Source: a virus | DNA: 41,494 nt | IMG/VR virus record: IMGVR_UViG_3300020213_000049 | Span: 1-41,494 of that record | Direction: 5' to 3' (one strand) | In this document: piece after piece, positions 1-41,494 of the stretch | Position numbering within the stretch: position 1 is the first letter of the stretch | Layout of the letters: each line of letters starts with the position of its first letter | Notes under the pieces: generated by a model | The model's database searches: none | What the model saw: only the letters and a program-made list of their open reading frames with translations | What the model was told of the DNA's origin: nothing | Position numbers and translations under genes: made by a program

Positions 1-38
1 CTAGTAGCCCAAGCCCAAGCCCCAGCCCAAGCCCCAGC
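1..38. repeat. Short GC-rich tandem repeat at the contig end (AGCCCAAGCCCC units)
   Basis: Imperfect repeats of AGCCCAAG and AGCCCCAG lie at 5..38, and a further partial unit (TAGCCCCAGCC) ends the window at 41484..41494. They encode the Ala-Trp-Ala-Gly tail of the junction-spanning gene. The contig was probably opened here because of the repeat, so one or more units may be missing or collapsed at the join. Confidence 0.75.
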
Positions 39-533
39 ATTCATTTTTTTGTATAGAGCATAAAATTCATCTTCTGATACTTCCTCTGTAAGCGTTCGTT
101 TGTATAACGAAACAACTTCTTCACAAAATCCGTATGTTTCTTTATGTTCTTGAACTTTTTTGATATTTTTTAAGCCGTTTTTTTTATCCTCCCACTGCCA
201 GATTACGAACTTTGCAATGACGTGTGATAAGTCTGTGTTAATAGGCACCGCCTGCAAAAACTGTAGAGGAAATTTCATTGCTTCTTTATTCGGAAGCCCC
301 TCGAAAATAGTGTCTTCCAAATATGCTATTCCTTTTGGTATGCCAAGCTCTGTTTCGTATTTTGTGTGGTCGTACCCCTCGATAGTGCAACCGACAGCAC
401 ACCCTTTGCTATCTTGCCAATAAGTTCCTTTGATAATTCTATCAGCCTTTTGGTGAGCTTTAACCCTGGCGATATATTTGTCTTTTGTTTTTTGGTTGAA
501 TGAGAGTAGTTTTTCTTTGTTTATGTAGTGCAT
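1..533 (-). CDS. Conserved phage hypothetical protein, N-terminal part of a gene spanning the circular junction
   Basis: The frame opens with ATG at 531-533 and is still open at base 1, giving 177 codons plus two bases. It continues in frame at 41494 and stops at 41419, for 202 residues in total. The body (GCAVGCT near residue 42, then ETELGIP, LEDTIFEGLP, DLSHVIAKFVIWQW) resembles a family common in metagenomic phages whose C-terminus often carries Ala/Trp-rich repeats; here that region reads AWAGAWAWA across the junction. Function unknown. It belongs to the minus-strand early block, upstream of the 122-residue gene whose frame ends at 535. Confidence 0.85.
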   Translation of the reverse strand, partial: MHYINKEKLLSFNQKTKDKYIARVKAHQKADRIIKGTYWQDSKGCAVGCTIEGYDHTKYETELGIPKGIAYLEDTIFEGLPNKEAMKFPLQFLQAVPINTDLSHVIAKFVIWQWEDKKNGLKNIKKVQEHKETYGFCEEVVSLYKRTLTEEVSEDEFYALYKKMNAGAWAGAWAWAT

Positions 534-534
534 A

Positions 535-903
535 TTATTGGTTATTAGGGGGTAATTTTTCTTTAATTTGGTTGATTATTTGCTCCATGTTCGCCTTATA
601 GAATGCAGTAGAGTCGCCTTGCTTGCCCCTAGCTTCCCACCACCGCCATATTACAGCCCTAAGGCGTACTGATTCACTTTTCCTTACGCTTGGGTCGGCT
701 GGTTCAGGGATAGCGGATATATCATCCTGGCTAAATGTACTTTCTTTAATTGCGACTGATACAGTATTTGCTTTCAAGGAGAATAGCGAAGCAAGCTCAT
801 TTGGGTCCACTATTTCGGTAGCACTTTCTAGTATTATCTTTACCGTCCTATCCTTGCGGGTAGATACTTGTGCTATCTCTGCATTAAATAGAATTATAGA
901 CAT
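535..903 (-). CDS. Conserved phage hypothetical protein of the recombination block (122 aa)
   Basis: Starts at the ATG at 901-903, which overlaps the end of the 56-codon gene upstream (894..1064), and ends 2 bases before the junction-spanning gene starts. The N-terminal half is beta-rich (VKIILESATEIVDPNELASL); the C-terminal half contains a Trp-rich helix (RLRAVIWRWWEARG) and an amphipathic helix (AFYKANMEQIINQIKEKL). This two-part layout recurs in small proteins next to phage ssDNA-annealing genes, where it is often described as a recombination or single-strand DNA-binding accessory. Exact role unknown. Confidence 0.8.
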   Translation of the reverse strand: MSIILFNAEIAQVSTRKDRTVKIILESATEIVDPNELASLFSLKANTVSVAIKESTFSQDDISAIPEPADPSVRKSESVRLRAVIWRWWEARGKQGDSTAFYKANMEQIINQIKEKLPPNNQ

Positions 904-1064
904 CGCTCAAGCGTTACCCATCTATGTTGAATCTCTTGTGCTTCGCTCATGCGGTTTCTTTCGTCGCAGTCTACTATCCGACTGATTGATTTTTTAATAG
1001 CTATCTGTTGGATAAGGTCTGGGGGCATTACAACAGCTAGTACCTCTTGGAAAGTTAAGTTCAT
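894..1064 (-). CDS. Small hypothetical protein (56 aa)
   Basis: ATG at 1062-1064 forms an ATGA overlap with the stop of the 297-residue gene upstream, and the frame stops at 894, overlapping the next start (903) by 10 bases. The product begins MNLTFQEVLAVVMPPDLIQQ and continues with a charged helical segment (DERNRMSEAQEIQHRW). No domain is recognised. Coupling on both sides supports it as a real gene despite its length. Confidence 0.75.
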   Translation of the reverse strand: MNLTFQEVLAVVMPPDLIQQIAIKKSISRIVDCDERNRMSEAQEIQHRWVTLERCL

Positions 1065-1954
1065 AGTGAATTTTCCAAGTAAGAGATTGCTTCCGCGACT
1101 TCTACTTCCTTATCTTGCTTATTCCAGCGTTCTGCAAATTCTAGTAATACTTTGAGTTGCTTTATAAACTCAGGGGATAGATTGATTTTTTTCTTCATAG
1201 CGTCTAGTTTTTGTTCAAGTTCATCTTGTGCTTTTTTGGCAATAGCCTTTTCTGCGTCTAGTTTTTGCTGTTGCTCTGCACGTTCCTTTTGAGTTTCTTT
1301 CTCCTTAGCGTCTGCTGCCGCTCTTAGCTCGGCATTCTGTTGCCTTATTCTTTCGTTCTCAATAGCGTCTGCCTGTGCCTTAGCTACACGGGCAACCTCT
1401 GCTTGAGCCTCTGCTTCCTTATGCGTGTTAAAAGCGAACATGGACGATTTAAGGAGACCTTGGAAGCCTTCCTCACTCATATCTTTGAGGTTGTACATGT
1501 TAGTATCTGGCACATACTGCTGTAATTGCGAAATACGTTCAGCGTTCACGCTCTCTTTTCTTTCTGTTGCTTTGAACTCTGCAAATTTTTCTTGTTTCTC
1601 CAAGTATTCCTCAATAGGCACAACTAACGCTTTAATAACATTTGCAATACCGTCTATGGCTTTTCCTTCACGCACTGAACGCTCTTTGAGTTCCTTCCGT
1701 ACCTTTTCAGCTTCCACTCGTATCTCCTTAAGGGCAAGGCGAGCTTCTCTTGCTTCTTTCATTACGCTTACTTGTGTTTCTTCTGTTACTACTATTTTTC
1801 GTGCTTTTGCTTCCCAAACCTTTGCCTTATCAAAGAACTCTGTAAACTTGTCTAGGATAGTTTGAGCTTGAGTTTTTTCTAATCCGCTTTGTTCTACGAT
1901 TTCTATAAGTGATGTGTTCATAGGGTTATTAGGGTTATTAGTTGTTAAGTTCAT
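1061..1954 (-). CDS. DUF1351-like coiled-coil phage protein (297 aa)
   Basis: A highly charged, almost wholly helical protein. Residues about 50-115 and 185-265 are long Lys/Glu/Ala coiled coils, followed by a short globular tail (INLSPEFIKQLKVLLEFAERW). The length, coiled-coil plan and position directly downstream of an ERF annealing protein match the DUF1351-type proteins of phage recombination modules. The start at 1954 is ATGA-coupled to the ERF gene; a second in-frame ATG lies 11 codons inside (1919-1921), and the intervening bases are an AT-rich repeat (TAATAACCC twice). Probably an accessory of single-strand annealing recombination. Confidence 0.8.
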   Translation of the reverse strand: MNLTTNNPNNPMNTSLIEIVEQSGLEKTQAQTILDKFTEFFDKAKVWEAKARKIVVTEETQVSVMKEAREARLALKEIRVEAEKVRKELKERSVREGKAIDGIANVIKALVVPIEEYLEKQEKFAEFKATERKESVNAERISQLQQYVPDTNMYNLKDMSEEGFQGLLKSSMFAFNTHKEAEAQAEVARVAKAQADAIENERIRQQNAELRAAADAKEKETQKERAEQQQKLDAEKAIAKKAQDELEQKLDAMKKKINLSPEFIKQLKVLLEFAERWNKQDKEVEVAEAISYLENSL

Positions 1955-2508
1955 AGCCAGACAGGAGGGTGTGAGCGGTCTGCACAGAAGTAAGCTTTGT
2001 ACGGTTCGTTTAATTTTGTTAGACCTTCCTTGAAAGTCATTGCCTTATTGCATACTTTGCACAGGGTAGCCTCTTGAGCGTGCATATCCATACCAGCAGG
2101 CATAGGAGGTAGAGATTTGCTCGTAGACGGTCTTACAGGGGCTACAGGGGCTGTGTCGTTGCCGTCTGTATCCTCAGCTTCCAGTGCTAATAGGCTTGTA
2201 AGTGAGTATCGGCGGAAGTAGGAAATAATTGCTCCCATTTTCTGCGGGTCTGGGTTAGATGGTAAGGTTACTTCGTTTTCTATTCGGTTTTCGGTCTCAG
2301 CATCAATTAAGATAGTTTTCATACTTTGCCCATTTAGAGGTTGCAGTAGAACAATTTTATACTTATTCAATACAGGCTTTAATACTTCCAAGAGTGAATT
2401 TATATCGAAATAAGTATTCTTGAAGTGAGGATTAGTCTGGTCTTTCTTGATAGCTCCAACTTCCAATTGGATTGCTAGTAGTTTTTGACTTAAGGTTAGT
2501 TTTTCCAT
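1951..2508 (-). CDS. erf: ERF-family single-strand DNA annealing protein
   Basis: Single-strand annealing recombinase of the ERF superfamily, which promotes phage recombination and genome circularisation. Diagnostic features are the N-terminal AIQLEVGAIKKDQTNPHFKNTYFD segment (the F..Y.D signature), PVLNKYKIVLLQPL, and GAIISYFRRYSLTSLLAL followed by EDTDGND, equivalent to the family's SA.TYA.RY.L...L.I..EDDDGN core. A Pro-rich linker at about residues 125-145 leads to a C-terminal Cys motif (CKVCNKAMTF...YFCADRSHP), a possible zinc knuckle. At 185 residues it is a typical short ERF. It is followed by the DUF1351-like gene with an ATGA overlap. Confidence 0.92.
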   Translation of the reverse strand: MEKLTLSQKLLAIQLEVGAIKKDQTNPHFKNTYFDINSLLEVLKPVLNKYKIVLLQPLNGQSMKTILIDAETENRIENEVTLPSNPDPQKMGAIISYFRRYSLTSLLALEAEDTDGNDTAPVAPVRPSTSKSLPPMPAGMDMHAQEATLCKVCNKAMTFKEGLTKLNEPYKAYFCADRSHPPVWL

Positions 2509-2509
2509 A

Positions 2510-2632
2510 TTAGTTAGCGTAGTAAAGGGTAAGTGTATACATCGCTACTATGATGAGGATAAGTAGCCCCGAACATACTATTAGGGATGTAATGCTTTCT
2601 GGTTCCTCTACTCTCTGCTTTGGTTTGTACAT
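2510..2632 (-). CDS. Small single-pass membrane protein (40 aa)
   Basis: ATG at 2630-2632 and stop at 2510-2512, one base before the erf start. The product has a charged N-terminus (MYKPKQRVEEPES) followed by one hydrophobic helix (LIVCSGLLILIIVAMYTL, about residues 17-34), so it is a predicted N-in membrane peptide. No homology recognised. Location directly before the recombination genes suggests early expression. Confidence 0.65.
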   Translation of the reverse strand: MYKPKQRVEEPESITSLIVCSGLLILIIVAMYTLTLYYAN

Positions 2633-2663
2633 AATTATTTATGTGAAGGATTAACTACTTATA

Positions 2664-2873
2664 CTATACACCCGTGTCACATTCATTGCAATGGCACTTA
2701 TCCACAGCTTTTAATATCTTGTGTACTGTATCGGGGTCGTATAGATGAGTGGTATGCTTGCCCTCGCCCTTAGAATACACAGTGGCAACCAAGCCCTTGA
2801 GGCGGTATCTTCGTAAAGTGTGGCGGTTAATGCCGATATGGGTTGCGGTGCCTTGTTCGCTGAGTAGGTTCAT
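2664..2873 (-). CDS. MerR/excisionase-like helix-turn-helix DNA-binding protein (69 aa)
   Basis: Residues 1-30 (LLSEQGTATHIGINRHTLRRYRLKG) match the winged helix-turn-helix of the MerR/AlpA/excisionase group, in which a short HTH is followed by RYR..G. The C-terminal part has LYDPDTVHKIL, the usual DPDDV.A.L wing region, then a Cys-rich tail (CHCNECDTG). It could be a regulator or an excisionase-type architectural protein; no integrase is present, so a regulatory role is more likely. The ATG overlaps the upstream gene's stop (ATGA). Confidence 0.75.
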   Translation of the reverse strand: MNLLSEQGTATHIGINRHTLRRYRLKGLVATVYSKGEGKHTTHLYDPDTVHKILKAVDKCHCNECDTGV

Positions 2874-3094
2874 AGGGTTTCGTTATCTAGAGAGGAGAGC
2901 ACTCTTTCAAAAATATCACTGTCCTTTTTTTTCAATGTTTGCCTTGCTTCCCCCCTCAACATCGCTCTATCTTCTGCTAGTGCTTCTTGGAGTTTCTCTA
3001 TCCACCAATCGGCAACAGGTAATGTTTCTCTTTCTTCCCAATGGTCTTTTAAGTATTCACCAAACTCTTCTTTAAGATTTTTTGTGTCGTTCAT
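2870..3094 (-). CDS. Hypothetical acidic helical protein (74 aa)
   Basis: A charged helical protein (MNDTKNLKEEFGEYLKDHW...). Its EALAEDRAMLRGEAR segment matches AVAEDRARMHG in the gene at 40543..40662, so the two are probably paralogous. I chose the ATG at 3092-3094; an in-frame ATG at 3116-3118 would add eight residues, and the still earlier ATG at 3160 would run through the tRNA-like T-arm sequence and is unlikely. It is coupled by ATGA to the HTH gene downstream. Confidence 0.65.
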   Translation of the reverse strand: MNDTKNLKEEFGEYLKDHWEERETLPVADWWIEKLQEALAEDRAMLRGEARQTLKKKDSDIFERVLSSLDNETL

Positions 3095-3117
3095 AGTGTT
3101 TCGTTTTTTTGTTGTCA

Positions 3118-3163
3118 TGAGCCATGAAGAGGAATCGAACCTCAATGCAGTACCATCCACAGC
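3118..3163 (-). ncRNA. Isolated tRNA T-arm-like hairpin next to a tRNA-like 3' end
   Basis: On the minus strand, GAGG-TTCGATT-CCTC at 3143..3129 is a canonical T-stem and T-loop (TTCRANN), followed by the seven-base strand TCATGGC and TCA. This strand can pair, with three G-U pairs, with GCTGTGG at 3163..3157, but only about 15 bases separate that strand from the T-arm, so no cloverleaf can form. I read it as a tRNA-3'-end mimic or relic upstream of the gene at 2870..3094, not a working tRNA. Confidence 0.4.
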
Positions 3164-3198
3164 ATACCCGCCGTAGCGGGGATTGTAGAATAGAATTC

Positions 3199-3417
3199 AC
3201 GGTTGTAGGAGTATAGAGTTCTTATAGAAGGTGGCGAGGATTTGACGAGAGCGTACATGCCTTTCGGCTCTTGTTATCGTGGGCTCGCACCACATACTCG
3301 TATAGTCACCTCGCATGGGTTGGACTCCCGTACGTCTAGCTTGCGTTGTCCACCGCCACTATACTGCGTCTACTATTCCGCCACACCTTCTAAAAGAACT
3401 CTAACTACATTGCCGTT
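3199..3417 (-). ncRNA. Candidate structured RNA: tRNA-Leu-like arms inside a 20-bp closing helix
   Basis: The arms 3214..3233 and 3384..3403 are inverted repeats over 20 bp with one mismatch, and partial complementarity extends to 3199 and 3417. Read on the minus strand, the closing helix is followed by TGGCGGAATAGTAGACGC, one deletion from the conserved D-arm of bacterial tRNA-Leu. Next come a 7-bp stem (3358..3364 with 3300..3306) containing an inner stem (3348..3354 with 3318..3325), a T-arm-like hairpin GTGG-TGCGAGC-CCAC (3293..3279) and a further hairpin (3267..3271 with 3248..3252). No standard anticodon arm or CCA is visible and the total exceeds 160 nt, so it is not an ordinary tRNA. 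No supported gene lies in 3161..3502. Confidence 0.5.
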
Positions 3418-3436
3418 GCCATCTACCCTGCTTATA

Positions 3437-3470
3437 CTGTACCGCCAATATACACGGGTGTAAATAGCAT
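3437..3470 (-). promoter_or_regulatory. Possible promoter for the structured RNA
   Basis: On the minus strand TTGCGA (starting near 3488) and TATTTA are separated by 17 bases, reading into the tRNA-like structure. The -35-like hexamer lies inside the GGATAACT inverted repeat. A plausible sigma70-type promoter, based only on these hexamers. Confidence 0.3.
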
Positions 3471-3472
3471 TT

Positions 3473-3502
3473 GTGGGGATAACTCGCAATAGTTATCCAC
3501 AC
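3473..3502. promoter_or_regulatory. Inverted repeat of the GGATAACT / DnaA-box motif
   Basis: GGATAACT (3477..3484) and AGTTATCC (3491..3498) form a perfect 8-bp inverted repeat around CGCAAT. The right arm contains a perfect DnaA-box consensus TTATCCACA (3493..3501). It sits at the 3' end of the minus gene 3503..3706 and just upstream, in the minus direction, of the structured RNA. It could be an operator, a DnaA-binding site or a replication element. Confidence 0.45.
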
Positions 3503-3706
3503 TTAATCGTTGCGGTGTTCAGATATGTATCTGAAAAATTCATTTAAGAAACTCTTTTCATCCCAGCTTTGTTTTACTAATTCTATCATTCCAGTTTTGC
3601 CTAAATCTATCAGTCTATTTCCCGAATATTTTTCTAGCAAAAAACTATCTGCAAATATATACAGCCGTTTCATCGAGATATGCTTTGAGGGTTTATTGCC
3701 TTTCAT
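3503..3706 (-). CDS. Hypothetical protein (67 aa)
   Basis: ATG at 3704-3706 is ATGA-coupled to the gene upstream (3703..3876). The product is mixed alpha/beta (MKGNKPSKHISMKRLYIFADSF...FLNEFFRYISEHRND) with no recognised domain. An in-frame ATG 11 codons inside is also possible. It is the last gene of a two-gene minus operon driven by the leaderless promoter at 3883..3888. Confidence 0.65.
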   Translation of the reverse strand: MKGNKPSKHISMKRLYIFADSFLLEKYSGNRLIDLGKTGMIELVKQSWDEKSFLNEFFRYISEHRND

Positions 3707-3876
3707 AGGTTTTCTATCTGAGCTACAGCGGCTTTCAAGCCTTCATAGTACCCATAAGCAAAAGAGCCTTTGTCGTGTTGCCAGTGTATATATGTCGAAG
3801 TACTCTTTACTATATCCGTGTCAATCCAGTTGTGAATGTTGTCTACAACTTCTTTTTTTGTAAGGTTTTTACTCAT
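3703..3876 (-). CDS. Hypothetical protein with leaderless start (57 aa)
   Basis: I place the start at the ATG at 3874-3876 (MSKNLTKKEVVDNIHNWID...) because TATAAT lies exactly 6 nt upstream, the leaderless spacing seen throughout this genome; an ATG five codons earlier would lie inside that promoter. The product is a small soluble protein with a Gly/Tyr-rich FAYGYYEGLKAA helix. No family is recognised. It is first in an ATGA-coupled pair with the 67-residue gene. Confidence 0.7.
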   Translation of the reverse strand: MSKNLTKKEVVDNIHNWIDTDIVKSTSTYIHWQHDKGSFAYGYYEGLKAAVAQIENL

Positions 3877-3888
3877 ACATCTATTATA
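3877..3888 (-). promoter_or_regulatory. Leaderless promoter -10 element
   Basis: On the minus strand TATAAT (3888..3883) is followed by AGATGT and the ATG at 3876, so the transcript should begin at or within a base or two of the start codon. No good TTGACA lies 17 bases upstream. Confidence 0.65.
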
Positions 3889-3936
3889 CATCTAGCATAG
3901 AATAACGGAAGTGTATAAAACAATAGTTATGCACAC

Positions 3937-3964
3937 TTGCACTTATTTATAGACTTGGTATGAT
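3937..3964 (+). promoter_or_regulatory. Sigma70-type promoter for a 13-codon leaderless ORF
   Basis: TTGCAC (3937..3942), a 16-base spacer and TATGAT (3959..3964) make a good promoter. The next ATG is at 3971, 6 nt beyond the -10. An inverted repeat ATTAGT-AA-ACTAAT lies just downstream inside the ORF. Confidence 0.65.
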
Positions 3965-3970
3965 GTAAGC

Positions 3971-4012
3971 ATGCAGATACAAATTAGTAAACTAATTACT
4001 ATACGCATCTAA
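3971..4012 (+). CDS. 13-residue leader peptide followed by a terminator
   Basis: Reads MQIQISKLITIRI then TAA. It begins with the leaderless spacing (TATGAT, 6 nt, ATG) and ends 10 bases before an intrinsic terminator. Such a unit could be an attenuation leader for the following region, a micro-peptide, or a short RNA whose ATG is incidental. The Ile-rich composition (five of thirteen) is suggestive of attenuation but no biosynthetic gene follows. Confidence 0.4.
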   Translation: MQIQISKLITIRI

Positions 4013-4022
4013 ATTGCCGCTC

Positions 4023-4044
4023 ACCGCAAGGTTTGCGGTTTTTT
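4023..4044 (+). terminator. Intrinsic terminator after the leader peptide
   Basis: ACCGCAA (4023..4029), loop GGT, TTGCGGT (4033..4039), then a run of T to 4044. A 7-bp GC-rich stem with an ideal U-tract. Confidence 0.85.
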
Positions 4045-4413
4045 AGTGTAAATGGTTAGAGATATGCATAGAATCATTGCTTTCCCTATAAGGTAATGAA
4101 TGACACGGTTATAGGCTTTCGGCTGATTATATACCTGTTGAGGCCGTACAGTGCCCAAGTTCGACCTAGTAAGTCTTGGGAACAGAGCACTCGGAGTGGT
4201 ATCCGACGCACACCTAGTGGTCACAGTTGCAATGACGATAAACTATACAACGTCCAAAGCACTGCTTTAAGACTGATAGAGATAATTAGAGAGAGTTGTC
4301 ATCCTCCTATACTATCTATACGTCTATATAAACAATCCCTCTCTGTTGCCCAGTTCAATTCCATCAATTGAATTAGGTGCGTGTACGGGAGAGAAGCGTC
4401 TTAATAACAACAT
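4045..4413. other. Non-coding region with local hairpins, no supported gene
   Basis: About 370 bases without a convincing ORF. It holds several possible hairpins: AGTGC/GCACT enclosing CCCAAG/CTTGGG (about 4149..4192), a TCGGA/TCCGA hairpin with a GTGGTA loop (4191..4206), GAGAG...TTGT with ACAA...CTCTC (about 4290..4342), and TTCAATT/AATTGAA (4354..4372). It may hold a structured RNA or an origin; I cannot assign it. Confidence 0.4.
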
Positions 4414-4704
4414 ATGAATAACACTTACGACTTTAGAAAATCAGAAGAAGAAAGAGAATGTAGATTATGCAAAAAACAGCATAAAATAGGATATGTGACG
4501 TATGCAAATTATTCTCATCATTTGATTATGGTTTGCGAAGAAACACATAGGAATATCTGTATCCCGTTTGAAATAGCGTTAGATATACCATCCGTTATAT
4601 CCAAGGAGTCAAAAGCATTAAACGAAAGCCAGCGAAACGGAATGGGGCACTATCTTATTGAAAGGTTCAAAAGAACGGAAAGAATAGTTAAGCCATATAA
4701 ATAA
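4414..4704 (+). CDS. Small CxxC zinc-binding-like hypothetical protein (96 aa)
   Basis: MNNTYDFRKSEEERECRLCK... contains CRLC near residues 17-20 and later Cys/His positions (HHLIMVCEETHRNIC), which could bind one zinc. The C-terminal half is helical and basic (MGHYLIERFKRTERIV). The start follows a purine-rich stretch (GGGAGAG) about 25 bases upstream, with no strong Shine-Dalgarno. Function unknown; first gene of the plus-strand accessory block. Confidence 0.65.
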   Translation: MNNTYDFRKSEEERECRLCKKQHKIGYVTYANYSHHLIMVCEETHRNICIPFEIALDIPSVISKESKALNESQRNGMGHYLIERFKRTERIVKPYK

Positions 4705-4753
4705 GAGAACAAAAAAACAGCAAAAATGTGCATAACTTTATTTCAAAAAGGTG

Positions 4754-4759
4754 TATAAT
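4754..4759 (+). promoter_or_regulatory. Promoter -10 of the methyltransferase leader, with a GTGCATAAC upstream element
   Basis: TATAAT, 6 nt before the leader-peptide ATG at 4766. Seventeen bases upstream is TGTGCATAAC, a variant of the GTGGATAAC element found at the same spacing before the genes at 6670 and 7241. Confidence 0.65.
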
Positions 4760-4765
4760 AAGTAT

Positions 4766-4840
4766 ATGAAGAAACCTTACCTAATCTCTAAATATCAGCC
4801 CACTCTTACTCGTAAGGTTTCAGTGGGCTGTTGTTTATAG
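4766..4840 (+). CDS. 24-residue leader peptide overlapping the RNA switch
   Basis: ATG at 4766 with leaderless spacing; the product reads MKKPYLISKYQPTLTRKVSV then GCCL, ending TAG at 4838-4840, three bases before the methyltransferase ATG. The whole interleaved-repeat structure (4771..4830) lies inside this ORF, so ribosome position would decide which hairpin forms. This is the arrangement of a translational or transcriptional attenuator; expression as a stable peptide is unproven. Confidence 0.45.
   Translation: MKKPYLISKYQPTLTRKVSVGCCL
4771..4830 (+). promoter_or_regulatory. Interleaved inverted repeats: putative attenuator/switch upstream of the MT-A70 gene
   Basis: GAAACCTTAC (4771..4780) pairs perfectly over 10 bp with GTAAGGTTTC (4812..4821); CAGCCCACT (4796..4804) pairs perfectly over 9 bp with AGTGGGCTG (4822..4830). 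The arms alternate a-b-a'-b', with a' and b' directly adjacent, so the helices compete or form a strained pseudoknot. The second hairpin is followed by TTGTTT, a weak U-tract. Likely controls read-through or translation of the gene at 4844. Confidence 0.7.
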
Positions 4841-4843
4841 ACT

Positions 4844-5782
4844 ATGAAAATAACTGAACACATACAATTACCGAAGTGTACGATAAGCAAAAATAGCTTA
4901 GTATTCGAGGAGAATATAACCTATGAGGAATGGCAAAAAATTGGATCAACATTACAAAAAGTAAACGGAGCAATCCAATGGTGGATAGGAGATTGGTTGA
5001 ATTATGGAGAAAGGAAATGGGGAGAAATGTATGCACAAGCTATTGAGGAAACAGGGTTGGATTATAGTACTCTTTCAAACTACAAGGCTGTATCAGAAAA
5101 AGTACAATTTCCCGTACGTAAGGGAAACTTGAGCTGGAGTGCACATAAGGAAGTAGCATATATACCACAAGAAAAACAAATTGAAATATTGGGAAAAGCC
5201 GAAAATGAACATCTCCACTCAAGGGACGTAAAGGCACTAGTAAGAGATATAAAACGATCACAACCGCTTGCCCTCCCAGAAGGAAAATATCAAGTTTTAT
5301 ATGCCGATCCTCCTTGGAGTTATAACGACAAGCAAGATACATATATGTTAGGAGGGGCGACAAAACACTATCCAACCATGAGTATAGAAGAATTATGTGC
5401 ATTACCCATACAAAGTATAGTTGATACTAATGCCGTTTTATTCCTATGGGTTACTTCTCCACTTTTAGAGGAATGTTTTGCCATTATAAAAGCATGGGGG
5501 TTTGAGTACAAAACATCATTCGTGTGGGATAAGGTAAAGCACAATATGGGGCATTATAATTCCGTAAGACATGAGCTATTACTTATTTGCACAAAAGGTT
5601 CATATACCCCGCAAGTGAAGCAACTATTTGACAGTGTCGTTATGGTAGAGAGAAGCGAAAAACATAGCGAGAAGCCACAAGAATTTCGCACTATCATTGA
5701 AACAATATATCCTAGTTCTAATAAGATAGAACTATTTGCACGAGAACAGCACGAAGGATGGAAAACATATGGAAACGAGTGA
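4844..5782 (+). CDS. MT-A70 family DNA N6-adenine methyltransferase
   Basis: Transfers a methyl group from S-adenosylmethionine to adenine N6 in DNA. The catalytic DPPW is at residues 155-158, in YADPPWSY. It is followed by KHYPTMSIEELCALPI, AVLFLWVTSPLLEECFAIIKAWGF and a C-terminal RSEKHSEKP...ELFAREQHEGW, all hallmarks of the MT-A70 class. Residues 25-138 form an N-terminal helical domain (WIGDWLNYGERKWGE...GLDYSTLSNY...) often fused to phage MT-A70 enzymes and possibly DNA-binding. It lies behind a leader-peptide switch and overlaps the next gene by 14 bases. Likely protects phage DNA or forms part of a modification pair. Confidence 0.95.
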   Translation: MKITEHIQLPKCTISKNSLVFEENITYEEWQKIGSTLQKVNGAIQWWIGDWLNYGERKWGEMYAQAIEETGLDYSTLSNYKAVSEKVQFPVRKGNLSWSAHKEVAYIPQEKQIEILGKAENEHLHSRDVKALVRDIKRSQPLALPEGKYQVLYADPPWSYNDKQDTYMLGGATKHYPTMSIEELCALPIQSIVDTNAVLFLWVTSPLLEECFAIIKAWGFEYKTSFVWDKVKHNMGHYNSVRHELLLICTKGSYTPQVKQLFDSVVMVERSEKHSEKPQEFRTIIETIYPSSNKIELFAREQHEGWKTYGNE

Positions 5783-6221
5783 TTACACAAAAGACTATTA
5801 TATGCCTCACTTGCACGAGGCATTAGAGTTTCAAGATTTTATTATGGAAGAATTACACAAGAGAGGAATCGTATTGCAAAACACTTCATCAAAGAAATAC
5901 CAACTGAAAAAAGAGAATTTATTAGGGCTAGAGATAAAATACGACAAACAAATGGGTACTACAGGGAATATATACATAGAAACAGCAGAAAAGTCTCATC
6001 CAGGTAACACACAATTTGTTCCTTCTGGGATAAACAGAGAAGATAACAGCTGGCTTTTTGGAATTGGAAACATGCACGAGTTTTTTATATTCTCCAAGAA
6101 AGTCTTAAAAAGAATAGATAAAAACAATACATGCAAACGTATAACAAAAGACACAAGCCTTGGATTTCTCATTCCAATATACCAAGCAAGAGAATTTGCC
6201 GATAAGTGTATTACATTTTGA
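5769..6221 (+). CDS. Possible PD-(D/E)XK-type nuclease partner of the methyltransferase (150 aa)
   Basis: I start at METSDYTKDY (ATG at 5769), overlapping the methyltransferase by 14 bases; an upstream ATG (5736) would add eleven residues inside that gene. The core has a Glu, an Asp and a Glu-x-x-Glu-Lys group (GLEIKYDKQ, GNIYIETAEK), then SGINREDNSWLFGIGNMHEF and FIFSKKVL. The spacing of acidic residues and Lys suggests a PD-(D/E)XK nuclease fold. Adjacent to an adenine methyltransferase it could be a restriction or anti-host nuclease. This is inference from motif layout; a non-enzymatic role is possible. Confidence 0.5.
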   Translation: METSDYTKDYYMPHLHEALEFQDFIMEELHKRGIVLQNTSSKKYQLKKENLLGLEIKYDKQMGTTGNIYIETAEKSHPGNTQFVPSGINREDNSWLFGIGNMHEFFIFSKKVLKRIDKNNTCKRITKDTSLGFLIPIYQAREFADKCITF

Positions 6222-6222
6222 T

Positions 6223-6468
6223 ATGGAAAACGCATTTGCAAACTACCAGCTTAAGCAAGGCAAAGCCCCTCACAAGCTCGCAGATGAATGCCAACAGCTC
6301 TGTGACAAGCTACACATACCATTCTGCACCATCATCATGAGATACCTTAAAATAGACGATGTACTAACTCACTCACTTATAAACTACATGGCAGAAAAGC
6401 ACATCAATAACGTAAGATATTTAACTGTAGCTTTTAACCGCCAAAGAAAACTCCGTGCAACCAACTAA
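6223..6468 (+). CDS. Hypothetical protein (81 aa)
   Basis: Starts at the ATG at 6223, one base after the previous stop; an ATG 21 codons earlier lies wholly within the previous gene and is less likely. The product is helical (MENAFANYQLKQGKAPHKLADEC...), with two Cys residues in the N-terminal half and a basic C-terminus (VAFNRQRKLRATN). No domain recognised. Confidence 0.65.
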   Translation: MENAFANYQLKQGKAPHKLADECQQLCDKLHIPFCTIIMRYLKIDDVLTHSLINYMAEKHINNVRYLTVAFNRQRKLRATN

Positions 6469-6673
6469 ACTCCAAGCCTTCCGCTTCCCCGAAGACCACA
6501 CTCAACCTCACAAGATAGCCCTAATACTTAACACCGCTAACCCTGCAACTGAAAGACTAGGAGCATACTACCGATGTGGATACTGCGGAATATTTCCGAA
6601 GAAGAAGAAAGTGAATAAAGTAAGCAAAATTGTGGATAACTTAAATTATAAAAATGGTAAACTGAAGCTATGA
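6455..6673 (+). CDS. Small hypothetical protein with a CxxC motif (72 aa)
   Basis: Starts with GTG at 6455, overlapping the previous gene by 14 bases. It contains YYRCGYCGIFPKKKKV near residues 38-54, a single CxxC, then a basic tail. Its last fourteen codons (IVDNLNYKNGKLKL) are read through the promoter element of the next gene, and its TGA overlaps that gene's ATG. It may therefore be shorter or poorly conserved at the C-terminus. Confidence 0.55.
   Translation: MQPTKLQAFRFPEDHTQPHKIALILNTANPATERLGAYYRCGYCGIFPKKKKVNKVSKIVDNLNYKNGKLKL
6632..6669 (+). promoter_or_regulatory. Repeated leaderless promoter element, copy 1
   Basis: GTGGATAAC (6632..6640), 17 bases, then TAAACT (6658..6663), 6 nt, then the ATG at 6670. 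It differs from copy 2 (7203..7240) at only a few positions over about 40 bases. The upstream box also completes a perfect DnaA box TGTGGATAA (6631..6639). Confidence 0.7.
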
Positions 6674-7197
6674 AAGATATTATTTACAGTGAAGAATTAA
6701 ACAGACACCAAAGGGACGGTATAGATTTTGATGGGCACTTCAATGAATGGAAATTTGAATACATACCAAAGACATACCTGAAAGAAAGCGAGCTATCGGG
6801 AGATGAGTGGAGAAAAGGAGGGAGTGTAAAAATATATCTAAACGGAGATTGTGTTTTAGATGAATTTTGTAGGACAGAAGAAAACGCGGTAGTCCTTGTT
6901 AGTAAGCATTTATATGAGCTAAAGTGCTTTTTTGAAACATTTTTAGGTGTAGACAAAGGGGATTGGAAAAAAAATATAGTAGGGAGGAAAGTATACCACT
7001 CAGGAGTTCCAAGTATAGTTGAAAGTTATTTAGGAGATGGGGAAATTATACTAAAAACCGAAGACGGGGAACCCTACAAAATATATGGGAGCAAATTAGA
7101 AGATATGAAAGAATCCCCAGACCATTACGAAGATGAATGGAATGACAAAGATAGAGTGCATATAACCGACACGAGGATTTTTTGGTGGAGAAAGTAA
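6670..7197 (+). CDS. Hypothetical protein (175 aa)
   Basis: Begins MKDIIYSEELNRHQRDGIDF with leaderless spacing to TAAACT. The middle (GGSVKIYLNGDCVLDEFCRTEENAVVLVSKHLYELKCFFETF) looks like an alpha/beta domain; the C-terminal third is acidic (DHYEDEWNDKDRVHITDTRIFW). No family recognised. It is flanked by two copies of the repeated promoter element. Confidence 0.7.
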   Translation: MKDIIYSEELNRHQRDGIDFDGHFNEWKFEYIPKTYLKESELSGDEWRKGGSVKIYLNGDCVLDEFCRTEENAVVLVSKHLYELKCFFETFLGVDKGDWKKNIVGRKVYHSGVPSIVESYLGDGEIILKTEDGEPYKIYGSKLEDMKESPDHYEDEWNDKDRVHITDTRIFWWRK

Positions 7198-7202
7198 GTA
7201 AA

Positions 7203-7240
7203 GTGGATAACTTAACTGATAAAAATGGTAAAATGAATCT
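7203..7240 (+). promoter_or_regulatory. Repeated leaderless promoter element, copy 2
   Basis: GTGGATAAC (7203..7211), 17 bases, TAAAAT (7229..7234), 6 nt, then the ATG at 7241. Nearly identical to copy 1, including the shared block ATAAAAATGGTAAA. Confidence 0.7.
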
Positions 7241-7450
7241 ATGAATAATATAAACACTGAGGCAGAAAATGCAAAACCAAGCCAAGTCTCTATAAATTTA
7301 GCAAAAAAGTTTCATCGTCTATACGAGGAGCTTGCCCCTAAATACGGATACGAAACACGGGAAGATACGAAAGACTTTGAGCCTGAAAGCAAGAACGGAA
7401 AACTGATGATTGCTGTATGTGAACGTCTACTAGCAAATCTTGTGCTATGA
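7241..7450 (+). CDS. Small hypothetical protein (69 aa)
   Basis: Leaderless start behind promoter copy 2. Helical (QVSINLAKKFHRLYEELAPKYG...MIAVCERLLANLVL), probably a small soluble accessory protein. It is ATGA-coupled to the next gene at 7447. Confidence 0.65.
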   Translation: MNNINTEAENAKPSQVSINLAKKFHRLYEELAPKYGYETREDTKDFEPESKNGKLMIAVCERLLANLVL

Positions 7451-7647
7451 GCAATTTAGAAACAGTTTGTGTTAGGTCGAATAAATGTAAACATGTTTTT
7501 GATGAACATTATGGTTGTGAAATATGCGGTCTTACAGAAGAAGAAGCCATGGAAGAATCTCAAGAGATACAAGATGAAGTAGATAAGTTTGTAGACTTTG
7601 TACACAAACAACACAAAATTTCTAAAAATGGTAAAATGAATCTATGA
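7447..7647 (+). CDS. Small zinc-finger-like hypothetical protein (66 aa)
   Basis: Cys residues at CVRSNKCKHVFDEHYGCEICG (about residues 8-28) give a possible CxnCxnCxxC zinc site, followed by an acidic helix (LTEEEAMEESQEIQDEVDKF). The last codons (ISKNGKMNL) are read through the third copy of the promoter core, and the TGA overlaps the ATG at 7644. Confidence 0.6.
   Translation: MSNLETVCVRSNKCKHVFDEHYGCEICGLTEEEAMEESQEIQDEVDKFVDFVHKQHKISKNGKMNL
7622..7643 (+). promoter_or_regulatory. Repeated leaderless promoter element, copy 3 (core only)
   Basis: CTAAAAATGGTAAAATGAATCT, with -10 TAAAAT at 7632..7637 and the ATG at 7644; from TAAAAATGG to the ATG it matches copy 2 exactly. The GTGGATAAC upstream box is absent here. 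Confidence 0.65.
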
Positions 7648-7739
7648 CTGGACTATGCGAAAGATGTAAGCACGAAGAAGAACTCACCCAAATGTGGGAC
7701 GGGGAAATGCTATGTATATGTTGTGAGAACGGGCGGTAA
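7644..7739 (+). CDS. 31-residue zinc-knuckle micro-protein
   Basis: MTGLCERCKHEEELTQMWDG followed by EMLCICCENGR, ending TAA at 7737-7739. The CxxC...CxCC arrangement resembles half of a zinc ribbon of the LCERCG.EEELTQMWDG.WLC type. The start has the leaderless spacing and couples to the previous stop. A second frame (7723..7869) overlaps its 3' end. Confidence 0.6.
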   Translation: MTGLCERCKHEEELTQMWDGEMLCICCENGR

Positions 7740-7869
7740 CACCGATAGAGTAACAGAGATAGCAGGCTTCGGGATGTTTTGCTCAGATTGTGGATTGAAC
7801 GCCAAGAGCTGGTATGTGAAAACTTCAAACGGATACCAACCAAGAGGAAGTACGGAGATTATATACTAA
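7723..7869 (+). CDS. Small CxxC protein overlapping the previous ORF (48 aa, start uncertain)
   Basis: The frame is open back to 7649 with no ATG until 7774, so I propose GTG at 7723. The product includes GFGMFCSDCGLNAKSW, then NGYQPRGSTEIIY and TAA at 7867. This frame is +1 relative to the 31-residue ORF, and also encodes a CGTGKC upstream of the GTG, so a programmed +1 frameshift or an indel could join the two. The stop overlaps the convergent gene's stop by 3 bases. Confidence 0.4.
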   Translation: MRTGGNTDRVTEIAGFGMFCSDCGLNAKSWYVKTSNGYQPRGSTEIIY

Positions 7870-8378
7870 TCAAGCAACGAATACTGCATGTGCTTCACGC
7901 CCCAAGCATACGCTACAGATATATTCTCCACATAAAGGTCAATCTTATCCCCCTTTATAGCCCCACCAGTATCCTGGCATATCCGGGTGCCAATACCTTC
8001 AATCTGAACCTTACGACCTAACAAAGCTCTATCACACGCAACTGTAATACCAGGCACAGGAACATTCCCAGAAGCAGTAATACCATTAGGGCAGTTCATA
8101 AGCTTTTCTTTCGCATTTGTAATACCTCCACAGCTGTACGCCGTAACCTTAGCGGTCTTAGTAATTTTTTTTGGAGTAGCGGGTTTATGTAATTCAGCCG
8201 ATATACGCTCTAGCTCACCAGCCCGCACCTGAAGCTCAACAGCATGTAGCCCTAGAGCCTCCACCTTCGCTTCTAACGCATTATAGTCCTTCATGTAAGC
8301 CGAATATACCACCAACAGTATAACTACAAGCCCTAGGGCATTCTGAGCAGTATATGTATATTTTGTATATCTTTTCAT
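7866..8378 (-). CDS. Membrane-anchored 3D-domain cell-wall protein (putative lysin)
   Basis: Residues 12-28 (NALGLVVILLVVYSAYM) form an N-terminal membrane anchor, residues 32-62 a coiled coil, and residues 75-155 a 3D domain named for its three Asp residues. These are visible in ACDRALLGRKVQIEGIG (D116), CQDTGGAIKGDKIDLYV (D136, D144/D147), after the AYSCGG opening. 3D domains share the double-psi barrel of lytic transglycosylases and occur in cell-wall hydrolases, so a role in lysis or entry is likely. It is the only minus-strand gene between the accessory and late blocks and is preceded by a strong promoter and a structured leader. Confidence 0.85.
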   Translation of the reverse strand: MKRYTKYTYTAQNALGLVVILLVVYSAYMKDYNALEAKVEALGLHAVELQVRAGELERISAELHKPATPKKITKTAKVTAYSCGGITNAKEKLMNCPNGITASGNVPVPGITVACDRALLGRKVQIEGIGTRICQDTGGAIKGDKIDLYVENISVAYAWGVKHMQYSLLD

Positions 8379-8384
8379 AAAAAA

Positions 8385-8433
8385 TACCTAACACCGCCAG
8401 ATGTTAGATATTAGTGACAAGGTACCCTGGCGG
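8385..8433 (-). promoter_or_regulatory. Interleaved inverted repeats in the leader of the 3D-domain gene
   Basis: In minus-strand RNA order: CCGCCAG (8433..8427), TATCTAACA (8410..8402), CTGGCGG (8400..8394), TGTTAGGTA (8393..8385). The first pairs with the third over 7 bp; the second pairs with the fourth over 9 bp with one U-G, followed by TTTTTT and the ATG. The third and fourth arms are adjacent, the same a-b-a'-b' plan as at 4771..4830. The second hairpin looks like a weak intrinsic terminator or start-site blocker. Confidence 0.65.
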
Positions 8434-8455
8434 AGATACAATGTCTATTACTCCA

Positions 8456-8484
8456 AGTATAGCAGATTAAAAGGCGTTTGTCAA
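8456..8484 (-). promoter_or_regulatory. Strong sigma70-type promoter for the 3D-domain gene
   Basis: On the minus strand TTGACA (8484..8479), a 17-base spacer and TATACT (8461..8456). This is the best conventional promoter in the window and gives a leader of about 70 nt containing the interleaved repeats. Confidence 0.85.
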
Positions 8485-8491
8485 TATAGAG

Positions 8492-8519
8492 TTGTATTAA
8501 ACTGGCAATACGATATAAT
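8492..8519 (+). promoter_or_regulatory. Divergent promoter for the late operon
   Basis: TTGTAT (8492..8497), 16 bases, TATAAT (8514..8519). It is back to back with the minus promoter, with only 7 bases between their -35 elements, and reads toward the 34-residue ORF and the terminase genes. Confidence 0.75.
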
Positions 8520-8548
8520 ATAAGTATTAACTTTTTAAGTCTATCAAT

Positions 8549-8653
8549 ATGGCAATGACAACTACCGAAAACATAGATCCTATAGAACAAAAGCCTAAGG
8601 ATGGAGAAAACCAGAGAAAAGTTGAAGAACCGCAAGATAATCAAGCAAAATAA
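8549..8653 (+). CDS. Short hydrophilic peptide ahead of the terminase genes (34 aa)
   Basis: MAMTTTENIDPIEQKPKDGE and a Gln/Asn/Glu-rich tail, ending TAA at 8651-8653. It is the first ORF of the late operon. Highly charged and probably disordered, with no known family; it may be a small packaging accessory or a spurious ORF. Confidence 0.4.
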   Translation: MAMTTTENIDPIEQKPKDGENQRKVEEPQDNQAK

Positions 8654-8690
8654 TTCAACAAAAACATATATTAGTCAATGATATTATATT

Positions 8691-8933
8691 ATGGCAGGAG
8701 CAACAGGAAAATCATTTCAGGATAGAGAAAAATCCGCACAAGTGAGAAACTTGGCACTATCTCAGATAGCTGAGTGCCTAGAACATGGCACGATACATGG
8801 GAAGCCAGTAGAAAAGAGATTCAGCGAAGCATTATTATTAAAACTAGCAGGGACTGTACTACCAAGACTTAACGAACACGGAGGAGAAGGCGGAGACCCT
8901 ATAAAACACTCAATCACGGTAAAGTTCGGATAA
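8691..8933 (+). CDS. terS: Putative small terminase subunit (80 aa)
   Basis: A small helical protein directly upstream of the large terminase, its TAA overlapping that gene's ATG (TAATGG). The sequence MAGATGKSFQDREKSAQVRN... includes EALLLKLAGTVLPRL and ends with GDPIKHSITVKFG. Position and size fit a small terminase, but no clear HTH signature is visible, so the call rests mainly on context. Confidence 0.5.
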   Translation: MAGATGKSFQDREKSAQVRNLALSQIAECLEHGTIHGKPVEKRFSEALLLKLAGTVLPRLNEHGGEGGDPIKHSITVKFG

Positions 8934-10189
8934 TGGATGTCAGATTCCCGCCAAAGCTCAAGCCGTTATTTAAGCCAGCCCGGTACAAGATTTTAGTCGG
9001 AGGGCGCGGCGGAGCAAAAAGTTGGGGCATAGCACGAGCATTGCTAATTATAGGGGCTAAAAATCCTACTAGAGTTCTATGTGCAAGAGAAGTGCAAAAG
9101 TCTATAGGAGACTCAGTATTACAATTACTAGAAGACCAAATAAATAAACTAGAGCTACAGGATTTCTACGAAGTACAGAAAGCAGCTATTATAGGCAAGA
9201 ACGGAACTACATTTGGATTCGAAGGATTAAAGCACAACATAAACAGCTTGAAGAGTTACGAGGGAGCAGATATATGCTGGGTAGAGGAAGCGGTAACAGT
9301 ATCAAAGAACTCTTGGGATGTGCTCATACCAACTATCCGTAAGGAAGGATCAGAGATATGGCTATCGTTTAACCCCGAGCTAGAAGAGGACGAAACATAT
9401 CAAAGGTTTGTTATCAATCCACCAAGCGACGCTATTTTAATTGAAATGAGCTACAAGGACAACCCATGGTTCCCCGATGTTCTATTACAGGAAATGTCCG
9501 AAATGAAAGAACGTAGGCCACTAGACTATGAGAATATATGGCTAGGTAAGCCACGCCAAGCAGTAGAAGGAGCTATCTACGCTAAGGAGCTAGAAGAAGC
9601 CAAGGGCAGAATAATGAAAGTCCCATACGACCAGAGCAAGCTTGTCAACACTTATTGGGATTTAGGACACTCAGACCAGACGGCTATCTGGTTTATTCAA
9701 CAAGTAGGATTTGAATACAGAGTATTGGATTATTACTCTAATTCACATGAAAAGGTTCACCACTATATCAAAAATATTAAAGAAAAGCCATACAATTATG
9801 GAAATCACTACCTACCGCATGACGCTAAGGCTGAGACACTGGCGGCCAATAAGACAGTAGAGCAACAGATACGAGACGTATTGCATAACGTGTCAGTAGT
9901 TCCACAGGGGCGTATACAGGACGGCATAGAGCAAGTGAGGCTCAAGTTCCCTTTGTGTTATTTTGACGCGGAGAAGTGTGCTGAGGGGCTTCAGGCGTTG
10001 CGTAGGTACGCATATAAGAAAGACCAAGAGACCGGAAGGGTATCAGCTAACCCAGAACATAACATCTGGAGCCATGGTAGTGACGCATTCCGTACATTCG
10101 CTATGGCACCAAGTGAATATAGTGGTATTATCGAAGACATGCCAACATCTCAAGACGAAGAGAATGAACTTGACCCCTACTTTGAATAA
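8933..10189 (+). CDS. terL: Terminase large subunit, PBSX/Sf6-like (Terminase_3 family)
   Basis: The ATP-driven DNA-packaging motor. The Walker A motif GGRGGAKS is at residues 23-30, preceded by YKILV. The Walker B/catalytic segment ICWVEEA is at 114-120, followed by SWDVLIPTIRKEGSEIWLSFNPE and YQRFVINPP, which match Sf6/P22-type PBSX terminases. The C-terminal nuclease half carries the Asp residues TYWDLGHSDQTAIW and HYLPHDAKAE. At 418 residues the length is normal. Relatives often package by headful cutting, which would fit a circularly permuted assembly. Confidence 0.96.
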   Translation: MDVRFPPKLKPLFKPARYKILVGGRGGAKSWGIARALLIIGAKNPTRVLCAREVQKSIGDSVLQLLEDQINKLELQDFYEVQKAAIIGKNGTTFGFEGLKHNINSLKSYEGADICWVEEAVTVSKNSWDVLIPTIRKEGSEIWLSFNPELEEDETYQRFVINPPSDAILIEMSYKDNPWFPDVLLQEMSEMKERRPLDYENIWLGKPRQAVEGAIYAKELEEAKGRIMKVPYDQSKLVNTYWDLGHSDQTAIWFIQQVGFEYRVLDYYSNSHEKVHHYIKNIKEKPYNYGNHYLPHDAKAETLAANKTVEQQIRDVLHNVSVVPQGRIQDGIEQVRLKFPLCYFDAEKCAEGLQALRRYAYKKDQETGRVSANPEHNIWSHGSDAFRTFAMAPSEYSGIIEDMPTSQDEENELDPYFE

Positions 10190-10207
10190 ATGTGATATTA
10201 TAAACTT

Positions 10208-12160
10208 ATGCCTAACAAAGTATTTGAAAAGCTTAAAGGGGAATTTAAGGATATTGACCGAGAAATTGTTGATGGCGAATCTATTGTTTTAGATAAAGTA
10301 GATATTGATACGCAAGAAAGACTGGTTCGCCAGATAAACGATGAGTACGATTCTGCTATTAAATACAACGATGCAAAGCGTGCAACTAATCTTGCACGCT
10401 TGAGACTTTTTAATAATCAAAGGCGAGACAGAAGCTCAGTAGGCGACCCGCTAATGTTCACTGTGTTTAACACGGTGCTTGCTTCGCTGTATGTAGATAG
10501 GCTCATGGCTATGTGGGAAGGTAGAGGAGAGGGAGACGATGACGACATGGAGGACAATCTAAATGCTCTATCGAACTTCGACTATGACGTAATGGGCAAG
10601 GATGAGTTGGATTACTACTGGGATTGGGATGCATTATTCTTTGGGCGTTCACTCATGCTCATGATGGAATTCGACCGTACTCCTGGAATAATGGCTCCAT
10701 CGCCTGAACTACTAGACCCGATGACATTTATCCGCGACCCAAGAGCATCGTCTGTAAACGGCTTAGGCACGCAGATGAAGGGAGCCATGCGGTTTGGTGG
10801 TTGGGAAGTAGGAGCTACATACTACGAGCTAAAAGACAACCCTGCATTTTTCAATGTTGATAACTTACGCAAGGACAAAGATATTGTTTCACTCATTGAT
10901 GACGCGAGAACCGCAAGAGACGAAGCACAGGGAAGGGACAAATTTTACCCGGACGAAGAAGCACTAGGAGCGAAAGAGAACTATGAATTTCAGCTATTGA
11001 ACTGGATGACTACTATCAAGGGCGAAAAGTATCTAGTAACTCTTGGAAACAGACGCTCGACAGTGATCCGGCTTGTGAAATTAAAGTACGGATCATTATG
11101 GCCCATCATAGACCGTCCAATGTTCCCAATGTCTAACGACTGGGATGGTGTATCTATACCCGACATCACAGAAGACAAACAACGAGCACGTGCAAAACTC
11201 TTAAATCTAGGAGTGAAGTCAGCAGTCATCGACGCTCTACCACAGTACATGTACGACAAGACCAGAATTACAAACAAGAACGAACTAAACTGGCAGTCCA
11301 ATAAATTCATAGGAGTAACAGGACGTGTTGATAACGCGATGATGCCTGTGCAAAAGTCAGTAGTCCACCAATACGTGAACGTCATTATGGATATGCTTGA
11401 CCAATCCGTACAGAGGGCTACTGCCACACCAGCAATGCAACAAGGCGTGCCACAGGACGACCAGAAAACTCTAGGAGAATTACGACAAGTGTCAGCTAAT
11501 GTTGATACTCGCTACGGAATGTCAGCCAAGATATTCGGATGGAGCGAAAAGAGATTTTGGAGACAGTGGTACAGGATGTACAAGATACACTTCAAGAATG
11601 ACATAGACGAAAAGGTTGTAAGGATTCAAGGGCCAACGGCTGCTATATTCCGTCCACTCATGAGAGATAACATAATCGCTCAAGTAGACCCGGACGTAAA
11701 GATTGAATCATTAGTTGTAGCTGAGGCAAAGAGAATACGAGAGCAACAGTCATTTGACCAATTCGCTGTAATAGCCATTCAAGACCCTAGCACCAATAGA
11801 AGATACATGTACAAGAAGATGGCTAAACTCCGTGGCATGACCAAGGAAGAAATTCAAATGCTATTCCCTCCTACAGTGGACGAAGAACAAGCTGAGAGAG
11901 AAAACCAAATGTTGAATGAAGGAGACTTGCCAGACATAGACCCACGAGACGACCACAGAGTACATATCGAAATCCACTCAAAGGCTAACCAGACCCCCGA
12001 AGCAAGAGCACATATAAAAACGCATGAAGACCTCGCACTTGATGTTCGAAACAATCCAGAGCTATTCCCTGTAGAGCAAATGCAAGGAGCAGACCCACAA
12101 GGAGCTGGACCCGCAACCAATCTTCCAGTGAAGCCACCAGTTGAACCTGCAATCGGATAG
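10208..12160 (+). CDS. Portal protein (650 aa)
   Basis: The first large gene after the terminase, in the canonical portal position. The early region (LARLRLFNNQRRDRS...GDPLMFTVFNTVLASLYVDR) and DWDALFFGRSLMLMMEFDR resemble portals of podovirus-type metagenomic phages. The C-terminus is acidic then Pro-rich. The portal ring forms the DNA channel and the terminase dock. TATTAT lies 6 nt before the ATG, giving a possible internal leaderless promoter. The identification rests on position, length and overall plan rather than a single motif. Confidence 0.8.
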   Translation: MPNKVFEKLKGEFKDIDREIVDGESIVLDKVDIDTQERLVRQINDEYDSAIKYNDAKRATNLARLRLFNNQRRDRSSVGDPLMFTVFNTVLASLYVDRLMAMWEGRGEGDDDDMEDNLNALSNFDYDVMGKDELDYYWDWDALFFGRSLMLMMEFDRTPGIMAPSPELLDPMTFIRDPRASSVNGLGTQMKGAMRFGGWEVGATYYELKDNPAFFNVDNLRKDKDIVSLIDDARTARDEAQGRDKFYPDEEALGAKENYEFQLLNWMTTIKGEKYLVTLGNRRSTVIRLVKLKYGSLWPIIDRPMFPMSNDWDGVSIPDITEDKQRARAKLLNLGVKSAVIDALPQYMYDKTRITNKNELNWQSNKFIGVTGRVDNAMMPVQKSVVHQYVNVIMDMLDQSVQRATATPAMQQGVPQDDQKTLGELRQVSANVDTRYGMSAKIFGWSEKRFWRQWYRMYKIHFKNDIDEKVVRIQGPTAAIFRPLMRDNIIAQVDPDVKIESLVVAEAKRIREQQSFDQFAVIAIQDPSTNRRYMYKKMAKLRGMTKEEIQMLFPPTVDEEQAERENQMLNEGDLPDIDPRDDHRVHIEIHSKANQTPEARAHIKTHEDLALDVRNNPELFPVEQMQGADPQGAGPATNLPVKPPVEPAIG

Positions 12161-12203
12161 TTATCCACTTGCGGTATATTTGCCGTAGTGATAAGGTATA
12201 TAC

Positions 12204-12509
12204 ATGATAGGAATTATATTACTAACGCTAGTAGGGGTAGGATTGTTACATTCCTTAGTTAGAGGAGCTAACACAAATAGTAATTCTCCTAGTTCCCCTT
12301 TTTCGAGACCTGGGAGCCTCAGTTCATCTACTGTCCCTTATAGTAGCCCTAGTTCATCAGCATATAGGGGGATAAATTACAAACCAGAAAAGGGTCGAAG
12401 TACATCCATATCTCCATCTCCGTCCACATCATTGTTATCATCCATCTCCACACGGTCTACTATCTCGTATTTTTATATTAACAAGCACCGTAAGGCACTC
12501 GAGAAATAG
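12204..12509 (+). CDS. Membrane-anchored Ser/Pro-rich protein (101 aa)
   Basis: Residues 1-19 (MIGIILLTLVGVGLLHSLV) form a signal anchor, followed by a Ser/Pro-rich stretch (residues 24-85, for example NSPSSPFSRPG and STSISPSPSTS) and a basic tail (YINKHRKALEK). The composition echoes the SPS repeats of the tail proteins but is less regular. It follows a TTATCCACT box and has TAAGGT 6 nt before the ATG. It could be a surface-exposed or envelope-interacting protein; function unknown. Confidence 0.6.
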   Translation: MIGIILLTLVGVGLLHSLVRGANTNSNSPSSPFSRPGSLSSSTVPYSSPSSSAYRGINYKPEKGRSTSISPSPSTSLLSSISTRSTISYFYINKHRKALEK

Positions 12510-12519
12510 GTAATATATT

Positions 12520-12705
12520 ATGACCAAAGACATTTCAATCAAGAAGATAGAGCAGTGGGCTGAGCAGTATATTAAGCAAGATATGTTTTTAGGAACTTCT
12601 TATACTAACGACGTAATATCACATGAGGCTCTAAAGAGATTTGAATACAAGAAATCAACCATATCAGAGTTCTTGTCTTTTATTACTAAAAATAGAAACG
12701 CATGA
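12520..12705 (+). CDS. Hypothetical protein (61 aa)
   Basis: A small helical protein (MTKDISIKKIEQWAEQYIKQ...FLSFITKNRNA) between portal and scaffold, ATGA-coupled to the next gene. No domain recognised. Its position is typical of small head-assembly accessory genes. Confidence 0.65.
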   Translation: MTKDISIKKIEQWAEQYIKQDMFLGTSYTNDVISHEALKRFEYKKSTISEFLSFITKNRNA

Positions 12706-13034
12706 AACACCTCGACCTAAACAATCCAGAGAATAAGAAAAGTATTCAAGAGATACTGCGTACTGGTGCACAGAGTGACTTCTGGCATATCATTTGCCAA
12801 CGCCTTGGAAGCTCAATAGAAGCTATCTCAAGCCAACTAGATAGCGATGAAGGCACTAACCTTATTGCAGAGGAGTACAAGATACGACACGAGGTATTGC
12901 GTAAGCAAAAGATTGACCGCAAAGACATATTGAAAATGCCAGAAGAACTAATGAAGGAGCTAGACAACCCAGAGTTCTTTGAACGCAAGCGTGACGAAGA
13001 CGTGTATTTGGAAAAAGAAGACTTCGAGAAATAA
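12702..13034 (+). CDS. Hypothetical helical protein (110 aa)
   Basis: Charged and mostly helical (FWHIICQRLGSSIEAISSQLDS...LRKQKIDRKDIL...), lying between portal and scaffold genes in an ATGA-coupled pair. Proteins of this size and charge at this position occur in many N4-gp56-type phages with unknown function. The acidic C-terminal region (DEDVYLEKEDFEK) may bind a partner in the head. Confidence 0.65.
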   Translation: MKHLDLNNPENKKSIQEILRTGAQSDFWHIICQRLGSSIEAISSQLDSDEGTNLIAEEYKIRHEVLRKQKIDRKDILKMPEELMKELDNPEFFERKRDEDVYLEKEDFEK

Positions 13035-13037
13035 CTT

Positions 13038-13162
13038 GTTGACAATTCAAGAAAGGTATATAGTTACATAAACTAGTGACTGTTGTTATTGCCGGAGCGA
13101 GTCTTTACCCGTCCGGCTTTTTTGTTTCGCTATAACAAAACGCCGAGTAACTTACCAAACTT
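13038..13162 (+). promoter_or_regulatory. Leader region with terminator and possible antiterminator before the scaffold gene
   Basis: TTGACA at 13038..13043 is followed by TATA-rich sequence (TATATAGT, non-ideal spacing), then a terminator (13091..13123). TTGTTAT (13083..13089) and AGCGA (13096..13100) can together pair with TCGCTATAACAA (13127..13138), a structure that would disrupt the terminator's 5' arm. It probably adjusts expression of scaffold and capsid relative to the packaging genes. Confidence 0.45.
13091..13123 (+). terminator. Intrinsic terminator between packaging and capsid genes
   Basis: GCCGGA (13091..13096) pairs with TCCGGC (13112..13117) around a 15-base loop, followed by six T residues. 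Because head genes follow directly, it is likely partial or regulated. Confidence 0.75.
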
Positions 13163-13741
13163 ATGGCAGATGAAATCGCAGAGGTGGTCGAAGAAGAAAT
13201 CTTAGACCCCGAAGTAGAAGAAAGTGTCGAACCCGAAGAAACCGAGGAGCAATCCGAGGAGACTGAAGAGACGACAATCCCTGTTCGTTCCAACGCTTCA
13301 TTCATAATCGAACGCCAAAAGCGTACGATTGAAAAGCTACGTTCAGAAGAAAGTCAAGAAGACCCTATTACAGAAAGACTCAATAGGATCGAAGAGATTG
13401 CTCTTGGGCAGTCTGATGATAAGGATTTAACTGAACTCTTTGAAAAAGAGCCAGATGCAAAGAAATATGCACTGAAGATACGGGCATACATGAACCATGA
13501 TGCTTACAAAGGCGTATCACCAGAAGTTATATACCATCATCTTGATTATTCCGAAGCCAAAACCAAAGTAGACAGTAAGCGTAAAGCTGCTGATCTCGAG
13601 GCTAGGCAAACAAGAAGTGTAGGCTCAGGCATACGCGATACCAGAAGCAGTGATAAAAAGACTGCTGATGATATTAAGAATATGTCTATGAAGGATTTTG
13701 AGGAATATGATAGGGAATTACAACGACAAGCACGTTCTTAA
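13163..13741 (+). CDS. Capsid scaffolding protein (192 aa)
   Basis: The N-terminal 45 residues are extremely acidic (ADEIAEVVEEEILDPEVEES...), followed by a helical charged body and a basic C-terminus (SMKDFEEYDRELQRQARS), the usual plan of phage scaffolds with a C-terminal capsid-binding tail. It lies immediately upstream of the major capsid gene, 20 bases apart. Scaffolds guide procapsid assembly and are removed during maturation. Confidence 0.8.
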   Translation: MADEIAEVVEEEILDPEVEESVEPEETEEQSEETEETTIPVRSNASFIIERQKRTIEKLRSEESQEDPITERLNRIEEIALGQSDDKDLTELFEKEPDAKKYALKIRAYMNHDAYKGVSPEVIYHHLDYSEAKTKVDSKRKAADLEARQTRSVGSGIRDTRSSDKKTADDIKNMSMKDFEEYDRELQRQARS

Positions 13742-13761
13742 TTCTAACAATTATATAAACT

Positions 13762-14721
13762 ATGGCTAATACAGGAACAGCACAAGTAACGCAAGCAACC
13801 ACAGAGTACTTTAACAAGAGACTCTTAATGAAAGCTACGCCTTATCTTTCTCACCACAAATGGGCAGATATTGCAGATATTCCACGAAACAGCGGAACAC
13901 TCATTCGCCGAAGACGTTATACACTGCTTGCAGCAGCTACAACGCCTATCGTTGAAGGAGTAACACCAGACCTCCAACAGTTAGCAGTTACGAACGTAGA
14001 CACTACCGTTCAAGAATACGGATCAGGTGTATTACTAACTCGAAAATTGCTATACACAACTGCTGACCCAATTCTACGAGAAGTAAATGAACTTCTTGCA
14101 CAGAGTGCAGGGAACTCTCTCGACCAATTGAACAGAGACGAACTAGCTACAACGACTACGAAGCAATACGCTTCCACTGCTACATCTACAGGTACTGTAA
14201 CTTCAGCAATGAAAATTACAAAAGACGAGATTAAGGAAGTAGTACGTACGTTGAAGAACAACAACGCGATGAAAATCACTGAGATGTTGAACCACAATGA
14301 TGGTTTTAATAGCTCTCCGATTCCAGCTTCATTTATTGGATTAGTACATCCAAACGCTTCATTCGACCTCAAGGACATCACAGGATTTATAAAGGTTGAA
14401 GAATACGGTTCTCAGAAAGCTGCTTTTGAAAACGAAATTGGTACGCTTGATGAAGTAAGATTCATCGAAACTACTAATTCAAAGGTTCGTACAGCACTAG
14501 GAGCTGGCGGAATAGACGTATATTCCACAATCATCTTGGCTAAAGAAGCTTACATGAACTCCCGCATTGCAGGAGAAGGACTACGAAACATCATGGAAGG
14601 TCCTGGAGGAAATGGGGATCCATTCCATCAGAGAACAACTTCAGTATGGTTTGCTACATTTGCAACTAATATATTGAACGATGCGTTCTTAGTAGACTTA
14701 CAGCACTCAGTATCAGCGTAA
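13762..14721 (+). CDS. Major capsid protein, N4-gp56 family
   Basis: Matches the N4-gp56 family of HK97-fold capsid proteins: FNKRLLMKATPYLSHHKWAD, RRRYTLLAAATTPIVEGVTP (about 50-69), VQEYGSGVLLTRKLLYTTADP, and AQSAGNSLDQLNRDELATTT, all in the family's expected order. At 319 residues it is near the usual length. The C-terminal part holds the extended P-domain-like region ending in VDLQHSVSA. It builds the icosahedral head together with the scaffold upstream and the structural proteins downstream. Confidence 0.95.
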   Translation: MANTGTAQVTQATTEYFNKRLLMKATPYLSHHKWADIADIPRNSGTLIRRRRYTLLAAATTPIVEGVTPDLQQLAVTNVDTTVQEYGSGVLLTRKLLYTTADPILREVNELLAQSAGNSLDQLNRDELATTTTKQYASTATSTGTVTSAMKITKDEIKEVVRTLKNNNAMKITEMLNHNDGFNSSPIPASFIGLVHPNASFDLKDITGFIKVEEYGSQKAAFENEIGTLDEVRFIETTNSKVRTALGAGGIDVYSTIILAKEAYMNSRIAGEGLRNIMEGPGGNGDPFHQRTTSVWFATFATNILNDAFLVDLQHSVSA

Positions 14722-14757
14722 ATATCAGCGTAATCTAACCCGTAACTCATAAAAAAT

Positions 14758-15315
14758 ATGCCTAAATTAAGTAAAGAAGAACTTATAGCAAAGCTTGCAT
14801 CACTCGGAGTACCATTTGATGTAACAGCTTCATATAATGACCCCCTCAAAGTCCTCAAGGGACAAGGAGAGACCCCGGCTCTCGAACAGGCAGATGGAAT
14901 AGCAGATGGAATAGCAACTGAAAAAGCAGATGTAAAAGAAATAGCAGTAGTTTCATCGGAAGAAGACGGAAAGACCGCAGAAGAAAAAGCGGTTATAAAA
15001 GAAGTAACTAATCCATTTTCTTCCTTTGAAACAAAGCAGCCCCTAACAGGAAAAGCACAACTTATGCGTAAGATTCTTATGAGTCAGCCACGAGTACCTG
15101 CATATATCCCTCTAGGGCATGAGGAAAAGATAGGCTCAACTCACCAAGTAACTTTGAACGGATACACAATGTTCATCCGCAAAGGACAACAGGTAGATGT
15201 ACCTTATCAAGTGAAAGAAGTTCTCGATGAGAAATTCGCACACCAAATGAACGTTCGCCAGCATCCACTTAGAGTAAGTAATGTGGCAGACGTAAAACTG
15301 CAATCATTCGACTAA
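14758..15315 (+). CDS. Conserved virion-associated protein downstream of the capsid gene (185 aa)
   Basis: The N-terminal part begins with a SAP-like helix pair (KLSKEELIAKLASLGVPFD) and a low-complexity acidic linker. The C-terminal 90 residues (LMSQPRVPAYIPLGHEEK...VTLNGYTMFIRKGQQVDVPYQVKEVLDEKF) match a beta-rich protein that commonly follows N4-gp56-type capsid genes and is probably a head protein. Exact role unknown. Confidence 0.7.
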   Translation: MPKLSKEELIAKLASLGVPFDVTASYNDPLKVLKGQGETPALEQADGIADGIATEKADVKEIAVVSSEEDGKTAEEKAVIKEVTNPFSSFETKQPLTGKAQLMRKILMSQPRVPAYIPLGHEEKIGSTHQVTLNGYTMFIRKGQQVDVPYQVKEVLDEKFAHQMNVRQHPLRVSNVADVKLQSFD

Positions 15316-15336
15316 TCAACCTAACTAACTAAAACT

Positions 15337-15675
15337 ATGCCCGTAACAACTACATTAAAATCAGGAGACGGAGTAGCGCGAATTGCATCAGGTACTTATA
15401 TTACCGATGTAACCGCAGCTGCCCACGACGTGAATTGTGGATTTGAACCAAAACACGTAACTGTGTACAACGAAACATCAAGAGACTCCATTGAATGGAA
15501 TGACACTATGGCTAATGCAGAAGGCTTCAAACGAGTAGCCGCAGGAACAGGTACATTCATCACAACGCTTGGTATCACTCCACTTGATAACGGAACTACA
15601 AAAGGATTCCGTATCGGACTTGATACAGACATCAACGTAACAAACGAACAGGTTTCTTGGGTCGCCCGAGGATAA
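15337..15675 (+). CDS. Putative head decoration or structural protein (112 aa)
   Basis: A beta-rich protein (RIASGTYITDVTAAAHDVNC, FEPKHVTVYNETSRDSIEWN, GFRIGLDTDINVTNEQVSW) between the capsid gene and other structural genes. The pattern resembles small capsid-associated proteins in related phages, where a sheet presents NET..D..EW. Likely a virion component. Confidence 0.65.
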   Translation: MPVTTTLKSGDGVARIASGTYITDVTAAAHDVNCGFEPKHVTVYNETSRDSIEWNDTMANAEGFKRVAAGTGTFITTLGITPLDNGTTKGFRIGLDTDINVTNEQVSWVARG

Positions 15676-15684
15676 TTTAGACAA

Positions 15685-15736
15685 GACACTTTATTTACGC
15701 CCAACAAGCCAGGTAGTGTCAGGCTTTCAGTTGGGC
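15685..15736 (+). promoter_or_regulatory. Intergenic hairpin with loop complementary to upstream sequence (pseudoknot candidate)
   Basis: GCCCAAC (15699..15705) pairs with GTTGGGC (15730..15736), and inside it AAGCC (15706..15710) with GGCTT (15722..15726). The apical loop contains AGTGTC (15715..15720), perfectly complementary to GACACT (15685..15690) upstream. No U-tract follows, so it is not a terminator; it could be an mRNA-processing, stability or translation element between structural genes. Confidence 0.55.
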
Positions 15737-15755
15737 AATAAACTACAACACAACT

Positions 15756-16220
15756 ATGAGTTTCAAATCAGACGTAGCAGGAGCAGTATCAGAACAACTA
15801 CAGGGGGTAAAGAATGTAACTCGAGTATCAAATACATTACCTCAATCAGTTGCAGCACCAATCTTCGTAGTAAGCGGAGCAGTAAAGATTGTTGAAATTG
15901 TAGGAGAAGTGATGACAGTTATTCAAACGCAACTAAACAACACAAAGCTTATCGCAAACCCTACAGTGGGAGCTGATACAGACATTTGTGCAGTTCTTGA
16001 CATAACTGCAGCCGCAGTTGGTTCAATGTTTAACATTACAGGGACACTTGCAAACGCAATGGTACTTCAAGCAAACGGTACCCACATCGCACAATTAGGA
16101 GAAGTAGTTATACCAACAGGTACAATCGACTTGAGCTGTTCCGCCTCTAACACAGGAGCTATTAAGTGGAGCGTTGCATATATCGCATTAGAAGCAGGAG
16201 CAACTGTAGCAGCTGCTTAA
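15756..16220 (+). CDS. Structural protein (154 aa)
   Basis: Ala/Val/Thr-rich and beta-prone (VSGAVKIVEIVGEVMTVIQT, AVLDITAAAVGSMFNITG, GEVVIPTGTIDLSCSASNTG), typical of phage head or neck structural proteins. It lies between the hairpin and the first SPS-repeat protein, whose start is 14 bases downstream. No more specific assignment. Confidence 0.65.
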   Translation: MSFKSDVAGAVSEQLQGVKNVTRVSNTLPQSVAAPIFVVSGAVKIVEIVGEVMTVIQTQLNNTKLIANPTVGADTDICAVLDITAAAVGSMFNITGTLANAMVLQANGTHIAQLGEVVIPTGTIDLSCSASNTGAIKWSVAYIALEAGATVAAA

Positions 16221-16233
16221 TTGCGGTAGCCCT

Positions 16234-16845
16234 ATGAAAAACAGCAACAAAGTACTATTGGACGCGGTGTCAGTGGGGCAGGAGTCTCTAGCTTTCAACG
16301 TGGAAGAATACGGCAGAGTTGGGTTCCAATTCCTTGCAGACGCTGTAACAAGCGGACAGGGCATCTTCACAGTTGATGGGACGATAGACGGTTCTACATG
16401 GATGAGAATAAACACGTTGATAGCCAACGTTTCAAATAGCAATTCTCAATCACTAACCAGAGTGGCAAGCGTGGTCTTGAGTACGTCGGTGAGCAGATCA
16501 TCTTCGGCTTCGATTTCTCCGTCAGCTTCAAGAAGCCCGTCGGCTTCAACATCTCCGTCTAACTCTCTTAGCCCGTCGATTTCTCCGTCAGCTTCAAGAA
16601 GCCCGTCGGCTTCAGCGTCACTTTCCCCGTCAGCGTCAGCCTCAGGGTCACCCTCGTCCTCGAGAAGCCCGTCGGCGTCGTTTTCGCCAAGTGCCAGCGT
16701 ATCGTTAAGCCCATCAATCCAAGCAGATATTACATCTTCTGCACTTGTATGGCTTGATCCGTTCCTTGCACTTAAGGCAGTACGAGTTGGATTAGTGATA
16801 AGTGGAGCTGGAAGGTATTCAGCCTTTGTACAGGTAACTGAATAG
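16234..16845 (+). CDS. Structural protein with an internal SPS mucin-like repeat (203 aa)
   Basis: Residues 1-80 form a beta-rich domain (EYGRVGFQFLADAVTSGQGIFTVDGTIDGSTWMRIN), residues 84-161 are SPSAS-type repeats, and residues 163-203 resume a beta domain (SSALVWLDPFLALKAVRVGLV). The flanking halves look like one common small phage structural fold whose middle has been replaced or extended by the repeat, so the low-complexity tract is an insertion into a loop. The repeat would project from the virion and offers dozens of Ser acceptors for O-linked sugars. Confidence 0.7.
   Translation: MKNSNKVLLDAVSVGQESLAFNVEEYGRVGFQFLADAVTSGQGIFTVDGTIDGSTWMRINTLIANVSNSNSQSLTRVASVVLSTSVSRSSSASISPSASRSPSASTSPSNSLSPSISPSASRSPSASASLSPSASASGSPSSSRSPSASFSPSASVSLSPSIQADITSSALVWLDPFLALKAVRVGLVISGAGRYSAFVQVTE
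16483..16716 (+). repeat. SPS repeat tract 1 (Ser-Pro-Ser-X-Ser units)
   Basis: GC-rich repetitive DNA of units such as CCGTCGGCTTC and AGAAGCCCGTC encoding SPSAS/SRSPS. Both TCN and AGY serine codons are used, so the protein pattern is better kept than the DNA pattern. Confidence 0.85.
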
Positions 16846-16860
16846 TGATAAGATAGAGGA

Positions 16861-17580
16861 ATGAAACCTAACGAGCTTGCAACTTACGTAAGGCTTCTTA
16901 CAAAAACAAATTCTACTACGTTCACAGACGCAGACATGCTCGTGTTTGCGAACTTGTACATAGATGAGTTCGCATCGAGAATAGTTGAAATGGATACGGG
17001 AGCTTTCGAAGTCCCGTATCTGTTCAACCTCGTTGCTAATCAGAGAGAGTACGCTATTGGAGATGACGTATTAAACCGTCTCCATAAAGTAGAGATTAAG
17101 TTCACGGCTACAGATGACAGACAACCTGCAACCTATGTAAAGGATTACAGAGGCTCAGAAACAGAGGCTCAAATCACATCCCTATACAGCAACGGCTTAG
17201 GAGGATTTGCCTATACACTTCGCCGTAGGGCGATGTTGCTGTTATCCGGAACTATCATCACTGTGTCTCAAGGGGTAAGAATGACATCGTTAGTCTTCCC
17301 AGAGAAGCTAGCAAACCTCACTGATAGCTCAGTAAGCATGGAAGTAGACCCATCAAGCACTACGTTTGGGTTTCCAAGACAATTCCATGAATTACTAGGG
17401 CGTAAAATATCCATAGCATGGAAGAGCCTACAAGCAATGGCACTTTCTCCTTTAGAGCAAAGCTTTGAAAGAGATTTACTGAAACAACTCGAAGCATATT
17501 CAACAACTAATAACGAGGGTACGACACGTTCTGATGATGTAACTAATCAGGATAGTGGAAATGATGGATATGATTATTAG
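16861..17580 (+). CDS. Head-tail adaptor protein (SU10-adaptor-like, 239 aa)
   Basis: The opening (ELATYVRLLTKTNSTTFTDADML) and the segment EVPYLFNLVANQREYAIGDDVLNRLHKVEIK are characteristic of a frequent phage adaptor protein related to the SU10 podovirus adaptor. Later parts (LLLSGTIITVSQGVRM, FGFPRQFHELLGRKISIAWK) continue the family pattern. It joins portal to tail. The C-terminus is acidic and low complexity. The ATG has TAAGAT 6 nt upstream, but AGAGGA between them could also serve as a Shine-Dalgarno. Confidence 0.8.
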   Translation: MKPNELATYVRLLTKTNSTTFTDADMLVFANLYIDEFASRIVEMDTGAFEVPYLFNLVANQREYAIGDDVLNRLHKVEIKFTATDDRQPATYVKDYRGSETEAQITSLYSNGLGGFAYTLRRRAMLLLSGTIITVSQGVRMTSLVFPEKLANLTDSSVSMEVDPSSTTFGFPRQFHELLGRKISIAWKSLQAMALSPLEQSFERDLLKQLEAYSTTNNEGTTRSDDVTNQDSGNDGYDY

Positions 17581-17622
17581 ATAGTTGATACTTTTTTAAT
17601 ATCGGAGTAATATATTTATAAT

Positions 17623-17754
17623 ATGTCTATTTCTAAGTCGATACTGATACGGGTGAGGATGTTCTTCTTCATGCTGTATCTTGCTTTTGTTTCTTTGATT
17701 GACCCAGCTTTTGTGGCACACACAATAAAGGTTGCGGGCGGTAATATAAAATAA
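17623..17754 (+). CDS. Small membrane or secreted-type protein (43 aa)
   Basis: MSISKSILIRVRMFFFMLYL and AFVSLIDPAFVAHTIKVAGG: a basic start, one hydrophobic helix (about residues 13-26) and a short polar tail, like a signal peptide or single-pass membrane peptide. TATATT stands 6 nt before the ATG. The stop (17752-17754) is one base before the glycosyltransferase ATG, so it may also couple translation of that gene. Confidence 0.6.
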   Translation: MSISKSILIRVRMFFFMLYLAFVSLIDPAFVAHTIKVAGGNIK

Positions 17755-17755
17755 T

Positions 17756-18655
17756 ATGTTAAGTGTTGTTATTCCTAGCAGATCAGAACAGTATCTTCAG
17801 CAAACAGTGGATGATTTACTTAAAAAGGCTACAGGAGAGATTGAAGTCATTGTATCATTAGACGGCTACTGGCCATCTCCAATGCTCAATGACGATAAAA
17901 GGGTACGTATCATCCATCAAGGTAAGATAGACGACAACAGGGGCATGAGAGGGGCTATAAACGCAGGTATGAGGATAGCCCAAGGTGACTATGTCATGAA
18001 ATGCGATGAACACACTCTCTGGGATGAAGGTTTTGACGCGAAGCTTATCAAGGATTGTGAGGAACATGACGTTGTTGTTCCAAGAAGATACAGACTAGAC
18101 CCCGAAAAGTGGGAAATAATCACAGACGGAAGAAATCCAATAGACTATATGTACCTAACGTATCCTTTCATGCGTCCGGGTGATAAGACGAATGGCTTAA
18201 GAGGGCAGGAGTGGAAGGAAAGATTCACAGCTAATAAGGATATTATGTATGACGAAAGCATGTCTACTCAAGGAAGTGCGTATTTCATGCGTAAAAGCCA
18301 CTGGGATGAGGTAATAAAGGAGATGGACGAGGTAAGTTATGGGCCATTTACTAGTGAGGCTCAAGAAATCGGACTTAAAACACAACTAAGCGGGGGTAGA
18401 TTGATGACAAACAAGAATACTTTTTATGCTCATTGGTGGAAGGGCAAGGCTGGGAAGAACTACAAGTTCACAAACGCTCAATACGACAAACATCAGGCAG
18501 AAACAGAGGCAGGGAGAGTGTATTCAATACAATACTGGCTCACCACAAAGGACTACAAGCATGATTTTATGTGGCTAATGGAGAAGTTCGACCCTGTACC
18601 CACATGGCCCGCGGATTGGAAATCGCTTATCACTAATGAAATAAACAAACTATGA
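17756..18655 (+). CDS. GT-A family glycosyltransferase (GT2/GT27-like, 299 aa)
   Basis: The N-terminal Rossmann-like nucleotide-sugar site is clear: LSVVIPSRSEQYLQQTVDDLL, EVIVSLDGYW, GMRGAINAGMRIAQGDYVMKCDEHTLW. CDEH (residues 83-86) takes the place of the metal-binding DxD/DxH motif. Later SMSTQGSAYFMRKSHW, EAQEIGLKTQLSGGRLMTNKNTFYAHWW parallels the acceptor/lid region of polypeptide GalNAc-transferases and of the enzyme at 21137. It probably transfers a sugar to a virion protein. It is the first gene of an ATGA-coupled cassette. Confidence 0.88.
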   Translation: MLSVVIPSRSEQYLQQTVDDLLKKATGEIEVIVSLDGYWPSPMLNDDKRVRIIHQGKIDDNRGMRGAINAGMRIAQGDYVMKCDEHTLWDEGFDAKLIKDCEEHDVVVPRRYRLDPEKWEIITDGRNPIDYMYLTYPFMRPGDKTNGLRGQEWKERFTANKDIMYDESMSTQGSAYFMRKSHWDEVIKEMDEVSYGPFTSEAQEIGLKTQLSGGRLMTNKNTFYAHWWKGKAGKNYKFTNAQYDKHQAETEAGRVYSIQYWLTTKDYKHDFMWLMEKFDPVPTWPADWKSLITNEINKL

Positions 18656-19188
18656 AAAACCGCATAGAACTCGCAAAACACTTCGCAGAGCTAGGCTTTA
18701 CCAAAGGTGTTGAGGTGGGAGTGTGTGACGGTATCTACTCTGAGAAGTTGATGCAGAACATCCCCGGACTAACATTGCACGGCATTGACCCATACACTGA
18801 ATATCACGGCTACCCGAAAGAACGTATCGAACGGAAAAGGGTAGAAGCAATAGAAAGATTGCGTAAGTATCCTAATTATACACTTGTAAGATTAAAAAGC
18901 TTGGAAGCTGTGAAGCATTTTGCAGATGGCTCGTTGGACTTCGTATTTATCGACGGTGCCCATGACTATAAATCCGTAAAAGAAGATATAAACGCATGGT
19001 ATCCGAAGGTTCGTAAGGGAGGAATATTGTCAGGGCATGACTACTATCAAGGCAAGAGCGGTGGAATGGGAGTAATTAAAGCAGTAGATGAGTTTATTGC
19101 AGAGCACAAACTAGAACTGCAAACAACAGAATGGGATATGGAAGCGTATGTTGATGACCGCCAGCCCGACTACTACGTGCAACTATGA
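18652..19188 (+). CDS. Class I SAM-dependent methyltransferase (Methyltransf_24-like, 178 aa)
   Basis: The SAM-binding motif EVGVCDG (21-27), GIDPY (44-48), the FIDGAHDYKSVKEDI motif (about 99-113) and KVRKGGILSGHDYY (119-132) identify the Methyltransf_24/TylF-like group, which commonly O-methylates sugars. In this context it may methylate a glycan attached to a virion protein. It overlaps the upstream glycosyltransferase and the downstream 19-codon ORF by ATGA junctions. Confidence 0.88.
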   Translation: MKNRIELAKHFAELGFTKGVEVGVCDGIYSEKLMQNIPGLTLHGIDPYTEYHGYPKERIERKRVEAIERLRKYPNYTLVRLKSLEAVKHFADGSLDFVFIDGAHDYKSVKEDINAWYPKVRKGGILSGHDYYQGKSGGMGVIKAVDEFIAEHKLELQTTEWDMEAYVDDRQPDYYVQL

Positions 19189-19244
19189 AAGAAGTTTTTG
19201 TTATGTTAGCAGTTTTATGGGTAATTATGTATTTAACAATATGA
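19185..19244 (+). CDS. 19-residue hydrophobic micro-protein between two methyltransferases
   Basis: MKEVFVMLAVLWVIMYLTI, ATGA-coupled at both ends (start 19185 overlaps the upstream stop; stop 19242-19244 overlaps the downstream ATG at 19241). It is a single hydrophobic helix after a charged start. It could be a membrane micro-peptide or simply a coupling device that carries ribosomes between the two genes. Confidence 0.5.
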   Translation: MKEVFVMLAVLWVIMYLTI

Positions 19245-19834
19245 CCACACTCAAATACCTTACAGATAAATACAACATCCCCTTGGAGTATATTGAAATA
19301 CCCAACATTGGACGTAAGGAACTCGCAGAGATGTTCCACGAGCTTGATTTTAAGCGTGGTGTTGAGATTGGTGTTGCAAACGGGGAATACTCCGAAGCTA
19401 TCATGGTGGCAAACCCTAGTATTGAGATGTACGGCGTAGACCCGTATGTTTCGTATGAAGGGTATAAGGACTATAAGCTCAAATCTACATTCACTAGAAT
19501 GGAGCAGGAGGCACAAAACAAGCTATGTAGGTATCAGACATACAAGTTCATTAAAAAGTTCAGCACAGAGGCTTCCAAGGGCTTTAATGATAGCTCCTTG
19601 GACTTTGTTTACATAGATGGAAACCACGAAGGACACGCAGTAAAGGAAGATATAGAAGCATGGACTCCAAAAGTACGTAAAGGCGGATTAGTAGCAGGGC
19701 ATGACTTCACAGAACAATTGCCATCACTACGGAAAGAAGTTATATCGTATTGTAAAAACACAGATAGGCAGTTATTTATTCTTGGTAAGGGATTGTATAG
19801 TGATGTAATTAGAAGTTGGTTTTTTGTAGTATGA
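19241..19834 (+). CDS. Second class I SAM-dependent methyltransferase (197 aa)
   Basis: I start at MTTLKYLTDKYNIP (ATG at 19241); an in-frame ATG at 19148 would overlap the previous gene extensively. Motifs mirror the upstream enzyme: GVEIGVANGEYSE, YGVDPY, DFVYIDGNHEGHAVKEDIEAW, KVRKGGLVAGHDF. The two are paralogues that arose by duplication or were acquired together. Likely a sugar O-methyltransferase, possibly acting at a different position. The next gene is ATGA-coupled. Confidence 0.87.
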   Translation: MTTLKYLTDKYNIPLEYIEIPNIGRKELAEMFHELDFKRGVEIGVANGEYSEAIMVANPSIEMYGVDPYVSYEGYKDYKLKSTFTRMEQEAQNKLCRYQTYKFIKKFSTEASKGFNDSSLDFVYIDGNHEGHAVKEDIEAWTPKVRKGGLVAGHDFTEQLPSLRKEVISYCKNTDRQLFILGKGLYSDVIRSWFFVV

Positions 19835-20463
19835 ACATAGCAGTATTTTCCGCCAACCTTGGGAACTTTGAGAAGCCCACTCATCATGTGGAACAATCTA
19901 CCCCTGCGGATTACTTCCTATTCAATGATGAGAACTTTCCGCCTAGATTTAACGCCATGACCCCCCGACTACAGGCACGGTTAGTAAAAATGTTTATGTA
20001 TCAGATGAAGCCCGGATACAATTACTACCTATGGATAGATTCGTCATGTATTTTAAGCCATAAGGATTCAATACAATGGTTTATGAATCACTTAGGAGAC
20101 GCTGATATGGCAGTATTCAAACACCCGCACAGAAACACAATAGGAGAAGAAGCAAAGTACATCCAGCACAGGATAGATATAAAAACAAGATATATAACGT
20201 CACGGTATGAGAATGAGATACTAGATGAACAGATGAATGAAATAAACGAACCTGGGCTACCCCTGTACGCTACAACATCATTCATTATGAGAAATACATA
20301 CGACATGCACAAACTAATGAAGGAATGGTGGTATGGAACATCAAGATATCATATTGTGGACCAGGTATGGTTGCCGTATGCTATTAAGAAATCTCAATGC
20401 AAAGTGAATGTCATACCAGACAACTTTATGAAATGTGATTATATAAAACCTGTAAGAGTATGA
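19831..20463 (+). CDS. Glycosyltransferase-like protein resembling DUF616/TOD1 (210 aa)
   Basis: Starts at MNIAVFSANLGNFEKP (ATG at 19831, ATGA-coupled). YNYYLWIDSSCILSHKDSI and DADMAVFKHPHRNTIGEEAKYI resemble the core of DUF616-type glycosyltransferases (W-I-D then H-P-x-R...EEA), with a possible metal-binding Asp in WIDSS. Its place among glycosyltransferases supports a sugar-transfer role; the family assignment is from pattern recall and should be confirmed. Confidence 0.6.
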   Translation: MNIAVFSANLGNFEKPTHHVEQSTPADYFLFNDENFPPRFNAMTPRLQARLVKMFMYQMKPGYNYYLWIDSSCILSHKDSIQWFMNHLGDADMAVFKHPHRNTIGEEAKYIQHRIDIKTRYITSRYENEILDEQMNEINEPGLPLYATTSFIMRNTYDMHKLMKEWWYGTSRYHIVDQVWLPYAIKKSQCKVNVIPDNFMKCDYIKPVRV

Positions 20464-21140
20464 GCGACTTGACAATAGTTTACTATACCGCGAACAGAAT
20501 ACCTGCTGAATTTTCCAATGCGGTACGGAAGAACATCACAGAGGTATCTCAAGGCATTCCGATTATTAGTGTATCTCATCATCCTATTAGTTTTGGCAAG
20601 AATATAGTAGTAGAAGACGAACCGTCACATGTAAACATCTACAGAGATGCTTTATTAGGCGTGAAAGAAGCCACAACAAAGTACGTTTCGCTTTGTGAGG
20701 ACGATGTTTTATATTCAAAGGAACATTTCACATACCGCCCTCGGAGTAGAGTGTTTGGGTATGACCTTGCAGTGTGGAACATATTCACATGGGGAGAACC
20801 AGTTTTCCACAGGAAAGAAACAGGCAGGCGTAACATGTATAGCCTTATTTGTGAACGGAATATATTTATCGAAGCAATAGAGGAGAGATTCAGAAAATAC
20901 CCCGATGATTCAACCATTGATTTAGGAGTGTGGGCGGAGCCTTCGAAGTATGAGCGACAACTAGGCGTAACAGTTCAAGATTGGGAAGCGTATTATAGTT
21001 CAGTACCGCTTATTGCGTTCTCACATCAAACAGCTTTATCGTACAAAAACCTTGGCACAAGAAAAAGACAAGGGCATATCAAAGCACTGAACATCCCTAC
21101 TTGGGGGAGTGCTGATTCAGTGTTAAAATTATACAAATGA
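20460..21140 (+). CDS. Glycosyltransferase-like protein with an EDD motif (226 aa)
   Basis: Opens with TIVYYTANRIPAEFSNAVRK and has CEDDVLYSKEHFTYRP at residues 79-94, a likely nucleotide-sugar metal site. It is clearly paralogous to the C-terminal domain (about 340-557) of the next protein, which has ILFYTTNRLPIKFAKKV and EEDVLYSKEHFDFTP. It is ATGA-coupled on both sides. It probably adds a sugar, but no named family is recognised. Confidence 0.6.
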   Translation: MSDLTIVYYTANRIPAEFSNAVRKNITEVSQGIPIISVSHHPISFGKNIVVEDEPSHVNIYRDALLGVKEATTKYVSLCEDDVLYSKEHFTYRPRSRVFGYDLAVWNIFTWGEPVFHRKETGRRNMYSLICERNIFIEAIEERFRKYPDDSTIDLGVWAEPSKYERQLGVTVQDWEAYYSSVPLIAFSHQTALSYKNLGTRKRQGHIKALNIPTWGSADSVLKLYK

Positions 21141-22810
21141 AATACTCGCTAGCAATTCTTTTACCTAGTAGAAACGAGGAGTTCTTATCTAAGACTATCC
21201 AAGACCTTGTGGATAACACAAGCGAGCAGACAGAAATACTAATTGGGTTAGATGGGAAATGGGCTGATCCGGGCGTGATAGACCATCCGCGAGTGACTAT
21301 TGTTTATTACCCCGAATCTATCGGGCAAAGAGCCATGACGAGAAGGCTCGCAAGGATAACGAATGCAAAGTACATCGCCAAAACAGACGCTCATTGTGCG
21401 TTTGATAAAGACTTTGATGTAAAGATGTTGGAAGCATTTAAGGAAACAGGCGACGATGTAACCATGGTACCTATTATGAGGAACCTGCATGTTTTTGACT
21501 GGGTGTGCAAAACTTGTGGAATGCGTTCATATCAAGGTCCGGAACCTACCCAATGCAGAAACGAGGAGTGTGCAAATGACCCGCAGAAGTTTGAGAAGGA
21601 TATTGTGTGGATACCTAAAACAAGCCCACAAAGTACGGCGTATAGATTTAACAAAGAGCTACGATTTAAGTACTTTCCAGAACTCCGCAGACGACAAACA
21701 GGAGACTTAGTAGAAACTATGTCACTCCAAGGCTCATTCTTTATGATGACGAAAGAAAGATACTTTGATTTAGATATAGACGATGAAAGTTTAGGGTCAT
21801 GGGGAATGCAAGGCTCAAGCGTAGCCCTTAAAACATGGCTATCTGGTGGGAGAGTAATTTGTAACACAAGAACATGGTACGCACATTTGTTTCGAACTCA
21901 ACACGGGTTTTCATTCCCATACCCACAGGACGGAAAGGGACAAGCACGGGCTATAAAGACAGTTCAGGATGTGTTCATGAATAATAAGTGGGAGAAACAA
22001 ACAAGACCGCTATCGTGGCTATTAGAGAAGTTTTGGGAACCATTGAAAGAAGTAGGAGACAAAGAATCACGATGGGAAGCAACGGACTTGGAGGCATTAA
22101 AGAAAGTATCATTACAAAAAAGTTTACAAACATTTGTAAACTCTGAAAACACTCCAAGCAAAGGCATTTTATTCTACACAACAAACAGGCTTCCTATTAA
22201 GTTTGCCAAGAAAGTACAAAACAGTCTCAAAGGGATAGGTTTACCAATTACATCTGTATCTCTTAAGCCTATGAACTTCGGAACTAACATACACGTTCCA
22301 TTACAACCTAGTAAGTGGGCGTATTTCACTCAAATACTTATAGGGCTTGAGAGTATGAAAGAGGATATTATATTTTTCGCAGAAGAAGATGTTCTCTATT
22401 CAAAAGAGCATTTTGATTTTACGCCACAAGAAAAAGATACTTTTTACTATGACTTGAATTGGTGGAAAGTTTGGTCTGATGGACTTGCTGCAAGGTGGGA
22501 TGCTCGTCAAGTATCCATGCTTTGCGCTTACAGAAAACCACTTATAGATTTTTATAGGGATAAAATAAAGGAAATAGAAAAAAATGGGTTTAATAGAAGT
22601 TACGAACCGTTTGGTAAGTGCGTTGATTGGAAATCAGAACGTTCAAGTATCGATGTAAGGCATAAAGGCAATCTAACTCGTAGCCATCGAAAGCCAGAAG
22701 ATTTTAGGGATAAGTCTTCATGTATAAACTGGGAACAGGGTGGATTTTCTGAAATACCAGGATGGGATGAGAATGAACTACACAATATCTACAAACATGG
22801 TACACTATAG
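21137..22810 (+). CDS. Two-domain glycosyltransferase: GT27-like GalNAc-transferase-type domain plus a second GT-like domain (557 aa)
   Basis: Residues 1-300: LAILLPSRNEEFLSKTIQDL, EILIGLDGKW, YIAKTDAHCAFDKDF (DAHC at 84-87), then MSLQGSFFMMTK, SWGMQGSSVALKTWLSGGRV (221-240) and WYAHLFR. DxHC, WGG-like and H.FR blocks occur in this order in mucin-type polypeptide GalNAc-transferases (GT27). A four-Cys insert (CKTCGM...CRNEEC, 124-145) looks like a zinc ribbon. Residues 340-557 form a second domain paralogous to the 226-residue protein upstream. Likely the key enzyme attaching the first sugar to Ser residues; this remains inference. Confidence 0.85.
   Translation: MKYSLAILLPSRNEEFLSKTIQDLVDNTSEQTEILIGLDGKWADPGVIDHPRVTIVYYPESIGQRAMTRRLARITNAKYIAKTDAHCAFDKDFDVKMLEAFKETGDDVTMVPIMRNLHVFDWVCKTCGMRSYQGPEPTQCRNEECANDPQKFEKDIVWIPKTSPQSTAYRFNKELRFKYFPELRRRQTGDLVETMSLQGSFFMMTKERYFDLDIDDESLGSWGMQGSSVALKTWLSGGRVICNTRTWYAHLFRTQHGFSFPYPQDGKGQARAIKTVQDVFMNNKWEKQTRPLSWLLEKFWEPLKEVGDKESRWEATDLEALKKVSLQKSLQTFVNSENTPSKGILFYTTNRLPIKFAKKVQNSLKGIGLPITSVSLKPMNFGTNIHVPLQPSKWAYFTQILIGLESMKEDIIFFAEEDVLYSKEHFDFTPQEKDTFYYDLNWWKVWSDGLAARWDARQVSMLCAYRKPLIDFYRDKIKEIEKNGFNRSYEPFGKCVDWKSERSSIDVRHKGNLTRSHRKPEDFRDKSSCINWEQGGFSEIPGWDENELHNIYKHGTL
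22801..22806 (+). promoter_or_regulatory. Leaderless promoter -10 of the HNH endonuclease
   Basis: TACACT, 6 nt (ATAGAA) before the GTG start at 22813, and lying inside the end of the upstream glycosyltransferase gene. Confidence 0.55.
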
Positions 22811-22812
22811 AA

Positions 22813-23361
22813 GTGCCATTCCAGAAAGGAAACAAATTAGGAGCAAAAAATAAAGGACTAATTCCTTGGAATAAGGGAAAGCCTCATATGGTTGGCATAC
22901 TAAATCCTATGTGGGGGAGGAAGCATACAGCAGAAGCAAAGAAAAAAGTCAGTGAGGCTAATAAGGGTAGGATACCATCACTAGAAGTTAGGAGAAAAAT
23001 GAGTCTAGCTAGTAAGGGAAAGCCAAAATCAAAGGAGCATAGAGAAAATATAAGGAAGTCCGCTAACAGAGGAGACAAGCATTATGCATGGAAAGGTGAC
23101 AACGTAGGATATGCGTCATTGCATAGGTGGGTGCAAAAACACAGGGGGGTAGCTAATAAATGTGAACAATGTGAATCTGCAATCAAAGTAGAATGGGCTA
23201 ATATATCAAGAGAATATAAAAGAGAACAAAACGATTATATGCAACTATGCCATAGTTGCCATATGCAATATGATAGTATTTCTGATAAAGTCTGGGCTAC
23301 ACGAAAGAAATTATATGGATATTCTGGCAAGAGGGCTATTACATTGACGGGAAGATTGTAG
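22813..23361 (+). CDS. HNH homing-type endonuclease with NUMOD3 repeats (182 aa)
   Basis: Starts with GTG at 22813. The N-terminal half contains NUMOD3 DNA-binding repeats (GRKHTAEAKKKVSEANKG, SLEVRRKMSLASKGKPKSKEHRENI). The C-terminal half is an HNH-like nuclease with CEQC...CHSCH zinc ligands. Such enzymes are usually free-standing selfish elements in phage genomes. It has its own leaderless promoter (TACACT, 6 nt, GTG) and is followed by a terminator, consistent with an inserted cassette splitting the glycosylation genes from the tail genes. Confidence 0.9.
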   Translation: MPFQKGNKLGAKNKGLIPWNKGKPHMVGILNPMWGRKHTAEAKKKVSEANKGRIPSLEVRRKMSLASKGKPKSKEHRENIRKSANRGDKHYAWKGDNVGYASLHRWVQKHRGVANKCEQCESAIKVEWANISREYKREQNDYMQLCHSCHMQYDSISDKVWATRKKLYGYSGKRAITLTGRL

Positions 23362-23390
23362 TATAGTCAAAGAAAGGGACTGATGTAACT

Positions 23391-23416
23391 GACGGACCAT
23401 AGTGTCCGTCTTTTTT
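23391..23416 (+). terminator. Intrinsic terminator after the HNH gene
   Basis: GACGGAC (23391..23397), loop CATAGT, GTCCGTC (23404..23410), then six T residues. It lies just before the tail-gene start at 23434. Confidence 0.9.
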
Positions 23417-23433
23417 AATTTTTAACTAACTAT

Positions 23434-23937
23434 ATGGCTTCACGATACAGAATTTATAACTCCCCAATGCCTACAACGGCAGAGATAGCAGCCGTCACTA
23501 CAGGCACGGTAATAAAAACATTGCTTCAATTGAGACCATTTAATACTTGTAAGATAGTTTCTTGGGGAATCTCATTTGATGGTGCAGCGGCAGCTACGCC
23601 AATTAAAGTTGCGCTACTAGACACTGGTACGGTGTTTGGGACTGTCACAGCTTCTGTGGATGCTGACATTGTAAAAATGGACAGCGTGGAAGACGCAGTA
23701 GCTTCCATAGCAGGGCTTACTCTTGGAACAACGGCAACGGGGTACACTTGTACGTCAGAAGGAGCTATAACAGCTACTCGCGTATTTGACGCTCAGTTTA
23801 TTGCTCCTACAAACCAATATGTTTACCAATTTCCACTTGGTAGAGAAGCAAAATGCATTATAGGAAATGCTGTAAGAATCCGTGTAACTGCAGGAGCGGC
23901 TGTGAATGCAATTTGCTTCATAGAAGTTGAGTTCTAA
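23434..23937 (+). CDS. Tail or baseplate-type structural protein (167 aa)
   Basis: Beta-rich and Ala/Thr/Val-rich (TVIKTLLQLRPFNTCKIVSWGISFDGAAAATPIKVALLDTG), with a C-terminal RIRVTAGAAVNAICFIEVEF strand, typical of small phage structural proteins. First gene after the HNH terminator. No specific role assigned. Confidence 0.65.
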   Translation: MASRYRIYNSPMPTTAEIAAVTTGTVIKTLLQLRPFNTCKIVSWGISFDGAAAATPIKVALLDTGTVFGTVTASVDADIVKMDSVEDAVASIAGLTLGTTATGYTCTSEGAITATRVFDAQFIAPTNQYVYQFPLGREAKCIIGNAVRIRVTAGAAVNAICFIEVEF

Positions 23938-23942
23938 AAACC

Positions 23943-25088
23943 ATGCCAAATCGCTTTTTCGTAAACGGCGGTGTCGATAACAACTGGGGCACTATTGGCA
24001 ACTGGTCACTCACTAGCGGTGGTGCTGGAGGACTATCAGTTCCAACTACCGCGGATGATGTGTTTTTGGACGCGTCATCGCCGAACTGCACCGTAAACGC
24101 CAGCGACCGTGTTGCGCTAACGTTTAATTCTACTGGCTATACAAATACGGTGACTAACACGTTCCGTATCACTGTTTCAGGGGCTATTACAATAGGAGCA
24201 GGGACTCTGTGGGCAGGGAATGAATACATCCACGGTAATGTGACTGCAACTCACACCTCCAACGGGAACACTCTCCGCAATTTCTGGTTATCAGGTGTTG
24301 CTACGCATACCCTCGCGGATAATTTCACCGTTGGTAATTTTCGCTTTGGCAATGGTGGAAACTCAACAGTAGTTAACGCCAACCAAATCAGCATGACGGG
24401 CAACCTCGACCTTAGCCAAGCATCGTCAGGGATTTTATCGGGAACTACCACATTGATTATGACGGGGACGGGTTCGGTTCTGCTGATGAGTTCTACAGGC
24501 ACCATCCGAAACAACCTCACATTTAATACGTCTGGTACAATTACAATCGGCACAGGAACCTTCCGCTATAGCGGTGGAACCATGACATACACCGCTGGTA
24601 CGGTGAATGCGTCCAACGCCACTTTAACCATAACTACAAACTCCACGACATTGGACGTGAGTGCTCTTACATGGGGGGCGGTCACTTTGACAGGGATTCT
24701 CACCCTTACACTCACGACCGATTTGCGTACTTCTGGGCTAACGAGTTTGGGAAGCAGCACTTCCGCTCTCGTTCTCAACGGCTCAAAGATTTTCGCAGGC
24801 GGCGGGATGGCAAGACCCGCAACTACTGGCGGAGTTTCAGGCACGACAGAAATTGTCTTAAGCGGAACAGGAACTGTAAACGGAACAGCGACTACAGGAG
24901 TGATACTTAATAAAATCACTATCGACGCAGGAGCGGGAACTATCACAGTACTGGACTCCAACACTCAGCCAGTGAGAATCGCATTTGGACAGTTGAGATA
25001 TGTTTCAGGTACGGTGATTACGGATAACGGAACGTGGACGGCAGGAATATCTGCACGTTCAGTCATTATCAAGGGTGGGTATTACTAG
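23943..25088 (+). CDS. Beta-solenoid tail fibre / adhesin-like protein (381 aa)
   Basis: Opens FFVNGGVDNNWGTIGNWSLTSGG, with repeated short beta-strand segments rich in Thr, Gly and Asn (ITVSGAITIGAGTLW, TLIMTGTGSVLLMSSTGTI, GTITIGTGTFRYSGGTMTY). This is the pattern of a filamentous beta-helix adhesin, ending in GTWTAGISARSVIIKGGYY. It is likely a receptor-binding or fibre component. The next gene, a pure SPS-repeat protein, starts 4 bases downstream. Confidence 0.75.
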   Translation: MPNRFFVNGGVDNNWGTIGNWSLTSGGAGGLSVPTTADDVFLDASSPNCTVNASDRVALTFNSTGYTNTVTNTFRITVSGAITIGAGTLWAGNEYIHGNVTATHTSNGNTLRNFWLSGVATHTLADNFTVGNFRFGNGGNSTVVNANQISMTGNLDLSQASSGILSGTTTLIMTGTGSVLLMSSTGTIRNNLTFNTSGTITIGTGTFRYSGGTMTYTAGTVNASNATLTITTNSTTLDVSALTWGAVTLTGILTLTLTTDLRTSGLTSLGSSTSALVLNGSKIFAGGGMARPATTGGVSGTTEIVLSGTGTVNGTATTGVILNKITIDAGAGTITVLDSNTQPVRIAFGQLRYVSGTVITDNGTWTAGISARSVIIKGGYY

Positions 25089-25091
25089 CCT

Positions 25092-25871
25092 ATGGCAAGG
25101 CTAGGGCATTGGGGGATATACAGACCTCTTATTAAAGGTCAGGTAGGTTCTTCTGGCTCTAGTATTTCGCCGTCTTCCTCGGTTAGCCCGTCGGCTTCGC
25201 AATCTCCTTCAAGCTCAGACAGCCCAAGTATCAGCCCGTCCGCCTCAATTAGCCCGTCTTCGTCAATTTCTGCCTCAGTAAGTCCTAGCTCCTCGATTAG
25301 CCCGTCAGTCAGCCCCTCAGCGAGCGTTAGCCCTAGCTCGAGCGTTTCGCCTTCAGTTAGCCCCTCGAGCAGTATTTCAGCCTCTGTTAGCCCTAGTGCG
25401 AGCGTGTCCCCCTCTGCGAGTGTCAGCCCCTCAAGTAGCTCCTCAGCGTCAAGAAGTCCGTCTAGTAGCGACTCGCCGTCGATTTCGCCTAGTGCGAGCG
25501 TGTCACCGTCTTCTTCGATGTCTCCTAGCTCTAGTGTTTCCGCCTCAATCAGCCCCTCTGCTTCAATTTCTCCATCTTCGTCTGCCTCTGCCTCAGTTAG
25601 TCCGAGTGCGTCAATCTCTCCTAGTTCTAGTGCCTCAGCATCAGTCTCGCCGTCTTCCTCGATTAGCCCGAGTAGCTCTGTGAGCTCGAGCGTGAGCCCC
25701 TCGTCCTCAATTTCTCCGTCTTCCTCGATTAGCCCGTCTTCGTCTGCAAGCCCGTCATCCTCAGCCTCTGCGTCTGTTGGCGTTACAGCTATTATGCACG
25801 GGAGAGTTCCACTAGCGGTGAATTCTAGCAATAGAATTCCACTTATAGATATTTATCCAGGTAGAAATTAA
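25092..25871 (+). CDS. Mucin-like SPS-repeat fibre protein (259 aa)
   Basis: Residues 1-18 (MARLGHWGIYRPLIKGQVGS) are non-repetitive; residues about 19-228 are almost entirely Ser-Pro-Ser-X-Ser repeats; the last about 31 residues end in GRVPLAVNSSNRIPLIDI. That C-terminal motif recurs in the next protein (DRVSLAVNPSNRVPLLNI), so it may be a capping or trimerisation tip. With roughly 80 percent Ser/Pro-rich repeat and no globular core it resembles a mucin stalk, and it is the best candidate acceptor for the glycosyltransferases. Confidence 0.8.
   Translation: MARLGHWGIYRPLIKGQVGSSGSSISPSSSVSPSASQSPSSSDSPSISPSASISPSSSISASVSPSSSISPSVSPSASVSPSSSVSPSVSPSSSISASVSPSASVSPSASVSPSSSSSASRSPSSSDSPSISPSASVSPSSSMSPSSSVSASISPSASISPSSSASASVSPSASISPSSSASASVSPSSSISPSSSVSSSVSPSSSISPSSSISPSSSASPSSSASASVGVTAIMHGRVPLAVNSSNRIPLIDIYPGRN
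25146..25775 (+). repeat. SPS repeat tract 2, longest in the genome
   Basis: About 630 bases of repetitive GC-rich DNA encoding SPSSSVSPSAS-type units. Serine is written by both TCN and AGY codons, and units vary in order, so there is no simple tandem period. Expect assembly collapse and strain-to-strain length variation here. Confidence 0.9.
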
Positions 25872-25874
25872 CCT

Positions 25875-27332
25875 ATGCCCAAACTATACTTATTTGATAC
25901 ACAGTGGTTCGAGGAGAATCAAAAATACGTCTTATTTTTCATAAACACAAAAATTGGAAGATGGTTTTTTAGGATTAACGGCAAGCGAAGTAATGTAGGC
26001 AATAGAGTTGTAATCAAAGTAATGCCTAATTACATTACTTGGAAAGATGAAGTATATTCGTCTGAGTTTAGGGTACATAACAAGTATTCTAATCGTCTTT
26101 TTTATGGATTGTACCCTCTTTGGTGGTGTTTTCATCAATGGGATACATTTATTGCAAATGTTTTTGTTCCAGAGTGGAATTTAGGATTTGATACCTTAAC
26201 GGTATACCCTAATCCACACACAGAAACCACAAGCGTGGACGGACAAGCAGGAGAAAATATCGTTGCTGGAACATGGGCTAATCTGGTAGCGGCAGCAGGA
26301 GATGAAAACGATGATAGTGCAACATCTATATCGTTTAGAGTAGAAAATACTGCTGCACAATTTCAAAAGCTGTTGCGTATGTTTATGCTCTTTGATACTT
26401 CCGCACTTACTGCAAGTGCAAATATCATATCTGCAACGCTTTCTTTATATGGGATAAATAAACAAGATGATAACGGGAACACACCAGACTTAAACATATA
26501 TTCATCAACCCCTGCAACAAATACAGCAATAGTGAGTGGTGATTATGCACAGGTAGGTTCAACGGCATTTTCAACTGCTATTACATACGCAGGATGGTCT
26601 ACGACTGGATATAACGACTTCGTTTTGAATGCAAGTGGTATATCGAATATAAGTAAAACAGGAATATCAAAGTTTAGTGGAAGAAACGCAAAATTTGACG
26701 TAGCAAATTCAGCTCCAACTACAGGGGCAGGTGTTCAAGTAATGAGGATAGGGGCAAGCTCCGCAGATGAAGCTGGCACAAGCCAAGACCCAAAGCTAGT
26801 TGTTATATATGGCGGTATCTCACCTAGTGCATCTCGCTCTCCGAGTGCCTCAGTCTCTCCGTCTGCCTCTCGCTCTCCGTCGTCGAGTGCCAGTGCCTCG
26901 CTTTCGCCTAGCTCTAGTATTTCTCCGTCAATCTCGCCGAGTGCTAGCCGTAGCCCGTCTTCGTCTGTTTCGCCCTCAATTTCGCCGTCTTCGTCAATTT
27001 CGCCGTCAATTTCGCCGTCCGCGTCTGTTTCGCCGTCAATTTCGCCGTCCGCGTCTGTTTCGCCCTCTTCGTCTGTTTCGCCGTCTGCGTCATCTTCTGA
27101 CTCACGCTCTCCCTCGGCTTCTGCGAGTCCGTCGATTTCTCCGAGTGCCTCTCGCTCGCCCTCTGCCTCGATTTCGCCCTCGGCGTCAATTAGCCCGTCT
27201 TCCTCGAGTTCACGTTCCGTAAGCCCGTCATCATCGCCGTCTGCAAGCATTTCACCTATTGTGTATGATAGAGTTTCCCTTGCGGTAAACCCTAGTAATA
27301 GGGTGCCACTACTAAATATTGGAGTAGACTAG
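25875..27332 (+). CDS. DNRLRE-domain tail protein with C-terminal SPS stalk (485 aa)
   Basis: Residues 1-105 form an aromatic N-terminal domain (YVLFFINTKIGRWFFRINGK, LYPLWWCFHQWDTF) of unknown type. Residues about 115-310 resemble a DNRLRE-type beta-sandwich (TWANLVAAAGDENDDSATSI, LLRMFMLFDTSALTASANII...). Residues 314-458 are SPS repeats, and the last about 27 residues share the RVSLAVNPSNRVPLL cap with the preceding protein. DNRLRE domains occur in surface adhesins. Likely a tail fibre presenting a glycosylatable stalk. Confidence 0.75.
   Translation: MPKLYLFDTQWFEENQKYVLFFINTKIGRWFFRINGKRSNVGNRVVIKVMPNYITWKDEVYSSEFRVHNKYSNRLFYGLYPLWWCFHQWDTFIANVFVPEWNLGFDTLTVYPNPHTETTSVDGQAGENIVAGTWANLVAAAGDENDDSATSISFRVENTAAQFQKLLRMFMLFDTSALTASANIISATLSLYGINKQDDNGNTPDLNIYSSTPATNTAIVSGDYAQVGSTAFSTAITYAGWSTTGYNDFVLNASGISNISKTGISKFSGRNAKFDVANSAPTTGAGVQVMRIGASSADEAGTSQDPKLVVIYGGISPSASRSPSASVSPSASRSPSSSASASLSPSSSISPSISPSASRSPSSSVSPSISPSSSISPSISPSASVSPSISPSASVSPSSSVSPSASSSDSRSPSASASPSISPSASRSPSASISPSASISPSSSSSRSVSPSSSPSASISPIVYDRVSLAVNPSNRVPLLNIGVD
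26814..27248 (+). repeat. SPS repeat tract 3
   Basis: GC-rich repeats, with near-exact TTTCGCCGTC units around 26970..27090, encoding SISPSASVSPSIS-type sequence. The near-exact part is a possible site of recent expansion or slippage. Confidence 0.88.
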
Positions 27333-27344
27333 TATACTATATAT
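27333..27344 (+). promoter_or_regulatory. Leaderless promoter -10 before the next tail gene
   Basis: TATACT (27333..27338), 6 nt, ATG at 27345. Confidence 0.6.
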
Positions 27345-28952
27345 ATGAAATCTTCCATTATTCTTGACCAAATAAACGGACTTTCGGATTCTAGGTTTTC
27401 TGGTGTCGCAGGTTCAGTTGCAGAATGTATAGGATTAGACCTCCACAGCACCCCCGGACTTACCAAGGTACGCCAAAAACTTACGAGACTATCAATTACT
27501 TTCTCGCCCTCGCTCTCTCCCTCATCCTCGCAGTCAATTAGCCCGTCTTCCTCTCGCTCGCCTTCTGCCTCGCAGTCTCTCTCGCCTTCATCCTCGCAGT
27601 CACCTAGTGCCTCGGCTTCAGGAAGCCCCTCTGCGTCACGTTCACCATCAGCCTCACGTTCGCCTTCTGCCTCAGTGAGTGCCTCCGTAGGCACGCCTGT
27701 TGAAGTGGATGAGTTTATAAAAGTGGCAGTAGCTTGTTCCAATGGGTATTCGTTCTGGTTTTCATCCACTAGCGGGAAGATATGGGCTGTTTTAGGCTCT
27801 ACGGTGACACTTGCATACACTACATCTCCAGGGGCAGGTACCGCGGGATGTTCAGGGGCTATAGAATACAACGGGTACATTTATTGGGCGACACAAAGCC
27901 GATTGCATAGAATAACAATCGCCAACGCAGACGGACAATGGATAAACGCCGAATACAACTGGGCTACCTTTACAAAAACAGACGCAGACTTTCACCCAAT
28001 GGCGATACAAGACCTTTCACTATTCATTGGAGACGGTAATTTAGTCGCACTAGTAGATGAGCTTGGTGTTTTTAATGGAAATGTACTAAACATTAACACT
28101 CCATACAGAATTAAGTGCATGATAAATTATGAATTTGACATTCTCCTTGGAACGTACGTTGCGGACACAGTGAACAAGACGCAGATTATTCGTTGGGATA
28201 CTGTATCTCCTTCGTGGAACACATCGGATACCATAGAAGAAGTTGGAATAAACGCCTTCATTCGAGAAGACAATACATTGTTTGTAAACGCAGGAAGAGC
28301 AGGGAATATCTACTACTACAACGGAGAACAGCTTTTACAATCAAAGAGAGTACCAGGGGAATACTCGAGTACAGCATATGGGTATGTTCACCCGAACGCA
28401 GTAGGAAACTTTATGGGGCAACCGGTATTTGGGTTTTCAAACGGATCCGGAAACCCCGCAAAGCAAGGAGTGTATTCATTTGGCTCATACTCAAAGGATT
28501 ACGCAAAGAAACTCGACCTATCATTCCCTATCTCTCAAGGAGTAACCACTGGACTGGAAATTGGGGCTATTCTAGTTATGGACTTTGACATATATGTTTC
28601 ATGGAAACATGGCTCTGTATATGGAATTGACAAAATAGACTACACCGCTAAATACACAGGGGCGTATTTCGAAACTATGAAGCTTTTTCAAAAAAATAGA
28701 GATACACTGAAAACACTAGGAAGCGTAATAGCTCTTTATGACTCAATGCCATCGGGATGTGGTTTTACCATTTCATATAACGTAAACAACGCAGGATATG
28801 TAGCTATGACTGACTATGACGACACAATTCTACAAGCAATCAAAGCGGAATTATCTGTACCAAGTGTGGCTTCGCTACAACTAAAAGTAGGCTTTGATGT
28901 ATCTAGTAATAACGCACCAACGCTTGAATCATTAGCCGTAAGCATGAGATAA
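27345..28952 (+). CDS. Large tail protein with an SPS insert and beta-propeller-like body (535 aa)
   Basis: Residues 1-52 contain GLSDSRFSGVAGSVAECIGLDLH, residues 54-115 are SPS repeats, and the rest is a repeating beta-strand protein (SFWFSSTSGKIWAVLG, EYNGYIYWATQSRLHRITI, NTLFVNAGRAGNIYYYNGE) resembling a beta-propeller tail protein. The N-terminal segment with DLHSTPGLTKV also occurs at the start of many phage tail proteins of this type. The SPS tract sits between an N-terminal attachment segment and the propeller, as a flexible linker. Confidence 0.7.
   Translation: MKSSIILDQINGLSDSRFSGVAGSVAECIGLDLHSTPGLTKVRQKLTRLSITFSPSLSPSSSQSISPSSSRSPSASQSLSPSSSQSPSASASGSPSASRSPSASRSPSASVSASVGTPVEVDEFIKVAVACSNGYSFWFSSTSGKIWAVLGSTVTLAYTTSPGAGTAGCSGAIEYNGYIYWATQSRLHRITIANADGQWINAEYNWATFTKTDADFHPMAIQDLSLFIGDGNLVALVDELGVFNGNVLNINTPYRIKCMINYEFDILLGTYVADTVNKTQIIRWDTVSPSWNTSDTIEEVGINAFIREDNTLFVNAGRAGNIYYYNGEQLLQSKRVPGEYSSTAYGYVHPNAVGNFMGQPVFGFSNGSGNPAKQGVYSFGSYSKDYAKKLDLSFPISQGVTTGLEIGAILVMDFDIYVSWKHGSVYGIDKIDYTAKYTGAYFETMKLFQKNRDTLKTLGSVIALYDSMPSGCGFTISYNVNNAGYVAMTDYDDTILQAIKAELSVPSVASLQLKVGFDVSSNNAPTLESLAVSMR
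27504..27689 (+). repeat. SPS repeat tract 4
   Basis: GC-rich repeats (units CGCCTTCTGCCTC, CCTCGCAGTC) encoding SPSSSQSPSAS and SRSPSAS. Confidence 0.88.
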
Positions 28953-28967
28953 TATAACTGATATAAT

Positions 28968-29969
28968 ATGCCATTTATTCAAGAAATACCACTGCCAGAG
29001 CGTACTCCAGATCCGATACAGCATGCACGTCGTTCAAGAAAAATGGAACGTAGTAATAGGGCGGCTGCTTTCAAAGGAATTGTAGTGAACCCTGGGGAAG
29101 ATATTCAGCTTGCGATTGATTCCATGTTTGCTGTGGGCGGTGGGGTTATCTCTTTACTTGCAGGGACGTATTACCCAAAAAGCAATATTACACTAAAGCC
29201 AAACTGTAAGCTTGCAGGAGAAAACGGGTCTACTACAATTATTGATTTTGCTAATCAGGCATATAGTATAATTATTCCAAATAACGCAGGGATAGTAAGC
29301 AATTTCCATATGGAAAGGATTACAGTACAGAATAGCTCCACACACGGTTTAATATTTCAAACAGGGACATCAAATGTGTTTTTCTTTGCAGTTGATTCAA
29401 ACAATAATGGTGGAGATGGTTTTAATATCACTGGTCTCGGAGGGGCTGTGCTTGAAACATGCAATGCAAATAGTAATGGAGGGTATGGATTCTATCTAAT
29501 TGATTGTACGCTTATTAATTTTACAGGGGCTTGTGCTGGAGCATTGAATACACTTGATGGAATGTATATAAAATCAAGTACATATGTAAGAGCTCATAAC
29601 TTCCTTTCACAACTTAATCTTCGAGATGGTATCTCATTAAGTGCCTCTGTAGGTTGTAGTACGCGTGATACAATAGCCATTATCAACACAAGATACGGAA
29701 TAAGAATAGCTGCTTCAGAATTCAATAATATATTAAATTCTCAGGTATACAGTAACGGGAGTGATGGGGTTTTCATAGACACTGATTCTAATAGAAACAG
29801 TATTGTATCATCAGTAATGATTACAAACGGCGGATGGGGCGTTAGAATCAACAACGCAAACTGTGATAAAAACTTATTAGCGTTTGATGATTTAGGAAGT
29901 ACAGCTAATACTTCTGGTACATTAAGCGATGCAGGAACAGGTACTGTTTCCGTTAATCATATAACATAG
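28968..29969 (+). CDS. Right-handed beta-helix tailspike (pectate-lyase-like fold, 333 aa)
   Basis: After a basic N-terminus (PFIQEIPLPERTPDPIQHARRS), the chain has an opening GVISLLAGTYYPKSNITLKPNCKLAGE and about nine short coils such as SFRDGISL/NGSDGVFIDT/GGDGFNITG, the pattern of NosD/pectate-lyase-type parallel beta-helices used as phage tailspikes that bind or cleave surface polysaccharide. No catalytic triad can be assigned by eye. It lies at the end of the tail block, with TATAAT immediately before the ATG. Confidence 0.85.
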   Translation: MPFIQEIPLPERTPDPIQHARRSRKMERSNRAAAFKGIVVNPGEDIQLAIDSMFAVGGGVISLLAGTYYPKSNITLKPNCKLAGENGSTTIIDFANQAYSIIIPNNAGIVSNFHMERITVQNSSTHGLIFQTGTSNVFFFAVDSNNNGGDGFNITGLGGAVLETCNANSNGGYGFYLIDCTLINFTGACAGALNTLDGMYIKSSTYVRAHNFLSQLNLRDGISLSASVGCSTRDTIAIINTRYGIRIAASEFNNILNSQVYSNGSDGVFIDTDSNRNSIVSSVMITNGGWGVRINNANCDKNLLAFDDLGSTANTSGTLSDAGTGTVSVNHIT

Positions 29970-29971
29970 AG

Positions 29972-29983
29972 TATACTATAACT
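29972..29983 (+). promoter_or_regulatory. Leaderless promoter -10 before the internal virion gene
   Basis: TATACT (29972..29977), 6 nt (ATAACT), then the ATG at 29984. Confidence 0.6.
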
Positions 29984-32314
29984 ATGCCCATTGACCCAAT
30001 AACAGGATTAGAAATACCATATGCTCCTACAGACCCTAATGATGAGCAATTTAAGTCTGGTAGCTTGTACGATAATAATCAAATTACTCAAAAAGGACTT
30101 TGGAACACTCAAGTAGCAACTGATTGGAGAAACCCAGAAACAGGTATCACTCACAAAGCATCAGAGGGGAATTTCCTTAATATCTTGTTTGGTAAAGACG
30201 CTAACGGAATTGAACGAGTGCAATCCGTTTCACGTGATAAGCAATTTGCGAATTTTAGAGAAGGCTCGTTCAACCCAGAAACAGGTAATGTTGATGCTCT
30301 CCGCCAAAAAGCTGCCGGTCAAGTTACGAGCGATGATGGAAAAGCAGGCGGGATAGAGGCTCAAAGCTTCTCAGAACGTAGTGCATTACCAACTACGGGT
30401 ACAGGAACTTCCGCCGCGTCATACTGGGATGCAAAAAGAGGCGTACAGGTACACGCTCCATACGGTAAGAGTTTTCAACTATTTGCAGGTGGTGGCGTAA
30501 AAACAGTAGATGGTCCCCAAGTGGGGAGTGGTGCCCCAGCTTCTTCCTTATTCACTCAAGGCACAAACGCTCAAGGAGCTACACCAGGATTTAAGGAAGA
30601 ATCATTGAGCTATGCACCTATAGAAGGAAAGACTATCGCCGAAACAGGGCAAACAGTATTCAATCCCACTACAAAAGTAGACGAATATGCAGGGGAGGGT
30701 GAAGTTCTCATAAAATACACTGACGGAACCGTGGAACGTCGCAAGCATGGAGCACAACCAGGAGAATCAACTGACATCAACAAATTTGGAAGAACGCCCG
30801 AGGAGCTAGGAATGAACAAAGGCGAGAACGTAGCTCAGATACTCGCACGAGGAGGCACAGCACAAGAAGCAGATGAGGCTATAAAGAAAGCAGGGCTTAC
30901 ACCTACCTCTGAGCTTCAATTCGTCGGCACAACGTATCGTGGTAAGGCTGCGAACGAAGGCAACGCATGGTATGTAGACCCTAAGACAAAAGAAATACTC
31001 CAAAGACCTGTTGCATTAAGTAAGCTGGCAAAGCCTTTGACTATTGCAGGCGTGGCAGGAACGAAAATTGACGTAGTGGATAAGTTCCAATCTGTATTTG
31101 GAAGAGAGCCAAGTGCGGATGAGTTAAAGTATTGGGTGGGAAGGACTGATAAAGCAGGTTCTGCACTCGTAGGAGCTATGCAGTTTGCGAAACAAAACGG
31201 TACCGTAAAATCATCAAGCCAAGACCCCGTTCAAGCTATTAAGGAAAACGCAAACACTAGCCAGCAAAAGCTTGTAGCAAATTACAAAGAAGCAGGCATA
31301 ACGGTGAAATCAAGCGAAAAGAGCGTCATGAAAGCCGAAAGAGAATCTTTACAGGCTCCAAAAACAGAATCATTACAAAGCTTCACAACTTCACAGCTTA
31401 CATCTTCCCAATTTCAAGAGGCTTCGAATGATTTGAATACAGCAAAAGCTGCACTACGCAAATTAGATAGCGACTATATTGCATCTCTTAAAGGAGAAGA
31501 ACTAAGAGGTGTATCAATGACCCAAGTGAGAAGAAGACAAGGGGCTATTGATATTTCATACAGCAGAACAAGGTCAGAGCTCTTAAACGAAGTACAAGCG
31601 TACAGCGATATAGTACAAAGTAAAACCGCAATGCTTGGTATGATGACTGAAGCGTTTAAGTTCGACAGCCAAACGGCTCAACAGGACTATACGAATAGAT
31701 TTAACGCCGCGACCGCGATGTACAACATGACCCGACAAGAGGAACAAGATGAGTTTAATATGCAACAAAAACTCCAAGACAATCAACGGGCTAATCTTGC
31801 AGTAGTTACAAGCCTATTGCAAAGCGGAAACATGAAGTGGGATACCATGGATGCTGATCAAAAGTCACAAATATCTATGATGGAGCAAGCTGTTGGGTTA
31901 CCTTCTGGGTTTTCGAAGTTTGTTGGTCAAACAATAAAAGATCCGATTGTTTCTTTCGGCACAGCTTACACAGACGCAGGCGGAGTTAGAAGACAGCCAG
32001 TATACACTACTAACCCTACAACAGGAAATTTTACCACAAAAGAGATAGTTATGGCTGGTAAGGAAAAAGTAACTGGTTCGGGCGGATCGGGGAGGAAACC
32101 TACTGAGGGGGAAATAGCAAGGTCTGCTACGGCTGATATGGCATCACAATTAAATAGCCGAAGAGGAGAAGATGGATATATTTCTCCGGAAGACTTCAGA
32201 AGATCAAGGCAAGCATGGGTTGGTGCCGGGTATGACGCAAAAGTGTTCAACAATAATTTTCAATACTATGCTAATCCAGGACATGTTGGCGACTATGGTA
32301 TTCCAGGGGAATAA
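29984..32314 (+). CDS. Large internal virion-type protein 1 (776 aa)
   Basis: The first of three consecutive giant genes downstream of the tail. VVDKFQSVFGREPSADELKYWV near residue 365 matches the DUF4214-type repeat (GR.P...EL.YWV). Residues 430-600 are coiled coil with KSAMTQ/RAELLNEV-type helices. The N-terminus has GLWNTQVATDWRNPETGITH. The size, position and lack of tail-tube genes fit an ejection protein of a podovirus. Possible roles are entry channel formation or cell-wall passage. Confidence 0.65.
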   Translation: MPIDPITGLEIPYAPTDPNDEQFKSGSLYDNNQITQKGLWNTQVATDWRNPETGITHKASEGNFLNILFGKDANGIERVQSVSRDKQFANFREGSFNPETGNVDALRQKAAGQVTSDDGKAGGIEAQSFSERSALPTTGTGTSAASYWDAKRGVQVHAPYGKSFQLFAGGGVKTVDGPQVGSGAPASSLFTQGTNAQGATPGFKEESLSYAPIEGKTIAETGQTVFNPTTKVDEYAGEGEVLIKYTDGTVERRKHGAQPGESTDINKFGRTPEELGMNKGENVAQILARGGTAQEADEAIKKAGLTPTSELQFVGTTYRGKAANEGNAWYVDPKTKEILQRPVALSKLAKPLTIAGVAGTKIDVVDKFQSVFGREPSADELKYWVGRTDKAGSALVGAMQFAKQNGTVKSSSQDPVQAIKENANTSQQKLVANYKEAGITVKSSEKSVMKAERESLQAPKTESLQSFTTSQLTSSQFQEASNDLNTAKAALRKLDSDYIASLKGEELRGVSMTQVRRRQGAIDISYSRTRSELLNEVQAYSDIVQSKTAMLGMMTEAFKFDSQTAQQDYTNRFNAATAMYNMTRQEEQDEFNMQQKLQDNQRANLAVVTSLLQSGNMKWDTMDADQKSQISMMEQAVGLPSGFSKFVGQTIKDPIVSFGTAYTDAGGVRRQPVYTTNPTTGNFTTKEIVMAGKEKVTGSGGSGRKPTEGEIARSATADMASQLNSRRGEDGYISPEDFRRSRQAWVGAGYDAKVFNNNFQYYANPGHVGDYGIPGE

Positions 32315-32316
32315 AT

Positions 32317-34449
32317 ATGGGACAGTTTGACGGCATATTTAGTGCAACCGCTAATACAGATTTATCCAAAAATCAATTTGGAAGTATTTTCAATGACCAA
32401 GCAGAGTTTAGGAAACGACAAGAAGAAGACCGTATACGCATAGAAAAGCAACGACAAGAAGAAGCTCAAGTAAAACAACAACAAGAACAACGAAATAATA
32501 GACCGCTTTCTAAAAAGATAGGGGATGAACTTAAAATGGTTGTTCCTACTATTAAGGAACTACCAGGAGTTGTTAAAGAAGCAGCCCCTGAATTTATCAA
32601 AGGAGCACAATTAGGTGCATTACAATTATTCACAACTGGTGCAAGAACTCTTTCTAGGGCAGCAAAAGATTTGGGTATTTCTCAGAATGTTGTAAACCGC
32701 TTAGACATGTATGCTAAAAAAGACCGAGAATCACTGACTATTCTACAAGAAGAATACGCAATGAATGACCCAAAAACAAAGAAACTAGCTAATCTAAATT
32801 ACTTAACCAGAGGGCTAGGGCAGACATTGACTACTATGGTTCCTATTATAGGGGCTGGTGTTGCTTCGTCTATTCTTGCAGTTCCAGCGGCCATAGGATC
32901 GACTGTAGGGGCAGTGGCCATGGCACCTTTAATATTCGGTGAGGCATGGGATCAATCAAAGCAAGCAGGAAAAACAGATGAAGAAGCTGACCTAAGAGCA
33001 TCATTAACGACTGTTGTGATCGGGGCATTGGAGCGAATTGGTCTTGGTAAAATTCTAAAACCAAGCATGGCTCCAACTCTTGTCAAAAGGATTATAGGTA
33101 AAATGGGTGAATCTATCCCAACGGAAGTATTAACAGAAAACATCCAAAACTTTGCAGACGTAGCAATAGGGAAGAGCTTTGGAGAAAATAAGAGCTTTAA
33201 GGATGCGTTAAAATCAATCCCTGAAACATCCGTACAAACGGTACTTGCGACTATTGCATTCAGTGGGGTTGTAGGAGTGACACAAAAAACACAAGGGCCT
33301 AATGGGATGGTGTTGGAAGAAGAAAAAACAGAACTACCTTTTGACCCAGAAGCTGCTGATATCGCCCCAGTGATAGAAGAAACTCGAAAAGTGGTAGAGC
33401 AAGCATTACAATCAATCCCAGAAGTAGCAGATACCCCAGAAACCACAACAGAAGCTCAGCCCTTAAGTGCCAAAGACGCTATCGCTAAAGGAATGACAGA
33501 GGATGAGTATGTGAAGAAAATACAAAATGAGAGTGGTATATCTAATCAGGGAAAACTTGAGACTATCTCAGTGAGTAAAATAAAAGGAACTGATTATCCA
33601 GAATTAGACGAAGCGGCAAGAACAGGGAAGTTGTCTTTTGAAGAAGCAGACGGTTTCTTACCAGATAATGGAATGCTAACTAGAAAAGGTAAGGTTTCTA
33701 TGCCTATTGAGGTTATTGAAAACTCAGATGGAACATATAATTTAGTCGGAGGAAATCATAGGGTTGCACAGCAAGTTATAAGCGGAGAAAAAACTATTTT
33801 TGCTAACATAGCTAACAAAAAAGGATTTTCAACCACCGACCAACTCCGAGCAGAGTTCAGAGCTCAGAACGTGGAAGCTACCCCCGATATATTAAAGTTA
33901 CAAAGCAGAGTATACGAGCGTTTACAGCAAGAACATCCCGAAATACTCACGGAAGACTTAACCTACACAAAAAATAACATGAAGGCAGACGCAATTAAGG
34001 CTGTTGCACTTATTTCAAAAGATAAGCAGAAAGCATACCGCGTTGCTACGGGTATGGAAGAAGCCCCTAAGGGGCAAACAGCTACTGCTGTAAGTATTGC
34101 ACTTGGAGAAAAGGCACTATCAGAAGGGAATACTGAACTATACAGAAAACTTACTATAAACCGTAGCCTAGAACAAACACGCAGAGGGCAAGAAATAGTA
34201 GCAGAAAAAGGATCAGTTACCGATAACAGCGTAGCTCGATATGTAAAAGAACTCATCTCAACTAGGCTTGATAAACTTGGAGATAGTTACCTAAGCGACA
34301 TTACAGAGAAAATTACAAAGAAAACTACAAAACAGAAAGCAACTGATATACTCGACAGAGAGGCTAAAAAGATTGAAGCTAAAATAAAGAGTAAGAAACT
34401 AGATTTGAAAACTGCGTTAGACTTGCTAAATAACCACATTTGCGTATGA
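32317..34449 (+). CDS. Large internal virion-type protein 2 with hydrophobic segment and ParB-like motif (710 aa)
   Basis: Residues 33-60 are a charged Gln/Glu-rich coiled coil; about 170-215 form a hydrophobic, Gly/Ala-rich stretch (TTMVPIIGAGVASSILAVPAAIGSTVG, GAVAMAPLIFG) likely to insert in the membrane. Residues about 415-500 contain MPIEVIENSDGTYNLVGGNHRVAQQV, a ParB-like nuclease signature (N-G-N/R-H-R). The C-terminus is helical. A combination of membrane insertion and ParB-like domain suits a DNA-ejection protein. It is ATGA-coupled to the next gene. Confidence 0.65.
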   Translation: MGQFDGIFSATANTDLSKNQFGSIFNDQAEFRKRQEEDRIRIEKQRQEEAQVKQQQEQRNNRPLSKKIGDELKMVVPTIKELPGVVKEAAPEFIKGAQLGALQLFTTGARTLSRAAKDLGISQNVVNRLDMYAKKDRESLTILQEEYAMNDPKTKKLANLNYLTRGLGQTLTTMVPIIGAGVASSILAVPAAIGSTVGAVAMAPLIFGEAWDQSKQAGKTDEEADLRASLTTVVIGALERIGLGKILKPSMAPTLVKRIIGKMGESIPTEVLTENIQNFADVAIGKSFGENKSFKDALKSIPETSVQTVLATIAFSGVVGVTQKTQGPNGMVLEEEKTELPFDPEAADIAPVIEETRKVVEQALQSIPEVADTPETTTEAQPLSAKDAIAKGMTEDEYVKKIQNESGISNQGKLETISVSKIKGTDYPELDEAARTGKLSFEEADGFLPDNGMLTRKGKVSMPIEVIENSDGTYNLVGGNHRVAQQVISGEKTIFANIANKKGFSTTDQLRAEFRAQNVEATPDILKLQSRVYERLQQEHPEILTEDLTYTKNNMKADAIKAVALISKDKQKAYRVATGMEEAPKGQTATAVSIALGEKALSEGNTELYRKLTINRSLEQTRRGQEIVAEKGSVTDNSVARYVKELISTRLDKLGDSYLSDITEKITKKTTKQKATDILDREAKKIEAKIKSKKLDLKTALDLLNNHICV

Positions 34450-36482
34450 GTACTTGCATTCCAAAAAAAGATTATGAACTTCTCAAAGACAGAGCTTTGA
34501 AGGGTGAGGTTAGTGTTTCAGAAATATCTAGTATGTTACCAACGGAAAAAGCAGCACTGAAGTCTATAATAGAAGATTTCGTTGCAGAAAAAACAGGCGT
34601 GAGTGTTTCTACAGGGGAGGTTGAAGCAATAAGAACAAAGGCATTGAGGATTGATAAAGCTCAGAAAAAACTAGGGGATGACCTAGGGAACCCCGATAAG
34701 CTAGAAGAAAACATGGAGTTCTTCTCATCCAAGAAAGAAATGGATGATTATCTACAAAGCAAAGCCCCTGCAAATAGGATCAAGGTAGTAACTGGTACTA
34801 TAGGGCGTGGGATGATGCTTGCCTCCGTAAAGTCTCCAATTCTTAACATTCTATCAAATACCGAGGTAGGGATTACAGAAGCACTATCTAGGCGTATATC
34901 ATCTGTACAAATTCGCGGAGCTAATAACGGTTTAGCTTTGGATTATGTGAAAATGGCAAATAAGATATACCAAAAAACAGGATATGACATTTCGCGTATG
35001 ACAAATATTCGAGACAATGGAGCAGGGGGTACGCGAGTATTAGGGTCTGATACTGTTCACGCTCAAGGACCAGGAGCAGTAAGGAAAATGGGCAGAGTAG
35101 TTGAGGACGTAGTATTCAAACAGCTAATGGGGGCACCAGACGTTGCTTTTGCGTCCGTTCACTTCGCAGACAGCGTGAACTTAAATGCAATGAAAATTGC
35201 AAAAGGCGACAGGGTAAAAGCCACTGAACTCATGCGTGATGCAATGAAGCTGGAGCCACAAACCCCCGAAGGGGAGTCATTAAAGGCACAGGGGGTGTTA
35301 GATGCTCAGGTAGCTACTTGGACTAACGTCACATGGGCATCGCGTGTTTCAGAGGGCATTAGAAAGATATTCAATGACGTGAGTGGGGATGCCCGGGTTG
35401 GTGACTATTTGTTTCCATTCGTTAAAACTCCAGCAAACGTAATAGCCACAGGAATGGATTATGCAGGGGGGGGTATTCCAAAAGCTTTATTTAAGACATA
35501 CAAAGCAGTAAAGTCGGGGGAATTAAAAAGCCCAGGAGTTATGCAAAGTATAACTAGGGATTTAGTTCGGAGTGGGCTAGGCATAACAGGGGCTGCGATG
35601 GTAGCCGGGATGTTAGATGATGATGATTTTGTTGGTGCATGGGATCCTGCAAGGGCACAAATAGAACAGTTAAGAAACTCAAATACTAACTCTTTCCGTA
35701 TAAACGGTAAGTGGGTATCAGCAGACTGGCTTGGACCAATTTCTGTACCCGTTACTGCGATTATGTATGCTCGGAAATACGGGAAAAAAGGATTTGGAGA
35801 AATGGCGTTTCAATATGGAGTTGGTACTGTTGCGGCAGTCAAGAACCTTCCTGGTATTTCAGATATATACGATTTTGTGAAAAGTCAATCGTCCAAAAAG
35901 AATCAGTCATTGGAAGAAATGACAGGAGAAGCACAAGACTATATTACAAAAGAGGTATACAGCAGATTAGTCCCTAGCTTTTTATCTGACGTTGCCAAAG
36001 CTACAGATACATATGACCGTAAAGGTGGTAAGGGGCTAGAAGGAATTAAGGCAAAAGTACCAGGATTACGCCAAACACTTCCTATAAAGAAAAACGTACT
36101 AGGAGAAGATATGAAAGGAGAACCCGCATGGTCTGATATTCTATTTGGATCTCGTTTGAAAACTGACAAAGAAACAGCTGTTATAAGAGAAGTACGTGCG
36201 GTATCTAATGCTACTGACAAATCTATTAACTTTACAGATTGGAACAAAAGCTCGAGTAAAAAGTTAGCTCAATTCAAGGAAAAAGTAGGGCAAGAGAAGT
36301 ACAGTAAAGCTACTGCAGAATATGGTCAAAAACTGAAAAAGGACCTAGAAGACGTAACTAGTAAACAGAAATACAAGAATTCTACCGATGATGAAAAGAT
36401 GAAAATAATCAACGAGCTAGATGCTAAGGCGACTGACGTTATATTTAAGAAGTATGGATTTAAGTATAAAAAGAAAAAGTAA
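34446..36482 (+). CDS. Large internal virion-type protein 3 (678 aa)
   Basis: I start at the ATG at 34446, which forms an ATGA overlap with the upstream stop. The first 130 residues are helical. The middle (IGRGMMLASVKSPILNILSNTEVGITE... and GDYLFPFVKTPANVIATGMDYA) resembles conserved regions of large phage ejection or polyvalent proteins, in which the PFVKTPANV motif is frequent. The C-terminus is basic (KKYGFKYKKKK). Likely delivered with the DNA or forming the internal core. Confidence 0.7.
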   Translation: MSTCIPKKDYELLKDRALKGEVSVSEISSMLPTEKAALKSIIEDFVAEKTGVSVSTGEVEAIRTKALRIDKAQKKLGDDLGNPDKLEENMEFFSSKKEMDDYLQSKAPANRIKVVTGTIGRGMMLASVKSPILNILSNTEVGITEALSRRISSVQIRGANNGLALDYVKMANKIYQKTGYDISRMTNIRDNGAGGTRVLGSDTVHAQGPGAVRKMGRVVEDVVFKQLMGAPDVAFASVHFADSVNLNAMKIAKGDRVKATELMRDAMKLEPQTPEGESLKAQGVLDAQVATWTNVTWASRVSEGIRKIFNDVSGDARVGDYLFPFVKTPANVIATGMDYAGGGIPKALFKTYKAVKSGELKSPGVMQSITRDLVRSGLGITGAAMVAGMLDDDDFVGAWDPARAQIEQLRNSNTNSFRINGKWVSADWLGPISVPVTAIMYARKYGKKGFGEMAFQYGVGTVAAVKNLPGISDIYDFVKSQSSKKNQSLEEMTGEAQDYITKEVYSRLVPSFLSDVAKATDTYDRKGGKGLEGIKAKVPGLRQTLPIKKNVLGEDMKGEPAWSDILFGSRLKTDKETAVIREVRAVSNATDKSINFTDWNKSSSKKLAQFKEKVGQEKYSKATAEYGQKLKKDLEDVTSKQKYKNSTDDEKMKIINELDAKATDVIFKKYGFKYKKKK

Positions 36483-36484
36483 TT

Positions 36485-36652
36485 CTATTTCTCAAAACTT
36501 GGAGTAGCTACAGCATAGAAAAATATCAAAGAAAGAAGAATTCCCCATCCCAAATATCCAGATGATACTACCAGTACTACTAATATGATTGGCACAAATA
36601 TGGCAGCCAGTATTATACATATCCCAATGGCCACGTCTGCAACAGTATTCAT
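36485..36652 (-). CDS. Small two-helix membrane protein (55 aa)
   Basis: I choose the ATG at 36650-36652 (MNTVADVAIGICIILAAIF); two upstream in-frame ATGs would add a 12-residue non-hydrophobic extension. The product is nearly all hydrophobic with two helices (IGICIILAAIFVPIILVVLVV and LGWGILLSLIFFYAVA), and converges tail-to-tail with the preceding gene, 2 bases apart. It could be a holin-like or antiholin peptide on the opposite strand. Confidence 0.55.
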   Translation of the reverse strand: MNTVADVAIGICIILAAIFVPIILVVLVVSSGYLGWGILLSLIFFYAVATPSFEK

Positions 36653-36676
36653 ATGTGTACACATAACATATTTAGC

Positions 36677-36690
36677 TATACACTGCAACT
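36677..36690 (+). promoter_or_regulatory. Leaderless promoter -10 before the KH-domain gene
   Basis: TACACT, 6 nt (GCAACT), ATG at 36691. Confidence 0.55.
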
Positions 36691-36942
36691 ATGGACTTAA
36701 AATCTTGGCTGAAACACATCCTCGAAGGCATGGTATTTGAACCTTCTCTAATAACTATCGAAGAAAAAACAGATGAGATGGGTATACTTTTTACTGTATC
36801 AACCACAAATGTAAGAGATGCCGGTATCCTTATAGGGCAAAAAGGAGAGCATGCGAATGCTTTAAGAATACTTTTACGGACGGTTGGCCACTTAGCTGGT
36901 GTAAAAGCTAGCCTTAAGATAACTACGATATGTTCCCACTGA
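36691..36942 (+). CDS. KhpA-like KH-domain RNA-binding protein (83 aa)
   Basis: A single KH domain in the order of bacterial KhpA (YlqC): EEKTDEMGILFTVSTTN, then DAGILIGQKGEHANALRILL, with the GxxG loop as IGQKG at residues 48-52. KhpA proteins bind small RNAs and mRNA; phage copies are uncommon. It begins a lysis-type group (M23-like, holin). It could act on the structured RNA leaders described in this genome, but there is no direct evidence. Confidence 0.85.
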   Translation: MDLKSWLKHILEGMVFEPSLITIEEKTDEMGILFTVSTTNVRDAGILIGQKGEHANALRILLRTVGHLAGVKASLKITTICSH

Positions 36943-37529
36943 AAGTAAGAACCCTAATAAGAGGATGCCAGGCACACATACGAGCTGGGCTTGGATGTGG
37001 GGGCGATTATTCAGCATACTATGTACCACTCTATGCTTCTCATACAGGGGGACTTTATGAGCCGTACTGGTATAAACTAGGTTTAGGGCAAGGGGGGAAG
37101 TGGGTAGGTATCAAGCGTCCTAACGGAGATAGAATTGAGTTCTCTCACTTGAGTTCGTATATTAGAAAATCTGGCTCTGTGGTACCAGGAGAGAAAATCG
37201 CAATTACAGGCAACACAGGTACGGTTACGGACTTTGCTCATTTACATGTACAGATATTTGATAAATTTGGACGACGTCTCGACCCAGAAACATACGCGTG
37301 GGACGAACCCACAGGCTCTATGAATGTTCCTAAGACATTCAAGCGTGTCTGGAAGCGTGACGGGGCACCTGGGGAGATTAAGTATTTCATTAACCGCCTT
37401 GCGAAAGGCACCATCAAGCCAGAGGAACTAGAAACCAAGATGAATTTCTGGTACGGAGTAGTGTACCCGAATGGCGTATATAGCCTTACGGGAGATTTAA
37501 GATGGCAAAGGGAAAAAACAAAGTCTTAG
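36930..37529 (+). CDS. M23-like peptidase domain protein (199 aa)
   Basis: RIEFSHLSSYIRKSGSVVPGEKIAITGNTGT and HLHVQIF (HxH at residues 104-106) match the C-terminal metal site of M23 LytM-type endopeptidases. The first ligand pair (usually H-x-G-x-D) appears as GCGGDYSAYYVPLYA, with Cys in place of His, so the zinc site may be altered or the enzyme degenerate. It overlaps the KH gene by 13 bases. Probable role in cell-wall passage or lysis. Confidence 0.75.
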   Translation: MFPLKVRTLIRGCQAHIRAGLGCGGDYSAYYVPLYASHTGGLYEPYWYKLGLGQGGKWVGIKRPNGDRIEFSHLSSYIRKSGSVVPGEKIAITGNTGTVTDFAHLHVQIFDKFGRRLDPETYAWDEPTGSMNVPKTFKRVWKRDGAPGEIKYFINRLAKGTIKPEELETKMNFWYGVVYPNGVYSLTGDLRWQREKTKS

Positions 37530-37539
37530 CACGATAGAT

Positions 37540-38019
37540 ATGCCTACTGAAGAAGAGTTAGCAAAAGCAGAAGCCGCTGAAATAATCCAAACAGCAACAG
37601 TTGCCGCTGAGGGGCTTATCAATATTGCAAAAAAAAATGCAGAGCAAATTTTGAAAGTTGCTAATGATGCAAAATTTGATGAAAGCGATTTATTCTCAAG
37701 GATTGATAGGCATATGCAGTACGCGGGGGAAGTGAATAAAAAGCATATGAGAGAGCAACTCATAGAAATAGTCGGCGATGCCCTCGGGGAGAATCCGACT
37801 AGATACATTGACGTTTCGCGCATTCCGCTTATTTGCAAATCGATAATAGCTATAGACGAAAGTCTCAAGAATATGGATAAGAAATATATCAACAAAGACC
37901 AATTCGAGCCGTTCAAAGAATCCGTAAAAAGCATTGAAACTAATATATCCCGTGTGGTGTGGATTGTATTAACAGCAGTTATAGTTGCAGGAATGGGAGT
38001 AATTTTAGTTAATAATTAA
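37540..38019 (+). CDS. Helical protein with C-terminal membrane anchor (159 aa)
   Basis: Mostly charged helices (EEELAKAEAAEIIQTATVAA, SLKNMDKKYINKDQFEPFKE) followed by one C-terminal hydrophobic helix (VVWIVLTAVIVAGMGVILV). The coiled-coil-plus-anchor plan recalls holin-adjacent or spanin-like lysis accessory proteins. It sits between the M23-like gene and the holin. Confidence 0.6.
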   Translation: MPTEEELAKAEAAEIIQTATVAAEGLINIAKKNAEQILKVANDAKFDESDLFSRIDRHMQYAGEVNKKHMREQLIEIVGDALGENPTRYIDVSRIPLICKSIIAIDESLKNMDKKYINKDQFEPFKESVKSIETNISRVVWIVLTAVIVAGMGVILVNN

Positions 38020-38029
38020 AAGTGATTTT

Positions 38030-38260
38030 ATGAAAAACCCAAATGAAGAAGCTATCAAGGACACCAGCCGATTAGTAGTATTCGGGGCTATCTCTACTAT
38101 CCTCAGTTACGGAGTAGACAAGTTACTCCCTGGCACCCCAGAAGAGGTTGTACTGGCTGTTATTGTACTAATAACCGCGGCGCTAACGTACGTGGATAGC
38201 TACATGCATAACTCCAAAAGTAAAGCACTCAAAGAAGTAAACGGTATTCTACCTTTTTAA
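38030..38260 (+). CDS. Holin (76 aa)
   Basis: Two predicted helices (RLVVFGAISTILSYGVDKLL and EVVLAVIVLITAALTYVDSYM) with a basic C-terminal tail (NSKSKALKEVNGILPF), the size and plan of class II phage holins. Last gene of the late operon, followed by a bidirectional hairpin terminator. The holin would release the cell-wall enzymes at the end of the cycle. Confidence 0.75.
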   Translation: MKNPNEEAIKDTSRLVVFGAISTILSYGVDKLLPGTPEEVVLAVIVLITAALTYVDSYMHNSKSKALKEVNGILPF

Positions 38261-38302
38261 GGTATACTTAAAACGTATCCGCAAGGATATAATACGACGA
38301 GT

Positions 38303-38340
38303 CAAAATGAGCCACTTTCGAAGGAGGGTGGCTCGTTTTG
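38303..38340. terminator. Bidirectional hairpin terminator after the late operon
   Basis: CAAAATGAGCCAC (38303..38315) pairs over 13 positions, with one U-G, with GTGGCTCGTTTTG (38328..38340). The arms begin and end in A- and T-tracts, so it could work in both directions. Confidence 0.75.
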
Positions 38341-38347
38341 CGTCTAT

Positions 38348-38376
38348 GTGGATAACTATTATGGTATAATTGAGGG
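38348..38376 (+). promoter_or_regulatory. Leaderless promoter with GTGGATAAC box for the cytosine methyltransferase
   Basis: GTGGATAAC (38348..38356), 8 bases, TATAAT (38365..38370), 6 nt, then the ATG at 38377. A perfect DnaA box TGTGGATAA lies at 38347..38355. The 8-base spacing differs from the 17 bases seen at 6632 and 7203. Confidence 0.6.
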
Positions 38377-39006
38377 ATGAAGATATTGAATTTGTATGCT
38401 GGTATAGGGGGAAACAGGAAGCTATGGGGGGAAGAACACGAAGTAACAGCTGTGGAAAACGTACAGGATATTGCAGATGTGTATAAAAAACTATTTCCAA
38501 ACGATACCGTAATAGTTGCAGACGCACATGAATACTTGATAGAACACTTTCAAGAGTATGACTTTATTTGGAGCAGCCCGCCATGCCCTAGCCACTCGGT
38601 AACAAGCTTTTTCCTTAAGGGGCAAGGTATATTTCGTTATCCTGATATGAAATTATGGCAAGAGATTATATTCCTCAAACACTTTTTCAAAGGAAAATAT
38701 GTTATAGAGAATGTGAAAAGCTACTACAAGCCTATATTCGAGCCGCAAATAATAGGCAGACACTATTTCTGGGCTAATTTTGCTATACCAGATAAGAAGA
38801 TTGACTACGTTCAAATAGGTACCATGAATCGCAGTGCTTCAAAGGACGCTCAAAGGAAAGCAATTATAAGGGAAGCTCAAATACCGGAATTGATTGACCT
38901 TCACGGGCTAAATGGAATGGATATTAAACTAAAAAACAAACGACAAGTGTTAAGAAATTGTGTATATCCTGAACTAGGCAAGCATGTTTTTGATAGTTCT
39001 ATTTAG
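38377..39006 (+). CDS. Minimal C5-cytosine DNA methyltransferase (209 aa)
   Basis: LNLYAGIGGNRKLWGE (motif I), AVENVQDIADVYKKLFP (II), DAHEYL (III), IWSSPPCPSHS with the catalytic Cys at 70 (IV) and KGKYVIENV (VI) are all present. It is much shorter than typical C5 methylases and lacks an obvious target-recognition domain, so specificity may be minimal or come from a partner. Preceded by its own leaderless promoter. Probably protects phage DNA or modifies it during packaging. Confidence 0.9.
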   Translation: MKILNLYAGIGGNRKLWGEEHEVTAVENVQDIADVYKKLFPNDTVIVADAHEYLIEHFQEYDFIWSSPPCPSHSVTSFFLKGQGIFRYPDMKLWQEIIFLKHFFKGKYVIENVKSYYKPIFEPQIIGRHYFWANFAIPDKKIDYVQIGTMNRSASKDAQRKAIIREAQIPELIDLHGLNGMDIKLKNKRQVLRNCVYPELGKHVFDSSI

Positions 39007-39022
39007 CCAGTATCAAGCGTTT

Positions 39023-39045
39023 GTGGATAACTATCATGTTATACT
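39023..39045 (+). promoter_or_regulatory. GTGGATAAC-TATACT promoter of the zinc-ribbon gene
   Basis: GTGGATAAC (39023..39031), 8 bases, TATACT (39040..39045). It has the same spacing as the promoter at 38348. The start at 39080 follows a leader with a Shine-Dalgarno AAGGAG (39068..39073), so this transcript is not leaderless. Confidence 0.55.
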
Positions 39046-39079
39046 AACAACAGTTCTTTCCCACTTTAAGGAGTTACCG

Positions 39080-39304
39080 ATGAACATACACATTAGGATG
39101 TGTGAATGTGGACGTATCTCTATTCGAGGCAACAAGCAAGACGAATGGCGTACCCTGACCACAGGAGAGACTACTATCGAGGAGGTAGGACGCAACTATG
39201 GTGTTTTCTCGTTGGAGATGATTGAGTGCTTTGACTGCATGAACAAACGACTAGCAGAGAGTGCGGGTGTATGCACGGCTCAAGCAATGCAGTCACAATT
39301 TTAG
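39080..39304 (+). CDS. Zinc-ribbon-like protein with a true Shine-Dalgarno (74 aa)
   Basis: I chose ATG at 39080 because AAGGAG lies 6 nt upstream, and this is the clearest ribosome-binding site in the window. CECG near the start and CFDC in MIECFDCMNKRL give two Cys pairs for zinc. The C-terminus ends AQAMQSQF and TAG. No named family. It overlaps the convergent minus gene 39301..39537 by 4 bases. Confidence 0.7.
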   Translation: MNIHIRMCECGRISIRGNKQDEWRTLTTGETTIEEVGRNYGVFSLEMIECFDCMNKRLAESAGVCTAQAMQSQF

Positions 39305-39537
39305 AAAAGAGGTGATCTAGCCCGTAGCAAGGAAGCTGCGGGTTTTTTCTTTATGCTTTTATCGAATCCGTGTTCGACAAGATACCCACACCCAGGGCAA
39401 GAATGATATGTGACGTGTTTTCCTTTCCACAAGAACTTGGAAGACTTATTTAGCCGTGATAGACAATTCCTGCACGTTACATTCAAGCTTCGGATGAAGT
39501 TGATTTGCTCTCGGGCTTCGTTAGAGTACTTGTTCAT
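39301..39537 (-). CDS. Zinc-ribbon protein (78 aa)
   Basis: CRNC near residues 22-25 and CPGCG near residues 47-51 form a classical zinc ribbon (C-x2-C...C-x2-C). The rest is basic and helical. Its last residues (KKPAASLLRARSPLF) are encoded through the terminator of the converging plus gene, and its ATG is ATGA-coupled to the HNH gene upstream. Confidence 0.75.
   Translation of the reverse strand: MNKYSNEAREQINFIRSLNVTCRNCLSRLNKSSKFLWKGKHVTYHSCPGCGYLVEHGFDKSIKKKPAASLLRARSPLF
39321..39348. terminator. Intrinsic terminator at the convergence of plus and minus genes
   Basis: CCCGTAGC (39321..39328), loop AAGGAA, GCTGCGGG (39335..39342), then six T residues (39343..39348). It overlaps the 3' end of the minus ORF 39301..39537, which is read through it in the other direction. 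Confidence 0.85.
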
Positions 39538-39938
39538 AGGGAAGCAAAGATGTCTTTAAGTTCTTTGTATTTCTTTTCAAAATCTACAATCATCATAGTA
39601 TCTTGAGTCCTTTTTTTCAGTGTTTGATGTAGTTCTGGATAATTTTCCATAAACCATTCCCACGATTCTCCTGGATGTGCGTGCCAGTTCCAGCTTGAGA
39701 CTCCTCTTCCAGGCACTACAGAATGATGAGAGGCACATAAGCACATTATATTGTCCACATCCGCAGACATGTTTTTATAGACACCTTCAGAATATATATG
39801 TGAGCCATGCGTCTGATTGAACGGTTCTCCTTTTCCACAGTAGGCACACTGATACCCCACCTTCATACGGGCAATCTTTTTAGCAAGCGTAGATGCTTTT
39901 TTCCTCCAATACTCCCTGCTTTTAACCTTTTTCTTCAT
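39534..39938 (-). CDS. HNH endonuclease-like protein (134 aa)
   Basis: CAYCGKGEPFNQTHGSHIYSE, followed by ADVDNIMCLCASHHS, gives the two-Cys pair plus the H...N...H core of HNH nucleases; the second pair is C-x-C followed by two His rather than the usual C-x2-C. A basic N-terminus (KKKVKSREYWRKKASTLAKK) and long C-terminal helix flank it. Members in phage recombination blocks may resolve DNA junctions or cut packaged DNA. ATGA-coupled to the zinc-ribbon gene. Confidence 0.75.
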   Translation of the reverse strand: MKKKVKSREYWRKKASTLAKKIARMKVGYQCAYCGKGEPFNQTHGSHIYSEGVYKNMSADVDNIMCLCASHHSVVPGRGVSSWNWHAHPGESWEWFMENYPELHQTLKKRTQDTMMIVDFEKKYKELKDIFASL

Positions 39939-40059
39939 CTATAAATTTCTTAAAAAGTTCTTCTATAAATGGCGGCCACGTGCTTCTCTTACTCTGAGAA
40001 CACCACTCTTGATGTTGTGCTTCTTCAAGCTTGGTTGAGCATTCCCAGCAGATATTCAT
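39922..40059 (-). CDS. Small Cys-rich protein with leaderless start (45 aa)
   Basis: I start at MNICWECSTKLEEAQHQEWC because TATAAT lies 6 nt upstream; a start 50 codons earlier (40209) would run across that promoter and an intervening 27-codon ORF. The product has CWEC and a later Cys, possibly binding zinc. It overlaps the HNH gene's start by 17 bases. Confidence 0.6.
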   Translation of the reverse strand: MNICWECSTKLEEAQHQEWCSQSKRSTWPPFIEELFKKFIDEEKG

Positions 40060-40071
40060 ACAGTTATTATA
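40060..40071 (-). promoter_or_regulatory. Leaderless promoter -10 (minus strand)
   Basis: TATAAT (40071..40066), AACTGT, then ATG at 40059. A perfect DnaA box TGTGGATAA lies upstream at 40091..40099, in the opposite orientation. Confidence 0.6.
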
Positions 40072-40106
40072 CCACGGAATAAGCCTACACTGTGGATAAC
40101 TATGTA

Positions 40107-40190
40107 TTAGCGTCTCCTTTTCATGGAATTTATAGTTATAAATATACCTACCGCAATAAGCATCCAAGTTGATAGATAGAGAGAGTTCAT
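40107..40190 (-). CDS. 27-residue membrane micro-protein
   Basis: ATGA-coupled to the upstream gene (stop TGA at 40187-40189, ATG at 40188-40190). The product reads MNSLYLSTWMLIAVGIFITI followed by NSMKRRR, a hydrophobic helix with a positive tail, and stops at 40107-40109. It is similar in plan to the micro-ORFs at 19185 and 2510. Short enough that coding is not certain. Confidence 0.5.
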   Translation of the reverse strand: MNSLYLSTWMLIAVGIFITINSMKRRR

Positions 40191-40390
40191 TCAGATATAT
40201 CTTTATCAAAAAATAAATTAAACACTTCTATAGAGACACGTATTGCTTTATAGGAATCAATTGCATCTGACGTTAAACACACCTGCTTAGAGTCGTCGTC
40301 TATATACATAATCTTCCAGACGCTACCCTCTCTAATAGTGATTCCTCCTGCAACGATTTGCTCTTTTGCTTTTATTTCTGCATGGCTCAT
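40187..40390 (-). CDS. Hypothetical protein (67 aa)
   Basis: MSHAEIKAKEQIVAGGITIREGS begins with a helix and continues with a beta-rich region (VWKIMYIDDDSKQVCLTSD). ATGA-coupled on both sides. The SVWKIMYIDDD...V.L pattern is like a small SH3-type barrel common in phage early proteins, but no family is confirmed. Confidence 0.65.
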   Translation of the reverse strand: MSHAEIKAKEQIVAGGITIREGSVWKIMYIDDDSKQVCLTSDAIDSYKAIRVSIEVFNLFFDKDISE

Positions 40391-40533
40391 AGATTTTTAG
40401 TTAGTTTGTAAATATCTTCTTCAAACTCCTCTACAAGCTCCAGCCTCTTACTCATAGATGTTTCTTTTATTATATCTTGGATGAGTTTGATTCTTAATAA
40501 GTCTTTTTCGGATTCAAAGTCGAGTGTTCTCAT
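40387..40533 (-). CDS. Small acidic helical protein (48 aa)
   Basis: MRTLDFESEKDLLRIKLIQD through to EEDIYKLTKNL, ending TGA at 40387-40389 and coupled to the next ATG. Entirely helical by composition. It is too short for simple ORF calling but well framed between coupled genes. Confidence 0.55.
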   Translation of the reverse strand: MRTLDFESEKDLLRIKLIQDIIKETSMSKRLELVEEFEEDIYKLTKNL

Positions 40534-40542
40534 AGGGTATGG

Positions 40543-40709
40543 TTAGTTAGTGGCTCTATACAAATTCACCACCCCATGCATCCTCGCTCTATCTTCTGCT
40601 ACTGCACGGTCGATTTCCTTGGAAATTAAATTCCAATCATAATCAGGGAGAAGAACTGTCATTTCTTTTTCTAATCTTTTTTTGTGTTTTCGTAGTTCAT
40701 AGTGTGCAT
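40543..40709 (-). CDS. Small hypothetical protein, possible -1 frameshift in an A-tract
   Basis: From the ATG at 40660-40662 the frame reads MTVLLPDYDWNLISKEIDRA then AVAEDRARM..., 39 residues, paralogous to the EALAEDRAM region of 2870..3094. A longer frame starts at the ATG at 40709 (MHTMNYENTKK) and would join it through a -1 shift in the run of seven A residues near 40677..40683. Either a short protein starting at 40662, a programmed -1 frameshift, or an assembly indel. Confidence 0.5.
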
Positions 40710-40721
40710 ATTTATGGTTGT

Positions 40722-40985
40722 TTAGTCGTTAGGCTTAGTTTTATGGTTTAGTTTATATAATTTTATATAGGAAGATGAAGTCGCTATGAAGTCCAAATCC
40801 TGCCCCCAATCTTTTGGTACTCTTCTTATTTGCAATTTGTTTATTTGCTCTCTCCTACGCTCTGTGAGTGGTCTTATTCCCTTGAGTTCAAGGTCGTTAG
40901 CGTAACAAAAAGCTGATAGCTCAGACAGAAATCGCATAAGAGATACATCTGGGTTTGTGAGCGTTAATTTCAATGTTTCGTTCAT
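40722..40985 (-). CDS. Hypothetical protein (87 aa)
   Basis: MNETLKLTLTNPDVSLMRFLSELSAF... is helical with a basic middle (ERRREQINKLQIRRVPK). ATGA-coupled to the 146-residue gene upstream. No domain recognised. Confidence 0.65.
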   Translation of the reverse strand: MNETLKLTLTNPDVSLMRFLSELSAFCYANDLELKGIRPLTERRREQINKLQIRRVPKDWGQDLDFIATSSSYIKLYKLNHKTKPND

Positions 40986-41422
40986 AGTTCGCCCACCGCT
41001 TTCCTAGCAACCCCTCTCATATATGACAGAGCGTACTGACTAACATTCATGTCTGCCATTTCTTGGAGAGCTAGCTTATATCTATCCCGTTCCTCTATGA
41101 GTGGTAGCATGTGTTGCGGGCAGTTGTCTTTGCAGTGATACGCGGGCTTAACGTGTACTGGACATCCTCCCTTACGCGTTTCACAGGTGCATACGGTGTA
41201 ACTAATTGATGTGAGCTTGTCTAGGGCTTCCATGGTGCCTTTGAATAACTCAGGCGTGTATTTATCGGGGTTTTCATCATGCTTGCATTCTGCTTCTTCA
41301 TCTGCTACTTCTAGGCAGGAGAGGAGTTGTCCTGCGGTCATCTTGGATTCTTCATATGGACCAAAACTAATATCGTTATTCCTTTGTACTTCTTCCAATT
41401 TTTCTTTGTTTATTGTGTTCAT
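40982..41422 (-). CDS. Cys/His-rich hypothetical protein (146 aa)
   Basis: Acidic N-terminal half; the middle has CTCETRKGGCPVHVKPAYHCKDNCPQHM, a cluster of Cys/His that could bind zinc. The last 30 residues are helical (YKLALQEMADMNVSQYALSY). Its ATG (41420-41422) overlaps the stop of the junction-spanning gene, which is the main evidence for circularity. Confidence 0.7.
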   Translation of the reverse strand: MNTINKEKLEEVQRNNDISFGPYEESKMTAGQLLSCLEVADEEAECKHDENPDKYTPELFKGTMEALDKLTSISYTVCTCETRKGGCPVHVKPAYHCKDNCPQHMLPLIEERDRYKLALQEMADMNVSQYALSYMRGVARKAVGEL

Positions 41423-41494
41423 ACAGTTTCTTTTATTATTTTAATAAGTTGTTTTGACATCACAGTGTATTGTTTTTTGTTATTAGCCCCAGCC
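41419..41494 (-). CDS. C-terminal part of the junction-spanning phage hypothetical protein
   Basis: Continues the frame left open at base 1: codons for AGANNKKQYTVMSKQLIKII and KETV, then TGA at 41419-41421, overlapping the ATG of the next gene. Together with 1..533 it gives one 202-residue protein. The exact join contributes one Arg codon (AG from base 2..1 and G from 41494). Confidence 0.85.
   Translation of the reverse strand, partial: AGANNKKQYTVMSKQLIKIIKETV

Follow-up and report, generated by a model that had tools for sequence, protein, structure and literature searches.

The window, a stretch of 41,494 nucleotides (positions 1 to 41,494 of IMG/VR record IMGVR_UViG_3300020213_000049), probably derives from a tailed phage that encodes in its late operon a GT27-like, cytosolic module for protein O-glycosylation together with the substrates of the module. 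Patescibacteria are the most likely hosts, and some of them have the module in the chromosome. GT27 polypeptide GalNAc-transferases are the enzymes that start the sugar chains of animal mucins. Phage enzymes with these as their nearest solved relatives, and with a matching serine-repeat substrate, would extend to prokaryotic viruses a system treated as eukaryotic. Enzyme and substrate form a pair that is probably soluble and cytosolic and amenable to work in E. coli, and the presence of both offers a ready means of recognizing phages of uncultured Patescibacteria, the biology of which is little known.

Organization of the late operon

A terminase and a major head protein were recognized in the window by PHROG match, and a portal-like protein by its position between the two. 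Six ORFs located between the first serine-repeat (SPS) tract and the other three form the cassette (Table 1), with ATGA overlaps at 18652/18655, 19831/19834, 20460/20463 and 21137/21140. An ATGA-coupled set of two GT-A glycosyltransferases, two SAM methyltransferases and two glycosyltransferase-like proteins had been described in an earlier note on this DNA; Pfam matches and ATGA junctions agree with that description, with two starts corrected. In our judgement the third gene probably begins at the ATG at 19241 and not at the listed ORF start at 19148, and for the fourth the ATG at 19831, which forms an ATGA junction, is more likely than the TTG at 19816.

The 21137 product (products are named by the first nucleotide of their genes) is a fusion, the N-terminal half of which resembles the 17756 product and the C-terminal half the 20460 product. 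The 20460 product matched no Pfam family, and profile searches of Pfam and the PDB with the EDD domain gave no relative; the stand-alone EDD protein is a probable glycosyltransferase of a second type. The PHROG label 'DNA methyltransferase' was not adopted for the Methyltransf_24 genes. A gene resembling HNH/NUMOD3 homing endonucleases is found at 22813, directly after the cassette.

Table 1. Cassette genes, genes bearing SPS tracts, and the tracts themselves, in window coordinates.
Feature	Coordinates	Strand	Remarks
Virion-type gene with SPS tract between N-terminal and C-terminal parts	16234..16845	+	L006 copy 96-100% identical, same tract
SPS tract 1	16480-16716	+	79 aa, 42 Ser
GT27-like GT-A glycosyltransferase	17756..18655	+	Pfam Glycos_transf_2; DEH residues 84-86, His226; AlphaFold pLDDT 90
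Methyltransf_24 SAM methyltransferase, candidate sugar O-methyltransferase	18652..19188	+	Pfam
Second Methyltransf_24 methyltransferase	19241..19834	+	Pfam; probable start
TOD1/MUCI70-type glycosyltransferase-like protein	19831..20463	+	Pfam PF04765 (TOD1_MUCI70), E 3e-7; more likely start
Stand-alone 'EDD'-motif protein	20460..21140	+	37% identical to C-terminal half of 21137 product
Fusion of GT27-like domain and EDD domain	21137..22810	+	Pfam Glycos_transf_2; AlphaFold pLDDT 89
SPS stalk protein	25092..25871	+	C-terminus resembles that of 25875 product
SPS tract 2	25161-25775	+	205 aa, 123 Ser; in 25092 product
Late gene product, folded N-terminal half	25875..27332	+
SPS tract 3	26820-27254	+	145 aa, 82 Ser; in 25875 product
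Conserved tail-type protein with SPS loop insert	27345..28952	+	insert after about residue 53
SPS tract 4	27504-27686	+	61 aa, 34 Ser; insert in 27345 product

Serine tracts

Four late virion-type genes on the + strand of the window carry arrays with serine at strictly every second position, 281 Ser in total. The earlier note had placed such tracts in four late structural proteins and had spoken of hundreds of Ser acceptors; the arrays were found within a few codons of the positions it gave, and the count bears out the number. The longest period-2 Ser array elsewhere in the window has 11 residues; when the codons of the window were shuffled 50 times, no array of 11 aa or more arose.

The serines of the window's tracts are encoded by all six Ser codons, and the tracts are thus not a simple DNA repeat. 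All six codons are also in bulk use among 387 tracts collected across contigs, which indicates that the pattern is maintained at the protein level. Where a single residue breaks the Ser register inside an otherwise intact array, that residue is Thr (45 cases), Gly (22), Val (5) or Pro (1), and never Ala (0). A single base change suffices to turn a TCN codon, the type that accounts for about two thirds of the Ser codons in the 387 tracts, into one for Pro or Ala, and at the alternate positions of the arrays no residues are more common than these two. Because the breaks are mostly Thr and almost never Pro or Ala, it is the hydroxyl that is selected; a retained hydroxyl would be the requirement of an O-linked acceptor. 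An origin of the tracts as a DNA-level repeat or a frame artefact was ruled out by the use of six Ser codons, the shared strand of the tracts (145 of 145, see below) and the substitutions in the register.

Regarding the placement of the tracts, homologues of the N-terminal part of the 25875 product (L053, L042, L348, L020 and L032) also have adjoining SPS arrays. Homologues of the 27345 product that lack the insert run continuously through its site (L046, 45%; L413, 40%; L066), and distant homologues have SPS at the same place (L022, L027, L029, L033, L038, L011, L295 and L312), so that the insert appears as a loop module outside the fold, present in some homologues and absent from others. The SPS tract of the 27345 product is probably exposed on the virion. 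Location of the SPS proteins in the virion is suggested by gene position and, for the 27345 product, by conserved phage context. Neither the loop-insert nature of this tract nor the 21137 fusion nor the link to Patescibacteria figures in the earlier note.

Enzyme class

Members of the GT-2 superfamily act mostly on polysaccharides or lipids. Both large enzymes of the cassette match Pfam Glycos_transf_2, yet they are atypical as GT2 enzymes. A comparison of the two structures with GT27 and GT2, which the earlier note had proposed, was made with Foldseek against the PDB: GT27 GalNAc-transferases were 50 of the 50 best-listed matches to the AlphaFold model of the 17756 product and 49 of the 50 best-listed matches to that of the 21137 product, rank 38 of the latter being the K4 chondroitin polymerase. 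The 21137 model gave low TM-scores, which is to be expected of an alignment that covers only one of its two domains.

Sequence profiles agree. A phmmer search of the PDB with the 21137 product returned GALNT2 as the best match (E 1.8e-6), together with T10, T1, T7 and others. Alignments were built from 30 homologues of the 21137 product (A1) and 34 homologues of the 17756 product (A2). The A1 profile matched GALNT1 best (5e-10), and the A2 profile aligned with GT27 chains over residues 4-254, i.e., the whole catalytic domain, whereas most GT2 chains aligned over the first part, the best ones over approximately the first 90 residues. The GT27-like domain of the 21137 product comprises residues 1 to about 335, with DAH at 84-86 and His250. 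All sequences of A1 have D84, H86 and H250, which align to the metal sites of GALNT2 and T1; in GalNAc-T2 we take the site to be the Mn-binding D-x-H and second His at residues 224, 226 and 359. In A2, D84 and H226 are invariant and H86 is nearly so.

The models, the profiles and the motif together support a GT-A catalytic domain in the 17756 and 21137 products that is closer to GT27 than to GT2. We name these enzymes GT27-like, and not GT27, because the ricin-type lectin domain typical of animal GT27 members is missing (Pfam gave no lectin match, and the 21137 product has the EDD domain in its place) and because the name GT27, like the term 'mucin-type' in its strict sense, would imply alpha-GalNAc transfer from UDP-GalNAc to Ser/Thr.

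Association of the enzyme with the repeats

In the stretches examined, a strict SPS array was found in 49 of the 58 virus contigs that encode a relative of the 21137 product; the other nine are short, partial or cut stretches. The reverse approach used virus records chosen by their SPS repeats only, by means of DNA patterns blind to the enzyme (the first two scans yielded mostly (SP)n simple repeats or antisense matches; of the 112 new loci from a stricter pattern with Ala, 102 were true arrays). The 49 virus records were searched whole, and the GT27-like enzyme was present in 44 of them as compared with none of 49 control records of similar length (Fisher p 2.5e-22; the records were not dereplicated and the counts are not fully independent). 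The controls originally numbered 50, the single match among them (G043) having been dropped as itself a member of the SPS set. Methyltransf_24 occurred in 37/49 SPS records versus 3/49 controls, and any Glycos_transf_2 in 8/49 controls. Terminases of one family occur in 26 of the 49 SPS records, and at least half of this set are thus clearly tailed phages. The tree of the enzyme has deep branches, and most contigs have structural genes with no recognisable relation to those of the window. An annotated phage collection contained no relative of the 21137 product and two weak partial matches to the 17756 product.

Within the enzyme-bearing loci, all 145 tracts lie on the strand of the enzyme, at a median distance of 1.25 kb; the enzyme gene adjoins the genes of its putative Ser-repeat substrates on the same strand, as expected of repeat-specific Ser glycosylation of the SdgA/SdgB type. 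The association is strong, not absolute. Five of the 49 SPS records lack the GT27-like enzyme (G016, G047, G012, G014 and G037); G016 has another Glycos_transf_2 and G047 a Gly_transf_sug protein, and no further glycosyltransferase family was seen in the Pfam lists of G014 (26 kb), G037 and G012 (for the pool of G012 and G016, the best 25 of 30 families). The earlier note had proposed to check whether repeats and cassette occur together across related phages, which repeats and GT27-like enzyme do in the 44 records, and had held that SPS phages without any glycosyltransferase would refute its reading: at the margin such phages appear, three of the 49 records showing none among the Pfam families listed, and the other 46 have some. 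Its reading that the cassette glycosylates the SPS stalks is supported by the fold matches and this co-occurrence.

That reading has to be weighed against one in which the cassette serves to synthesize or change a surface polysaccharide or O-antigen of the host, for superinfection exclusion or serotype conversion, the SPS tracts being unmodified flexible linkers. It is in keeping with the usual acceptors of the GT-2 superfamily and with groundwater Patescibacteria phages that carry O-antigen nucleotide-sugar genes, as described in passages of PMC12911398. We consider it improbable, since the cassette lies in the late operon beside virion genes with every tract on the same strand, the top folds are GT27 and not GT2, and selection of a hydroxyl at the register position would be needless in an unmodified linker. 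Equally, the SPS tracts might be glycosylated by host or unlinked enzymes while the cassette decorates other virion proteins, e.g., the capsid, just as mycobacteriophage glycosyltransferases act on capsid and tail-tube proteins (passages of PMC12363180, citing Freeman et al. 2023). The three to five of 49 SPS phages without the GT27-like enzyme would fit such an arrangement, but an enzyme acting on the capsid would have no reason to accompany SPS repeats, and the enzyme family is absent from the 49 controls of similar size; its probability is accordingly low.

Occurrence in Patescibacteria

A scan of genomes with A1, one genome per species, yielded 34 loci, at least 29 of them from Patescibacteria (Woesebacteria, Levybacteria, Zambryskibacteria, WWE3, Saccharimonadales and others) and one from a Planctomycetota bin. 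In a direct sample of the phylum to which one Patescibacteria match belongs, 6 genomes out of 380 (that of the match included) had the enzyme, which makes the module rare and scattered there; the phylum of the Planctomycetota bin gave 1 of 294, namely that bin alone. Some of the genome loci are small contigs, possibly of phage origin. Others lie on contigs 95-744 kb long, alongside giant SPS ORFs (907-2615 aa), and the flanks of the long contigs look cellular, with TatC in 4/5, LemA, CorA, and dockerin and cohesin domains. Of the 34 genome loci, 8 had TatC, which was absent from all viral loci searched. The copies in chromosomes point to the production of giant SPS proteins by some Patescibacteria in the same way.

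In the enzyme tree, copies from viruses are interleaved with copies from genomes, and supported branches force at least seven switches; the copy of the window groups with Microgenomates contig L414 and virus contig L009. Exchange of the module between phage and host would be the simplest reading of this interleaving, and the host of the window is most likely a Patescibacterium. We tentatively go one step further and regard it as a real possibility that a mucin-type-like O-glycosylation module, consisting of GT27-like enzymes, EDD proteins, methyltransferases and period-2 Ser substrates, is exchanged between Patescibacteria and their phages, giving virions and some host cells a mucin-like coat of the same kind, which might serve mimicry or adhesion in an episymbiotic setting. 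If true, the exchanged module would represent a prokaryotic equivalent of animal mucin glycosylation, to which it may be distantly related.

Modification of phage DNA bases against restriction, with the SPS link as a by-product of late-operon organisation, is very improbable: phage glycosyltransferases often act on DNA (passages of PMC12619734, citing Pyle et al. 2024 on DNA-hypermodifying enzymes) and two DNA-methyltransferase-like genes were noticed by eye in the window (4844 and 38377), but the nearest folds are protein-acting GT27 enzymes, inspection of the window translations by eye revealed no base-hydroxymethylating gene, the enzyme and SPS repeats go together in diverged phages, and the same cassette beside giant SPS genes in Patescibacteria chromosomes is not predicted by DNA modification.

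Proposed mechanism

In the O-glycosylation mechanism that we propose, the SPS tracts would form loops or stalks of the virion that display a hydroxyl residue at every second position. Virion assembly is cytoplasmic, and soluble GT-A enzymes in the cytoplasm can use host nucleotide sugars. There the 17756 product, the N-terminal domain of the 21137 product, or both would transfer a sugar from a nucleotide-sugar to the serines of the tracts; the assignment of both products to a sugar-transferring enzyme class is supported by the predicted structures along with profile and motif. The EDD domains and the TOD1/MUCI70-like protein may extend the glycan and, to judge from gene association, the two Methyltransf_24 enzymes may O-methylate it. 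The resulting virion would bear a mucin-like brush, which could provide shielding or stick to surfaces or lectins.

Comparison with known systems

In the open-access papers searched, nothing was found on GT27-like enzymes paired with SPS repeats in phages, Patescibacteria or other bacteria, or on either of the two in phages or Patescibacteria. Patescibacteria phages with nucleotide-sugar genes and lectins are treated in PMC12911398, the searched passages of which contain no GT27-like/SPS module. Phage-encoded glycosylation of virions is described for mycobacteriophages (Che8 gp110, Corndog gp38 and Myrna; Freeman et al. 2023, as reported in passages of PMC12363180 and PMC12894461; see also passages of PMC12619734). 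There the phage encodes glycosyltransferases that act on its own virion proteins, and a methyltransferase is also linked to the process; in the window, glycosyltransferase genes are present and tied to SPS genes, the products of which would be the corresponding targets. The mycobacteriophage targets are, however, capsid and tail-tube proteins and not dedicated period-2 Ser repeats. The passages of PMC12363180 and PMC12894461 give no relation of the mycobacteriophage enzymes to GT27, a comparison made by description.

Staphylococcus SdgA and SdgB add GlcNAc stepwise to Ser-Asp repeats (PMC3794999). They resemble the present system in that genes for repeat-specific glycosyltransferases lie beside genes for Ser-repeat proteins, and would share with it stepwise Ser glycosylation in bacteria, but the repeat is SD instead of SPSxS and the substrates are cell-wall proteins instead of virions. 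SdgA and SdgB are nearest to TarM (PMC3794999), whereas the enzymes of the window match Pfam Glycos_transf_2; the family is set apart by description.

The GT27 enzymes of animals and Toxoplasma (e.g., human GalNAc-T2) share with the phage enzymes the catalytic fold, the D-x-H with a distant metal-site His, the sequence profile and, presumably, a Ser/Pro-rich repetitive acceptor. They differ in that identity is approximately 14-18%, in that the present enzymes occur in phages or bacteria and lack the ricin-type lectin domain, the place of which is taken by an EDD domain, and in that the phage tracts are almost pure Ser, whereas GT27 acceptors contain Ser/Thr.

Giant SPS ORFs and TatC in Patescibacteria

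At the bacterial loci L419, L422, L432, L442 and L444, whose ORFs are as long as 2615 aa, unbroken period-2 serine (SPS) arrays extend to 1935 residues. Neither a predicted membrane span nor an obvious signal peptide was found in any of the five SPS ORFs examined. TatC genes were present at eight of the 34 genome loci, namely the four contigs listed in the table and L416, L420, L433 and L447, where TatC likewise adjoins the cassette and giant SPS ORFs; the viral loci searched yielded none.

Coordinates of TatC genes and of further window ORFs
Feature	Sequence	Position	Neighborhood
TatC	L422	3189-3980	adjoins glycosylation cassette and giant SPS ORF
TatC	L432	19719-20483	adjoins glycosylation cassette and giant SPS ORF
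TatC	L442	19069-19800	adjoins glycosylation cassette and giant SPS ORF
TatC	L444	300-1067	adjoins glycosylation cassette and giant SPS ORF
Short ORF	window	12204-12509	downstream of portal-like gene
KH-domain-like	window	36691-36942	
NUMOD3/HNH	window	22813-23361	immediately 3' of glycosylation cassette

An SPS phage without the GT27-like cassette

The virus record G047 (L412, L413), to which the window's phage is distantly related, encodes an SPS ORF of 621 aa. It lacks the GT27-like cassette, carrying a Gly_transf_sug protein only. Other domains encoded in this record include those of GAPDH, nitroreductase and peptide deformylase.

Further features of the window

In the window, neither the cassette genes nor the SPS genes have a clear Shine-Dalgarno motif upstream of their start codons. 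The short ORF, with its hydrophobic N-terminal stretch and Ser/Pro-rich tail, may be an additional small SPS-type protein. The KH-domain-like ORF encodes a putative small RNA-binding protein, KhpA-like by eye. The homing-endonuclease-like gene could help the glycosylation cassette to spread.
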